Shown piece after piece: positions 1 through 43,947 of a stretch of DNA of 43,947 nucleotides (positions are counted from its first letter, which is position 1; each line of letters opens with the position of its first letter). The translations under genes were made by a program, and so were the position numbers. Source of the DNA: a virus; IMG/VR virus record IMGVR_UViG_3300037540_000107, positions 1 to 43,947 of that record. The stretch is one strand, 5' to 3'. Under the pieces are notes generated by a model that was not told the DNA's origin, did no database searches, and was given only the letters and a program-made list of their open reading frames with translations.

Positions 1-127
1 ATTGTATCTATCATTTAATCCTCCTCTTAATTTAGAATCCAAACTCTGGATCTTCTGCCTTTACTAGATGGCCTGTATTGCTATCCATCCTCACCTCATC
101 ACACTTCCCAAGCATCCCCCACTCTCT
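1..127. repeat. Terminal 127-bp direct repeat (left copy)
   Basis: Bases 1-127 are identical to 43821-43947. A repeat of exactly 127 bp equals a common maximum assembler k-mer, so this is most likely the overlap of a circular contig rather than a physical terminal repeat. It covers the end of the primase-helicase gene and, at 1-14, the first codons of the 42-residue membrane protein that is complete at the other end of the window. Confidence 0.9.
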
Positions 128-1705
128 GTTTTTAAGTAAGGATAGCCTGACTCTGCCTCTCTCACCTGATTCTAATATCTCAGGCTCAATAGCTATGATA
201 TTCCAAGCAAGCTGCTCAAATGCCCCGCTACCACGTGCTGCGTCAGTTGCCACAGTATCCCAGTAGGGGTATTGTATATTGCCCTTAGAATCCTTGGGAG
301 CAGGCTTGTTGATCCTTCTCACATGAGAGACTACAATAGGGTGGATAGAAGCTTGTTTGGTGAATGCAGCTAACTCAGTGAGGAGAAGATCAATCTCTTT
401 CCTCTCATTGCTTGTCTGGAGTCCACTAAATACCATAGATATATGGTCGAGTATAACAAACTTATAACCTCTTGCATTGGCATATCTTATATCTTTCATC
501 AGCTCATCGGGGCTAATCGATCCAAAGTGATTAACCCACAGTGTTTTCTCTTGAGTTAAAAGCTTCTTCTCGCTTGCTTCCCATTGATCTTTTGAAAGTA
601 AATTAGGATCTTGTCTTAATTTAGGTAGTGATACCCTGTTATCTAATGCAATATAACTTTGTTGAGTCTTTCTGATATCCTCCTCCAGAAATACATGGAG
701 TATTGATTTATCAGCTGAGAGTAAATCATAACCAATCTGCTTACATACAGTGGTTTTCCCTACTCCAGGAGGAGCCAGTATAATGGTCATCTCTCCTTGC
801 CTGAACCCATGGAGCTTTTCCATCAGCTTAGGTAAGCACTTGATTTCAATCCCATCTTTAAGAGGCTCCTGGAGTGCTTCAATCCCTATACTACCGGAGA
901 CTATATCAGCGGGAAGGTACGGCTTTGCGGAAAAGTAAGAACTCACGAACTCTTTCTCTTTTCCTTTAACCAGCATATCACTGGCATCTTTTTCAGATAT
1001 TGTTAGGATTCTAGCTTTCTCATAGCCAATAATATCAACTATTTGACTAGCTGCTTTCCTACCTGCTTCATCCATATCAGTGGCAATTATCACCTCTTTA
1101 AAAGAGAGTATGAAGTCGAGATTATCAGCTACAGATGCACAGCTCTCTCCCTTTGGAAGTGATGTAACTACCGGATTGTACGTGGCTAACATCTGATGGG
1201 CAGCTACACAATCCTCTTCTCCCCCAGTAATTAAGAGCCTTTTTCCACCTGCTTCACATACAGCCTGACCGAAAAGTTCAATCTTTCCATTACCGTCACC
1301 TATAGAGGTAAAGCTCTTTGGAAGGAGCCTTTTCTTATAACCTGTAGTCTCTCCCTCTTTCGTAATTGGGTAGTAATATGCTACTGGCTCTCCCGTTGCT
1401 TCACTACACTCACTCTTCACACCAAAATGGGCGTAGGTTGCTTGCGTTATTTTGCGCTCTTTTGATAGCTTATACGAAAGCCTAGATATAATTGCTAATG
1501 AAAGCTCATTCTTATATGTTGGACTATAGGTAAACAGCTCCTCCTTTCTTATTGGTCTTTCTGGTACGCCTCCTTTATGTTCATAGTATCCGCACCTGTT
1601 ACAATACTTATTCCCATCTTCAAACACAATCAGATGGTTGCCTGTAGAGTCTCGCCCCTTCTCACGGCATTTTGGGCAAGGCTCATCTCCTATTATTTTT
1701 CCCAT
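32..1705 (-). CDS. T7 gp4-like primase-helicase
   Basis: This 557-residue bifunctional replication protein should unwind the fork and lay down primers. The N-terminus has a four-cysteine zinc ribbon (CPKC near residue 10, CNRC near 35). A TOPRIM primase domain follows, with GGEEDCVAA near residue 160 and the acidic motif TDMDEAGR near 210. The C-terminal RecA-like helicase has Walker A APPGVGKTT near 313 and Walker B FVILDH near 420. Length and order match T7 gp4 (566 residues). The ATG follows a GGGGGAGAATAG ribosome binding site and lies 4 bp after the preceding gene. It belongs to the leftward replication operon, upstream of the exonuclease half of the polymerase once the circle is closed. 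Confidence 0.95.
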   Translation of the reverse strand: MGKIIGDEPCPKCREKGRDSTGNHLIVFEDGNKYCNRCGYYEHKGGVPERPIRKEELFTYSPTYKNELSLAIISRLSYKLSKERKITQATYAHFGVKSECSEATGEPVAYYYPITKEGETTGYKKRLLPKSFTSIGDGNGKIELFGQAVCEAGGKRLLITGGEEDCVAAHQMLATYNPVVTSLPKGESCASVADNLDFILSFKEVIIATDMDEAGRKAASQIVDIIGYEKARILTISEKDASDMLVKGKEKEFVSSYFSAKPYLPADIVSGSIGIEALQEPLKDGIEIKCLPKLMEKLHGFRQGEMTIILAPPGVGKTTVCKQIGYDLLSADKSILHVFLEEDIRKTQQSYIALDNRVSLPKLRQDPNLLSKDQWEASEKKLLTQEKTLWVNHFGSISPDELMKDIRYANARGYKFVILDHISMVFSGLQTSNERKEIDLLLTELAAFTKQASIHPIVVSHVRRINKPAPKDSKGNIQYPYWDTVATDAARGSGAFEQLAWNIIAIEPEILESGERGRVRLSLLKNREWGMLGKCDEVRMDSNTGHLVKAEDPEFGF

Positions 1706-1708
1706 TAT

Positions 1709-1963
1709 CTATTCTCCCCCTCTTTCAAGTAAATCAACCTCATGTATATGGATTACACATCCCAATGCTTTCATAATAAGATTTATAGTCTCTCCTTTTC
1801 TACCAATAAGAAGTCCTGGCCTACGTAAATACACATGCAAAACTTCATCAACATAATCTAGCTTACATATACCTAAATGAAAGGAGTCTATTCCTTTAAA
1901 CATTGGGGAATAATCCCCTGCCCCATCAATCATTACAATAAAACTACACTTAAAATCATGCAT
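1709..1963 (-). CDS. KH-domain-like small protein
   Basis: An 84-residue protein. The stretch LRRPGLLIGRKGETINLI contains a GxxG-type loop (IGRKGE) followed by a helix, as in KH RNA-binding domains, so RNA or single-strand DNA binding is inferred. I chose the ATG at 1963 because AGGAGGAG lies just upstream; a longer reading frame to 2053 overlaps the preceding gene. The gene ends 4 bp before the primase-helicase. The KH assignment rests on one motif. Confidence 0.6.
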   Translation of the reverse strand: MHDFKCSFIVMIDGAGDYSPMFKGIDSFHLGICKLDYVDEVLHVYLRRPGLLIGRKGETINLIMKALGCVIHIHEVDLLERGGE

Positions 1964-1964
1964 A

Positions 1965-2123
1965 TTACTCCTCCTCTTCCTCAACCTCTTCCAAAAGCCC
2001 AATCTGTAATGCGTATTGGTAGACTTCTTCAAGTTGATTCTCTTCCTCTTCATCTAACCAACTAAGGATACTATTAAGATCTTCTTGTTGCTCCCATGTC
2101 ATATGTTTACTTGTATTATACAT
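1965..2123 (-). CDS. Small acidic hypothetical protein
   Basis: A 52-residue ORF rich in glutamate and ending in a Glu-only tail. I do not recognise it. Its stop (TAA) is followed directly by the ATG of the KH-like gene, and the codons of its acidic tail double as that gene's ribosome binding site (GAGGAGGAG). Such acidic phage early proteins often bind host proteins, but nothing here shows that. Confidence 0.6.
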   Translation of the reverse strand: MYNTSKHMTWEQQEDLNSILSWLDEEEENQLEEVYQYALQIGLLEEVEEEEE

Positions 2124-2197
2124 AATCTACTCCTTAAAGCCCTCTAGATTCCATCCTAAGAGGCTTTTAATAATTATTGGTACTAGGCCCTACTTAA

Positions 2198-2365
2198 TCA
2201 GTCAATCCCTTTACAAGCCATTCTAGACTCTTGTAAGATATCCCTACTATCCTCTAATAATGAGTCATATTTTAGACAATGCTTTTTAAATTGACAGTTA
2301 TTGCAAACTACGGTCGATTTAGGTGGATCATAAAGATACTCATATTTACATTTAGCTTTTCCCAT
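2198..2365 (-). CDS. Small cysteine-containing hypothetical protein
   Basis: A 55-residue ORF with six cysteines, including a CNNC-x5-C cluster (residues 21-30), suggesting metal binding. GGGGGACTAATACC precedes the ATG. Function unknown. The 74 bp between its stop and the next gene (2124-2197) hold no ORF that I can support. Confidence 0.55.
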   Translation of the reverse strand: MGKAKCKYEYLYDPPKSTVVCNNCQFKKHCLKYDSLLEDSRDILQESRMACKGID

Positions 2366-2369
2366 GGTA

Positions 2370-2528
2370 TTAGTCCCCCTTTAAAAGGCAGTTATTGGCT
2401 CTGTCATAAAACTGTTCATTCAATCGATTACATAACCAGGCAGGAAGGGCTGCATCTTCATCAAGATTCCAATACATCCTCCAAAACCTTCTACTCATCC
2501 TTGTAGATCCTTTCTTTCTTAAGCTCAT
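2370..2528 (-). CDS. Small basic hypothetical protein
   Basis: A 52-residue protein starting MSLRKKGSTRMSRRFW. The ATG at 2528 follows GAGAGGAGATAAA; a longer frame to 2567 lacks a good ribosome binding site. It is basic at the N-terminus and acidic in the middle. No family recognised. Confidence 0.55.
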   Translation of the reverse strand: MSLRKKGSTRMSRRFWRMYWNLDEDAALPAWLCNRLNEQFYDRANNCLLKGD

Positions 2529-2529
2529 T

Positions 2530-2697
2530 TTATCTCCTCTCAAAGAGTGTATGAAGAATTTCTGCATATTCTACACCATAACCCTTATTGTACCATTCTT
2601 GTATGATAGTAATTAAGTAAATTGACTCAAACCATTTTGTTTTACGGCCAATACAGACAGAATAGCAACTACCACGAAACATAAATTTAATTTCCAT
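2530..2697 (-). CDS. Hypothetical protein
   Basis: A 55-residue ORF (MEIKFMFRGSCYSVCIG...). The start at 2697 is set by TAGGAGGTAGAACA immediately upstream. Its stop nearly abuts the next gene, so the two are probably translationally coupled. Unknown function. Confidence 0.55.
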   Translation of the reverse strand: MEIKFMFRGSCYSVCIGRKTKWFESIYLITIIQEWYNKGYGVEYAEILHTLFERR

Positions 2698-2701
2698 TGT
2701 T

Positions 2702-3097
2702 CTACCTCCTAGCAATACCAAATTGATCTACTACTCTATTAGTTCTACCCCAATTGATATCCCAGTTAAAGACAAACTCCTGCCCTTTGTCAAGTATAAA
2801 CAGGCAGTTATTACACAAACTAGAATAGTCAACATTAGGGTCAATATCAACGATATGGAATTGACACCTTGTATAGCTGATCCCCTCTTGAAACATTGTT
2901 GAGGAAGCCACATTGTAAAACTCACATCTGAGGAAGTCAAGATATTGATTACCTTCAAACAACTCAATATCAAGAATAGAGTTATCAAAATTACATTTAT
3001 ATAAGACTGAATCCCTAGCTGATATTTTAACATTGCCTGATAGACCTGCATTGGCCAGGCTACTATCGTCTAGTATTATTGCGTAACTATGAGACAT
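2702..3097 (-). CDS. Hypothetical protein, possible beta-helix fold
   Basis: A 131-residue protein with a strong GGGGAGGAGGTAATATA leader before the ATG. Repeating short segments (VLYKCNFDNSILD, LDFLRCEFYNVASS, SYTRCQFHIVD) with a C-x-F pattern look like turns of a pentapeptide-type or parallel beta-helix protein. If so it could be a DNA-mimic inhibitor, but this is speculative. Confidence 0.55.
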   Translation of the reverse strand: MSHSYAIILDDSSLANAGLSGNVKISARDSVLYKCNFDNSILDIELFEGNQYLDFLRCEFYNVASSTMFQEGISYTRCQFHIVDIDPNVDYSSLCNNCLFILDKGQEFVFNWDINWGRTNRVVDQFGIARR

Positions 3098-3114
3098 TAT
3101 ATTACCTCCTCCCC

Positions 3115-3309
3115 TTATAACCCATCATAGGTGGTTAAGTCAAATTGATTATCATTAGTTGATTCGGCTCTTTCCATAATTACAAACTCTTCTCCCTCTA
3201 ACCTTGGATGGGGGTAGCTGGAAACTTCCTGATATCTACCGAGCTCCATAAACTTTTTATGGTTGTAATCATTTCTTACTACTTTGACTTGCTTTCTTTC
3301 GGTTGTCAT
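3115..3309 (-). CDS. Hypothetical protein
   Basis: A 64-residue charged ORF beginning MTTERKQVKVVRND. Its ATGA start overlaps the stop of the upstream membrane peptide gene, indicating translational coupling. No recognisable domain. Confidence 0.55.
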   Translation of the reverse strand: MTTERKQVKVVRNDYNHKKFMELGRYQEVSSYPHPRLEGEEFVIMERAESTNDNQFDLTTYDGL

Positions 3310-3431
3310 TTGATAACCTCTATTCTGCTGTGGTTAGTCTTAAGTACGTTCTCAACACTCTGTTTTAATCTACTCCCAGTATACCCTGTTAGGAGGATAA
3401 CTGCAAGGAAAAAGATTATTAGTTTTTTCAT
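3306..3431 (-). CDS. Small membrane or secreted peptide
   Basis: A 41-residue ORF: MKK, then a hydrophobic stretch (LIIFFLAVILLTGYTG), then a hydrophilic tail. It looks like a signal anchor or single transmembrane segment. The preceding GGGGTGAAAT serves as ribosome binding site. Its stop overlaps the start of the following gene (ATGA). Function unknown. Confidence 0.55.
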   Translation of the reverse strand: MKKLIIFFLAVILLTGYTGSRLKQSVENVLKTNHSRIEVIK

Positions 3432-3461
3432 ATTTCACCCCGTTATTTGATAATTGAATAG

Positions 3462-3623
3462 TTAACAACAACAGTCAATGTATGGACTATGACAAAATCG
3501 GCAGACATATCCTTTGCTGATTTGTTCCTTTTGTTTTTGCTTGTAACAGTCAAGGCACAAGTGAGGAACAAAAAGCCCATATAATTTGTCTGTTTTCTTT
3601 TTACATTCTTTGCATGGACTCAT
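3462..3623 (-). CDS. Cysteine-rich zinc-ribbon-like protein
   Basis: A 53-residue ORF with paired cysteines CKEC, CLDC and CRFC and a terminal CCC, suggesting one or two zinc sites. Its ATG overlaps the TGA of the upstream 70-residue gene (ATGA), so the two are coupled. Unknown role. Confidence 0.55.
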   Translation of the reverse strand: MSPCKECKKKTDKLYGLFVPHLCLDCYKQKQKEQISKGYVCRFCHSPYIDCCC

Positions 3624-3832
3624 ATTTTGCCGCCTAGTTTATATAATTTTTCTAATCTACCATAGAGGCCGACTGTTATTTTTTCATTAAACCGCCGTTC
3701 CCACTCACCGCAAAGAAGTTTGAAATATTCCCACTCTTGCGAACCTCTAAAGTTTTCTGGAATGGTATCCTCTGTTGCTAAAATCTCTTTTGCCAGTTCA
3801 CTCATTGAAAGGCATATTATATTTTCTTTCAT
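3620..3832 (-). CDS. Hypothetical protein
   Basis: A 70-residue ORF (MKENIICLSMSELAKEIL...) with an AAAGGGAGAAAA leader. It appears alpha-helical. No family recognised. The 72-bp gap upstream (3833-3904) contains CTGGTTAATC, which loosely resembles the cassette junctions described elsewhere; I did not find that convincing. Confidence 0.55.
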   Translation of the reverse strand: MKENIICLSMSELAKEILATEDTIPENFRGSQEWEYFKLLCGEWERRFNEKITVGLYGRLEKLYKLGGKI

Positions 3833-3904
3833 TTTTCTCCCTTTAATTGAATAGTGTTAGTTAAGATTAACCAGTTTATTTATTTTCAAGGATTAGGTTG
3901 TTGG

Positions 3905-4222
3905 TTAAAAGTTACCAAGTTTGATTTCATCGACAAAGTATTTTAGCGAATCATCCGCAGCGGGATGTGTTAAATGGAAAGGAATAACATCAAAAGTTTT
4001 GTTTACATAAGTCATTACAATATCACCAAAACGAGCCGATAATATTTCCTTTCCAGAATACCCCAAAAAACCTGGAGATTTATCCCAGTATTCAGATTTT
4101 ATAGCTTTTTTAATGGCTGGTATTTTTTCAATGAACTTTTTGTATGTGTCTGCATCGTTCATTAATTCAATGTATAAAATATCTTTGTCCATGTGTTCTT
4201 TTGTGTAATCCCTTTTCATCAT
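3905..4222 (-). CDS. Hypothetical protein
   Basis: A 105-residue soluble ORF starting MMKRDYTKEHMDKDILYIE. The two ATG codons follow GTGAGGTGAA. It sits one base after the stop of the upstream membrane-like peptide. Unknown function; one of a cluster of short accessory genes. Confidence 0.55.
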   Translation of the reverse strand: MMKRDYTKEHMDKDILYIELMNDADTYKKFIEKIPAIKKAIKSEYWDKSPGFLGYSGKEILSARFGDIVMTYVNKTFDVIPFHLTHPAADDSLKYFVDEIKLGNF

Positions 4223-4223
4223 T

Positions 4224-4394
4224 TCACCTCACAAGCAACCAATACACAAACAAAGGAGCTGCGTAGGTTACCAAGTTAAATTTAACTTCATTCAATATGA
4301 TGTCAAACTGCATATAATAGGGTAGGGCTTTAAGCCCCTGGCCCCATTTATTCGGACGTTTAAAGATCCGGTGTTTCGTTGTGTTATGGTTCAT
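4224..4394 (-). CDS. Small membrane-associated hypothetical protein
   Basis: A 56-residue ORF with a basic N-terminus (KHRIFKRPNKWGQ) and a hydrophobic C-terminal segment (YAAPLFVYWLLV) that could insert in the membrane. It starts 4 bp after the stop of the previous gene and ends just before the ATGATG of the next. Coupling supports it as a real gene. Confidence 0.5.
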   Translation of the reverse strand: MNHNTTKHRIFKRPNKWGQGLKALPYYMQFDIILNEVKFNLVTYAAPLFVYWLLVR

Positions 4395-4398
4395 TTAG

Positions 4399-4569
4399 TC
4401 AACCTTTTACTATTTCATACATGGTATCGTTGATAGGTTCGTCAAGTTCTACCCAACCAATCCCAACCCATTCATGAGCAACACCATTGACAACCAGTTT
4501 CATGTCTAGCAACTTGTCGCTATTACAGATACAAAGCCTATTGATCTCTGATTGTTTAATTGTTTTCAT
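4399..4569 (-). CDS. Hypothetical protein
   Basis: A 56-residue ORF starting MKTIKQSEINRLCICN, with an AGAGGGGTAGAGAA leader. Tightly packed between two similar small genes, 4 bp from each. No family recognised. Confidence 0.5.
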   Translation of the reverse strand: MKTIKQSEINRLCICNSDKLLDMKLVVNGVAHEWVGIGWVELDEPINDTMYEIVKG

Positions 4570-4573
4570 TTCT

Positions 4574-4798
4574 CTACCCCTCTATTGAATTGATAGCCTC
4601 TTGCTTTGTTTTAAATTCTTTATCAGTCCACCTATAAAAAGGCCCGTTGTTTCCCTTTGGGTAAGACGTTGGAAACCTTTCCCTGTCTTCTTGTGTAGGC
4701 GTATATGGTAAAGCTACATGCCAATAGGCATCTTTTTCCCACCATGCCGCAACACCGTTTTTGCTGTAGTAAAATCTGTATTCTATTCTATCGTTCAT
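4574..4798 (-). CDS. Hypothetical protein
   Basis: A 74-residue ORF rich in aromatic residues (EYRFYYSKNGVAAWWEKDAY). It has the strong leader TAGGAGGTGAAGG before the ATG. Unknown function. Confidence 0.55.
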   Translation of the reverse strand: MNDRIEYRFYYSKNGVAAWWEKDAYWHVALPYTPTQEDRERFPTSYPKGNNGPFYRWTDKEFKTKQEAINSIEG

Positions 4799-4827
4799 CC
4801 TTCACCTCCTAATAGTTGTTTAATGTT

Positions 4828-5196
4828 TTATTCAAGGCCGCAATATCCGTCTATATCGCTTGCTAAGTTTAAAATATCAAAATCGGTTGGATTGTCATAT
4901 GTATATGAACCACCTATCATGGAATCAATACCAGTTTTGTTTTCTTGGTATATTTCCCACAAGTCATTCCAATTAAGGAAAGCGTTTGTGATCATAATAC
5001 TTTCACCAACCCTGAAACCGATTTCATCCCGTATATGCACGGGATAACTGGCCGTGTAATTAACATCTTGCTCCTTGTTAATCGGGCCTTTGCGTCTACC
5101 GTTTCCATTTGGGTATAGCTCTTTAACCTTAAATTCTATGACTCCATAACCTTCATCCCTACAGACTTGTAATGATATGTCTTGTCCTATTTTCAT
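4828..5196 (-). CDS. Hypothetical protein, first gene behind a promoter
   Basis: A 122-residue ORF with predicted beta-strand character (ISLQVCRDEGYGVIEFKVKEL). It is the first gene after the candidate promoter at 5234-5262 and has a TGAGGTGTAATT leader, so it would head the accessory cluster that runs leftward. No function assigned. Confidence 0.55.
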   Translation of the reverse strand: MKIGQDISLQVCRDEGYGVIEFKVKELYPNGNGRRKGPINKEQDVNYTASYPVHIRDEIGFRVGESIMITNAFLNWNDLWEIYQENKTGIDSMIGGSYTYDNPTDFDILNLASDIDGYCGLE

Positions 5197-5233
5197 AATT
5201 ACACCTCATAAGATTGAATTAATCTTTTATTTT

Positions 5234-5262
5234 ACTCTAGCCTATATTTAATAAGCTGTCAA
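5234..5262 (-). promoter_or_regulatory. Sigma70-like promoter, leftward
   Basis: On the minus strand TTGACA (5257-5262) is followed, after exactly 17 bp, by TAGAGT (5234-5239). The -35 box is a perfect consensus match; the -10 matches 4 of 6. It lies in the 74-bp gap between the PHP gene and the 122-residue gene, pointing leftward. Confidence 0.6.
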
Positions 5263-5270
5263 GCTCTTTC

Positions 5271-6107
5271 TTAATTCATTGCTACGGGCTGACCCCAGGC
5301 ATAGAGTGTGTCACTTCCATAAGAACAAGATACTTTCCCTCTTGTATAATTACCAGCGGTTATTATTTCAGTGATACATATATCCGCTTTAGTAGCTGAA
5401 TAGTCTACACTCATAGTATAGTTTAAGCTATCTGGAGTATACTCACTTAAGTAAACTCCTGTTGATGCGTAGAAATCACCAGCCTTAATAGCCTCTATGG
5501 TAGCCATCCCACTATCTCTTACCATTATAAAAGCTTCCCCTGCATGAACTTCGCTAGTTTTAAGATAATGGTTATCACTAGCTGCAACCCCATACATCAG
5601 CTTCCCGTTAGCAAGTACATAGTCCCAGGCTTCTTCTTCTAATACTGATGAGTTTGATAAGGATTGAGTCCCCTCGTTCCATACCTCAAAGAGGGAGGTG
5701 GTATCTGCTAACATATCCTCTTTATCATTGAAGCTGTATGCAAGTGGGTGGTTGAATATGATCTTCTCATTATCTACGGCTACGTGGTGAGTGTGAGGAT
5801 CTTCTATTGTGCTCATCTCCTCACCCGCTATTACCTCAAGTCCTTCCTGATCCTCATAGGTCACATAGTTATGGTCAGTTATAATGATGGTATCAAAACA
5901 GCTATCCTTGTACCATTTAGCCACAACACTGGGAGAGCTATCCCCATCTGAGTTAGTCGTATGGGTGTGGGTCTCTACCTTCTTCCACCCGCTTATTTCT
6001 ACACATCTAGCTGGAGGAGCTAGTGGAAGTGTAAGAAATATTTCTTGGTGGCCACAAGCTGAAAGTATTAATAGTAGTGCTGGTAATGTTCTCATTGTCT
6101 TTTTCAT
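5271..6107 (-). CDS. PHP-domain phosphoesterase lipoprotein
   Basis: This 278-residue protein starts with a lipoprotein signal (MKKTMRTLPALLLILSACG; lipobox LSAC with the cysteine near residue 18), so it should be lipid-anchored outside the cytoplasm. A PHP-type metallo-phosphoesterase core follows: HTHTTNSDGD near residue 47, ITDHN near 77, ECG-free acidic segment IAGEEMS near 93, HPLAY near 120, and SDNHYLKT near 178, supplying His and Asp metal ligands. The substrate cannot be read from sequence. A secreted PHP enzyme is unusual in a phage and suggests alteration of the infected cell's surface or degradation of extracellular phosphate esters. It has its own GGGGGAAACCAA leader. Confidence 0.8.
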   Translation of the reverse strand: MKKTMRTLPALLLILSACGHQEIFLTLPLAPPARCVEISGWKKVETHTHTTNSDGDSSPSVVAKWYKDSCFDTIIITDHNYVTYEDQEGLEVIAGEEMSTIEDPHTHHVAVDNEKIIFNHPLAYSFNDKEDMLADTTSLFEVWNEGTQSLSNSSVLEEEAWDYVLANGKLMYGVAASDNHYLKTSEVHAGEAFIMVRDSGMATIEAIKAGDFYASTGVYLSEYTPDSLNYTMSVDYSATKADICITEIITAGNYTRGKVSCSYGSDTLYAWGQPVAMN

Positions 6108-6137
6108 TTGGTTTCCCCCTTAAGGTTTGGTTAGTTT

Positions 6138-6329
6138 TTATTCTTCGTAAGACTCTATCTTATATCCTTTATAAATATACTCAATCTCATACTCTGTATT
6201 GCAGTTATTACATAGGATACCTACAAACACACTCCCTTGAAAGTATAATGTATCTCCACTATCTTCTATGTTTGAGCTGTGACATACTGGACAACTATCA
6301 ATAGGGTATTTCTCTTTATTTTCTTTCAT
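6138..6329 (-). CDS. Zinc-ribbon protein
   Basis: A 63-residue ORF with two knuckles, CPVC (near 13) and CNNC (near 40), typical of a four-cysteine zinc ribbon. Probably a nucleic-acid or protein adaptor. A leftward early gene, close to the head of the arm. Confidence 0.6.
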   Translation of the reverse strand: MKENKEKYPIDSCPVCHSSNIEDSGDTLYFQGSVFVGILCNNCNTEYEIEYIYKGYKIESYEE

Positions 6330-6341
6330 AATTTTTATCCT

Positions 6342-6548
6342 CTAACAATGGGTTTGATAATATATCCTAGCCTCTTTCTTTGCTTGTTGTAAAGTTGGTT
6401 CGATTGTTATAGTATCAGATGTTTTGTAGTCCCACACCCTGAACTCACCAAATCTTGTCTTGGTAATTGACAGGCGGGTACTATGAATCATTCTCCAATC
6501 ATAATCATCTTTTATCCACTCACATTTAATACATTTACATTTTGTCAT
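6342..6548 (-). CDS. Hypothetical protein
   Basis: A 68-residue ORF with N-terminal CKCIKC and the leader AAAGGAGATTAAGA. It contains a stretch typical of small phage proteins that end in a helix (TLQQAKKEARIYY). Function unknown. Confidence 0.6.
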   Translation of the reverse strand: MTKCKCIKCEWIKDDYDWRMIHSTRLSITKTRFGEFRVWDYKTSDTITIEPTLQQAKKEARIYYQTHC

Positions 6549-6565
6549 TCTTAATCTCCTTTGGT

Positions 6566-6712
6566 TTAATTAAGCCTTACAAGTCCGTCATAAGGGACAA
6601 ACTCATAAAGCACTTTTCCGTTTAATTGTAAATATAAGCTAACACAGGCTCTTAAGTAAGTCAAGATCTTTTTTAACAGCTCGTTATCTTTTTCTCCTTC
6701 TAGAACAATCAC
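6566..6712 (-). CDS. Small hypothetical protein with GTG start
   Basis: A 48-residue ORF: a helical first half (EGEKDNELLKKILTYLRACV) and a strand-like end (GKVLYEFVPYDGLVRLN). The only in-frame start is GTG and no clear ribosome binding site precedes it, so the gene call relies on protein-like composition and on its position 17 bp before the next gene. It would be the first gene of the leftward arm. Confidence 0.45.
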   Translation of the reverse strand: MIVLEGEKDNELLKKILTYLRACVSLYLQLNGKVLYEFVPYDGLVRLN

Positions 6713-6853
6713 AGCTACTTACTTACTCAGCTACTCACTAAGCTCATACTAAGTGAAGCCCTTTGGAAGGAGTTAGGGTAGCATAGCTTTAGTTAACAAG
6801 GCAACTATATCTCTCACTTTAGAAAGCTCCCTTAAGATCAAGCTAACTATACT

Positions 6854-6881
6854 ACATAATTGTAAGAAGCGACATAATTGT
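6854..6881. repeat. Paired operator-like repeat ACATAATTGT
   Basis: ACATAATTGT occurs at 6854-6863 and again at 6872-6881, 18 bp apart. Each copy is an imperfect palindrome (ACA...TGT), and the second extends to GACATAATTGTC. On the minus strand they precede a possible -10 box (TATAGT). They could be binding sites for a regulator of leftward transcription. Confidence 0.4.
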
Positions 6882-7174
6882 CGTTAGTTAAAGTAAAGCA
6901 TTAGGTTATAGGCTGTTGAGAGGGGGCTTCTTGGGGGGCTCCCTCTTTATCTCCCACCCCATAACAAAGAGCTCTTTAGAAAGAGGGCTCTTACTTTTAA
7001 GCTCCTATAATATATAGAGGCTCTTTATAGAGGGAGCTTATTCTTTTGCTCCTGGGAGAGGAGAAATATTGAAGAGGGGGGTAAGGGGGGTTACAGGGGG
7101 CTCCATATAAGGTGAGTAGCCCCTTTTAGATTTCCCCAATAAATTATGAGATTAAGATTTAGCCTAGATTATTA

Positions 7175-7232
7175 ACAGCTTGTTCCAGAAAGCCTGATTA
7201 ATCTTAACTTTATTTACAGCTTGTTCTAGAAA
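7175..7232 (+). repeat. Direct repeat ACAGCTTGTTCYAGAAA
   Basis: Two copies (7175-7191 and 7216-7232) start 41 bp apart, about four helical turns, just upstream of the late promoter. A reverse copy of the core TTGTTCTAGAA lies near 6697-6708 and a weaker relative (ACAGCCCGTTCTAGA) near 7590. The spacing suggests protein binding sites. Confidence 0.45.
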
Positions 7233-7267
7233 ACTCAATATAAATATAATTATTTTAACTCTAGCCC

Positions 7268-7295
7268 TTGACAAATGAGAATTAATGATTATAGT
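7268..7295 (+). promoter_or_regulatory. Sigma70-like promoter for the late region
   Basis: TTGACA (7268-7273) and TATAGT (7290-7295) are separated by 16 bp: a perfect -35 and a 5-of-6 -10. It is the only good rightward promoter seen upstream of the structural genes, about 490 bp before the first of them. Confidence 0.65.
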
Positions 7296-7299
7296 TTAG

Positions 7300-7660
7300 A
7301 ATAGAGTTGGGAGGAAACCCCAGTTCTTTAGCTGATCATTCGATAGGTTTGTACAGCTTGAGCTTAACAGCTTAGGCCAATGCTAACCGAGAGGGGTCGG
7401 AACTGTAGGAGCCTAGGGGAATAGAGCTGCTACGATGAAAACAGGTTCTCTTTACGGAAAGGCTTGCTTAGGCAGGTATATAGAGTTGGGGCCTCTTAAA
7501 AAGCCCACCTGATAAACTTCATCAGCTAACGAGAGATAAGAAGCCCCGCTTTAAGTCTCTCAAGTTATAGGGCCTGGTTTAAATAACTACAGCCCGTTCT
7601 AGAGGGAGCCCCCTCGCACAGCTTGTGTGGAAAGGCTCTTTCCAAAAAGCCCCTCATAGA
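7300..7660 (+). ncRNA. Candidate structured leader RNA
   Basis: Downstream of the late promoter the transcript has no ORF but many inverted repeats. CTTAGGC (7371-7377) pairs with GCCTAGG (7411-7417), enclosing CCGA...TCGG (7387-7400). CTGAT pairs with ATCAG (7509-7525). GAGAGA (7531-7536) pairs with TCTCTC (7556-7561), with AAGC/GCTT inside. GAGGG/CCCTC (7602-7615) and CACA/TGTG (7617-7627) follow. This succession suggests a folded leader or stable small RNA. I do not recognise a known RNA family. Confidence 0.45.
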
Positions 7661-7781
7661 ATAGCTATGTTTAAATTATATAGCTTATATATTATTAATA
7701 TAATTAAAGATCTTTCTAAAAGGCTCTTTCTAGAGGGCTCCTTGGATCGATTTTTTTTTATCAAGAACGGAGAACCCCCTA

Positions 7782-7937
7782 ATGCCTAAGAATCAAGCTG
7801 TACAGAAAGCAGAAGCTGCCCACAGGGTTGCACTTGCTAAAGCCAAAGCTAATCCCACTAATGTCAGAGCAGCAGCTGATGTTATAAAAACTAAGAGGAA
7901 AAGAGATATGGCTATTATAATGGCTACTGGTAATTAG
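7782..7937 (+). CDS. Small basic hypothetical protein
   Basis: A 51-residue Ala/Lys-rich helical protein (MPKNQAVQKAEAAHRVALAKAKA...) with an ACGGAGAACCCCCTA leader. It is the first ORF of the late region, immediately before the small terminase. Its basic, helical make-up would suit DNA binding. No family recognised. Confidence 0.55.
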   Translation: MPKNQAVQKAEAAHRVALAKAKANPTNVRAAADVIKTKRKRDMAIIMATGN

Positions 7938-7975
7938 TATGGGATATGATCCAGATTTAGAAAAGAGGGTTTAAG

Positions 7976-8452
7976 ATGAGTATCTTAAAACAATCAAAAC
8001 CTGGGGTAAACGGTAAACCCAGATCTAAGTCTTTATTTGAAGATGGGACTTATGATATAGACCTTTTCCATAAAAGGTTTATTGAACTTGAAGACCTCAC
8101 TGAATATAAACCAGCCATGGAGTTAGTCAAGTCTTGGCAGGAATGGAATAGACTCGGTAGAGATTGGCCTGACTTTAGAAGCTATGTGAAGCAATGGAAG
8201 GATGAGTTAGAAACAAAGCTTAAGGCAGAAGCCCTACAGAAAGTCCTTACCTTCTCTAGGGGAGATGATCAAAAGGCTCTCACAGCCTCTAAATTCATCG
8301 CTACGAAGGATTACAACAGAGAGGCTGGGGTAGGTAGGCCAACCAAAGCGCAACAGCGTAGAGAGGCCAAAGAGCTCTCTAAAGACCTATCTGAAACTAA
8401 AGCAGAGAGTAAGCGTATTAATGACGCTCTTAAATTGGTAAAAGGTGGTTAA
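7976..8452 (+). CDS. Terminase small subunit
   Basis: A 158-residue protein that should recognise phage DNA for packaging and recruit the large subunit. The C-terminal half (ALTASKFIATKDYNREAGVGRPTKAQQRREAKEL) has the 'AAKFIA-KGY...GRPSK' pattern of small terminases of T7-like marine podoviruses. It lies one membrane-protein gene upstream of the large subunit. An 11-codon mini-ORF (7939-7974) ends one base before its ATG and may couple translation. Confidence 0.75.
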   Translation: MSILKQSKPGVNGKPRSKSLFEDGTYDIDLFHKRFIELEDLTEYKPAMELVKSWQEWNRLGRDWPDFRSYVKQWKDELETKLKAEALQKVLTFSRGDDQKALTASKFIATKDYNREAGVGRPTKAQQRREAKELSKDLSETKAESKRINDALKLVKGG

Positions 8453-8457
8453 TTGAT

Positions 8458-8886
8458 ATGGGTGGTAGAAAAATAGATATTGGTAAAGGTAGGAAAGTAA
8501 TGGTAGATAATAGATCTAGTTGTAGAGAATGTGCTGAGATAAAGGGACTCCATATACTGATTGATGAGAGACTTGACACCTACGATAAATCACAGAAACA
8601 AATTGAAAATAACTCTAGATGGCGGATGTGGATAATAGGAATTGCAGTCTCATTGTTACTAACAGCTAATCTCTTTCTACTAAATACTATTAGACTTGAA
8701 ATATCCTCTATTAGAGCAAACAACTTTAACTATCAACAGTTTATGTTTCAGAACCAAGGAATAGATGATAAACTTGATTGGCTGGTGACTCAACAGCAGA
8801 GGTTATTTAGAAGCCTTAATAAACTAGAGTCAAAACATAAATTTGATTTAACACCTTTTCCAAACTATTTAGGTAATGTTTTATAA
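8458..8886 (+). CDS. Membrane protein with one TM segment
   Basis: A 142-residue protein with a cytoplasmic-looking N-terminus (CRECAEIKGLH), one strong transmembrane segment (MWIIGIAVSLLLTANLFLLNTI, about residues 57-78) and a polar helical C-terminus. The layout resembles XhlA-type lysis proteins or small phage membrane anchors. Placed between the terminase subunits. Role unknown. Confidence 0.65.
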   Translation: MGGRKIDIGKGRKVMVDNRSSCRECAEIKGLHILIDERLDTYDKSQKQIENNSRWRMWIIGIAVSLLLTANLFLLNTIRLEISSIRANNFNYQQFMFQNQGIDDKLDWLVTQQQRLFRSLNKLESKHKFDLTPFPNYLGNVL

Positions 8887-8891
8887 TCCAT

Positions 8892-10439
8892 ATGGCCCGT
8901 CCTAGAAAACTATATTCAGATAGCAAACTCTCTAAAGACCAGCTAGAGAATCGTAAACTAGCTATGAGTGATTTAAGAGTCTTTACAGCTCTTGTTGCTC
9001 CCTATAGATTGCTCGGCCACTGTCAGTTAGATATGTTGAGTTTCTTCATGAGAGAAGATACCCACCAACTAACCCTCTATCCAAGGGCCCATCAGAAGAG
9101 TTTCATGATAGCGTACTATGTTGCTTGGAGGATTATCAATAACCCCTCAGTAACTATACTCTATGCATCAGCTACATCAGCCTTGGCAATAGCACAGCTA
9201 TCGATTATTAAACAAGTATTAGAATCACCTATAGCTCGTAAGTATTGGCCTGAACTCCTTAACGATGAAGAGGGGAAGAGGGAGATGTGGAGACAAGACG
9301 CATTCTGTACAGACCATTGGCAGAGATCACAAGAGGGGATACGAGATTATACCTGTATGAGTGTTGGTATAGGAGCTAATACAACCGGCTTTCATGCTGA
9401 TGAGATTATTCTAGATGATGTGGTTATTAAAGAGAACGCAGATACTAAATCAGAAAGAACTAAAGTCCAGAGCTGGTATTCATTACTCAGTTCTATTCTT
9501 AATCCCAGTGGTAAGATAAAAGCCATTGGTACTCGCTACCATCCAGAAGATCTTTATAATGATCTAGTGGAGATGGAAGAAGAGATATATGATGAAGATA
9601 CTGGGGATGTTATAGATACACAGAAGGTATACACCTTTGATCAGAAAGTAGTTGAGGTAGATGGCCAATTCTTATGGCCACGTCAAAGAAGGAATGATGG
9701 TAAGTGGTTTGGTTTTAACAGAGCTGAGTTAGGTAAGAAAAAAGCCCAGTATTTAGATAAAGCTCAGTTCTTTGCCCAGTACTATAACGATCCATCAGAT
9801 CCATATAATAAAAGGATCGCTAACTTTGAGTACTATGATAAAGAAGCTCTCCATGTATACGAGGGGAAGTGGGTCATAAATGGAAATAAGCTGAATGTAT
9901 TTGCAGCTATTGATTTTGCAGCTACTGTTTCTAAGAAGAGTGATTACACAGCTATAGTAGTATTTGGTATAGATAAGAACCATGTGATTTATGTATTAGA
10001 TATAGATCGATTTAAAACTGAAAAGATCTCAGTAATGCAAGAAGCATTAACTAGATTATATAATAAATGGGAGTGGATTAAATTAAGAGCTGAGACCAAT
10101 GCTCAACAGAATTTAGTTGTAGAACAAATAAAGGACTTGAATAGACAAAATGGAATATTTTACTCGATTGATAAAGTATCTTCAAAAGGTGAGAAGCAGA
10201 TTCGTATCATGGCTAACCTTGAACCACGCTATTCTCAAGGTACTATTTATCACTACAAAGGCGGAAACTGTGAGATACTGGAACAAGAACTCATTTCTAC
10301 TAAACCACCTCATGATGATATATCTGATGCTTTTGCTTCTGGGGTTGAGATCGCTATAGCCCCAAGTAAGAGGAAAGGGGCTGGTGGGTATAAGAATAAC
10401 ATAGTCTACAATGCCAGGTTTGGCGGTGTGCAGGGGTGA
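8892..10439 (+). CDS. Terminase large subunit
   Basis: This 515-residue ATPase-nuclease powers genome packaging through the portal. The ATPase domain has the P-loop-like LYPRAHQKSFM near residue 66, Walker B EIILDDVV near 171 and a GTRYHPEDLY coupling motif near 213. The RNase-H-like nuclease domain has AAIDFAATVSKKSDYTAIVV near 337 and the late acidic motif HDDISDAF near 475. Size and order fit T7 gp19-type subunits. It precedes the portal. Confidence 0.93.
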   Translation: MARPRKLYSDSKLSKDQLENRKLAMSDLRVFTALVAPYRLLGHCQLDMLSFFMREDTHQLTLYPRAHQKSFMIAYYVAWRIINNPSVTILYASATSALAIAQLSIIKQVLESPIARKYWPELLNDEEGKREMWRQDAFCTDHWQRSQEGIRDYTCMSVGIGANTTGFHADEIILDDVVIKENADTKSERTKVQSWYSLLSSILNPSGKIKAIGTRYHPEDLYNDLVEMEEEIYDEDTGDVIDTQKVYTFDQKVVEVDGQFLWPRQRRNDGKWFGFNRAELGKKKAQYLDKAQFFAQYYNDPSDPYNKRIANFEYYDKEALHVYEGKWVINGNKLNVFAAIDFAATVSKKSDYTAIVVFGIDKNHVIYVLDIDRFKTEKISVMQEALTRLYNKWEWIKLRAETNAQQNLVVEQIKDLNRQNGIFYSIDKVSSKGEKQIRIMANLEPRYSQGTIYHYKGGNCEILEQELISTKPPHDDISDAFASGVEIAIAPSKRKGAGGYKNNIVYNARFGGVQG

Positions 10440-10445
10440 TAAAGA

Positions 10446-12218
10446 ATGTCAAGTATTGAAATAACAGACCCTAGGGATGATGTAGCTGTAGTTATTATCC
10501 AACGTTGGGATGATATGAACCGAGACCGTAGACTCTTTCTAGATAAAGGTCTTGAAGCCAGGAAGTATGTTACTGCTACAACCACTAACGATACAGGGGT
10601 TGGAAATCTAGGTTGGAAGAATAATACTACTATACCTAAGCTTACCCAGATAGCTGAGAACCTCCAGAGCTATTATATGGCAGCTCTTATGCCTTCTGAT
10701 GATTGGTTTATATGGGAAGGAAATGATCAAAAGTCTCAGGTAAAAGCTGATCTCATAGAATCTTATATGAGAACTAAGCTGGAGATGGGTGGGTTTAGAT
10801 CTGACCTAGAGAAGGTTGTTAAGGATTGGGTTCTATATGGTAACTCCTTTGCTAGTGTTAAGTGGGTTAGGGAAACAACCACCGATCAAAAGACTGGGGA
10901 GGAAATTGTAAACTACCAGGGGCCAAGACTTGCTCGTATCTCCCCATTAGATTGTGTGATTGATTATAAATCTAGATCCTTCTCAAGATCTCCTTTTATA
11001 ATGAGGCAACTTGTACCTATAGTAGATGTACTTACCTATAATGAAAATAACCCAGAAGATAAATATAATGAAGATGCTGTTGAGAAGATTAGGAACCTCA
11101 GAGGTGGTATCGGAACAACTGATAACACATGGTTAGATTGGTACAAGGACGAGGGATATAGAGTAGACGGTTTTAATGATTTCTTTGAATACATTGACTC
11201 TCAGTATATAGAGATATTAACCTACTATGGTGATATCTATGTTACAAGAACTGGGGAGGTACGAAAGAATCAGATTATAAAAGTAGCTGATAGATCTTTT
11301 GAACTCCAGTCAAAAACTAACCCAGCTTGGAATGGTAAGAAGCCAATAGCTCATTCAGCATGGAGAGTACTACCTGATAATATATATGGTCAAGGCCCTT
11401 TAGATAACCTCGTTGGTATGCAGTATAGATGTGATCACCTGGAGAATCTTAAAGCGGATGCCTATGATCAGATAGTCCATCCGATAGTAAAGATTAAAGG
11501 GGACACCGTAGAGGACTTCAAGTTTGGCCCAGGTGCTAGAATTGACTGTGGAACCGAGGGTGATGTGGAGTTTATGCGACCGGATACTACGGTCTTAACA
11601 GCGGACAACCAAGTATCTTATTACCACCGTATGATGGAGGAGATGGCTGGTTCTCCTAGAGAGTCTATGGGGTTTAGATCACCTGGTGAAAAGACAGCGT
11701 TTGAGGTAGATGTACTTACCCAGGGAGCTGACAGAGTATTTCAAGATAAGCTTAACCACTTTGAGGTTTTCATACAGGAGATACTGAACTTGATGTTTGA
11801 GTTAATGATCCGTAACTTCGATGTGACAGACATAGCCCGTACATTTAACGATGAAACTAAAGCCCTTGAGATGAGGGAGATAACAAAAGAGGATGTTGTA
11901 GCCAGTGGTACATTAAGACCTGTTGGTGCTAAACACTTTGCTGATCGGAATAAAAGGGTTAAAGAGCTCCAGAACTTCTTGATGATTAAACAAGATCCAT
12001 CTATAGCTCCTCATGTAAGTGGATTAGAAGCAGCTAAAATGTTTGAAGAAGAATTAGGATGGAAGAAATATAATATAGTCGATCCTAATATAGCTGTCAA
12101 AGAGCAGGGAGTAACGCAGCTAGAGACTATACAGATGCAAAAGGTTATAGAGCAAGTAGCTAAGAGTGATCAAACCCCTGGAGGGCCACCAGTTGAACCT
12201 CAAGCTCCAGTTAGTTAA
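10446..12218 (+). CDS. Portal (head-tail connector) protein
   Basis: A 590-residue T7 gp8-like connector. It forms the ring at the capsid vertex through which DNA enters and to which the tail attaches. Recognisable segments include the N-terminal NNTTIPKLTQIAENLQSYYMAALMPSDDWFIWEG, VLYGNSFASVKW near 135 and QGPLDNLVGMQYRCDHLENLKADAYDQ near 320. Position between terminase and scaffold is standard. The ATG follows GGGGTGATAAAGA. Confidence 0.92.
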   Translation: MSSIEITDPRDDVAVVIIQRWDDMNRDRRLFLDKGLEARKYVTATTTNDTGVGNLGWKNNTTIPKLTQIAENLQSYYMAALMPSDDWFIWEGNDQKSQVKADLIESYMRTKLEMGGFRSDLEKVVKDWVLYGNSFASVKWVRETTTDQKTGEEIVNYQGPRLARISPLDCVIDYKSRSFSRSPFIMRQLVPIVDVLTYNENNPEDKYNEDAVEKIRNLRGGIGTTDNTWLDWYKDEGYRVDGFNDFFEYIDSQYIEILTYYGDIYVTRTGEVRKNQIIKVADRSFELQSKTNPAWNGKKPIAHSAWRVLPDNIYGQGPLDNLVGMQYRCDHLENLKADAYDQIVHPIVKIKGDTVEDFKFGPGARIDCGTEGDVEFMRPDTTVLTADNQVSYYHRMMEEMAGSPRESMGFRSPGEKTAFEVDVLTQGADRVFQDKLNHFEVFIQEILNLMFELMIRNFDVTDIARTFNDETKALEMREITKEDVVASGTLRPVGAKHFADRNKRVKELQNFLMIKQDPSIAPHVSGLEAAKMFEEELGWKKYNIVDPNIAVKEQGVTQLETIQMQKVIEQVAKSDQTPGGPPVEPQAPVS

Positions 12219-12474
12219 AAAGTTATTTGAACCTAAATCACTAGATAAGCTTACCAAAGCTTTAGCCAGAGATAAGGTTATTATAAAAGCAGTAGGCGTT
12301 ATAGTTGATTCTAAGTTAGAACAACTTAACAAGCCAACTAAGTCAAGCGACTTTGACAAAAGTTCTTGGCCTTTTAATAGAGCTTTTCTTGACGGAAGAA
12401 AGGCAGCGTGGTATGAGTTAAAACAAATATTAGAGGAGAGTAAACCTAATGGTAATGGAAGAGACAAAGGATAG
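12166..12474 (+). CDS. Small hypothetical protein overlapping portal and scaffold genes
   Basis: Up to 102 residues in a frame overlapping the portal 3' end and, by 26 bp, the scaffold 5' end. The longest frame begins at a GTG (12166), but the true start may be the TTG at about 12193. The conserved-looking core is FEPKSLDKLTKALARDKVIIKAVGVIVDSKLEQL. The dedicated stretch between the portal stop and the scaffold start supports coding. Function unknown. Confidence 0.6.
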   Translation: MIKPLEGHQLNLKLQLVKKLFEPKSLDKLTKALARDKVIIKAVGVIVDSKLEQLNKPTKSSDFDKSSWPFNRAFLDGRKAAWYELKQILEESKPNGNGRDKG

Positions 12475-13261
12475 TAGCCAAGATACGACCGTTCTTGGTG
12501 AGAATCTGGAAGAAACTAAGGTAGAAACTGAATCAAAGGAGACACCTGGAGATGAGGTTAAGAACCACCTTAGTGAGCTGGTAGGAGAAGGTAAGAAGTA
12601 TAAGACAGAGGAGGATCTAGCCAAGGCTTATCTAAACGCTGATAACTTTATTGAAACGCTTAAAGGCGAGAAGAGAGAGTTAGAAAGTGAGGTGGGTAAG
12701 GCTAAGACAATTGAGGATGTACTGAAAGCTATTAATGTCAGTGATCAGACTCAACCAGAGTCAACTCCGCCCCTAGTACCCGAACCTATACCAGATGAAA
12801 CAGGAGGACAACCTACACCATCGGTAGATATTAATCAAGCAGTAGCCCAGGTATTAGCTCAACAGAAAAAAGTAGATAATGAAAATACTAATGTTAAGTC
12901 AGCTTGGGATCAACTTGATACAGCTTTTGGTGATAGGGATAAAGCTAAAGTAGCCGTCAGAGAATATATTGATGGTGACGATAATGTAAAGCAAGTTTTG
13001 GATTTACTAGGTAAAACTAATCCTAATAAGCTTGTTGAGATGGTCACGGCTACTACTAAAAAGTCTAATGTTTCTTTCATAGATATTGATGGTAATAGTA
13101 ACTCGAATGAAGAGTCAATTATACAAAACGATAAATTAACGTGGGACAGTTTAGCGGCACTTAAGAAAAAAGATCCGCAAACCTATTGGTCTAAGAAAGT
13201 CCAAGCAATGATTCATAATGCTGTTGATCAAGGTAGATTAACAGTCAATTTAAAAAAGTAA
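12449..13261 (+). CDS. Capsid scaffolding protein
   Basis: A 270-residue, very acidic protein directly upstream of the major capsid gene, as in T7 gp9. It should act as the internal scaffold during procapsid assembly and then leave. An acidic N-terminus is followed by a coiled-coil-like segment (TLKGEKRELESEVGKAKTIEDV), a proline-rich linker near 105-125 and a basic C-terminus (VDQGRLTVNLKK) suited to capsid binding. Two nearby ATGs (12449 and 12455) are possible starts; GGAGAG favours the first. Confidence 0.85.
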   Translation: MVMEETKDSSQDTTVLGENLEETKVETESKETPGDEVKNHLSELVGEGKKYKTEEDLAKAYLNADNFIETLKGEKRELESEVGKAKTIEDVLKAINVSDQTQPESTPPLVPEPIPDETGGQPTPSVDINQAVAQVLAQQKKVDNENTNVKSAWDQLDTAFGDRDKAKVAVREYIDGDDNVKQVLDLLGKTNPNKLVEMVTATTKKSNVSFIDIDGNSNSNEESIIQNDKLTWDSLAALKKKDPQTYWSKKVQAMIHNAVDQGRLTVNLKK

Positions 13262-13273
13262 GGAGTAAAAACA

Positions 13274-14176
13274 ATGAGTACAACTACTTCACAAGCCAAT
13301 ACAATTCGTACTGATGTATGGAGTAAAGAAATACAGGAAGAGCTTCAAGAAGAGCTTATGGCACAGCGCACTGTAGATTTCGTATCTGATTTTGGTGATG
13401 GTGATGAACTTCACATCCCTACTTTCAGCTCCGTATCTGTAAGTGATTATACAGAAAACACTGATATCGCATTTGAAGATCCTACCACAGGTGAGTTCAC
13501 CCTCACTATTGATGAGTATCTTCAGGCTGGTGTATCTATAACAGATAAACTTAAAGAGGATTCCTTTTACGTAAGTGAGATCCAGTCTAAATTCCCTAAG
13601 ATGTGTGTTAGGGCTCTGATGGAAAGGTTGGAGAATGATATCTTCTTGCTGCATAAAGGGCAGACAACTAATGATGCTAATACTATTAATGGTGTTGCCC
13701 ATCGTTACGTAGGTACTGGTACTTCTACTGTAATTGCACTTGCTGATATTATCCAGGCAAGGGAAGCATTGACAAAAGCTAATGTAAGTCGTATTGGTCG
13801 TCAAGCTTATGTAGATGCTTCTGTATCTTCTGAGCTGCTTACATTAGATGCGATTATCCGTCAGGATGTCTATGGTCAGAACGCTAATATTAAAGAGGGT
13901 TTTGGTTCAACTGCATATATTGGGCGTTACATGGGATTTGATTTCTATGAGTCTAATATGCTGGATGAAGCTACGGCTCTTGATCATGATGCTGGTGGTT
14001 CATTGAAAGCTAATATCTTCATTGGTGAGGAAGCCTTTAAAGGTGCTATTCGCTCTATGCCTGATATTGAGTACTTCCGTAATGCTGGTAAGAAACGTGA
14101 TGAGTATTCAGCTAATCTTCGGTATGGACTTGGTAACTACCGGCTTCCTGCTCTCGTTACTATTCTTACAGCGTAA
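13274..14176 (+). CDS. Major capsid protein
   Basis: A 300-residue protein following the scaffold, with a strong AAGGAGTAAAAACA leader expected for the most abundant virion protein. Segments such as FGDGDELHIPTFSSVSVSDY (N-arm), LEQ-type spine helix region MCVRALMERLENDIF and the C-terminal LRYGLGNYRLPALVTI strand fit the HK97 fold. It is somewhat shorter than T7 gp10 (345). Confidence 0.9.
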   Translation: MSTTTSQANTIRTDVWSKEIQEELQEELMAQRTVDFVSDFGDGDELHIPTFSSVSVSDYTENTDIAFEDPTTGEFTLTIDEYLQAGVSITDKLKEDSFYVSEIQSKFPKMCVRALMERLENDIFLLHKGQTTNDANTINGVAHRYVGTGTSTVIALADIIQAREALTKANVSRIGRQAYVDASVSSELLTLDAIIRQDVYGQNANIKEGFGSTAYIGRYMGFDFYESNMLDEATALDHDAGGSLKANIFIGEEAFKGAIRSMPDIEYFRNAGKKRDEYSANLRYGLGNYRLPALVTILTA

Positions 14177-14213
14177 TCAATTAAATAATTAATGAAGAAA
14201 GGAGATATAAAAA

Positions 14214-14630
14214 ATGGCAATTATAGCTAAATCAACATCACAGGTCGAACCTAAAGATAGAGGTAATGTATCTAGTGCAGCTGCTGTTGTACAAAAAGAT
14301 CATCTTGCTAATACTAGTGCTGTATTAAAATATTGTGTAGCACCTGTAACAGGTAAGTTGATGTTTGCTGATGCCCAGGCATCTATTACTTCTGACGCAA
14401 CTAAAACCTATACATTTGTACTCACTAATGTGAGTGCATCTAAAACTATGAGTACAACTACTCTGTTTGATGCAGATCCTGTATTGACCGCTGGTACTAA
14501 AGGTACTATCAACCTCTCTACTACTGCTGCTAACGTAGCTGTAACAAGAGGTGATTTGATCTCTATTAGTATGGCTGGTGGTACTGGCTCTGGATTGACC
14601 TGTACTGCTTTGTACTTTGAAGAGCAATAA
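14214..14630 (+). CDS. Probable capsid decoration protein
   Basis: A 138-residue protein rich in Thr, Ser, Ala and Val, predicted all-beta, immediately after the capsid gene and with an excellent AAAGGAGATATAAAA leader. Position, size and composition suit a head decoration protein. Followed by a hairpin that may lower downstream transcription. Confidence 0.6.
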   Translation: MAIIAKSTSQVEPKDRGNVSSAAAVVQKDHLANTSAVLKYCVAPVTGKLMFADAQASITSDATKTYTFVLTNVSASKTMSTTTLFDADPVLTAGTKGTINLSTTAANVAVTRGDLISISMAGGTGSGLTCTALYFEEQ

Positions 14631-14640
14631 TTAAAAGATT

Positions 14641-14665
14641 GGGGAGCCCTCTAACGGGGGTTCCC
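14641..14665 (+). terminator. Hairpin after capsid genes (weak terminator)
   Basis: GGGAGCCC pairs with GGGTTCCC (one wobble) around the loop TCTAACGG. The following TATTCTA is not a good U-tract, so partial termination or RNA stabilisation is more likely than full termination. The hairpin resembles the one at 28168-28201. Confidence 0.4.
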
Positions 14666-14687
14666 TATTCTAGAATGGAGTATAAGA

Positions 14688-15359
14688 ATGACTATTAAAC
14701 ATTCGGTATTAACAGGTTCGTCCCTCCACGAACCAAAAGGCGTAGCAGTAGCTAATAATAAAGAGGTATACAAAGCTAACGGTACTGGTTCTGGAGCATG
14801 GGATGTAATAAAACCAGAAGAGGATTTCGATACATCCGCTGATTCAGATGGAGCTACTATTCATACAAATGGTACAGGCGGAGTAATATATAAAGAAGAT
14901 GCCCACGGCTGTGCATATATGGATTCTACGGGGGCTACTACAGGTATATCATCCTCGTTCAAAGCGATTAATTTAGCTAATCTTGCTGGTGGTATTTCAT
15001 GGGATATAAATACAAGTCATAATATGACATTTAATAATACAGGTGGTTATTGGACAGCCCCTTATACTGGCTCTTATCATTTGATGGTAGCTATTAATCT
15101 AGGCGGTAGTGTAGCAGCTGTAAATGAATATGAGTTCACTGTGGGTGTTGATACAGATCCATTTGGAACTATTGTTACAAAAGAGGCTGTTGCGAGATCA
15201 ATTAGAACAGCAACTACTACAAATATAGGTCATGTATCCTTAACGTGTTTACCTGAGCTTACAGCTGGACAACGTGTGTATCTCATGATAAAAAGGAATT
15301 CAGGTGCTGCTGAACCAGTGCTTGAACATATAAACTTTGTGTTAATAAGGATGCCTTAA
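14688..15359 (+). CDS. C1q/TNF-like virion protein (head fibre or decoration)
   Basis: A 223-residue protein whose C-terminal half has a C1q-like jelly-roll pattern: GGYWTAPYTGSYHLMVAINLGG (the 'Y-TAP-G-Y' strand) and GQRVYLMIKRNSGA. Such trimeric heads are found on phage head fibres and adsorption proteins. The N-terminus (residues 1-60) looks like an attachment region. It lies between decoration and tail tube genes, so it is likely a virion component, perhaps binding host glycans. Confidence 0.6.
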   Translation: MTIKHSVLTGSSLHEPKGVAVANNKEVYKANGTGSGAWDVIKPEEDFDTSADSDGATIHTNGTGGVIYKEDAHGCAYMDSTGATTGISSSFKAINLANLAGGISWDINTSHNMTFNNTGGYWTAPYTGSYHLMVAINLGGSVAAVNEYEFTVGVDTDPFGTIVTKEAVARSIRTATTTNIGHVSLTCLPELTAGQRVYLMIKRNSGAAEPVLEHINFVLIRMP

Positions 15360-15360
15360 G

Positions 15361-16077
15361 ATGCCTAAGCTAACTAGATTACAGATTGTTCAAAAGGTTC
15401 TATCAGCTATTGATTCTGATAATGTAACAGCTACGGATGAGACAGTAGAGTCAGAGCAGGTACTAGAACTTCTTGATACTGTTTATAATAAAACACTTGG
15501 GACTTATCCATGGCCCCACCTCTTTACATTAGATAATCTAGAGACTACCTCAACTGCTCATAAGATGAGGATACCACTAGATATACAAGGTGTAGAATGG
15601 ATTCGGTATAATGATAGTGATCCTATCTATCGTACACCATTTGAGATGGTTGAGCTATTAGCAAGTAGAGATACTACGCAATCGGATGTAGATTCTAATG
15701 GTGCTAAAAATGCTAAAGATCCCTCTTATTGGACATCTAACGATGATGAGTTTATAATCTTTGATTCATATAATGGGAATCTAGTAAGCTCCCTCTCAAA
15801 GATATATGTTGTAAAAGAGCCCTCTATAATGACTGATGATGATGATTATCCAGATCTTCCATCACGTTTCCATCCGATATTAGTTGATGGAGTTATTGAG
15901 GAGGCTTTTAGAACACTTGTTGGAGATAATCAAACAGCTCATATATATGCAAGGAAGTTCATACAGGGTAAAGCTCAGATGAAGAGATGGGCTAGGATAC
16001 TTAACTTTGATAATAGTACATATAATGATAAGGTGGATTATGGAAGAAAAAACTTTTCCGGAAATAGTACTAACTAA
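15361..16077 (+). CDS. Tail tubular protein A (gp11-like adaptor)
   Basis: A 238-residue protein with the typical gp11 N-terminus (IVQKVLSAIDSDNVTATDETVESEQVLELLDTVYNKTLGTYPWPHL). It forms the adaptor ring between portal and nozzle. It starts right after the previous stop (TAAG-ATG), indicating coupling. T7 gp11 is 196 residues. Confidence 0.85.
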   Translation: MPKLTRLQIVQKVLSAIDSDNVTATDETVESEQVLELLDTVYNKTLGTYPWPHLFTLDNLETTSTAHKMRIPLDIQGVEWIRYNDSDPIYRTPFEMVELLASRDTTQSDVDSNGAKNAKDPSYWTSNDDEFIIFDSYNGNLVSSLSKIYVVKEPSIMTDDDDYPDLPSRFHPILVDGVIEEAFRTLVGDNQTAHIYARKFIQGKAQMKRWARILNFDNSTYNDKVDYGRKNFSGNSTN

Positions 16078-16246
16078 ATGCGGGTTTACTGTAAAGATAA
16101 GCCAGAGGGTTTCAGTCCCTGGGTATTTTACAACCCGTTGTCGTGCTGAACGAGCTGTGAAAAAGCATATGGGACTTAAATCAAAGGCAAAGAAAAGAGC
16201 CAAAGAACTTGTTAATATAAGGAAAGAGAATAGAGCTAATGGCTAG
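16040..16246 (+). CDS. Small basic hypothetical protein
   Basis: A 68-residue ORF overlapping the 3' end of the tail tube A gene and the 5' end of the tail tube B gene. The ATG at 16040 has AAGGTGG upstream. The C-terminal half is strongly basic (KKHMGLKSKAKKRAKELVNIRKE). It occupies the only gap between the two tail genes, supporting a real gene. Unknown role. Confidence 0.6.
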   Translation: MEEKTFPEIVLTKCGFTVKISQRVSVPGYFTTRCRAERAVKKHMGLKSKAKKRAKELVNIRKENRANG

Positions 16247-18746
16247 GCAATCGACTACATTCTTCGATTTTAAAGGTGGGCTTAATACAGAAGCATCGCC
16301 CATTAATATACCTGCGTCTGATGCATCAGATCTGATTAACATAAACCTTAATCAAGATGGATCTATAGAACCGAGGAAAGGTATAGATTTCTTAGGTGAG
16401 AAGATAGCAGGTGGATTCTATGAGACTAGTTCATTCGATTTCTCATCTCATTATGGATCTTATTCAACACCTGTTCCATCTTTTAAAGAGGTGAGTTTTG
16501 TAACCTCTACAGGCAATTTACTTTCCTATGTAATATCTATAATAGGGAAGACTATATCCGTATATAATTATTCATCACCAGATGATTTAGTAGAGATATC
16601 CTCCCCTATACAGGAGATAGTATTAACAGACAATGAGGCTAATGATTTAGCAGCTTATCATAAAACCATATTCCTGTTAGACCAGAATAGAGTTTTGGTG
16701 ATTAATCCGTATATCAGGACTGGTTACTTAGAAATATCTAATGATGATGTAACATTGAATTTCCTAGCCTTTGATGTATTTACAAGAGGTCTTGGTGATG
16801 ATGGAAATATAGATAGTCGGGTTAATTACCAAGGTAAATCATATTTATGTATAAAATCTCATAACCAAAGTCCAGCTGCTAATATTTCTGTTGGTACAGA
16901 TTGGCAAGATTATTGGGTGAATAATGGGAGTGCGATAAGTGGAGATCCAACATGGTCATCTGTTAGTGCTGTTGGTGCTGGTACTTGGAAGCCTCGTATG
17001 TCAGTGGGGTTTGAGGATGTATCATACTATAGACCTGATTTAATAACAACACAGATAATAGAGAACGGGTATTATTGGAGAGTAAAAGATTTAGGAGCGG
17101 CTACTTATAATAGAAACGATGGTACGTATACTGAAATATCTGGCCGAGGAATTTTTTTATATTCCTCTCATCGTACTGGATCTATAGAACCCAACTGGGG
17201 TACACCGGTCATCGGCTCAACTGCTAAAGAGAAAATATATTATGAAGGGGATATGTTTTTAGGAGATGCTAGGAGCGGGTATGAATATATTGTATGGGAA
17301 GCATATGCATCTACAGCAGACCCTACAAATACAGTCTTTAATAGTAATGTAACAGAATTAATATCAAAAGAATATTCATCAGCTAATGATGAGCAAGATA
17401 TAAAAAAGTTTACAGCTGCTACAACATCTAAAGGCAGGTTGTGGTTAGCTGGTTTAGAGAAAACACCTAATACGGTTTACTATTCGCAGACTGTCGATGC
17501 TCCTAGGAAGTATGGGAGGTTTTATCAACATGCCGATCCATATTCAGATACTGATACTGAGGTAGTTGATAGTGATGGTGGTACGATTATCATAGGTAAC
17601 GCTGAGAGGATATTAGCTCTACAGGATTTCGATAATGGTACAGCTGTCTTAGCCAGTAATGGTATATGGTTTATATATGGACAAGATACTTTTCGCCCTA
17701 ATAATTTTATTGTTGATAAGATATCTGATGACGGATTAATTGGCAGTGATGCTTTTACTATGGTTGATGATAAGCTAGTATACTTTGGTAAAAGTAAAAT
17801 CTGGGAGATACTCCCTAGAAAGGTCACAGATAATAAACCCTCTGTAGCACCTATATCTACTAAGATAAATACATTCTATAATTCTTTAAGTGAGGATAAT
17901 AGGGCGGCTGGTAAAGCTGTGTATAACCAAGCTACGAATAAACTGTTTTACGCATTGACTATAGCACCGTCTGATATACAGTCTACCCGTAATAGAAACA
18001 ACCAATCGACTGATACTAGAGATGCGTTAATATACGATGATATATTAAAAGCATGGACAATGGCCTCTATAGTTGCGGATTCAACAGGATCTAAAGTAAC
18101 ATTAGGTGATATAGGTATACTATCTAAAGGAAGGGCTTTATCAGATACTGTTGTAGATAATCTTGATAATGTAGTAGTTGATGAGAGTGATGAGACTGTT
18201 GTAGCCCAAGATATCACATCTATGTCACAAATAACCACAGTATTTCTCTATATAAAAAAGAATGGAGATAATTGCGACTTCTCTTTTGGTCAGTTCTCAG
18301 GTGATAGCTATGAGGATTTTTCGTTAAACTCAGTTGATACAGAGAGTTTTCCAGCTTATATAGACATGGCTCATAATTTATATAATGATGTTATACATAA
18401 AAAACAGTTTCCATATGTAATGACTATATTTGAGAGATTAGAGTCTGGTGTATTAGATGATAGTGGAGAGGATGTTACCCAAGGCTCTTGTAAAATGAGA
18501 GTAGATTGGAACTGGTCTACTAATACAAGCTCATCTAAGTTTGGAGAATTGAGACAGGTATATTTTCCATATAAGTTTACGACATCTCATTTTGATGGAG
18601 TTGATCCTGGTTTGGAGCTTGTTACATCAAAGCATAAGATCAGAGGCCGTGGTAATACAATGAGGCTTCACTTTGAAAAGGATGATAATAAAGGTTTTAA
18701 ATTATTAGGATGGCAGCTACTAGTTAAAGCTAAGAGAAATGCCTAG
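16239..18746 (+). CDS. Tail tubular protein B (gp12-like nozzle)
   Basis: An 835-residue protein with the characteristic nozzle N-terminus (FFDFKGGLNTEASPINIPASDASDLININLNQDGSIEPRKGI), GSDAFTMVDDKLVYFGKSKIWEILP in the middle and RGNTMRLHFEKDDNKGFKLLGWQLLVKAK at the end. It builds the tail nozzle. Similar in length to T7 gp12 (794). Confidence 0.88.
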   Translation: MARQSTTFFDFKGGLNTEASPINIPASDASDLININLNQDGSIEPRKGIDFLGEKIAGGFYETSSFDFSSHYGSYSTPVPSFKEVSFVTSTGNLLSYVISIIGKTISVYNYSSPDDLVEISSPIQEIVLTDNEANDLAAYHKTIFLLDQNRVLVINPYIRTGYLEISNDDVTLNFLAFDVFTRGLGDDGNIDSRVNYQGKSYLCIKSHNQSPAANISVGTDWQDYWVNNGSAISGDPTWSSVSAVGAGTWKPRMSVGFEDVSYYRPDLITTQIIENGYYWRVKDLGAATYNRNDGTYTEISGRGIFLYSSHRTGSIEPNWGTPVIGSTAKEKIYYEGDMFLGDARSGYEYIVWEAYASTADPTNTVFNSNVTELISKEYSSANDEQDIKKFTAATTSKGRLWLAGLEKTPNTVYYSQTVDAPRKYGRFYQHADPYSDTDTEVVDSDGGTIIIGNAERILALQDFDNGTAVLASNGIWFIYGQDTFRPNNFIVDKISDDGLIGSDAFTMVDDKLVYFGKSKIWEILPRKVTDNKPSVAPISTKINTFYNSLSEDNRAAGKAVYNQATNKLFYALTIAPSDIQSTRNRNNQSTDTRDALIYDDILKAWTMASIVADSTGSKVTLGDIGILSKGRALSDTVVDNLDNVVVDESDETVVAQDITSMSQITTVFLYIKKNGDNCDFSFGQFSGDSYEDFSLNSVDTESFPAYIDMAHNLYNDVIHKKQFPYVMTIFERLESGVLDDSGEDVTQGSCKMRVDWNWSTNTSSSKFGELRQVYFPYKFTTSHFDGVDPGLELVTSKHKIRGRGNTMRLHFEKDDNKGFKLLGWQLLVKAKRNA

Positions 18747-19075
18747 TGAATATTATGAAACTATTCCACTTTACATATGAGAATCATATACCCGTAGCAG
18801 AGACTGTTATTGAGTTTTTTGATAATGAGTCTGATAAAGTTACGATACACAACAACGTTTATAAGTTCAATAAATCTATATTAAAGAAGATGCTTATAGA
18901 GTTTGAGTTTATTAAGACTATATTGAAAGATGATTTTAAGATTAAGAGACTGATTGTTTGTGCTAAAGAGAATGATAAGAAGTTATCTAAATATTGGAAA
19001 ATGTTTGGGTTCGAGAAAGTCATGCCACTTAAACACAATGGTGATGGTTTAATCTATTCCGAGATGGAGATTTAA
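18746..19075 (+). CDS. gp13-like virion protein with GNAT-like end
   Basis: A 109-residue protein between nozzle and internal virion genes, where T7 has gp13. The C-terminal LSKYWKMFGFEKVMPLKHNGDGLIYSEMEI matches the layout of the gp13/acetyltransferase-like end (x-W-x3-GF-x8-DG). It starts at a GTG that overlaps the upstream TAG, or at the ATG nine bases later. Enzymatic activity is not implied. Confidence 0.6.
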   Translation: MNIMKLFHFTYENHIPVAETVIEFFDNESDKVTIHNNVYKFNKSILKKMLIEFEFIKTILKDDFKIKRLIVCAKENDKKLSKYWKMFGFEKVMPLKHNGDGLIYSEMEI

Positions 19076-19076
19076 T

Positions 19077-19547
19077 ATGGGACTGGCAGCAGGTACAATA
19101 TCGTTAATCTTATCAGCAGCTTCTACAGCTTATTCTGTGTATGAGAGTGAGCAAGCTAAGGAAGATGCTGAGGATGCAGCTAAGTTAGCAGAGAAGCAGG
19201 CTAGAATAGCTGAGAGGCAAGAAGAGATAAGGGCTAAGAGACAGGCTCGTATAAGAAAAGCGCAGATAGCTGCATCTGCTGGAGCCTCTGGGATTGGTGG
19301 TAGTATAGTCGATGCACCTACAATAGGTACACAAACCTCCCTAGAAACTGGGTTAAGTCTATTATCACAGCAGACAGAGGCTCAGGTAGCTCAGATAGGA
19401 GCTTCACTAGAGGCCACTAAAGCTGGTATAACATCACAGCAAATAAAAGGACTTGGAGCTACTGCTGGTGCAATAGTAGATTTATCCCAACCAGATAATC
19501 AACCATCTTCTACTAGCTTTACAGAACAGGTTACTGAGGAGAAATAA
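19077..19547 (+). CDS. Internal virion protein (gp14-like)
   Basis: A 156-residue protein with a hydrophobic N-terminal helix (LAAGTISLILSAASTAYSVYE), a long charged coiled coil (QAKEDAEDAAKLAEKQARIAERQEEIRAKRQARIRKAQIAAS is the helical core) and a polar end. This matches the pore-forming ejection protein gp14 of T7 (196 residues), which enters the outer membrane during DNA ejection. Confidence 0.75.
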   Translation: MGLAAGTISLILSAASTAYSVYESEQAKEDAEDAAKLAEKQARIAERQEEIRAKRQARIRKAQIAASAGASGIGGSIVDAPTIGTQTSLETGLSLLSQQTEAQVAQIGASLEATKAGITSQQIKGLGATAGAIVDLSQPDNQPSSTSFTEQVTEEK

Positions 19548-19549
19548 GA

Positions 19550-21103
19550 ATGGGTCGAATTACTATAGGACAAACTACACAACCTGTTGATATACCATCT
19601 GTTTCTCCAGCTGCTGTTAGGACGGATGATAGGGTTTCAACAGCGTTATCAGAAGCATCTAAAACGTTTACTGATATAGCTGAATATCAAGCTGGTAAAA
19701 GTAGACTAGCTGCTCAACAGGCTCCAACTAGAGCGATGGATGTTATTATTAAACAGTTTGAATCAGCTCGTAATACATTTGAAGCTAATCCAGGTGTTAA
19801 TGAGGCTGATGTACGGAACTTCAATAATAGATCCTTACTTGATGCTACTAAGACAGCTATTAGTATGGGTGTACCAGCTGTAGATATCGGTAAGATTCAA
19901 AGTATGATGAATAACATCCTTATTGATACTACATCTAGATTCGAGAAAGTGCAAGCCGGTAATGCATACACATCATTAGATACATTATCAGGTGGAGCAA
20001 AGACTACATATTTAGATGGTGGTACTCAGAGAGAGCTCTATACAGAGAGAGCTGTAGCGGATCTATCCCCATCACAGCAGTATATGTTTAATCAACTTAA
20101 GGATACTAATCCACAGGGCGGGGCTGAGCTTGTCGGTAAAACAATAGCTCTCAAGGCTCAGACTGATAATAACTTACTAGCTGTATCTAATGTAACATCG
20201 CAGTCAGATCTTTTTACAGCTAATAAAACCCTGGTGAAACAAACGCTTATACCACAGGAGCAGAATATAACTGATACCCTGTATTCAACACTCTCTAACC
20301 AGGCTGACTCTATTATTCAGAGATTAAGAGATGGGGTTTTAGATGGGCCATCTGCCCTTGATGAGTTTAATAGGTTATATGAAGAGCAGACTATAGGGGA
20401 TGATTCTGTAGATGCTTATATAAGTGCTACGGGTGATGAGGCTCTTTACTTTAATAAGAAGCTTGATCCCTATAAAAAGCATTTAACCGAATTGATTAAC
20501 TTGAATGATCCAAAGACAGGACTACAATACGATAATGATGTATTAAAATACCAGTTAGATATATCTCGCCAGCAATGGCTACAGGATCTACCTGAATCAA
20601 CAAAGAGATTATTCTGGTCACCTGAGAACGCCATCCAGATCTTAACCCAGTCTAAGGTGTTTAAGAAGACTGCTAAGAGTAACGATCCAGATATCAGCGA
20701 TGCTTCTATGGCCTTCTTCTATCAAGGGGCTTTAAAGAATAGGAGAGAGTATGAAGAACCACTGAGAGAGTTCTCTAGTGAAATGAGTGATGAGGAGTTT
20801 ACAAACGATATATCGCACATTAGGTTGGTAGAGAAGTTTGGTAAAACCTTTAAGTCATATCTAAATGGATATCATAACCTTACTGAGGATGATGAGGAGC
20901 ATGTATTAACTATAAAAGATTTGGTTGTTAGTTATACCAAATTTAGAAATAGCCCGAATTACCCCAAAGTAAGAGAAGATTATAGAGCTGCATTGGATAG
21001 TGGTTACAATACATTACTTAGTACCATAGCAACCAGTGATCCAAAAGGAGCTGAAAGGTTAAAGAAGCTTGCAAAGGAAACTGTAAAACCTTTTAAATTA
21101 TAG
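19550..21103 (+). CDS. Internal virion protein (gp15-like)
   Basis: A 517-residue mostly helical protein between gp14-like and gp16-like genes, the place of T7 gp15 (747 residues). N-terminal region has TTQPVDIPSVSPAAVRTDDRV, then long helices. It should be packed in the head core and ejected into the periplasm. Assignment is mainly by synteny. Confidence 0.7.
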   Translation: MGRITIGQTTQPVDIPSVSPAAVRTDDRVSTALSEASKTFTDIAEYQAGKSRLAAQQAPTRAMDVIIKQFESARNTFEANPGVNEADVRNFNNRSLLDATKTAISMGVPAVDIGKIQSMMNNILIDTTSRFEKVQAGNAYTSLDTLSGGAKTTYLDGGTQRELYTERAVADLSPSQQYMFNQLKDTNPQGGAELVGKTIALKAQTDNNLLAVSNVTSQSDLFTANKTLVKQTLIPQEQNITDTLYSTLSNQADSIIQRLRDGVLDGPSALDEFNRLYEEQTIGDDSVDAYISATGDEALYFNKKLDPYKKHLTELINLNDPKTGLQYDNDVLKYQLDISRQQWLQDLPESTKRLFWSPENAIQILTQSKVFKKTAKSNDPDISDASMAFFYQGALKNRREYEEPLREFSSEMSDEEFTNDISHIRLVEKFGKTFKSYLNGYHNLTEDDEEHVLTIKDLVVSYTKFRNSPNYPKVREDYRAALDSGYNTLLSTIATSDPKGAERLKKLAKETVKPFKL

Positions 21104-21111
21104 GATATTAA

Positions 21112-24100
21112 ATGGCTGAGTTAAGCTTAGATCAACTTATAGCGGATACATCAAAAGCACTTGATAGACCTGCTAGTGATACGCCAGGAAAACCAGTGGT
21201 TCAGACTACATCTACTGACTTAGTATTAGAAGAGCTTGGAGAGGCTACTGCTAGTGTTAAGAATAGTGGGATTAGAAACTCTCGTCTAAATTCAGAAAGA
21301 GCATTAGACGTATTAGAGAATGAATCTCTTCGTAATACCCACGCTATAGAAGATAACAATATGGCTGGGGTAGTAGATCAGTCTGGATTAGCTTCAGATG
21401 TTCAGCAAGCTAATATAGGGGTTGATGTCAAAGCAGCTAATCAACCTCTCTATGACGAGGAGCGTAAAAGAGCTGGTATCGCTGGGGATAATCTTGTAAC
21501 TAATATGATTGAATCTGGAGCCTCTACTGGGGATACTATATCTATAGCAGCTGCAAGTAAGGATTTTAAAGAGGCTCTTTTTAAAGAGAGGAGCTTTGAT
21601 ACTATTTACTCTGAGCTCCAGTTAAGTAAGGAATCAGGGATAACTCGTTCTACTTTAAAAGATCTTGATACTCATATGATATCCTGGTCACAAGGTATTA
21701 ATCAAAGTGATGAGGAGTTCTCTACACTACAGCGTGGTGTTAAGGGATTACTTGTCAACGCTCCTAATATAGCTTCTGATATTATCCAGTTTTTTCCAGA
21801 ATCCCCTAAAGCTATCTGGAATGGGCTTAAAGGGAGTATTAACTCCTTACAGGTATTATATGGTGATGCTTTATTTGCTATCCTACCAGAACCTGAGAGA
21901 GGGCTTAGTAGTCTAATCACTGGTGAGGTAGATGATCCCAAAGCTATCTTCAAAAAAGAGAGAGAGTTTACAAAAGAGTTTGGTAAGTTTGAACTAAAAA
22001 CAACTACCGGTCATTTAGTTGCTGGTTTCACTGAGTTGGTCGGGCCTTACTTGGGTACACTAAAGGTTCTATCTAAGTGGAATAAACTTAAGAATGCTCC
22101 TCTTCTCACTAGAGAGATGTTAGCAGGTGCTGTGGCAGACTTCGCTATATTAGATCCCTATGAAAAAAGATTAGCTGATTTTGTTAAAGAGAATGATGCT
22201 GCTCCTGAGTTTACTGGATGGTTTATTGACTTCCTTTCTAGTGATCCAAACGATAGTATGTTAGAGGGTAGATTAAAGGGAGCCCTTGAGGGGATGCTAG
22301 TGGCTGGAGCAGTTGAGGGAGTTCTTAAAACTGCTAAGTTAATGAGAGCCCATGTAACAGCTCGTAGGGAATTAGAAACAAAAGTAACAAGCTTATTGTT
22401 ATCAGAAGCTGTAGGAAATGAGAAGGCTGTTGGCCTCTCTCTGATGGACAGCAAGAGTTTAAAGAAGCTTTTCATGGATGCTAATTATCATGATCCTGTT
22501 GCAGTATCTAAAATATCTAAGATAACTACCGGCAGAACTGACTCTATAAGTAAGCGTATAAATAACGCTTTAGATGCTGCTAAAGCTCCTATAGATCCAG
22601 ATGATATTATAATCAATGCTACATCAAACATAGAATCTGCTGGAGCTAGAACAGCCAAGGCAGCTCTTGAGAATAGTGATGAGATTGCTTTAGATGGTGT
22701 TAAGGGGAGTATTGAACTGTTAAACTCTCCCAACCCACAGATGGTTGATACTGTAAAGCAGACTATAGATGCTGATAATGAGATTGCCCTTTCATTGATA
22801 CCTGATTATGAGGGGAGTATACTTAAATCACCCATAGATGACATGGCTATTAATTTCAACAACGGTAATAAAGTAGCTAATGCAATAGCAGATGATATGC
22901 TGTTTGAGAAAGTAACAAAAGCTCAGACACTAGCTGAAGATGCTATTAATAGTGTTGTGTTTAAATCAGAAGTAGACTATGGGCCAACGTCAATATCTAG
23001 TTGGAAAGTAGAGAACCCAGCAAGCAGGTATATATTACCACCTGAGAAATACCTCGGTGCTGTTGGTGGGAAAGAGGGGGTAACTAATCCTACTATAGCA
23101 TACTACCAATCAGCCAGATTAAGAAAAGGATTATCAGATCTCCAGAAGAACATCTATAAAGGGTTGAAGAAAGGAGAGAGAAGTAATTTAAACCACGTAT
23201 TAAAAGCAACTAACGATATTGAACAGAAGTTCTTCCCAGTTGAAGGTGGTATAGTATCACAAGATGGTAAGTACTTTCTTCCAGCTAATAACAAAGAAGT
23301 CGATGCTTACTATGGTATAAGAAATACAACAGACGCTGTTCATTCTATGATGAATAGTACCTCTGTAAATATAGCTAATGCTCAGGGATATCAGAAGTTA
23401 GACACTGCTCTTGGTACTGGATACCTACGTCCAAAGAAGGGTATTAAGTTTGGTACAGAAGCTATTGATAAAGATGGTAATGTAATATACTGGAATAAAG
23501 AAGCTTCTGGAAATGGTGGAAAGCTTTATGAGTTCATGGATGATAAATTAGAGGATACTCCAGTATTGCTATCTAAATCTGAACAGGATACGTTACTTAA
23601 AACCCTAGAGAAATCAGATGATATAATAGGTTATAAAGAGTCTTTCACTCCGGTAAACTATGAGGATGATTTCTTTATCGTTAAACTAAGTGAGAAAGAT
23701 GGGGCTGTTATTAGTGCTAAGACTACCCATACAGCACCTACATCTTCTAGAGCTGCTAAACTAGTTAAAAGTCTAAACGCAGATGATCCTACTGGATCTT
23801 ATGTTTCAGTCAGAGCTGGTAAAGATGTTAATGAGTTTGCCTACGGAAGTGATTTTGCCAAGGGTTTAAGGGGGATGAATCAAGAGCAACTGGCCCCCAT
23901 AGCTCAAGCATTGAAGAAATCAGGTTGGAAGGATGAGCAGATAGAGCAATTTCTCACTACTACTAATAGACAGTCGTTTAAAAAGAATACCCACCTTAGA
24001 AGAAGAGGTGAGAGGTTATTAGGGGATCAACCTAGAACCGAGTATAACCCTCTTACAGGTAAAAATGAAGTTACGGATAAAGCTCCTATCCTCCCATCTG

Positions 24101-26064
24101 ATCAATCACTTGCTAATTACTTTAATAACGTAAGTGAGTTTATCGAGCTTGGTGAGGTTAAGTTTAGTTTACAAGATGACTTCCAGAAAACCTATGGTAA
24201 ATACCTACAAGATTCTTATGATTGGAAATCTCCTATTGACTTTGATAGGGGTGGATATTGGGAGATGTCGGAAGCTAAAGCTATACAAGATCAAATTAAG
24301 AGGGTTAGTAAAATACCTACTGTAGGTGAGCTGCGGAATAGATCTCTTTTAAACTCTACCTCCGATGCTATGGTTGATGCAGGTCATTATAAGACGGCTA
24401 ATATAGTAGATCGTATCCCAACTGTTTATGATATGGCTAGATTTGCCAAAGGCACTACAGCTATATCTAAGCTATATCTATTTGCCCTTGGTCAATTACC
24501 TCTCCAGTTCTCTCAGGCTATTGCAGCTGTTGGAGTACAGGCTGGTAGGGTTATGTTCCATGGGAAGAAAACAGCTACTGTTAAGGCTATGACAAAGGCT
24601 AATGCAGATTTCATGCAAGTAGTATCTCCACTTACTACTACTGTTAATTTTACAAAAAATGGTAGCAAGGTATGGGGAGAATTACAAAAAAGTGGATTCA
24701 TAGCTGATATTGATTATGCACCTATGAGAGATTTTATCCATGAGAAGAATACCTTTAGAGATTTCTCAGGTGGATTAAAATCACTAGCTCAGTCAGGGAT
24801 TGAGAAGTCTGGTGTATTCTTTAAAATGGGTGAGAGTTTACAGAGAACTTACTCCTGGGTTGTTGAAAGGAGGTTTCTAGAGAACGAGATTAAGGCAGGA
24901 ACCCATCCAACCTTAACAGCTAAGGATCTCAAAGAAGCTACTCCTGAATTTCTTAATGCCGTATCTGAAAGAGCTATGGTACTTACCCATAACCTAACTC
25001 GTATGAATGAGCCTTGGTTAGCTAGGGGATTACAGAGTGTACCACTTCAGTTTAAGCAGATAGGTATTAAACAACTTAGGATGATGATGAATACTAAGAA
25101 GCTTACATATGGTGAGCTCTCTGGTATGTGGCTAACATATGCTGCTATATTAGGCCCAGCTGCTGCTGTCCCATTCTTTGAGGATTTTGTATTCCTAGGT
25201 GAAAAGGGTCTGCAAGAGCTGACTGGTAACCCAGCCTATCAAGGTTCCTTCTCCCAGGGGTTATACCCTCATGTATCTGATTCTGTATCAAGTAATTTAC
25301 AGAAGCTAGGATTAGATGTAGAAGCAAAGACATTTGAGAACTGGTTAAAAGGAGGGGTTGCTAGTGCTACCTCAGATGGCCGGTTAAAGATTAACCAACG
25401 TATTTCTATGAGTGATGGGTTTTTCTCTTATGCTAGAAATGTACCTCTCGATGAAACACTTGGTGGCCCCTCTGCAAAAGTATTCAAGGACTTTGCTTTA
25501 AACTTTACAGGTACTGTTCCAGAATTTATAGATCTGGTTCGTGGGGAATATGATGTTCCAGTAGCCGAGGTTGCTAGTAAAGCTTTAGATACACTGGTTA
25601 AACCGTTGTCCGGCCCATCTAAATTTAGGCAGGTACAGAAAGCACTTGGATCAGATGAGCTTAGAACAACAACTGGACAGCTTATAAAAGAGAATCCAAC
25701 ATTCACTGATCTAATGTTGACAGCTTTCTCCTTTCCACCTACAGAAGCTGAGGCTATAAGAGAGAAGAATTTTATAACCAGCGAGGCTAAGAGAGCTTAT
25801 AAAGATTGGATGAATGATAGGTCTACTGAAATAGCTAAACTACATGGTCAAGGTCATGTTGAATCAGCTGATGCTGAGTTTGATAGAGCTTTTGATGAGA
25901 TAATTAGTTATAATATTTCCCTAGCTGCTACCTTTTGTCAGTTAGTTAATTGGAAACGTAACAATAAAGATATGCCACCTGAGATGCAGGAGATGATAGA
26001 CTTCGGTACGAGCCTGTTCTTAGAAGAGGGTTGGCAGCAACTATTTAAAGAAGGGGATGAGTAA
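21112..26064 (+). CDS. Giant internal virion protein (gp16-like)
   Basis: At 1650 residues it is the largest product and occupies the position of T7 gp16 (1318 residues), which crosses the cell envelope and draws DNA in. I see no N-terminal lytic transglycosylase motif of the kind T7 gp16 has; the N-terminus is Asp/Ser-rich and helical. Hydrophobic stretches occur near residues 393 (EGMLVAGAVEGVL), 1120 (LYLFALGQLPLQFSQAIAAVG) and 1345 (LTYAAILGPAAAVPFFEDFVF). Cell wall opening must therefore use another protein or an unrecognised domain. Confidence 0.75.
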   Translation: MAELSLDQLIADTSKALDRPASDTPGKPVVQTTSTDLVLEELGEATASVKNSGIRNSRLNSERALDVLENESLRNTHAIEDNNMAGVVDQSGLASDVQQANIGVDVKAANQPLYDEERKRAGIAGDNLVTNMIESGASTGDTISIAAASKDFKEALFKERSFDTIYSELQLSKESGITRSTLKDLDTHMISWSQGINQSDEEFSTLQRGVKGLLVNAPNIASDIIQFFPESPKAIWNGLKGSINSLQVLYGDALFAILPEPERGLSSLITGEVDDPKAIFKKEREFTKEFGKFELKTTTGHLVAGFTELVGPYLGTLKVLSKWNKLKNAPLLTREMLAGAVADFAILDPYEKRLADFVKENDAAPEFTGWFIDFLSSDPNDSMLEGRLKGALEGMLVAGAVEGVLKTAKLMRAHVTARRELETKVTSLLLSEAVGNEKAVGLSLMDSKSLKKLFMDANYHDPVAVSKISKITTGRTDSISKRINNALDAAKAPIDPDDIIINATSNIESAGARTAKAALENSDEIALDGVKGSIELLNSPNPQMVDTVKQTIDADNEIALSLIPDYEGSILKSPIDDMAINFNNGNKVANAIADDMLFEKVTKAQTLAEDAINSVVFKSEVDYGPTSISSWKVENPASRYILPPEKYLGAVGGKEGVTNPTIAYYQSARLRKGLSDLQKNIYKGLKKGERSNLNHVLKATNDIEQKFFPVEGGIVSQDGKYFLPANNKEVDAYYGIRNTTDAVHSMMNSTSVNIANAQGYQKLDTALGTGYLRPKKGIKFGTEAIDKDGNVIYWNKEASGNGGKLYEFMDDKLEDTPVLLSKSEQDTLLKTLEKSDDIIGYKESFTPVNYEDDFFIVKLSEKDGAVISAKTTHTAPTSSRAAKLVKSLNADDPTGSYVSVRAGKDVNEFAYGSDFAKGLRGMNQEQLAPIAQALKKSGWKDEQIEQFLTTTNRQSFKKNTHLRRRGERLLGDQPRTEYNPLTGKNEVTDKAPILPSDQSLANYFNNVSEFIELGEVKFSLQDDFQKTYGKYLQDSYDWKSPIDFDRGGYWEMSEAKAIQDQIKRVSKIPTVGELRNRSLLNSTSDAMVDAGHYKTANIVDRIPTVYDMARFAKGTTAISKLYLFALGQLPLQFSQAIAAVGVQAGRVMFHGKKTATVKAMTKANADFMQVVSPLTTTVNFTKNGSKVWGELQKSGFIADIDYAPMRDFIHEKNTFRDFSGGLKSLAQSGIEKSGVFFKMGESLQRTYSWVVERRFLENEIKAGTHPTLTAKDLKEATPEFLNAVSERAMVLTHNLTRMNEPWLARGLQSVPLQFKQIGIKQLRMMMNTKKLTYGELSGMWLTYAAILGPAAAVPFFEDFVFLGEKGLQELTGNPAYQGSFSQGLYPHVSDSVSSNLQKLGLDVEAKTFENWLKGGVASATSDGRLKINQRISMSDGFFSYARNVPLDETLGGPSAKVFKDFALNFTGTVPEFIDLVRGEYDVPVAEVASKALDTLVKPLSGPSKFRQVQKALGSDELRTTTGQLIKENPTFTDLMLTAFSFPPTEAEAIREKNFITSEAKRAYKDWMNDRSTEIAKLHGQGHVESADAEFDRAFDEIISYNISLAATFCQLVNWKRNNKDMPPEMQEMIDFGTSLFLEEGWQQLFKEGDE

Positions 26065-26561
26065 TGGCAAATAAACCGACTTACACTACAGTACCTACAA
26101 ACTCCCAATATTCAGCAGCTATCTTCAACAGTAATTTTGAGAAGATGGCTGTAGCTATTCAGAATGTAATGGGGCTTGGGGGTATAGGAGAACCAAACAA
26201 CGTAGCTACTGGGATATGGGATCTTGACACATACCGTATACAGAATGTAGGTGATCCTGTTAATAGTGGGGATGCTATCAGTAAGAGCTATGGTGATACT
26301 AATTATGGTGGGGGTGCTGCTGCCGGTGCTGAAGCCTCTGCTGCTGCTGCTCTAGTATCAGAAACTAATGCAGCCATTAGTGAAGATGCTGCCTCATCCA
26401 GTGCTGCTTCTGCTTCTTCGAGTGAGGCTAATGCGGCTTCTAGTGAAGCAGCCTGTGCTAATTATTCTAGCATAGGTTTCGATACAGCGGGAGCTTATGA
26501 TTTTGGAGCTATAACAGATACAGTACTTTTATTCCCAACCGATTTTGGATCAATAGTATAA
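26064..26561 (+). CDS. Tail fibre protein, adaptor-type
   Basis: A 165-residue protein starting one base into the previous stop (TAATG). The N-terminus (PTYTTVPTNSQYSAAIFNSNFEKMAVAIQNVMG and IWDLDTYRIQNVGDPVNSGDAISKSYGDTNY) resembles tail-fibre attachment domains. An Ala/Ser-rich coiled coil (AAAALVSETNAAISEDAASS...) follows, then a short globular end. It may bridge tail and the next fibre. Confidence 0.7.
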   Translation: MANKPTYTTVPTNSQYSAAIFNSNFEKMAVAIQNVMGLGGIGEPNNVATGIWDLDTYRIQNVGDPVNSGDAISKSYGDTNYGGGAAAGAEASAAAALVSETNAAISEDAASSSAASASSSEANAASSEAACANYSSIGFDTAGAYDFGAITDTVLLFPTDFGSIV

Positions 26562-26574
26562 GGAGATTATATAA

Positions 26575-27630
26575 ATGGCAACGCAAATACAATACAGGCG
26601 AGGAACGACAGCTGAACATTCATCTTTTGCTGGAGCAATTGGTGAGATCACAGTAGATACCGACAAAGAAGTAACTGTAGTTCACGATGGATCAACCAAC
26701 GGTGGCTTTCCAGCTGCTAGAGTAGATGGTGAAACATTCACTAATACAACACTAACAAGTCCGGTGCTTAACACATCTGCTACTGGTACAGCTATTAAAG
26801 ATGAAGATGGTATGGTGTCTGACAGCGATACTCATCTTGCTACCCAACAATCTATTAAAGCATATGCAGATAGTGTTGGTGGTAAGAGTAGTCTGCAACC
26901 TATAACAGCTTCTGTTGCTGCTAGTGCATTAACCCTTACACTTAATGTAACTACATTAGATTTTAGATCAGCTACATTAGGTAGTGGTACTGTGAATACC
27001 AGGGCTGTTAGTTCACCGATATCAGTTGTTATATCATCTGGATCAACACTTGGCACTATCAGTGCTGTTGAAAGTAGAATAGCTGTGATTGCTATCGATA
27101 ATGCAGGGACTGTTGAGCTTGCAGCTGTAAATCTAGCTGGTGGTAATAACCTGGATGAAACCACTCTGATTACAACTACAGCAGAGGGTGGAGCAGGTGC
27201 AGCGGATAGTAGTAATGTAATTTATTCAACTGCTGCTAGGACAGACGTACCGTTTAGAGTAGTTGGTTTTGTAGAGTCAACACAAGCAACTGCTGGAACA
27301 TGGGCAACTGCACCTAGTACTATACAGGGTTATGGTGGACAGGCTTTTGCTGCAATGTCTAGTCTTGGATATGGGCAAACATGGCAAGATGTGTTCGGTT
27401 CTAGGACAAGTGGTGTTACCTATTATAATGACACAGGTAAACCAATAACAATCTGTGTATCTTCAACAACAACTGGGAATTTTAATGCTGTGGTTGGTGG
27501 AGTAACACTTGGATCTGTTGTAACTGGTGGAGGAACTATCACACCCTTCACATTTATAGTCCCCCCGAACAGTTCGTATGTTGTAACAAACGTAACTGGT
27601 ACATACTCAGCTTGGGTTGAATTAAGATAA
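26575..27630 (+). CDS. Tail fibre / receptor-binding protein
   Basis: A 351-residue beta-rich protein. It begins with the phage fibre module ATQIQYRRGTTAEHSSFAGAIGEITVDTDKEVTVVHDG, common in tail fibre and tropism proteins, then ATQQSIKAYADS and a Thr/Ser/Val-rich C-terminal region that could bind the receptor. It has a strong AAGGAGATTATATAA leader, independent of the preceding fibre gene. Confidence 0.75.
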   Translation: MATQIQYRRGTTAEHSSFAGAIGEITVDTDKEVTVVHDGSTNGGFPAARVDGETFTNTTLTSPVLNTSATGTAIKDEDGMVSDSDTHLATQQSIKAYADSVGGKSSLQPITASVAASALTLTLNVTTLDFRSATLGSGTVNTRAVSSPISVVISSGSTLGTISAVESRIAVIAIDNAGTVELAAVNLAGGNNLDETTLITTTAEGGAGAADSSNVIYSTAARTDVPFRVVGFVESTQATAGTWATAPSTIQGYGGQAFAAMSSLGYGQTWQDVFGSRTSGVTYYNDTGKPITICVSSTTTGNFNAVVGGVTLGSVVTGGGTITPFTFIVPPNSSYVVTNVTGTYSAWVELR

Positions 27631-27668
27631 AAGATGTGTAAAACTAAACTAATAGGGGAATTGGAAAA

Positions 27669-28160
27669 GTGGCGATAAAAGTAATTCACTATACAGACAC
27701 AATTGAAAACTATATACGTATAACATTTGACAATGATTCTACAGAAGATGTGTTCTTGTCTGCTTTACTACATAGAGAAGATATAGACACATATCTTGAT
27801 GGCGGTGGATTGATCTATTCTGCTGCTCCAGATGAAAGATACATATGGGATAATACGGGGAAAGAGTGGGTGAAAGATTTAGATTCTGTAAAAGCTTGGA
27901 AGATTGAGGAAACAAAGCAAGTAGCCTATGATCATATAGGAGCTATTATTCCAGCCTATGCTAATGAGAATATAATAGAATTGGATAAAAAGAAGATACA
28001 ATCTTCGATGATTAGCTTACCAACTGGCGGTTCTCAGATGGATAAGTGTGTACAGATTTGGGATTACTTTGTTACTCAGAAGGGGTTAATCAATGCCATG
28101 ACTACAATAGCTGAGGTAGAAGCTTACGATCCTGAAAACGATAGTGGATGGCCTTATTAA
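27669..28160 (+). CDS. Tail fibre-associated or assembly protein
   Basis: A 163-residue protein, last gene of the late region. It starts at GTG after AGGGGAATTGGAAAA. The segment ERYIWDNTGKEWVKDLDSVKAWKIEETKQVAYDHI resembles the W-x-W/K-rich middle of tail fibre assembly chaperones. Position after the fibre agrees. Moderate support. Confidence 0.55.
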   Translation: MAIKVIHYTDTIENYIRITFDNDSTEDVFLSALLHREDIDTYLDGGGLIYSAAPDERYIWDNTGKEWVKDLDSVKAWKIEETKQVAYDHIGAIIPAYANENIIELDKKKIQSSMISLPTGGSQMDKCVQIWDYFVTQKGLINAMTTIAEVEAYDPENDSGWPY

Positions 28161-28167
28161 AAAGCAC

Positions 28168-28201
28168 AAAGGGGAGCCTTTTAACGGGCTCCCCTTTTCT
28201 T
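28168..28201. terminator. Bidirectional rho-independent terminator
   Basis: AAAGGGGAGCC pairs with GGCTCCCCTTT across a short TTTTAACG loop. T-rich sequence follows on the plus strand (CTTTTATTT) and A-rich sequence precedes it, giving a U-tract in each direction. It separates the convergent late arm and the lysis end of the leftward arm. Confidence 0.85.
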
Positions 28202-28205
28202 TTAT

Positions 28206-28646
28206 TTAATGTGAGTTCTTCTTTCCCATTGATGCTACAATCTTACTAGCTCCGTAGTAACCAAAGTAGAATATAACAACAGCTAGTAAGGCGTTATCCA
28301 TACCCCATGCTGCTGTTATCTTAATTATCTTACCTACAAGATCCTCCTTACCAACCTGTAATAGATAGATACAATAATCAAATACCATTACAGAGTTGAA
28401 CACTAAGCCGAGGGCTAACCAGCGTCTTGTAACAGAGCGTACTGACTGCTCCTCATTAGCCATCTTATTCATCTCAACTGCATGAGCTATGATAGATGCA
28501 GAAGCTTTAGCCCTATCTCCAGCTTGTTCCTCTTTGGTATAGAACATAGCATCTATACCCTTAGCTCCAGTTGTAATCAAATCAAGCCCTGTATCGATTA
28601 CTTTAGGAGCCTTACCTAATGCTTTTATTGATGCCCATAATCCCAT
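28206..28646 (-). CDS. Holin (3-TM type)
   Basis: A 146-residue protein with the pattern of 3TM phage holins: GLDLITTGAKGIDAMFYTKEEQAG, then SVTRRWLALGLVFNSVMVFDYCIYLL and a last hydrophobic segment (NALLAVVIFYFGYYGA). It should form pores in the inner membrane that time lysis. The ATG at 28646 follows GGGAGGGATAGT; a longer frame to 28673 lacks a ribosome binding site. It is the last leftward gene. Confidence 0.75.
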   Translation of the reverse strand: MGLWASIKALGKAPKVIDTGLDLITTGAKGIDAMFYTKEEQAGDRAKASASIIAHAVEMNKMANEEQSVRSVTRRWLALGLVFNSVMVFDYCIYLLQVGKEDLVGKIIKITAAWGMDNALLAVVIFYFGYYGASKIVASMGKKNSH

Positions 28647-28647
28647 A

Positions 28648-28731
28648 CTATCCCTCCCAAGTAAGTAATACAATCCAAATTAGAATCCCTATCCCCACAA
28701 CAGCCAATGTACTATAGATATATTCCATCAT
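28648..28731 (-). CDS. 27-residue single-TM peptide in lysis cluster
   Basis: MMEYIYSTLAVVGIGILIWI and seven further residues: almost entirely one transmembrane helix. Its ATGATG overlaps the stop of the 61-residue gene and its stop lies just upstream of the holin start, so it is translationally coupled to both. It could be an antiholin or accessory lysis peptide. Confidence 0.5.
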   Translation of the reverse strand: MMEYIYSTLAVVGIGILIWIVLLTWEG

Positions 28732-28913
28732 CTTTCCAACCTCTTAGGGTCTTCAATCTTTAAATACAGATTGTGTGTGTCTTCTAGTAGTTTATCTGCA
28801 TCATTATATAGATCTGTCTCAGCTTCAGTAGTTAGTTTCTTCAGTAAGATATCAAGAAGCTCAAACATACCCCATATAATAGATAGCAGATAAGATCTAT
28901 CTCCCCATTTCAT
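28728..28913 (-). CDS. Small lysis-cluster hypothetical protein
   Basis: A 61-residue helical protein whose start overlaps the endolysin stop (ATGA) and whose stop overlaps the next small gene. The N-terminal third is hydrophobic (YLLSIIWGMFELLDILLKKL), the rest acidic. Overlaps on both sides make it part of the lysis operon. No spanin motif seen. Confidence 0.6.
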   Translation of the reverse strand: MKWGDRSYLLSIIWGMFELLDILLKKLTTEAETDLYNDADKLLEDTHNLYLKIEDPKRLER

Positions 28914-29470
28914 GCTATATGCTCCTTTGGGTCGAACTCAACATGGATGTGATTATTCTCATATACTACTTGGTACTGCTCAGAAAGTGCAAACTTAAGC
29001 TTATTAACTAAGTCTTTATGAAAATTCACATTAACATTTCTTGTCCTAACATCTACAGCTAACCCTTTAAAGTGGTGAGAGTAGTCTCCATGAGATCCCT
29101 CTACACCTGATGTTATAACAGCCTCAGCCCCATAGCTCTGATATACACATTCAAGTACAGGAAAGATAGCCGCTATCTCCGGCTTAAGTCCATTTAGGTT
29201 TACTCCCTTTTTTATTTGCATCTTGTTTACCTCCTGTCTTTTGCTTGGTGGAACCACTGTCTGTTCTTGAATAACCTGGGTGTCTATTGACTCTACGAGA
29301 ATTGTAACATTGTAGTGCCAAAATACATAGATCATCATATAGAGCAAGCCAAATAGTGCGAGTAGGAATACCCTATCTACTACCCACCTCCAATTAACTT
29401 TGTACAACATATTGTACAGTTTCCTACATAATGTGGAACAGACTTCTCGCGCTGTAGTTTTAGATATCAC
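28910..29470 (-). CDS. Signal-anchored endolysin, M15 peptidase type
   Basis: A 186-residue lysis enzyme that should cleave peptidoglycan peptide bonds. Zinc-site motifs of VanY/M15 peptidases are clear: SGVEGSHGDYSHHFKGLAVDVR and, near the end, NHIHVEF. A single N-terminal hydrophobic segment (VFLLALFGLLYMMIYVFWHY) suggests a signal-anchor (SAR-like) endolysin. I chose the GTG at 29470 because AAGGAGGTAATT precedes it perfectly. That ribosome binding site lies inside the last codons of the RNR gene, so endolysin translation is tied to the end of RNR. Confidence 0.82.
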   Translation of the reverse strand: MISKTTAREVCSTLCRKLYNMLYKVNWRWVVDRVFLLALFGLLYMMIYVFWHYNVTILVESIDTQVIQEQTVVPPSKRQEVNKMQIKKGVNLNGLKPEIAAIFPVLECVYQSYGAEAVITSGVEGSHGDYSHHFKGLAVDVRTRNVNVNFHKDLVNKLKFALSEQYQVVYENNHIHVEFDPKEHIA

Positions 29471-31376
29471 AATTACCTCCTTGACATGCGAAGGTTTGAA
29501 CACCCTCTGTATTGTCCTCCTGTTCATATTCTCCCAGCAAACTCCAATCTATTATTGGCATGGCCTCTACTCTTTTATCATACTCCTCTTTATCGATTTC
29601 CTCTTGTGGGTTAGTATTGCCATATATATTGTCAACTTTAGGGAAGAAAGACACCCCTGATATATCATCGAAGTTTTTCCAAACCCAGTCCATAATCCCT
29701 AAGAAATCTCCATCCCCATACATAATAGTTTGAGATGGTTTATGTTCACACCAGTTATCCTGGTATATCTTCCAGAGTTCTAGCTGCTCCAAAGCTGATA
29801 TCCCATCCTCTTTTATGGAGCCCTCTGGGGCTTCCATCGGAAACTCAAATGAGTAGGTAGATCCAAGGTCATTATAGGGAACCCCCTGATCTATCATGAG
29901 AGCTGCCAAAGGATCTTTCTTATCTGCCTGTACTCTCCTTACGTAATATTGCGCATACCTTGGATGGATACCAGAAGAGCTGTTCACAAGCTGGCTTACA
30001 GTCCCACTAGGCTTAACACATGTTATGGCAGCTGCTTGTTTAATTCCAAGTTTCACTCCCCATTCTTTATTAGTATCTATCGCTACTTGTTTGAGCTCTC
30101 TTAGCATACATTCAAGTTGATTTTTTATTCCATTCTCCCAGTAGTCTGTATTCCACGTTGCATCAAAACCACCCATGAGTGTATGATCCATAATCCCTGT
30201 AAGACTAACTCCTAATAGAGCTTCCTCCTCTGTGTTATTTCTCCAGACCTTTCGTAAGTAGCGGAACTTTGTAAGGGTTGCCTGGAGTGTGCCAAGAATA
30301 GTAGCAACTCTAACTTTCTCCTTGAGGTTTTCAATTGTGTCAGTAGGTCTGACAACAACCTCCGTGAGATTACAGAACTGGTTGGGTCGTAGGATAATCT
30401 CACTGCATGGGTTACATCCCCAATCATAGTCTGGATCTCTTCTTCCAGTTTTTTCAACTTGTTTTCTGGCAGCTTCACGATTAAATATACCTCTCTCACC
30501 TGCCTTTGACTTATGGAGAGTCATCATCTCCTTTATATAAGATTCAAAATCAGGCTTTTCTGTATAGGCTACGGAGTTATTTGAGAGTGCTCTCCAAGGT
30601 GTACTCACCCCCCACTCCCCATACTTAGCTCTCCTCATCCTATCATCAGTAAGATTAGATAGTGAGATACATGCAGCTCTTCTAACCCCCCCTACTACAA
30701 CTATCTCAGCTATTTTACAACAAAGATCATGGCACTCTAAGGATGTTAAGTTTCTTCCTGCTGCTCCTTTGAAGATTCCAACTGTAAATCTAAACAATCC
30801 TTGAAGAGGCTCAGGGCCACTTGCTCTACCCCCGAAAGTTTTAAGACGAGATCCAGCAGGTCTGAGTTTGGAGGTGTCCCAAGACGGGATCTTTCCAGCA
30901 AATAGGAGCGATATAAGCTCACGGTAGGAACTAGCCCATCCAATCTTGCTATCGCTAACTTTAATAACTGTTTCTGATTCATGGAACTCCTCACTAACAT
31001 CTGGTAACTTATTTATATATTGTCTCTCTACTGAGTATCCCACTCCAGTACCACAAAGGAGGATGTAAAGGATCTCATCAAAAGCTCTTGGGTGGTCTAT
31101 TACTGTGTAAGCACAGTTATATCCAGCTACATTATCCCTGTTAAGAGCTTTTCCTGCCGTCATAGCAATTCGCATGGAGGGCATTACATCAAGATTCAAG
31201 ATAGAATGCCTTAACTCACCTTGTATCTCATCGGAATGGTCTGGGAATTTATCTGAAAAGAAATCTGAGTACCGCTGAACAGTCTCCTCCCAGGTTTCTC
31301 TCCGTTTCTCTTTATCTATCCAACGAGCATATCTAGACAGAGCTATATACTCTTGGTATTGTGTTGGTAATGTCAT
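29460..31376 (-). CDS. nrdJ: Class II (adenosylcobalamin-dependent) ribonucleoside-triphosphate reductase
   Basis: A 638-residue monomeric B12-dependent reductase that makes dNTPs from NTPs for phage replication. Typical segments are LLCGTGVGYSVERQYINKLP near residue 107, VVGGVRRAACISLSN near 230, NPCSEIILRPNQFCNLTEVVV near 320 (active-site cysteine) and the redox-active C-terminus CQGGNC. Length is close to the Lactobacillus leichmannii enzyme (about 740) with the shorter phage form. No small subunit gene is needed or present. Confidence 0.92.
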   Translation of the reverse strand: MTLPTQYQEYIALSRYARWIDKEKRRETWEETVQRYSDFFSDKFPDHSDEIQGELRHSILNLDVMPSMRIAMTAGKALNRDNVAGYNCAYTVIDHPRAFDEILYILLCGTGVGYSVERQYINKLPDVSEEFHESETVIKVSDSKIGWASSYRELISLLFAGKIPSWDTSKLRPAGSRLKTFGGRASGPEPLQGLFRFTVGIFKGAAGRNLTSLECHDLCCKIAEIVVVGGVRRAACISLSNLTDDRMRRAKYGEWGVSTPWRALSNNSVAYTEKPDFESYIKEMMTLHKSKAGERGIFNREAARKQVEKTGRRDPDYDWGCNPCSEIILRPNQFCNLTEVVVRPTDTIENLKEKVRVATILGTLQATLTKFRYLRKVWRNNTEEEALLGVSLTGIMDHTLMGGFDATWNTDYWENGIKNQLECMLRELKQVAIDTNKEWGVKLGIKQAAAITCVKPSGTVSQLVNSSSGIHPRYAQYYVRRVQADKKDPLAALMIDQGVPYNDLGSTYSFEFPMEAPEGSIKEDGISALEQLELWKIYQDNWCEHKPSQTIMYGDGDFLGIMDWVWKNFDDISGVSFFPKVDNIYGNTNPQEEIDKEEYDKRVEAMPIIDWSLLGEYEQEDNTEGVQTFACQGGNCDI

Positions 31377-31379
31377 TTA

Positions 31380-31565
31380 TTATCCCTTCGTGTTTATAGT
31401 ATCAATAGGCAGCTCATTCCATTCAAAGCCACAGTGACGACAAGTACGCTGAATTACTTCAATAGACTGATAAATAATGCTAGGATGATCTGCGTATGTA
31501 AACTTACTGCCTGGCGCCATCTCTCCACACTTCTTACATTCAGATGCCTTATCAAACTTTTCCAT
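31380..31565 (-). CDS. Zinc-ribbon protein
   Basis: A 61-residue ORF with CKKC (near 10) and CRHC (near 42), a classic four-cysteine ribbon. It ends 4 bp before the RNR gene and its ATG overlaps the stop of the upstream gene. Role unknown. Confidence 0.65.
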   Translation of the reverse strand: MEKFDKASECKKCGEMAPGSKFTYADHPSIIYQSIEVIQRTCRHCGFEWNELPIDTINTKG

Positions 31566-31912
31566 TAAATTTCTCCCCTACAGAACTTACATTGATCTGT
31601 ATATATTATAAAGTTATCTGAGTAATATTTAGCCACCTTCCTAATATGCCATTCACAATAACCACACCCCAAGCACATGAATAGATTCCAATCGGGGTCT
31701 TGATCTTGTATAGTCTCTGCACAGTCCTTACAAACTGGGATGTACTTATAATCATTAAGTCTATACTCAATCTCCCCCACCTGAAACCCACATGGAATAA
31801 CCAGGTAATCAACAGCTGCACATTCTACCCCCTCATTCCAGCTCCCATGGGAGAGCCCACATGTTAATCCATTAAGTCCTAGTGTTGAGTGAAGCATTGT
31901 GAAACTATCCAT
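31565..31912 (-). CDS. Cysteine-rich hypothetical protein
   Basis: A 115-residue protein with many cysteines (CKDC, CLGCGYC, CKFC), suggesting several metal sites. Its stop overlaps the next zinc-ribbon gene. No family recognised. The leader AAGAGGTAATAAG precedes the ATG. Confidence 0.6.
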   Translation of the reverse strand: MDSFTMLHSTLGLNGLTCGLSHGSWNEGVECAAVDYLVIPCGFQVGEIEYRLNDYKYIPVCKDCAETIQDQDPDWNLFMCLGCGYCEWHIRKVAKYYSDNFIIYTDQCKFCRGEI

Positions 31913-31970
31913 CTTATTACCTCTTGCTACTTTTATGTATCTTTATTGGACATGGAGATATAAATAACTA

Positions 31971-32429
31971 TCATCCATCATCCTCTTCCTGCAAATAAAA
32001 GTTATACCCGCCGGTACTACCCCAACCCCCCTCTTGTCGATCAGTTTCAGCTAACTCATCTGATTCCTGTACAGTGCATCTTGTAACTGGTACAATTAAT
32101 ACCTGAGCTATTCGATCCCCTTTATTTAATTTAACAACCTTATTACCATCATTACACAGGAGGACTTTAACCTCTCCTCTATAATCCTCATCAACAACCC
32201 CTGCCCTAACGTGAGTATTCTTCTTCACAGCTATACCGGATCTAGATTTAATAACCCCCATATAGCCTGGAGTGATCTCAAATGCTATCCCAGTTTTAAT
32301 TAGTAAGCAGGTTCTAGGTGGAATATCCTTGAACTCAGCTGAGTAAATGTCTATACCAGCTGCTCCTTTACTCTCATACTTTGGGAGTGGTAGCTCTTTA
32401 TCAAGCCTCTTTATTTTCAACCAAATCAT
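31971..32429 (-). CDS. dut: dUTP diphosphatase
   Basis: A 152-residue trimeric dUTPase that hydrolyses dUTP to dUMP. All five motifs are visible: AAGIDIYSA (1), KSRSGIAVKK (2), RAGVVDEDYRGEVKVLL (3), KGDRIAQVLI (4) and GGWGSTGGYN (5). It supplies dUMP for the ThyX-like step and keeps uracil out of DNA. ATG at 32429 preferred to the GTG before it; it overlaps the upstream coiled-coil gene. Confidence 0.93.
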   Translation of the reverse strand: MIWLKIKRLDKELPLPKYESKGAAGIDIYSAEFKDIPPRTCLLIKTGIAFEITPGYMGVIKSRSGIAVKKNTHVRAGVVDEDYRGEVKVLLCNDGNKVVKLNKGDRIAQVLIVPVTRCTVQESDELAETDRQEGGWGSTGGYNFYLQEEDDG

Positions 32430-32652
32430 CACGATCCTCTTTAAGTTGTTTAATCTCTTTCTTTAACCTACTCCTTTCTTTTCTCATAGCTTCAACATCC
32501 TTCTTATCACCAAGAGCCGCCTCCATTCGATTGCCCATACATTGTACTTCTTCGATGAGTGATGGGATAAGTGCGAAGTTAAGGGTCTTAACGCTTACTC
32601 TCATCTCTTCTAACACCTCACAGAGAGTCCTGTTTACCCAGTAGCTCATCAA
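32401..32652 (-). CDS. Coiled-coil hypothetical protein
   Basis: An 83-residue protein whose C-terminal half is a strong charged coiled coil (KDVEAMRKERSRLKKEIKQL). It overlaps the dUTPase start by 29 bp and abuts the upstream gene. Unknown function. Confidence 0.6.
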   Translation of the reverse strand: MMSYWVNRTLCEVLEEMRVSVKTLNFALIPSLIEEVQCMGNRMEAALGDKKDVEAMRKERSRLKKEIKQLKEDRDDLVENKEA

Positions 32653-33039
32653 TCACTCCCCCGCTATAAACTTAACATACTTAACAGCCTTATTAAGATC
32701 TGTCATAAAGTGCTGTTTCTTCTTAGCCCTTAGTGTGTACTTCAATACATTCCCATAACAATAGGCTATGAATCCCTCTGGCCCAAGGAGCTCCCTGATA
32801 ATGTCGATAGCCTCTATGTCGTCTATCACTTTGTAATGGGGTGGATTATTAACCTTATCTCTAGGGGTTGGATCTTGAAGGGCAATATTAGGCCAAGGCA
32901 GGGGTACTTTTTGCTCCTCCTCAATAGGATTAATTTTCATATCCCTGAAAGATGGATTAGTAGCCTTCTCATACTGCTCATCAATCATCTCCTTTTGACT
33001 GTCTGTGTACTCCTCATAATCTATATCAATCAAGCTCAT
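32653..33039 (-). CDS. DUF3310-type protein (gp1.7-like)
   Basis: A 128-residue protein whose C-terminal region (VNNPPHYKVIDDIEAIDIIRELLGPEGFIAYCYGNVLKYTLRAKKKQHFMTDLNKAVKYV) matches the DUF3310 pattern found in many podoviruses, including T7 gp1.7, where the family is linked to nucleotide kinase activity. The acidic N-terminal extension is distinctive. Confidence 0.75.
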   Translation of the reverse strand: MSLIDIDYEEYTDSQKEMIDEQYEKATNPSFRDMKINPIEEEQKVPLPWPNIALQDPTPRDKVNNPPHYKVIDDIEAIDIIRELLGPEGFIAYCYGNVLKYTLRAKKKQHFMTDLNKAVKYVKFIAGE

Positions 33040-33241
33040 TCCAATCCTCCATAGTTAGTTCCCCTTCTTCAAGGTGGTAGTCTGCTGGTAATGGTATAAC
33101 CTCAATCTCTTTAAACTGAAAACCACAACCTTTAAGGAAGTTAGAAAACTCCTCAACAACAGTATCTAGAAAGATATCATCACACTCTAGATATACCCTA
33201 GAGTCTTCACTCCTATACACAAACATAAATTTACTTTTCAT
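33026..33241 (-). CDS. Hypothetical protein
   Basis: A 71-residue ORF (MKSKFMFVYRSEDSRVYLECDDIFLDTVVEEF...) with a beta-alpha pattern. It overlaps both neighbours by about 10-14 bp, as expected in a coupled operon. No family recognised. Confidence 0.6.
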   Translation of the reverse strand: MKSKFMFVYRSEDSRVYLECDDIFLDTVVEEFSNFLKGCGFQFKEIEVIPLPADYHLEEGELTMEDWNELD

Positions 33242-33881
33242 CTACCACCTCTCTCCTCTGGAGCAGTTCAGGATGGTCTACCTGACTATAGACCTCATCT
33301 ATAAACACCTTCCACTCAGGGAGTTTATGCGCTTTGCGCTGATTAATAATATTGTGGAGTACCTTGTAATTAGTCTTAACCTCTCTACGTTGTAGGTAGC
33401 CCTCTGGGATCTCCTCTTTTAAACTCCTTATACTAACTCCTTGTTTTCTCCTTAAATTATTAAACAAAGATATATCAAAGCAATAGGGACATCCATCTTC
33501 AAAGTCTCCATCTATAAGATCCCTTTTACTCAAGCTATGCATAGTGCTCTCACTCTGCTTGCTCATACCCACTCTATAGGTGTCGAACTCGCTCCACCAA
33601 TATCTAGGGGCTTCTATATCAATCCATACCTCAATATGCTCAAGGAACTTATCATGGCCCCCTCCTCTACCTGCCTGTTTAGGAGCCACCCTCTTAGTAA
33701 AGTGAGTTATCCTTTGCATCACATAATCAATCTCATGTTGTGCAAGCCTGGAGAACTTCTCTTTATCCTCAATAGTACAGGGCCACCAAAGGTATCTTGG
33801 TATAGCCCTGTCTTTATAAGAAAGAGAGAGTCCGTAACAGGCTTGATCAAACCCATACTCACCTATCTTAGTTACTTCCAT
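33231..33881 (-). CDS. ThyX-like (flavin-dependent thymidylate synthase-like) protein
   Basis: A 216-residue protein. EAPRYWWSEFDTYRVGMSKQSESTMH near residue 92 sits where ThyX has its RH-R-x-S-x-N/E-S region, and TNYKVLHNIINQRKAHKLPEWKVFIDEV near 170 matches the C-terminal nucleotide-binding helix of ThyX-family phage proteins. The canonical RHRxxSxNExSxR signature is not intact, so enzymatic activity is uncertain. It lies near dUTPase and RNR, fitting a thymidylate pathway. Confidence 0.6.
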   Translation of the reverse strand: MEVTKIGEYGFDQACYGLSLSYKDRAIPRYLWWPCTIEDKEKFSRLAQHEIDYVMQRITHFTKRVAPKQAGRGGGHDKFLEHIEVWIDIEAPRYWWSEFDTYRVGMSKQSESTMHSLSKRDLIDGDFEDGCPYCFDISLFNNLRRKQGVSIRSLKEEIPEGYLQRREVKTNYKVLHNIINQRKAHKLPEWKVFIDEVYSQVDHPELLQRREVVDEK

Positions 33882-33907
33882 TCTTTTTCACCCCTCTTAT
33901 CCAGACT

Positions 33908-34069
33908 TCATTTAACCCTTGTGTTCCAAATATCTTTACTTAAAGACATCGAACCGCATTGATGACACCTGACACCGACTATTTTTGCTCCTGATGGTTG
34001 GTGTGTAAATTCTTCCTCTTGAGGATCACCGCCACCCTTGCAGTGAGGACATGGTTTTAATTCTTCCAT
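33908..34069 (-). CDS. Lar-family-like zinc-ribbon protein
   Basis: A 53-residue ORF with CPHC near residue 7, VRCHQCGS near 33 and DIWNTR at the end. This CPxC...RCxxCG...WNTR layout is typical of small Lar-like phage proteins, some of which relieve host restriction; that role is only inferred here. The leader is GGGTGAAACA. Confidence 0.65.
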   Translation of the reverse strand: MEELKPCPHCKGGGDPQEEEFTHQPSGAKIVGVRCHQCGSMSLSKDIWNTRVK

Positions 34070-34080
34070 TGTTTCACCCA

Positions 34081-34467
34081 CTATTTCTTTTTCCTCTTAG
34101 GTTTTGTTATTAACTTATCAACCTCTTGACATAAGTACGTAGTCATATATGCAACTGTCTCAGTATTCTCTACAGTTAGTGGAATACCTTTGTTATCACA
34201 TATAGAGTGGACTATGTGGGTACACTCATGTATAATAGTAAAAACATCTGTGTGATTAAGGAAGATTATAAAGTAAGCTACCCCCTCTTCATCTAAGAAA
34301 TATGAATAACAACCTCTAAAGCCACTCCACTGCATTTCAGCTAGCCTAGTCCCTTCAAGATCATTAAGATCAAAGAACTTATTAAAGTGTGATTCCTTTT
34401 GTATCACAAGAATATGAACGTCAAACACCGGCATGTATATATTTTTAGCTCCAGGTGGACAGTACAT
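34081..34467 (-). CDS. Small HExxH metalloprotease-like protein
   Basis: A 128-residue protein with IIHECTHIVHSI (HExxH zinc motif, near residue 79) and, downstream, NTETVAYMTTYL, which could give the third ligand (Glu). This is the layout of short phage-encoded zincin-like proteins. A lysine-rich C-terminus follows. Substrate unknown. Its ATG overlaps the preceding TAA. Confidence 0.6.
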   Translation of the reverse strand: MYCPPGAKNIYMPVFDVHILVIQKESHFNKFFDLNDLEGTRLAEMQWSGFRGCYSYFLDEEGVAYFIIFLNHTDVFTIIHECTHIVHSICDNKGIPLTVENTETVAYMTTYLCQEVDKLITKPKRKKK

Positions 34468-34643
34468 TATCCCCTCCCATCACTAAACATTTTAGAGAGT
34501 CTATTATAAATCTTACCCTCTTCTAATTTATATTCAAACTTCTCTATGAGCTCTTCTGTTGTTATCTCCATAAATTCAAGAAGATCATCTGGATCTAAGT
34601 TATTGTTTATTAAGAATTTAAGATCACTTATTGTAAGAGTCAT
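34467..34643 (-). CDS. Small hypothetical protein
   Basis: A 58-residue helical acidic ORF (MTLTISDLKFLINNNLDPDD...). Its stop overlaps the next start (TAATG), and it begins right after the metallophosphoesterase stop. Context strongly supports coding; function unknown. Confidence 0.6.
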   Translation of the reverse strand: MTLTISDLKFLINNNLDPDDLLEFMEITTEELIEKFEYKLEEGKIYNRLSKMFSDGRG

Positions 34644-35357
34644 TTAGTATACCCTCCCATTCCATCTACCGTTTTTCTTAAGTACCATTGGTAAAAGCTT
34701 TGGTTGTCCATCTATAATAATACCAGCTGTTAATATTGGCCTGTCCTTTTGCGCTTTGTTATAGGCATATGCCATACTCTTAATATCAAACAAGCAGCCT
34801 AGTTGCATCCCCCAAAAAAGATTCCGTGGGTTAGCCCAGTAATGGATAGATGCTTTTGAGTGGTAGTGACCCTGTACTATGTTCATCCCCATGTTCTTAC
34901 TAACCTGCATTGCATTAGCACTTTTCATATGGACGAAGTAAACAGGCTGTCTATTACTCATCGTTAAGGTGAAATCAAACTTCCACTGCCATCCATCTCC
35001 TACTCCATATATATCATTATAGCTTTTAATTACCCCTGCTGGTAAACCAGCTGCTACAACCCTCCTATGGATTAGGCTCCCATGGTTTGACTTTACTATC
35101 AACATCTCTGGGAATATACCCTCTAACTTTCTAAGAAACTTCTGAGTCTCGATCAGCTCTTTAGTAGCTGAGAAAAGAGAGGGGTCAGATTGATGGAAAG
35201 ATATCGCATGGTTATCAGCCTCATCCCCCAGATTCACAACCCTGTCAGGATTATATTGCTCTTTGATAGCTTCCAAGAATCTAAGCACATCCTTGTGGTG
35301 GTAAGGGGAGTGGATATCACCTATCGTCAACACTCTTTTGTTTTTGTAATGTTTCAA
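34644..35357 (-). CDS. Calcineurin-like metallophosphoesterase
   Basis: A 237-residue two-metal phosphoesterase. The motifs are TIGDIHSPYHH (D-x-H), VNLGDEADN (GDxxD), KSNHGS (GNH-like), VYFVHM and VQGHYHS (GHxH). Phage members are often annotated as DNA repair exonucleases or nucleotide-processing enzymes; the exact substrate is unclear. Located within the replication and nucleotide block. Confidence 0.82.
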   Translation of the reverse strand: MKHYKNKRVLTIGDIHSPYHHKDVLRFLEAIKEQYNPDRVVNLGDEADNHAISFHQSDPSLFSATKELIETQKFLRKLEGIFPEMLIVKSNHGSLIHRRVVAAGLPAGVIKSYNDIYGVGDGWQWKFDFTLTMSNRQPVYFVHMKSANAMQVSKNMGMNIVQGHYHSKASIHYWANPRNLFWGMQLGCLFDIKSMAYAYNKAQKDRPILTAGIIIDGQPKLLPMVLKKNGRWNGRVY

Positions 35358-35535
35358 GTTTCTTACTCCCTATTACTCCATGGATTGCTTTAATATAAGG
35401 CATCTGATACACCTTATTATTACCACTCTTATAGAAAGAGTCCTTCCGAGGCCAGATCAATCTACCTTTTAAGTAATTGTTATAGATCTTCCTGGTTTCT
35501 TTCAGCTTAAACCATTGCTCTTCTGATAGGCTCAT
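35317..35535 (-). CDS. Hypothetical protein
   Basis: A 72-residue basic ORF (MSLSEEQWFKLKETRKIYNNYLKGR...) overlapping the start of the phosphoesterase by 41 bp and the end of the upstream zinc-ribbon gene by 4 bp. No domain recognised. Confidence 0.55.
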   Translation of the reverse strand: MSLSEEQWFKLKETRKIYNNYLKGRLIWPRKDSFYKSGNNKVYQMPYIKAIHGVIGSKKLETLQKQKSVDDR

Positions 35536-35792
35536 TTGATACCTCTCTCTTTCTTCTCCTGTGCTATAGCCTGCTCAGAAGCTACGTTCTCTCTGTTATA
35601 TTCTGATTTAAGTGTGTACCCGTTATTTTCCCAACCTACTCCCTTTAGCTGGAAAGAAGTGGAGTCTGATATCTGCCTTGTGGCAAGCTCCCCACACATC
35701 GGGCAGTACTCATCAAGATCTAACTGACTCACTTTCTTTATAACATCAAATTCTGCTCTACAGTTTTTACATAAATGAGGATATATTGGCAT
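35532..35792 (-). CDS. FmdB-type zinc-ribbon protein
   Basis: An 86-residue protein beginning MPIYPHLCKNCRAEFDVIKKVSQLD with CPMCG downstream, the hallmark of the FmdB putative regulatory family. The start at 35792 is set by similarity to this family's conserved MP-Y N-terminus; an upstream in-frame ATG at 35801 is also possible. Confidence 0.75.
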   Translation of the reverse strand: MPIYPHLCKNCRAEFDVIKKVSQLDLDEYCPMCGELATRQISDSTSFQLKGVGWENNGYTLKSEYNRENVASEQAIAQEKKERGIK

Positions 35793-35797
35793 ATTAA

Positions 35798-36142
35798 TCA
35801 ACCTCCTCCATGAATTTCTCTTATTATGTCTCTTATTACCATAAGGGCTTCCTCTTCTTTTCTTTCATAAATATACCTCTCTAAAAGATGAAGATAAGAT
35901 TTTAATTCACCATATACAACTTCCCTTAACTCCCTGCATACATTATCTATCATTGGATTCATATCTTTATGCATACAAAAAAATTCACAACCCCATTCAA
36001 CACTAGCTCTATAGTGGTTTTGATAAGATGGATCAGAATAAGTAGGGGATTCTATAGATAGTTTTACATCTAAAGGCTCATAGATTACCTTTCTTTTACT
36101 ACCGAGTAGGTGAGACTTTACCTCATTAATGAATTTACTCAT
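35798..36142 (-). CDS. Hypothetical protein
   Basis: A 114-residue ORF (MSKFINEVKSHLLGSKRKVIYEPL...). Central region YRASVEWGCEFFCMHKDMNPMIDNVCRELREVVYGE appears alpha/beta. It lies right after the RusA-like region. No family recognised. Confidence 0.6.
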   Translation of the reverse strand: MSKFINEVKSHLLGSKRKVIYEPLDVKLSIESPTYSDPSYQNHYRASVEWGCEFFCMHKDMNPMIDNVCRELREVVYGELKSYLHLLERYIYERKEEEALMVIRDIIREIHGGG

Positions 36143-36143
36143 A

Positions 36144-36466
36144 TTAATCTAGCTCCTCCCACAGCTCTATAATTGTTTCTTCTTTGGCTCCCTTCGTTTT
36201 CTCTTGCGAGAACCTGACTTCTTTGACGTACTGGGTCGAATCATCTTGAAGTATTCCTCCGTTGACAAGCCCATCGATGACTGCTTTTGCTGAGATTCCG
36301 TCAGCATCACACAACCTTTTCCTTTTGGAATGAATCTTACAACTGCATCGTGAAGCCAGTGGCGTAGCTTTGCTTGTTGCCATCTGTTCATTGCGAGTAT
36401 TCGGTTCCATGTTGGAAGAGGAAACGGTAGAACTATTCTTTTTAACAACCTTTTTCTTCCTGCCAT
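36144..36466 (-). pseudogene. RusA-like Holliday junction endonuclease, split by a -1 frameshift
   Basis: The N-terminal half of a RusA-like nuclease (RIVLPFPLPTWNRILAMNRWQQAKLRHWLHDAV) is read from the ATG at 36466, which has AGGAGATCCA upstream. The C-terminal half (KRKRLCDADGISAKAVIDGLVNGGILQDDSTQYVKEV...EETIIELWEELD, holding the catalytic Asp region) is in the -1 frame and ends at 36144. The frames can be joined at CCAAAAGGAAAAGG (36315-36328). This is either a one-base deletion, a sequencing error, or a programmed -1 shift; no textbook slippery heptamer is present. A 116-residue frame starting at 36494 includes the C-terminal half but has an unrelated N-terminus. Confidence 0.7.
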
Positions 36467-36487
36467 TGGATCTCCTTAGTTCTTTTC

Positions 36488-36619
36488 CTACCATTTAAAC
36501 CCCACTAATATTAGATACATTATTATTGATTCAAAGGGTCTTACATCCTCTCCAAGATATATACAGAACAATACAAAGAACAGAGTCATAAATAAAGCTC
36601 TAATAATATTCATTAGCAT
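36488..36619 (-). CDS. Small membrane protein
   Basis: A 43-residue ORF with two hydrophobic stretches (RALFMTLFFVLFCIYLG and SIIMYLILVGF). Its ATG overlaps the upstream TGA (TGATG). Single or double membrane span. Unknown role. Confidence 0.55.
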   Translation of the reverse strand: MLMNIIRALFMTLFFVLFCIYLGEDVRPFESIIMYLILVGFKW

Positions 36620-36759
36620 CACCTCGTTAATACATCTAGTGGTATCATAGAGATGGTTCCATTATCATCTTTAAACCACCTATATGATTCTCCCTCTATG
36701 ATACCTACCATTATTACTTCACCATACAGGGGGTGGTGTTCACCTATTCCATATTCCAT
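36619..36759 (-). CDS. Small hypothetical protein
   Basis: A 46-residue ORF (MEYGIGEHHPLYGEVIMVGI...) predicted to be beta-rich. It starts within the TAATG overlap at the end of the 5'-3' exonuclease gene and overlaps the next start. Function unknown. Confidence 0.55.
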   Translation of the reverse strand: MEYGIGEHHPLYGEVIMVGIIEGESYRWFKDDNGTISMIPLDVLTR

Positions 36760-37562
36760 TAATCTACCCTCAGTAGAAACTCATTCTTCTCAAACCAATC
36801 CCAATCACCACCATACAGATAGAGTATACAATCTCTCATCTCTTGCTCATTCTTACAGGCTGAGATTACTTTGGCTGCTTTAACAGGGCCTATACCATCA
36901 ACCCCCTTAATATTATCAACCCTGTCTCCAGTGAGAAATTGTTTATAGAGGTTCTTTAGAGCCTCCCTCCTACCTACAGAGTATTGTTTCTCACCTCTCC
37001 AGTTATAGTGGAGTCCAGGTACTTGGTCAAGATCCTTATCTAAAGTACAGATCACAGAGGGGGTTGCTGTTTGCAGATTAAAAAGCTGGTGGAGAGCCAA
37101 ATCATCATCTGCTTCTCTACCTCTATAGGTTGTTTCAGCTCCCCACTTATCAAAGAGATAATCTCTAATAGCTTGATAGTGGTGGGGCTTTCTCAACCCC
37201 TCTCTATTCGCCTTGTAATCGGGATACCTCTCTCTCCTGTAGCAATTCTTACTATCAGTTAAGAAGATTGTGTAATTATCTGAGTTCCAATAATCTAATA
37301 TTGAATTTAATAATTGCTTCACTGAGTGGAGTGCATTAGATAGTGGGTCAGGTTTGTATCCGTCTGTTATTGCCCCATATCTAATACCTTTTTCTACACA
37401 ATGAGCTACACATTCTTTCTTATACCTGAACTGCTCTCCATCAGGAGCTTCCCAATAATGACCATCACTGGTAGCTCCACAGGAGTAGACAACTATATCG
37501 CCATCTATAAGGAGGTGAGGGGAGTTCTTTCTCTCAATCTGTTTTGGGAAATCTAAGCTCAT
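36759..37562 (-). CDS. 5'-3' exonuclease (gp6-like, FEN family)
   Basis: A 267-residue nuclease that removes RNA primers and degrades host DNA. PIN/FEN motifs are LLIDGDIVVYSC near residue 18, RYPDYKANREGLRKPHHY near 112, GREADDDLALHQ near 147, CTLDKDLDQVPG near 170, and a helix-hairpin-helix TGDRVDNIKGVDGIGPVKAAKVI near 212. T7 gp6 is 300 residues. Located directly downstream of SSB. Confidence 0.9.
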   Translation of the reverse strand: MSLDFPKQIERKNSPHLLIDGDIVVYSCGATSDGHYWEAPDGEQFRYKKECVAHCVEKGIRYGAITDGYKPDPLSNALHSVKQLLNSILDYWNSDNYTIFLTDSKNCYRRERYPDYKANREGLRKPHHYQAIRDYLFDKWGAETTYRGREADDDLALHQLFNLQTATPSVICTLDKDLDQVPGLHYNWRGEKQYSVGRREALKNLYKQFLTGDRVDNIKGVDGIGPVKAAKVISACKNEQEMRDCILYLYGGDWDWFEKNEFLLRVD

Positions 37563-37573
37563 AATCTACCTCC

Positions 37574-38185
37574 TTAGAAAGGAACATCCTCTTCCTTATC
37601 TGCTTCTGGCTCAACCCAATCATGGGACTTCCTAATCTCTTCTTGTATAAATTTAGGAAGCTTATCCATAACACTTTCATCTGGATTATCCATATCAAAT
37701 ACAAGCTCATCACAGATACCTTCAGGTGTATCAATACCGGCCATCAACGGGGCTAGTCCAACAACCTTAGCTTTACCACCTGATGTAGATCCAACAGTAA
37801 CTAAACAATACTTACCCATCAGATCGGTGAATCCATTAGCATCTTTATTAACAGCCTGGATAAGACCTGTGAGTGCTGCCTTCTCATGGGTAGATTTTAA
37901 ATACTCTTTACCTAAGATACGGCTTACAGTCTCAGTATTATCCTCAGCATCAGTGAGTTCTATTGTCTCTGATGGGAACTCGAATGTAATCCAAACCTTC
38001 TCTTTAATCTGAGGATTACCATCGTCCCACTTCATTATCTCATCTGTTTGCCAATCCCTGATATACTGACGACCTAAATCAATTATCTGACAGACCTTAG
38101 CTACGTATGTTCCATCAGCTAATCTACCAAGATCCTTCTTCTCTTTCTTACTACCCTCTTTACTTTTATCAAATCCTAAACCCAT
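37574..38185 (-). CDS. Single-stranded DNA-binding protein
   Basis: A 203-residue protein with an OB-fold-like core (GTYVAKVCQIIDLGRQYI, KVWITFEFPSE, GKYCLVTVGSTSGGKAKV) and an acidic C-terminal tail ending KEEDVPF, the SSB-type tip that recruits replication proteins. Placed between an early gene and the 5'-3' exonuclease. Phage SSB function inferred from tail and context. Confidence 0.8.
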   Translation of the reverse strand: MGLGFDKSKEGSKKEKKDLGRLADGTYVAKVCQIIDLGRQYIRDWQTDEIMKWDDGNPQIKEKVWITFEFPSETIELTDAEDNTETVSRILGKEYLKSTHEKAALTGLIQAVNKDANGFTDLMGKYCLVTVGSTSGGKAKVVGLAPLMAGIDTPEGICDELVFDMDNPDESVMDKLPKFIQEEIRKSHDWVEPEADKEEDVPF

Positions 38186-38197
38186 AGTCCTTCTCCT

Positions 38198-38599
38198 TTA
38201 ATTAAATGTCTTACCTAAGAGTCTGTTCTCCAGCTCTTTAGATTCTTCTTTCCAAAATATGTCAACCATTCTTTTCAATATACTGAGTAGATATTCCTTT
38301 CTAGTCTGAACCTTATCTGTAGTATCTGGGAATACATGGAGTAAGATTCTATCTGCGTAGTTATGGATGAGTAGACTTACCATACTATCTCTATCCGTTA
38401 CCTCCCAATCTCTATTAAATAATAGAGCTTCTACACTAGCCCCTTCCTTTTTGTAGAAACTATCCATCACCTCTTTCAGTTCTGTTTTAAGTATCCTTTG
38501 TCTACCTTTTGCTTGGAACATTACATCAGGAAATCTCTTCATAATGATTGGTACAAACGTATTAGATAATGTTTCTTTTAATTCATCTACACTTCTCAT
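38198..38599 (-). CDS. Hypothetical protein, first gene behind a promoter
   Basis: A 133-residue helical protein (MRSVDELKETLSNTFVPIIMKRF...) that heads the operon running from the promoter at 38645-38673 to the lysis genes. Not recognised. Position next to SSB suggests a replication or recombination accessory role. Confidence 0.6.
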   Translation of the reverse strand: MRSVDELKETLSNTFVPIIMKRFPDVMFQAKGRQRILKTELKEVMDSFYKKEGASVEALLFNRDWEVTDRDSMVSLLIHNYADRILLHVFPDTTDKVQTRKEYLLSILKRMVDIFWKEESKELENRLLGKTFN

Positions 38600-38644
38600 G
38601 GCGAATCACTACGCCTCCCCTATTTAGTTGTTATTCTTAACTCC

Positions 38645-38673
38645 ATACTACCATAATTAACCTGTTTTGTCAA
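38645..38673 (-). promoter_or_regulatory. Sigma70-like promoter, leftward
   Basis: On the minus strand TTGACA (38668-38673), a 17-bp spacer and TAGTAT (38645-38650). The -35 is perfect; the -10 matches 4 of 6. It lies in the gap between polymerase and the 133-residue gene and would drive the SSB-to-holin block of about 10 kb. Confidence 0.65.
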
Positions 38674-38681
38674 GGTTTTTC

Positions 38682-39785
38682 TTAGTGTGTTTGGGCCCAG
38701 TTCCTACCAACAATAGCCTTTCCAACAATTGGCACTTTATAATTATAATACCTACCAGCCTCTACGAGAGCCCTCAATGCAAGATCTGCATATTGCTTCT
38801 CCTGCCCCTCTCTAACCTGGGCCTGCCATTCATCATGCTGCTGTATCAATAGATAGGCTTCTATATCGGTCTTAGGCAACCACTCCAGCCATAGAATCTT
38901 CATGGCTCTCTTTATAATTAAAGCCCCATCTGATTGAAACTTAAGATTAACAAGTGAATGGGAGGATCTAGCGAATAACTTCCTTCCATCTAGCCCTATT
39001 ACATACCCTCCCTTCTCAGCCCTCCTCGATTGCCAAGCCTTTGTTACAGCTTCCTTCATCCCTGAGAGGGCTGTGTTGTCCCTCCAAAAGTTATTAAATA
39101 ACTGAGCTGCCTTAAGCTTAGAGCAGCCTAGGATTTCTTGGAGCCTAGGTATCTGACCTCCGTAAGTGAGTGCGTATTTAGGACTCTTTGCACCATCTCT
39201 ATCTGTTCCGAATAGTCTGGCATTAGCTGAGTGAACATCTCCCTCAATGAGCTCATGAGCGTATCGCTTGCCTCCTTGGAAGCTGAAGCAATTGTGAGCT
39301 TCCGTTCTGGCTTCGAGAGCAGATGCATCAACACCGACCATTGAGTAGCCCCGAGGTACTTTGAAGAGGCTCCGCATCTCTTTTCCATAGACAACCTTCT
39401 CACTTGCTTTTGGTACATTTACCACTACCCTGTGTTGATACCTACCTGTGTTACACCCACATGGATTAGCGGATGCTTCAATCTTACCATCTCCACGAAC
39501 CTGATTTATCCAACCTTTATTATCGGGATCTTTTATATTAAGAATCGTATTACGCCTGTGGGTAAGTACATTCCTCCTAGCTATAAGCTGCCCAAACTCT
39601 CCTTTAATGGAGCTGAAAGAATCCTCAGTTAGTTTAGGGGAAGTCTTTTCCTTAGTCTTTTTATTGAAGTTCCATTGAGTTGGTTTCCATCCCTGGGTTA
39701 AAAGGTAATCCTTTATCTGAGAATGGCTGTTAAGATTGAATCTCTCAAAAGAGACTTTCGTGTATGGGCCTTTTATATTGTGCAA
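38682..39785 (-). CDS. Family A DNA polymerase, C-terminal polymerase half (split gene)
   Basis: This 367-residue chain carries the whole catalytic palm and fingers of a T7-type polymerase. It has motif A GVDASALEARTEAH, motif B RDGAKSPKYALTYGG (Arg, Lys, Tyr spaced as in T7) and motif C IQQHDEWQAQV. Its first residues, GPYTKVSFERFNLNSHSQIKDYL, align with T7 APYTPVVFNPSSRDHIQKKL, so the split falls in the thumb-side region just before this segment. The gene starts at TTG (39785) behind a perfect GGAGGTG ribosome binding site, with in-frame stops just upstream. It is therefore made as a separate chain and must assemble with the exonuclease half at 42503-43438. Confidence 0.9.
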   Translation of the reverse strand: MHNIKGPYTKVSFERFNLNSHSQIKDYLLTQGWKPTQWNFNKKTKEKTSPKLTEDSFSSIKGEFGQLIARRNVLTHRRNTILNIKDPDNKGWINQVRGDGKIEASANPCGCNTGRYQHRVVVNVPKASEKVVYGKEMRSLFKVPRGYSMVGVDASALEARTEAHNCFSFQGGKRYAHELIEGDVHSANARLFGTDRDGAKSPKYALTYGGQIPRLQEILGCSKLKAAQLFNNFWRDNTALSGMKEAVTKAWQSRRAEKGGYVIGLDGRKLFARSSHSLVNLKFQSDGALIIKRAMKILWLEWLPKTDIEAYLLIQQHDEWQAQVREGQEKQYADLALRALVEAGRYYNYKVPIVGKAIVGRNWAQTH

Positions 39786-39816
39786 TCTCTATCACCTCCC
39801 TACAAAAAACCTTTCT

Positions 39817-39900
39817 AAGTAAACACTTTAGTTCACCGTTTTCATTAAACAAACAGCACATACTATACAGAAGCGGCTTATCAACACTGTTCTGTTACTT
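39817..39900 (-). other. Possible attC site after cassette 9
   Basis: AAGTAAC directly at the end of the cassette 9 ORF and GTTTACTT 84 bp later could be R'' and R' boxes (reverse complements except for one base). The central part folds poorly, so this right boundary is the least certain of the array. The polymerase ribosome binding site begins about 20 bp further on. Confidence 0.4.
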
Positions 39901-40144
39901 ATTTTGACCTGTTATTACTTTTGCATTTTTGGTTATTGCACTTAAAATCGTAATCATCTGCCGCCTCGGTGCTACAATCAAAACCCTCCATAAAACAACC
40001 ACAAGCGCAACAACGATTTTCCTCCTTGAAGGGCTGTTTCGTAACAGAACCAGCCGCAGCATCAGAATTGCTAAGGCTTGCGTTATTAAAAGCCTCCATG
40101 TATGCCATCACTTTGACTAATTTTCTAATGTCTTTAGTCACCAT
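39899..40144 (-). CDS. Cassette 9: cysteine-containing hypothetical protein
   Basis: An 81-residue protein with CCACGCF, FDCST and FKCNNQKC in its C-terminal half, suggesting a zinc site. ATG at 40144 follows CAGGAG. The upstream junction is a reduced attC site (GATTAGC). Unlike cassettes 1-8, no clear complementary R'' is present downstream. Function unknown. Confidence 0.6.
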   Translation of the reverse strand: MVTKDIRKLVKVMAYMEAFNNASLSNSDAAAGSVTKQPFKEENRCCACGCFMEGFDCSTEAADDYDFKCNNQKCKSNNRSK

Positions 40145-40158
40145 CCGCAATCTCCTGT

Positions 40159-40175
40159 GCTAATCGTTATATTAC
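40159..40175 (-). other. Reduced attC site after cassette 8
   Basis: GTAATATAAC (R'' of cassette 8, the reverse complement of that cassette's first bases) is followed at once by GATTAGC. The L''/L' hairpin found in full sites is missing, leaving 17 bp. Confidence 0.5.
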
Positions 40176-40190
40176 TCAAGAAAAGCCGTA

Positions 40191-40478
40191 TCAATCTGCT
40201 TTGTTCAGCGGCCATCCGCCTTCAAATTGTTCCTTTAGTGCCTCTACTTGTGCGTAGAACATATCAAAACCAGCTTTATTTTTAAAAAATATCATCGTGT
40301 CGGCTCCCTGTTCGTGCAGCAAGTCTCCCTTCTTCACAGTTTCGCAGGGTGTGCCAATCTCTTTCTTGTCTGTTGGTATAAAGCCAAGCCCTATGGCTCC
40401 TTCTACTTCACAACAAGTAGTCACTATTGATCCGTGTCCATACTCAATAATCTTTATGCCGTTTTCAGTCCAAATCAT
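40191..40478 (-). CDS. Cassette 8: hypothetical protein
   Basis: A 95-residue protein (MIWTENGIKIIEYGHGSIVTTCCEVEGAIGLGFIPTD...) with alternating strands and helices. The leader is TTGGAGGTTACATA. The cassette starts G|TTATATTAC and its R'' reads GTAATATAAC. No family recognised; the largest cassette product. Confidence 0.65.
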   Translation of the reverse strand: MIWTENGIKIIEYGHGSIVTTCCEVEGAIGLGFIPTDKKEIGTPCETVKKGDLLHEQGADTMIFFKNKAGFDMFYAQVEALKEQFEGGWPLNKAD

Positions 40479-40513
40479 TATGTAACCTCCAATCTGTTAA
40501 TTTTTCGGCAACC

Positions 40514-40576
40514 GTAATATAACCAGCGCATTAAGCACCGAAAACCAAAGGTTTCGGCTTATGCTGGTCGTTCGGT
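40514..40576 (-). other. attC site after cassette 7
   Basis: A 63-bp site from ACCGAAC (R'') to GTTATATTAC (R' plus start of cassette 8). The inner part folds into an extended hairpin: CCAGC/GCTGG, AAGC/GCTT and CCGAAA/TTTTCGG around AACCTTTGG. This is the clearest attC fold in the array. Confidence 0.8.
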
Positions 40577-40593
40577 TGCTTAAGCTCAAAAAG

Positions 40594-40752
40594 TTATAGT
40601 TTAACTTCTTTCCCATCTTTTATGAGTAACACTTTTAATGTGTTACACTTTTCACAGGTTATAGATACTCCACCAAATACATGCGCTTCTGTTTGCCACG
40701 GCAATACTTTTTGCTGAGTATTTCTTTTACATTTTCCACAATAAAGCCTCAT
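40594..40752 (-). CDS. Cassette 7: small zinc-ribbon protein
   Basis: A 52-residue protein with CGKCKRNT near the start and CEKCNT in the middle: a four-cysteine ribbon. Start at 40752 follows ACGGAGGAAGTTATT. The cassette begins G|TTCGGTGTG and its R'' is ACCGAAC. Unknown function. Confidence 0.65.
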   Translation of the reverse strand: MRLYCGKCKRNTQQKVLPWQTEAHVFGGVSITCEKCNTLKVLLIKDGKEVKL

Positions 40753-40774
40753 AATAACTTCCTCCGTTTCGCAC

Positions 40775-40836
40775 ACCGAACAAGTTGCTCTATCTGAAGC
40801 CCGCTATCGCGGCCTCAGTAAGCTTGTCGTTAGCTG
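40775..40836 (-). other. attC site after cassette 6
   Basis: A 62-bp site from CAGCTAAC (overlapping the TAA of cassette 6) to GTTCGGT. Inverted repeats ACAAG/CTTGT and CTGAGGCCGC/GCGGGCTTCAG surround a GATA loop. The R'' is the exact reverse complement of the first bases of cassette 6. Confidence 0.8.
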
Positions 40837-41030
40837 CTTACTATCTCAAGCCTTGACGCTCCGCAAGTTAAGGCAAAAAACGCTTCTTCTCCATCTTCTC
40901 GCTTTGCATATACTTTGCTTGGTTCAACCTTGGTAATTTCTAACTCATCCCCAAGTTTTGCGAATCCAGGCGCACCCATACCGACAACTTTTACTTTATC
41001 TCCAGGCTTTACAGTTTCAAAATCAATCAT
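40830..41030 (-). CDS. Cassette 6: SH3/KOW-like hypothetical protein
   Basis: A 66-residue protein (VKPGDKVKVVGMGAPGFAKLGDELEITKVEPSKVYAKREDG...) with the small beta-barrel pattern of KOW/SH3-like domains. The leader is TCAAGGAGAAAAAAA. Its stop codon is part of the attC R'' box. Function unknown. Confidence 0.65.
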   Translation of the reverse strand: MIDFETVKPGDKVKVVGMGAPGFAKLGDELEITKVEPSKVYAKREDGEEAFFALTCGASRLEIVSS

Positions 41031-41058
41031 TTTTTTTCTCCTTGATAAGTAGTAAAAA

Positions 41059-41114
41059 CAGCTAACAAGCCGCTCAAGCAGACCTTCGGCAGCTTAGCTA
41101 AATCGTTATAAACC
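41059..41114 (-). other. attC site after cassette 5
   Basis: A 56-bp site from GGTTTATAAC (overlapping the stop of cassette 5) to GTTAGCTG. It carries AACGATTTAGCTAAGC on one side and GCTTGAGCGGCTTGTT on the other. Size, AAC...GTT boundary and paired AGC-AAGC / GCTT-GCT are typical of short attC sites. Confidence 0.8.
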
Positions 41115-41312
41115 TACCAGCTCAATAGCGTTTTCAACTATCTTGTCTAATTCTGTTTGTATTTCTTCCAGCTCCATATTAATTGCACTCAACAGATCAT
41201 CGTGCTGTATTGCTAAGTCGTTGTCAATGGTCGTCATATGCTGCTCTGGTGAGTTATCAATATCATTCCGTAATTTGAGTATTCTGTCTCGAATTGTCGC
41301 CATTCCATCCAT
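41106..41312 (-). CDS. Cassette 5: coiled-coil hypothetical protein
   Basis: A 68-residue protein predicted almost entirely helical (IRDRILKLRNDIDNSPEQH..., INMELEEIQTELDKIVENAI). ATG follows ACCGAAAGG. Its first bases GTTATAAACC are the exact reverse complement of its R'' GGTTTATAAC. Unknown function. Confidence 0.65.
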   Translation of the reverse strand: MDGMATIRDRILKLRNDIDNSPEQHMTTIDNDLAIQHDDLLSAINMELEEIQTELDKIVENAIELVGL

Positions 41313-41318
41313 CCTTTC

Positions 41319-41380
41319 GGTTTATAACCAGTATATTAAGCAGACCTCACAAGGTTCGGCTCCTTATTATGTCGTTCGGT
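41319..41380 (-). other. attC site after cassette 4
   Basis: A 62-bp site from ACCGAAC to GTTATAAACC. TAAG/CTTA and AACCT/AGGT form its stem around TGTG. R'' is complementary to the start of cassette 4 (GTTCGGT), and R' belongs to cassette 5. Confidence 0.75.
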
Positions 41381-41383
41381 TGC

Positions 41384-41587
41384 TTAAAGATTATCAAATA
41401 AGGCTTCGCCACCGTCTTTCTTTGCCCAATAATTTATTGCTTCCGCACAACTTCTACAATACCAAGCCCTTGTACTCTTGTTATAGTAATTCGCGGATTT
41501 GGCCCGTTGGCAAACTGTCCTGTTGCAGTTCTTACCCTTCTTGCCTTTTCCTTTTGTATTTGTTCCAGCTCTAATTGTATTTTCCAT
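41384..41587 (-). CDS. Cassette 4: zinc-binding-like protein
   Basis: A 67-residue basic protein with cysteines spaced C-x5-C (near residue 20) and C-x2-C (WYCRSCAEA near 44), typical of a small zinc finger. The leader is ACGGAGGAAATAA. Unknown function. Confidence 0.65.
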   Translation of the reverse strand: MENTIRAGTNTKGKGKKGKNCNRTVCQRAKSANYYNKSTRAWYCRSCAEAINYWAKKDGGEALFDNL

Positions 41588-41607
41588 TTATTTCCTCCGT
41601 TTCGCAG

Positions 41608-41680
41608 ACCGAACCAGCCGCTTAATTTCGACATTCATCCGCTTCGCTCCTTCTGCGATTTAGCTCAATCGTTATAAACC
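41608..41680 (-). other. attC site after cassette 3
   Basis: A 73-bp site from GGTTTATAAC to GTTCGGT, with inner pairing AGCTAAATCG / CGAAATTAAGCGGCT. R'' matches the start of cassette 3 (GTTATAAAC, exact reverse complement). Confidence 0.75.
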
Positions 41681-41685
41681 TTATA

Positions 41686-41931
41686 TTAATCAGTTGGTGG
41701 CTTCGGTAAAGCATCCATTAATTCAAAAAAGGCGTCCATTTGGTACATTAATGTTTCCCCGCTATCACCATCACCACCGGCTTTCCAGCAAAATGAATCT
41801 CCATAGTCATTAAAATCGTGTCGCATAATAAAATACATTAATTCCTCCGATTTAGGGTGATGGGCTATGCCTTCTTCCCATCTGTCTTGGGTGGTTAAAC
41901 CAAGTTTTTTAGCTTTGTCATAATTATCCAT
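41686..41931 (-). CDS. Cassette 3: acidic hypothetical protein
   Basis: An 81-residue protein (MDNYDKAKKLGLTTQDRWEEGIAHHPKSEEL...) with a Glu/Asp-rich body and the segment AFFELMDALPKPPTD. ATG at 41931 follows ACGGAGTAAATTA. No family recognised. Confidence 0.65.
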   Translation of the reverse strand: MDNYDKAKKLGLTTQDRWEEGIAHHPKSEELMYFIMRHDFNDYGDSFCWKAGGDGDSGETLMYQMDAFFELMDALPKPPTD

Positions 41932-41950
41932 TAATTTACTCCGTTTCAGT

Positions 41951-41992
41951 TTATAACCAGCCGCTAAACTCACAGGCAACTAAAATTCTCAT
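41951..41992 (-). pseudogene. Remnant of a methyltransferase-like gene in a broken cassette
   Basis: Between a reduced attC site and the start of cassette 3 is GGAG, a spacer, then an ATG opening MRILVACEFSGWL and a stop. MRxLVACEFSG is a typical start of a family of phage/bacterial DNA methyltransferase-like proteins. The ORF is cut after 11 such residues and runs into the next junction (CTG|GTTATAAAC). It looks like a 5' fragment of a lost cassette. Confidence 0.45.
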
Positions 41993-42012
41993 AATATTCT
42001 ACTCCGCAGTAA

Positions 42013-42029
42013 ATCTAACATCGTTAGAG
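42013..42029 (-). other. Reduced attC site after cassette 2
   Basis: CTCTAAC (R'' of cassette 2, overlapping its stop) is followed by GAT and then GTTAGAT. Only 17 bp; the internal hairpin is absent. Confidence 0.5.
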
Positions 42030-42245
42030 TTCTTCATGCCCAATCATACCTAAAGTTTTCTTTTCATCGGGTGTCAATTTTAAATTAACTGAAGCAAGTT
42101 GCCCTTCCACCTGCAATCTGGTTCCCCATGAGTTACACTCCTTAACAAACGCCTTGAAAAAGATAGCTTGTTCATCGTCACCAGATTGCGCTAATACCGC
42201 ACCCACATACTCCCAATCAAAGTCTTTTTTTATACCCATTCGCAT
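42024..42245 (-). CDS. Cassette 2: hypothetical protein
   Basis: A 73-residue protein (MRMGIKKDFDWEYVGAVLAQSGDDEQAIFFKAFVKECNSWG...). ATG at 42245 follows CTGGAGGGAATAAA. A longer frame to 42287 would include the attC junction and is rejected. The helical segment with DDEQAIFFKAFVKEC recalls small host-derived proteins that I cannot name with certainty. Confidence 0.65.
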   Translation of the reverse strand: MRMGIKKDFDWEYVGAVLAQSGDDEQAIFFKAFVKECNSWGTRLQVEGQLASVNLKLTPDEKKTLGMIGHEEL

Positions 42246-42259
42246 TTTATTCCCTCCAG

Positions 42260-42280
42260 AATCTAACCAGTTGTTATAAA
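42260..42280 (-). other. Reduced attC site after cassette 1
   Basis: TTTATAAC (R'' of cassette 1), AACTG, then GTTAGATT: 21 bp with no internal hairpin. The sequence ACTG|GTT is the same end as in the full site before cassette 5. Confidence 0.5.
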
Positions 42281-42492
42281 TTATCAAACATGCTCGGTTC
42301 TTCGTTCGCCAATTTTACAAGTTCAACAATCTGCGTCTCTAACTCTGCCACACCTATTACATCACCTTCGATTACATCATCACCGCCAGTATACAGTTTT
42401 ACTGTTCCGCAACCATTTTCCATATTTACAACCATTTCATATCCATCCGGCAATTTCCCACATACCAATTGTGTCATTTCAAAAACAGTCAT
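42274..42492 (-). CDS. Cassette 1: acidic hypothetical protein
   Basis: A 72-residue acidic protein (MTVFEMTQLVCGKLPDGYEMVVNMENGCGTVKLYTGGDD...). The first bases of its cassette (GTTATAAA) are the reverse complement of its R'' (TTTATAAC), which overlaps the stop. The leader is AATAGGTGTGAT. Function unknown; both it and cassette 4 end in FDNL. Confidence 0.65.
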   Translation of the reverse strand: MTVFEMTQLVCGKLPDGYEMVVNMENGCGTVKLYTGGDDVIEGDVIGVAELETQIVELVKLANEEPSMFDNL

Positions 42493-42502
42493 ATCACACC
42501 TA

Positions 42503-43438
42503 TTATTTTTTTTTTTTATAACTCGTTATATTACTTAATGCACCTCTTTCTCCTGTAAAGTAATCAACAACTCTTTTCTTAAGATCCCCGTCTTTCTTAA
42601 AAGGAGCACCCTCCTTTGTACCAGGAACTACCCTCATGGGGAGCTGCTTATAAAGTTCTCTATCTATTTCAGCTATTTCCTTATCAAGTTTATCAACTAC
42701 CTCAAGAGCGAGTGGAGTATTGAAGCTCACGCCATTCATCTCCTGTTGCCCCTGGAGGAGAGCTATAGAATACTCTAACTCTATAGCCTCCTCCCAGTCC
42801 CAACTTTCCCTCTCCTCAGCTAGCTTATCAAACGTTAGCTGCCCAATCAGGGTATCTACTATACATCTAATAAGCATGTTAACTGAGAAGTTGGCCCAAT
42901 CTTCCTCTTTAACCTTCTCCTCCCCAAACCTCAATCCCCAAGCCTCGATAGAATGGCGTTCTTTTGTGCCTTTTGGCACTGGTCTATCTGCCCAAAACAG
43001 ATTAGATAAGGTGAACGTATCTTCGTAACCCTTTGGGTTATACCTTGGATATAACTTTTTCAAAAGTGGGAGATCATGGGAAAATCCATTATGCCAAACC
43101 TGAATATCAACTAGATTTAGTAAGTTAATAAATTCATCTAGCTGCAAAAATACAATTTCCCTAAAGCTCCTTTTAGAATGAGCCTCTAAGAAGAGCTTAT
43201 TAATTAAATAGTTATTATTAATAGTATTAATTATTATCTGCTCATTCTGAAAGGCTCTCTTGTTGTTGAGCTGTATTTCTTTATACCATATTTCAGCTGA
43301 AAAGTCAAGCTTTTTCTTATTTTTATTATTTAAACCAATAAATAGTTTGTTTGTTTCAGCTTCAAACCCCACTATACAGTGGATTTCTGTAGCTTGAAAC
43401 TTAAAACCATTGCTCTCTGAGTCACATACTAGCTGCAT
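42503..43438 (-). CDS. Family A DNA polymerase, N-terminal exonuclease half (split gene)
   Basis: A 311-residue chain with the 3'-5' proofreading domain of a T7-type polymerase and the first part of the polymerase domain. It has Exo I VCDSESNGF (D-x-E) at the N-terminus, Exo II WHNGFSHDLPLL near 115, DTFTLSNLFW, HSIEAWGLRFGE near 163, and ExoIII-like YSIALLQGQQEMNG near 228. Homology runs through VPGTKEGAPFKKDGDLKKRVVDYFTGE, then the frame enters cassette DNA and stops after SYKKKK. The tail after about residue 296 is probably not native. 311+367 residues together approximate the 704 of T7 polymerase. Confidence 0.88.
   Translation of the reverse strand: MQLVCDSESNGFKFQATEIHCIVGFEAETNKLFIGLNNKNKKKLDFSAEIWYKEIQLNNKRAFQNEQIIINTINNNYLINKLFLEAHSKRSFREIVFLQLDEFINLLNLVDIQVWHNGFSHDLPLLKKLYPRYNPKGYEDTFTLSNLFWADRPVPKGTKERHSIEAWGLRFGEEKVKEEDWANFSVNMLIRCIVDTLIGQLTFDKLAEERESWDWEEAIELEYSIALLQGQQEMNGVSFNTPLALEVVDKLDKEIAEIDRELYKQLPMRVVPGTKEGAPFKKDGDLKKRVVDYFTGERGALSNITSYKKKK
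42515..42534 (-). other. Left boundary of the array, reduced attC-like
   Basis: GTAATATAAC, GA, then G|TTATAAA at the end of the exonuclease ORF. AGTAATATAACGA here is repeated exactly at the end of cassette 8. An R''-like box ahead of the first cassette suggests that an earlier cassette was lost at this point. Confidence 0.5.
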
Positions 43439-43448
43439 AGATCCACTC

Positions 43449-43652
43449 CTAAACCTCTATTTGTAGAACACGTATTATATTTTTTATACTACATTTAAAA
43501 CAGAGATCACATCTACTAGAATCTCCCCTTTTACTCACCTCAACTCTATAAGTAAGGTGAGTAATTATATTATTCTTAGGATCTTCATTTACCAACACCT
43601 CTTCACCAGCATACCATTCAATCTCTTCTCCGCATTTATCACATACTACCAT
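43449..43652 (-). CDS. Zinc-finger hypothetical protein
   Basis: A 67-residue protein with CDKCGEE at the N-terminus and CDLCFKC near 48, a four-to-five-cysteine metal site. It has a TTGGAGGAAAAATT leader, is the first gene after the promoter at 43674-43702, and lies 10 bp before the polymerase exonuclease half. Role unknown, possibly replication. Confidence 0.65.
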   Translation of the reverse strand: MVVCDKCGEEIEWYAGEEVLVNEDPKNNIITHLTYRVEVSKRGDSSRCDLCFKCSIKNIIRVLQIEV

Positions 43653-43673
43653 AATTTTTCCTCCAAGAGTTAC

Positions 43674-43702
43674 AATCTAATCACGAATTGGGTATTTGTC
43701 AA
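43674..43702 (-). promoter_or_regulatory. Sigma70-like promoter for the polymerase operon
   Basis: On the minus strand TTGACA (43697-43702), a 17-bp spacer and TAGATT (43674-43679). It would drive the zinc-finger gene, exonuclease half, cassette array and polymerase half. Confidence 0.65.
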
Positions 43703-43705
43703 GTT

Positions 43706-43834
43706 TTATTTAAATATCTTCCAAATCATATGTTTCCATTCCCATAGGGAATCTTCTATCATGTCAACTATAGTTGGCCCTGTAATAAAAATCATAAACA
43801 AAACTACCACAATTATAATTATTGTATCTATCAT
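43706..43834 (-). CDS. Small single-TM membrane protein
   Basis: A 42-residue ORF: MIDTIIIIVVVLFMIFITG is one transmembrane helix, followed by an amphipathic Trp-rich end (SLWEWKHMIWKIFK). The leader GAGGAGGATTAA lies in the end of the primase-helicase region. Because of the circular overlap the first codons also appear at 1-14. Function unknown. Confidence 0.6.
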   Translation of the reverse strand: MIDTIIIIVVVLFMIFITGPTIVDMIEDSLWEWKHMIWKIFK

Positions 43835-43947
43835 TTAATCCTCCTCTTAATTTAGAATCCAAACTCTGGATCTTCTGCCTTTACTAGATGGCCTGTATTG
43901 CTATCCATCCTCACCTCATCACACTTCCCAAGCATCCCCCACTCTCT
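43821..43947. repeat. Terminal 127-bp direct repeat (right copy)
   Basis: Exact copy of bases 1-127. The true unit is 43,820 bp. It carries the 3' end of the primase-helicase gene, truncated here at 43947. Confidence 0.9.

Follow-up and report, generated by a model that had tools for sequence, protein, structure and literature searches.

The locus described here raises the question of whether a phage can encode a lipid-anchored, metal-dependent hydrolase for the envelope of its host. The window, by which we mean the whole stretch of 43,947 nucleotides analysed, contains an ORF at 5271-6107 on the minus strand, with an ATG start and 278 codons plus a stop. The initial annotation read its product as a phosphoesterase with a clear lipobox and a PHP metal-binding core, unusual for a phage, and placed it on the outside of the infected cell. 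The gene and the features that define its surroundings are as follows.

5271 to 6107, minus strand: predicted 278-aa lipoprotein with a PHP (CehA/McbA-like) metallohydrolase domain (ORF, profile and model evidence)
6115 to 6121, minus strand: Shine-Dalgarno site AAGGGGG, 7 nt 5′ of the ATG (read from sequence context)
32 to 1705, minus strand: DNA primase/helicase, end of the same leftward block (phrog_239, E 1.3e-137)
6550 to 7930, no strand assigned: non-coding region between the leftward and the rightward structural blocks (divergent promoter-like sites, degenerate repeats)

The lipoprotein gene is the third ORF of the leftward block, counting the listed minus-strand ORFs of at least 60 aa. 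The block starts near 6548, ends with the primase/helicase and is directed away from the non-coding region of approximately 1.4 kb; the rightward genes begin near 7976, with those for terminase, a head-tail adaptor and the major head protein among them. Early expression of the lipoprotein gene is suggested solely by its position upstream of the primase. The non-coding region contains degenerate direct repeats of 17-29 nt, a change of sign in the GC skew and divergent promoter-like sites, and is probably a control region or origin. The phage is Zobellviridae-like. Its terminase is 45-49% identical to those of phages such as CRP-5, P12053L, MEP402, ICP2 and SIO1 (among the best 30 of 746 matching records); the nearest two that were found in IMG/VR have identities of 57 and 59%. 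CRP-5 and MEP402, which are filed as Zobellviridae, have the same overall plan, with small genes ahead of the primase.

Other genes of the phage were also noted. Directly before the primase, at 1709-2053 (minus strand), lies a gene whose small product contains a KH-type RNA-binding motif (PF00013, 24.4 bits, above the cut-off). A calcineurin-like metallophosphoesterase, which would be a second metal phosphoesterase of the phage, is encoded at 34644-35357 on the minus strand (PF00149, 23.6 bits, above the cut-off). The minus-strand ORFs at 2702-3097 and 2731-3051, either of which may be the true gene, overlap almost entirely, in different frames of one strand. The DNA polymerase is apparently split (38682-43438, minus strand), with an N-terminal part at 42503-43438 and a C-terminal part at 38682-39785. 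These parts, assigned by eye and by synteny, lie approximately 2.7 kb apart with small same-strand ORFs between them, and the N-terminal part had no Pfam match at E 0.1. CRP-5 and MEP402 have two polymerase ORFs as well, but these overlap or are approximately 230 bp apart.

Three parts were distinguished within the lipoprotein gene.

6054 to 6107, minus strand: putative lipoprotein signal peptide and lipidated Cys, residues 1-18, lipobox L-S-A-C (PROSITE-type rule)
5457 to 5987, minus strand: predicted PHP barrel, residues 41-217, with nine ligand positions and the GDFYASTG motif at 210-217 (alignment, model)
5274 to 5456, minus strand: small beta-rich C-terminal part, residues 218-278, with the family motif AWxQP near the end (alignment, model)

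The N-terminus of the protein (MKKTMRTLPALLLILSAC-G) has positive charges, then an uncharged stretch and then the lipobox LSAC, and this lipobox (MKKTMRTLPALLLILSA followed by C18-G) conforms to a PROSITE-type lipoprotein rule. Of the window's 84 ORFs with an ATG start and a length of 60 aa or more, one satisfied the rule; when the N-terminus of the lipoprotein gene product was shuffled, 281 of 20000 versions did so. When it was combined with a hydrophobicity test, 3 of 1910 ORFs from the window and 91 related-phage loci passed, the window gene among them. Weak N-terminal matches of the protein to lipoprotein families were also found. The clear lipobox of the initial annotation thus stands, and the lack of an export signal, which would have told against it, was not seen. 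These features suggest a bacterial-type lipoprotein signal, with lipobox and cysteine, and an envelope location for the protein. The residue at +2 after Cys18 is Gly, not Asp. By the E. coli sorting rule, Gly rather than Asp at this position favours the outer membrane, and sorting to the outer membrane is favoured here for that reason. Placement on the outside of the infected cell goes too far as worded, since a lipoprotein of the outer membrane can also be turned towards the periplasm.

Comparison with curated families gave scores below their cut-offs. The protein scored 18.8 bits (E 0.0021) with Pfam PF02811 (PHP), against a gathering cut-off of 26.4, and 50.5 bits (E 2e-13) with NF038032 (CehA_McbA), against a cut-off of 80. 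NF038032 was the best curated match, and covered the N-terminal PHP part as well as the later HP...SDxH part. Because the score falls below the cut-off, the protein appears to be a diverged relative of NF038032 and not a member. The cut-off was passed by all five cellular relatives tested (95.5 to 108.3 bits). The ligands and the GxFYASTG and AWTQP-type motifs are common to the phage protein and the cellular relatives above the cut-off, whereas the phage protein is without two of the barrel helices and a portion of the C-terminal domain. In a control, NF038032 gave matches in 12 of 14 well-known genomes, mostly below the cut-off and above it in 4; a weak match alone therefore says PHP, not CehA.

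We also used an HMM of cellular relatives from which the window protein was excluded. A single scan of genome contigs for exact motifs gave 184 relatives; the best 80 were kept and 79 were aligned. This independent HMM gave 136 bits with the window protein (E 6.5e-44 against that protein alone, 1.1e-39 among 15257 ORFs). It gave 56 bits with a TrpH-like PHP gene, 207, 137, 115 and 90 bits with four plasmid CehA-like proteins, and 170 bits with a PHP protein of record MT835755. The related profile A3, searched against nine genomes or records, scored other PHP places at approximately 19 to 76 bits, with one at 139.5. As judged from sequence, the lineage would be that of the CehA/McbA-like PHP proteins, and the bacterial relatives include exported ones.

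The PHP metal-ligand set (HxH...D, TDH, E, H, H, DxH) is present in the phage protein. Nine ligand positions are kept (H47, H49, D54, H79, E97, H108, H120, D178 and H180), and each is invariant across all 79 relatives in the alignment, with H47, H49 and D54 partly fixed by the search patterns for many of these. The assignment of H108 depends on the alignment, A3 having H105 in the conserved column; the spacing of 11 residues from E97 to H108 is that of RNase AM in the profile alignment. E141, W161, G210, Y213 and R256 are kept as well. The relatives have DDxH, in which the first Asp is D in 79/79, where the phage protein has SDxH with Ser177; SDxH is also present in TM0559 and 3e38. Approximately 25-30 residues between H108 and H120 are missing from the phage protein compared with the relatives, and its C-terminal part, with AWGQP near the end, is shorter than theirs. 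It is a trimmed, fast-evolving PHP form. A loss of metal ligands would have spoken against the proposed PHP core; none was seen in the alignment, and the kept ligands, the score with the independent HMM and the predicted fold all bear that core out.

The predicted fold was obtained with AlphaFold2 from 54 aligned sequences (pLDDT 82.8, pTM 0.81). Mean pLDDT values over ten-residue blocks were 88-97 at residues 41-100 and 161-278 (80 at 181-190), 65-79 over residues 101-160, and approximately 50 or less over the first 30 residues. The best solved structure was 3e38 (Z 17.9, rmsd 3.2, 201 aligned residues), and 2anu also matched (Z 15.6, rmsd 2.8, 161 aligned residues). Further matches were to 3e0f (Z 14.9), RNase AM (9etk and 7ug9, both 14.4) and 2yb1 (13.4). 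The model and its matches to 3e38 and 2anu point to a PHP barrel, so that the structure prediction and comparison with PHP families proposed in the initial annotation came out in its favour. The full alternation of strands and helices around the barrel was not seen in the phage model, much of the stretch concerned being at confidence 65-79. A cellular relative, L067, modelled likewise (pLDDT 92.1), has two more barrel helices. These helices (79-85 and 126-139) lack a counterpart in the phage model when the lists of elements are compared, as opposed to superposed, and helix 126-139 falls in the 25-30-residue deletion between H108 and H120. The part of L067 that follows its barrel (about 255-331) resembles beta-sandwich domains with Z 8.2 to 8.8, near the level commonly seen.

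The nearest solved proteins also bear on what the domain might act upon. Nucleic acids are the substrates of the PHP domains in RNase AM, PolX and EndoQ, and an envelope-tethered nuclease could degrade incoming (competitor) or extracellular DNA or RNA. RNase AM ranks with the closest solved structures both in the sequence-profile comparison (9etk E 1.2e-15, 7ug9 E 1e-14) and in fold, and EndoQ matches the model of the cellular relative L067 at Z 15.8, though it is absent from the 50 fold matches listed for the phage model. Against a nuclease, 3e38 and 2anu are better by fold and are titled only predicted phosphoesterases, and no nucleic-acid-binding domain was matched in Pfam; we consider this activity quite improbable. 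BVU_3505 (3e38), TM0559 (2anu), Cv1693 (2yb1) and RNase AM (7ug9, 9etk) have the PHP fold and ligand pattern in common with the phage protein, but are only 12-27% identical to it. Several of the four are probably cytosolic, and their substrates differ or lack a report. CehA is known as a hydrolase of the carbamates carbaryl and oxamyl. The designation of the phage protein as a phosphoesterase was thus not upheld as stated, phosphoesterase activity being only the usual chemistry of the superfamily.

Over most of the protein, cellular relatives are 23-33% identical to it (best segment, best 80 of 184). An 87-row tree places the phage protein inside a group of 29 rows, drawn from Gemmatimonadota, KSB1, Acidobacteriota and others, in which most proteins are exported; the hydrophobicity test marks 23 of its 28 cellular rows as exported, and the phage row was labelled by hand. 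Support is modest, at 85/79 for the group and 81/59 for the sisters, and the phage branch is the longest of the tree, at 2.32 changes per column. The strict lipobox rule is met by four distinct relatives (L026, L067, L032 and L047; 5 of 89 entries, one gene occurring twice), all in the same group as the phage row.

The exported Gemmatimonadota and KSB1 proteins share a signal peptide followed by WxKxxTHxHTxxSDGD and WY with the phage protein, and some appear to be lipoproteins like it, L026, L067 and L032 by the rule and L191 and L194 by eye. The Gemmatimonadota and KSB1 segments listed are 35-60% identical to it; the best long ones reach 41-44% over about the first 100 residues, and the 60% segment comprises 57 residues (40-96). 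These proteins differ in being cellular and approximately 50-70 residues longer (L067 331, L026 about 332 and L032 about 350 aa, from the chosen ATG). At E <= 1e-12, matches were found in 20 of 249 genomes of Gemmatimonadota, the phylum of L032, and in 2 of 82 of KSB1, the phylum of L067. At the locus designated L193, two exported-looking relatives are adjacent genes, apparently a tandem duplication.

Because the branch is very long and the placement weak, the substrate of the phage protein may have changed or its activity may have been lost. In the latter case, the PHP fold might be a relic scaffold in a non-enzymatic lipoprotein that binds an outer-membrane protein or peptidoglycan, as the T5 lipoprotein Llp binds FhuA. 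The two missing barrel helices, Ser instead of Asp at position 177, the very long branch and the scores below curated cut-offs would fit such a relic, but all nine ligand positions are kept despite strong divergence elsewhere, which points to selection on metal binding. A relic scaffold is improbable. The protein is very probably an exported PHP-fold hydrolase. The initial proposal of a lipid-anchored PHP metallohydrolase in a phage is in this respect supported by the sequence evidence.

The initial annotation also suggested that phylogeny might reveal recent transfer from a bacterium. As far as the motif scan of genome contigs and the separate searches of Gemmatimonadota and KSB1 reach, recent transfer is unlikely because no branch of the tree is longer than that of the phage protein; the identity of 23-33% over most of the protein, with 60% over 57 residues as the best short segment, and the base composition argue the same way. 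The GC content of the lipoprotein gene is 0.416 and its GC3 0.362, compared with 0.421 and 0.371 for the phage primase and 0.419 and 0.358 for its ribonucleotide reductase (RNR). The gene is read as an old, fast-evolving acquisition. The same composition argues against a bacterial gene misassembled into a phage contig, as do the location of the gene among the small ORFs of an uninterrupted leftward block that has the phage primase at its end and the failure to find a close bacterial source in the motif scan of genome contigs or in the Gemmatimonadota and KSB1 genomes. Such an artefact could be entertained on the grounds that the IMG/VR record is a linear metagenomic contig and that no match was found in 30 related phage records, but it is very improbable.

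Those 30 records, many of them fragments, were drawn from 88 known related records and included CRP-5 and MEP402; none matched profile A3, which finds the window but contains the window protein. With the independent HMM, no match at E <= 10 was obtained in 91 loci of the 88 related-phage records, many of which are fragments. When INPHARED (50,697 records) was searched by tblastn with the phage protein, 3 records matched at E <= 1, none covering 80%. The first of these contains a TrpH-like PHP ORF, identified by eye, in an unverified fecal record (the gene scored above at 56 bits), and the other two are 31% matches over 27% of the query; all three were rejected. A search of INPHARED with a cellular relative (L025) gave 3 records at E <= 0.1, of which the best was MT835755. 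This record holds a genuine relative (L198, 170 bits) but was rejected as a phage carrier, since it reads as a bacterial chromosome. MT835755.1, although filed among phages, encodes a solute-binding protein, two permeases and a methionine synthase-type protein. The other two matches were one of 26% under a portal gene and one of 28% in a 5.4-kb fecal record.

Scans of IMG/VR for exact motifs matched 9, 105, 32 and 14 stretches, and no relative was found among them; diverged relatives could be missed by such scans. In ten further IMG/VR motif stretches, the best tblastn match had E 0.063 (L019) and the best match to the independent HMM 12 bits (E 0.011, L013), the latter being rejected as it is out of frame within a helicase-like ORF. 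In BFVD, one protein, from Siphoviridae sp. ctBLh2, matched the predicted fold at E <= 0.001. Apart from the window protein, the viral PHP-type matches were to DNA polymerases (a weak match to phrog_405, and a DnaE in BFVD), the uncharacterised ctBLh2 protein and the TrpH-like fecal gene. No paper on phage PHP proteins was found in the open-licence full-text literature. The gene is rare in phages, as its initial description as unusual implied and as INPHARED, the IMG/VR motif scans and the related phages all indicate, but we do not call it unique.

We propose that the host lipoprotein pathway (Sec, Lgt, LspA, Lol) would export the protein and lipidate Cys18, the host being assumed to be Gram-negative, and that the protein would probably be anchored in the outer membrane. 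PHP enzymes have two- or three-metal sites, and the folded domain would bind two or three metal ions. The metal site would then hydrolyse a phosphoester, or another ester or amide, within the envelope; hydrolase chemistry is suggested by the PHP fold and its ligands. Early expression would put the enzyme in the envelope before virion assembly.

The purpose of such an enzyme could be nutritional. As an auxiliary metabolic gene, it would specify a periplasmic phosphodiesterase or esterase with a lipid anchor, which would supply phage DNA synthesis with phosphate or organic nutrients in the manner of the exported catabolic enzymes of its cellular relatives. Some relatives do adjoin genes for transporters or hydrolases: L026 a TonB-dependent receptor and an alpha/beta hydrolase, L046 a sodium:solute symporter, and L008 a sugar ABC permease. 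The phage itself has nucleotide-supply genes, identified by eye (RNR, dUTPase), and the related phage CRP-5 has a gene annotated as phosphate starvation-inducible. However, no metabolic function is annotated for the genes next to that of the phage protein, other cellular loci (L067, L031) have unrelated neighbours, and no common theme was found among ten neighbour genes at four cellular loci. A nutritional role is possible but, on balance, unlikely.

Modification of the envelope or of a receptor that hinders secondary infection is the single most likely role, ahead of nutrient release and of a nuclease, although we put it forward tentatively and at rather less than even confidence. We prefer it because this is a familiar function of phage lipoproteins. 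According to PMC9586334, the T5 lipoprotein Llp, which is periplasmic, blocks reinfection by jamming FhuA, and exclusion proteins are made early by many phages. The window protein resembles Llp in being a phage-encoded lipoprotein, with no homology implied; Llp is small and, in that text, acts by binding FhuA and not by catalysis, whereas the window protein is a predicted hydrolase. Nothing was found at the locus that ties the gene to exclusion, and the PADLOC anti-phage defence models gave 0 families at E up to 1. An exported, lipid-anchored, metal-dependent hydrolase with an envelope-editing role in exclusion is, taken as a whole, our best explanation, and we hold it as somewhat short of an even chance. 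The more specific proposal, in which an early outer-membrane hydrolase edits a surface or periplasmic polymer and so destroys the phage's own receptor or entry path, seems rather doubtful. If true, an enzymatic exclusion lipoprotein of this kind would represent a new mechanism, since Llp acts by binding.

The fold family is already known, and what is new is its phage lipoprotein form. An exported, lipid-anchored, stand-alone PHP hydrolase would widen the range of known phage proteins sent to the host envelope, and the compact mature protein, of 261 residues, is a natural test case for the amount of PHP barrel that the metal site requires. No report of a substrate was found for the exported bacterial relatives, and a single assay might bear on many proteins from uncultured lineages. 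An enzyme that edits the envelope would link exclusion by phages to enzyme chemistry; one that releases nutrients would represent a new kind of auxiliary metabolic gene.

Follow-up and report, generated by a model that had tools for sequence, protein, structure and literature searches.

Known arrays and the setting of the podovirus locus

Integron-type cassette arrays consisting of attC sites without an integrase (CALINs) have already been published for virulent phages, namely TJE1, P12002L, and PH101, and IntI1 recombined five of the six virulent-phage attC sites that were tested (Qi et al. 2023, PMC9892861). The orientation of an attC site can be read from its geometry: the extra-helical bases that direct strand choice belong to the R''-L'' arm, and in most sites the top strand has a C adjoining the GTT of R' (PMC2727003). 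Unusual relative orientations are also known in bacteria; the reversed element of the Treponema 'reverse' integrons is the integrase gene (PMC3607928), which there shares the direction of the cassette genes (PMC3607928, PMC4909258).

The DNA analysed here, referred to as the window, is the whole 43,947-base IMG/VR record IMGVR_UViG_3300037540_000107, which derives from a metagenome assembly and not from an isolate. Its podovirus genes encode a terminase, a head-tail adaptor, a major head protein, an internal virion protein, a primase/helicase, a ribonucleotide reductase, and an exonuclease. Positions 39817-42534, inside the replication operon and with genes co-directional with it, constitute a CALIN (Table 1). 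Five attC sites lie within 1.2 kb, three of them clear by score, and the intI gene of a complete integron was not found: a search with PF00589 for a tyrosine recombinase or intI gave no match across the record, which may be incomplete. The lack of an integrase agrees with an earlier note on this DNA; the accompanying claim that such an array is without precedent is not supported, given the published phage CALINs and their IntI1-active sites. An Rfam search of the window gave no match.

As the earlier note had stated, the array lies between the two parts of a split family A DNA polymerase, and comparison with relatives indicates that homology of the exonuclease part stops near 42556. That the position itself is special to the array is not supported. 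The two parts are contiguous in five of the related phages compared, and in six others assorted small genes lie between them in the direction of the operon. These six relatives thus have an accessory-gene hotspot that resembles the window in its junction and its small operon-direction cargo, whereas no attC match was found at the exonuclease/polymerase junction of the polymerase relatives. The array therefore sits where cargo is carried in other phages as well, and the split of the gene need not be its doing; the idea that it split polA was rejected, given the unrelated small genes of related phages at the same junction. In one of the six, the cargo includes an HNH-like gene.

The array contains nine minus-strand ORFs of 52-95 aa spanning 39899-42492, and the multi-cassette array of short one-direction ORFs described in the earlier note proved real by codon scores, covariance models, and complementarity of cassette ends. 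The codon score, trained on the larger genes of the same phage and given in bits per codon, ranges from 0.22 to 0.40 for the nine ORFs, all of which score as phage coding sequence (chunks of real phage genes average 0.38, and antisense -0.28); the longest plus-strand ORFs within the same spans reach -0.38 to +0.02 and are not coding-like. Most of the nine are preceded by a ribosome-binding site. For none of the nine proteins except c4 was a convincing relative found among protein families, phages, or plasmids, the search against phages and plasmids yielding only three weak plasmid matches. A leader pattern common to c4 and c7 had no match in viral sequences, none of the cassettes was found in bacterial integrons, and no second phage carrying the same cassettes in another order was identified.

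Table 1. Features of the array and of the flanking polymerase parts (positions in the window; R1 and R2, covariance models)
Feature	Position	Strand	Evidence
Split family A DNA polymerase, exonuclease part, 311 aa	42503..43438	-	phrog_17 (DNA polymerase) E 2e-27; relatives compared
Stemless attC remnant TTATAAC-TC-GTTATAT, exonuclease-side array end	42516..42531	+	read directly; c1 own-end match
Cassette ORF c1, 72 aa, no family	42274..42492	-	codon score 0.40; own-end match 8 nt
Stemless attC remnant ATCTAAC-CAGTT-GTTATAA, junction c1/c2	42261..42279	+	read directly; weak model match, both strands
Cassette ORF c2, 73 aa, no family	42024..42245	-	codon score 0.36; own-end match 6 nt
Degenerate junction c2/c3	41951..42029	+	read directly
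Cassette ORF c3, 81 aa, no family	41686..41931	-	codon score 0.39; own-end match 9 nt
Complete attC s2, junction c3/c4	41608..41677	+	R2 16.1 bits, E 0.15, rank 3; R1 E 0.004
Cassette ORF c4, 67 aa, cysteine-containing, phrog_13772-like	41384..41587	-	PHROG E 3.8e-10; own-end match 7 nt
Complete attC s3, junction c4/c5	41322..41380	+	R2 12.1 bits, E 1.5, rank 4; R1 E 1; cassette-end complementarity
Cassette ORF c5, 68 aa, no family	41106..41312	-	codon score 0.36; own-end match 10 nt
Complete attC s4, junction c5/c6	41060..41111	+	R2 31.1 bits, E 2.8e-5, rank 1; R1 E 1.2e-6; extra base in left arm
Cassette ORF c6, 66 aa, no family	40830..41030	-	codon score 0.39; own-end match 8 nt
Complete attC s5, junction c6/c7	40775..40835	+	R2 11.5 bits, E 2, rank 7; R1 E 7; cassette-end complementarity
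Cassette ORF c7, 52 aa, zinc-ribbon-like cysteine pairs	40594..40752	-	codon score 0.22; own-end match 7 nt
Complete attC s6, junction c7/c8	40517..40576	+	R2 19.4 bits, E 0.023, rank 2; R1 E 0.003; extra base in left arm
Cassette ORF c8, 95 aa, no family	40191..40478	-	codon score 0.29; own-end match 10 nt
Right half of attC, junction c8/c9	40159..40172	+	read directly
ORF c9, 81 aa, final gene in row, candidate cassette	39899..40144	-	codon score 0.32; half attC on one side only
Split family A DNA polymerase, polymerase part, 367 aa	38682..39785	-	PF00476 E 1.1e-25

Complete sites, degenerate junctions, and cassette ends

Two covariance models were used. Model R1 was built from 11 attC sites, two of which had been obtained with a pattern derived from the window. 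Model R2 comprised nine sites, none of them picked with that pattern: they come from class 1 cassettes, from phage TJE1, from Shewanella phage M16-3, and from a further contig, which had itself been found with the pattern although its two sites had not; three TJE1 sites were used in the models. The whole window was searched on both strands with filters off; the model E-values are rough. A covariance-model check of the kind proposed in the earlier note, run with these models, had a favourable outcome, in that the top four R2 matches of the 44-kb window, and the seventh, are the five complete array sites, all on the plus strand, three of them clear of background. By score alone, s3 and s5 are not significant; their R2 scores resemble those of the best chance matches elsewhere in the window, and their identity as attC rests on position, strand, and cassette-end evidence. 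In control searches, R2 gave no match at E ≤ 5 in 354 kb representing 28 loci, mostly polymerase relatives (default filters). When 389 kb including the regions beside 20 bacterial intI genes were searched, it gave 119 matches at E ≤ 0.5; nearly all of these lie on the strand expected from intI, together with a few weaker opposite-strand matches of the same sites.

Covariance models were preferred because hairpin scorers separated the sites poorly from chance (24.5 for the best array site vs. 25.3 for the best chance match in the window and 24.0 for the best shuffle). Two simple patterns were set aside: AAGCAACCGAACGAC gave 39 matches in viral contigs, no more than chance by the estimate made here, and a degenerate attC pattern gave two matches in GTDB genomes, which were taken as chance, neither genome having an integrase above the family cut-off. 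One attC-like match in another record (E 0.12) was dropped when a second scorer gave it no support.

In both models, each of the five complete sites has L''/L' arms that pair, enclosed by the core boxes R'' (..AAC) and R' (GTT..). The attC sites do separate ORFs as had been claimed, but they are complete only at these five; the other four junctions are stemless or retain half sites. In the c2/c3 junction, for example, a short fragment of a gene start separates the left half of an attC (41951-41969) from a stemless remnant (42013-42029). Neither attC nor attI (judged by eye) was found at the polymerase-side end, and no empty site, or entry site resembling attI, came to light. Single-strand folding is weak at three of the five complete sites: the bottom-strand z-scores are -3.0 for s6, -2.8 for s5, -1.4 for s4, -1.0 for s3, and -0.2 for s2, s6 being more stable than all 200 of its 200 shuffles and s2 no better than its own.

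In a circular cassette, the R' half derives from the cassette's own start and pairs with its own R''. Such a relationship is found in all eight cassettes c1-c8, in which start and end are complementary over 6-10 nt, whereas the two arms of each shared junction, contributed by neighbours, match over 3-4 nt only. The observed sum is the maximum attainable and is reached by four of 40,320 permutations of the ends, and the own-end match also holds at the stemless junctions. Complementarity of this kind is the signature left in the sequence when an integron integrase joins circular cassettes. The same test is less clean in another phage array (3, 8, 8, and 3 nt; IMGVR 3300033145_000258) and variable in bacterial arrays.

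Orientation of the genes relative to attC

End complementarity is symmetric and thus silent on orientation, which has to be read from the sites. Among ten known attC sites, the extra base favours the R''-L'' arm, with aadA7 tied in a second scoring. In the plus reading, the five window sites likewise have the extra base on this arm (s2 being tied with zero offset), and C precedes GTT at all five, whereas the minus reading has G or T. Both R1 and R2 place all five on the plus strand. The earlier note had assigned the attC sites to the minus strand, which these three lines of evidence reverse. All nine genes, being on the minus strand, are therefore antiparallel to canonical attC, and the co-directionality that is usual, but not strictly required, for integron cassettes is not found here. 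In 14 bacterial integrons with 65 scorable cassettes, direction being judged by the longest ORF, 62 cassettes run with their attC and three against it.

Other phage records provide a context for this layout. In the record mentioned above for its end test, the ORFs are co-directional with the attC sites, of which there are six, five located after ERF and YqaJ genes; IMGVR 3300020171_000027 has one clear site. The same antiparallel layout as in the window, at a different locus, is present in a capsid relative (capsid gene 55% identity; IMGVR 3300019764_000003), in which an attC at 7186-7271 lies on the minus strand (R2 E 1.3e-5) while the early genes around it are on the plus strand; for a further, weak site at 6920-6989, the only support is end complementarity over 10 nt. 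No attC was found in four closer capsid relatives, three of which are represented by fragments of 12-19 kb. No report of an all-antiparallel phage array was found in the open literature, subscription papers and preprints lying outside the search. As phage CALINs were known before, it is the all-antiparallel arrangement, as deduced from the sites, that appears to be new.

Origin of the array and comparison with described systems

There is good reason for confidence that the region is an integron cassette array without its own integrase in a podovirus genome, and the likeliest explanation of how it was loaded is an integron integrase supplied by the host. The integrase of the infected host would excise cassettes as circles and insert them at sites in phage DNA, adding or swapping small genes. 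These genes, each with its own ribosome-binding site, would then be translated from the replication transcript of the phage, with no part played by an integron promoter. Because they run against attC, Pc of an ordinary integron would transcribe them in antisense, and only in the phage would they be read in the sense direction. The recombinogenic bottom strand would also be the coding strand; provided that replication and transcription proceed in the same direction, this strand would serve as the lagging-strand template and hence be single-stranded more often. A Vibrio chromosomal array inverted so that its bottom strand lies on the lagging-strand template showed strongly raised excision (PMC11023631); a lagging-strand placement of the recombinogenic strand is put forward as a hypothesis for the window. 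At the stemless junctions the hairpin seems to have been lost, which points to a partly frozen array; several of the junctions lacking it are probably frozen.

It is conceivable, though on balance doubtful, that a single illegitimate recombination event brought the whole array over from a chromosomal integron of a host, and that it has done nothing but decay in the phage, with no exchange of cassettes. The record without an integrase, the several stemless or half sites, and cassettes not found in other phages are all compatible with such a capture. However, the prevalence of co-directional bacterial cassettes (62 of 65, against nine of nine antiparallel genes here) makes an ordinary host array an unlikely source, and by codon score the ORFs match the genes of the phage itself. 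The reversal of all genes, together with the same layout in the capsid relative, suggests a rule rather than a stray capture.

A somewhat less probable alternative is that an uncultured bacterial integron lineage normally carries its genes against attC and was merely sampled by the phage. The degenerate attC pattern matched two viral contigs and no credible bacterial genome, which would leave the source integron unsampled, and the layout of the capsid relative fits such a lineage as well. Nonetheless, the 14 bacterial integrons sampled are nearly all co-directional, and the Treponema 'reverse' integrons reverse the integrase gene instead (PMC3607928). Finally, the view that no integron is involved, i.e., that the ORFs are ordinary phage cargo such as related phages carry at the same junction and the spacers chance hairpins or terminators, may draw on the degenerate sites and on the weak folding at three of five but is highly improbable and already largely contradicted by the single-strand covariance-model ranks and the cassette-end complementarity; the lack of matches in relatives and the extra-base geometry also speak against it.

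Under the preferred reading, loading by a host integrase, the array points to a route by which small genes can enter such viruses through the integron enzymes of bacteria. If this is true, integrons and lytic phages draw on a common gene pool, and phage genomes are shaped by host integron integrases. A wider proposal, advanced tentatively and with a low expectation that it will hold, is that there is a phage-adapted class of cassettes with genes against attC, silent in bacterial integrons but expressed once inside the replication operon of a phage; for lytic phages, the host integron integrase would then serve as a gene-loading device, with sites on the strand most often single-stranded during replication.

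In comparison with described systems, the window shares attC-bounded cassettes, the lack of an integrase, and short, mostly unknown genes with the CALINs of TJE1, P12002L, and PH101 (PMC9892861). TJE1 and PH101 are described as having the typical structure of bacterial arrays (PMC9892861), whereas in the window four degenerate sites occur alongside five complete ones, the cassettes number eight or nine and lie in the replication operon, and all genes are antiparallel to attC. With sedentary chromosomal integrons and bacterial CALINs, it has in common the attC geometry (R'', L'' with an extra base, L', and R') and the cassette-end complementarity, but it differs from them in having no intI, no recognised attI, and genes antiparallel to attC. 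The Treponema 'reverse' integrons also display an unusual relative orientation; in the window, however, it is the cassette genes that oppose their own attC sites.

Possible traces of earlier cassettes in the array

At the degenerate junction between the second and third ORFs of the array (c2 and c3), a short truncated reading, MRILVACEFSGWL, presumably resembles the beginning of a known gene family. The exonuclease-side boundary of the array (window 42523-42538) has 15 of 16 bases in common with the end of the eighth cassette, c8 (40164-40179), as if the first array position had once held a cassette with c8-type ends.

Features of the array and of other phage loci
Feature	Contig	Locus and positions	Strand
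Short reading MRILVACEFSGWL, truncated at the degenerate c2/c3 junction	window	41954-42000	minus
Insertion within polymerase domain proper		L065 4165-4434	
Insertion within polymerase domain proper, ORF inside		L071 1340-2631	
Six-site attC array	G002, IMGVR_UViG_3300033145_000258	L100 8108-8168, 11742-13143	
Clear attC site	G001, IMGVR_UViG_3300020171_000027	L099 9366-9427	
attC sites, one clear, one weak	G006, IMGVR_UViG_3300019764_000003	L112 6920-7271	minus

Polymerase insertions and integron integrases

Two relatives (loci L065 and L071) have a polymerase domain that is itself interrupted by insertions, possibly self-splicing introns. An integron integrase scoring above the curated cut-off was found in 72 of the 398 genomes sampled from the phylum of G031.

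attC sites in other phages

In contig G002, ERF and YqaJ recombination genes are followed immediately by five of the six attC sites, and genes and sites share one direction. Genes are likewise co-directional in G001, where the site lies past a pair of YqaJ-like and SSB-like genes. In the capsid relative G006, plus-strand early genes surround the attC sites, an antiparallel layout of genes and sites that is also that of the window array.
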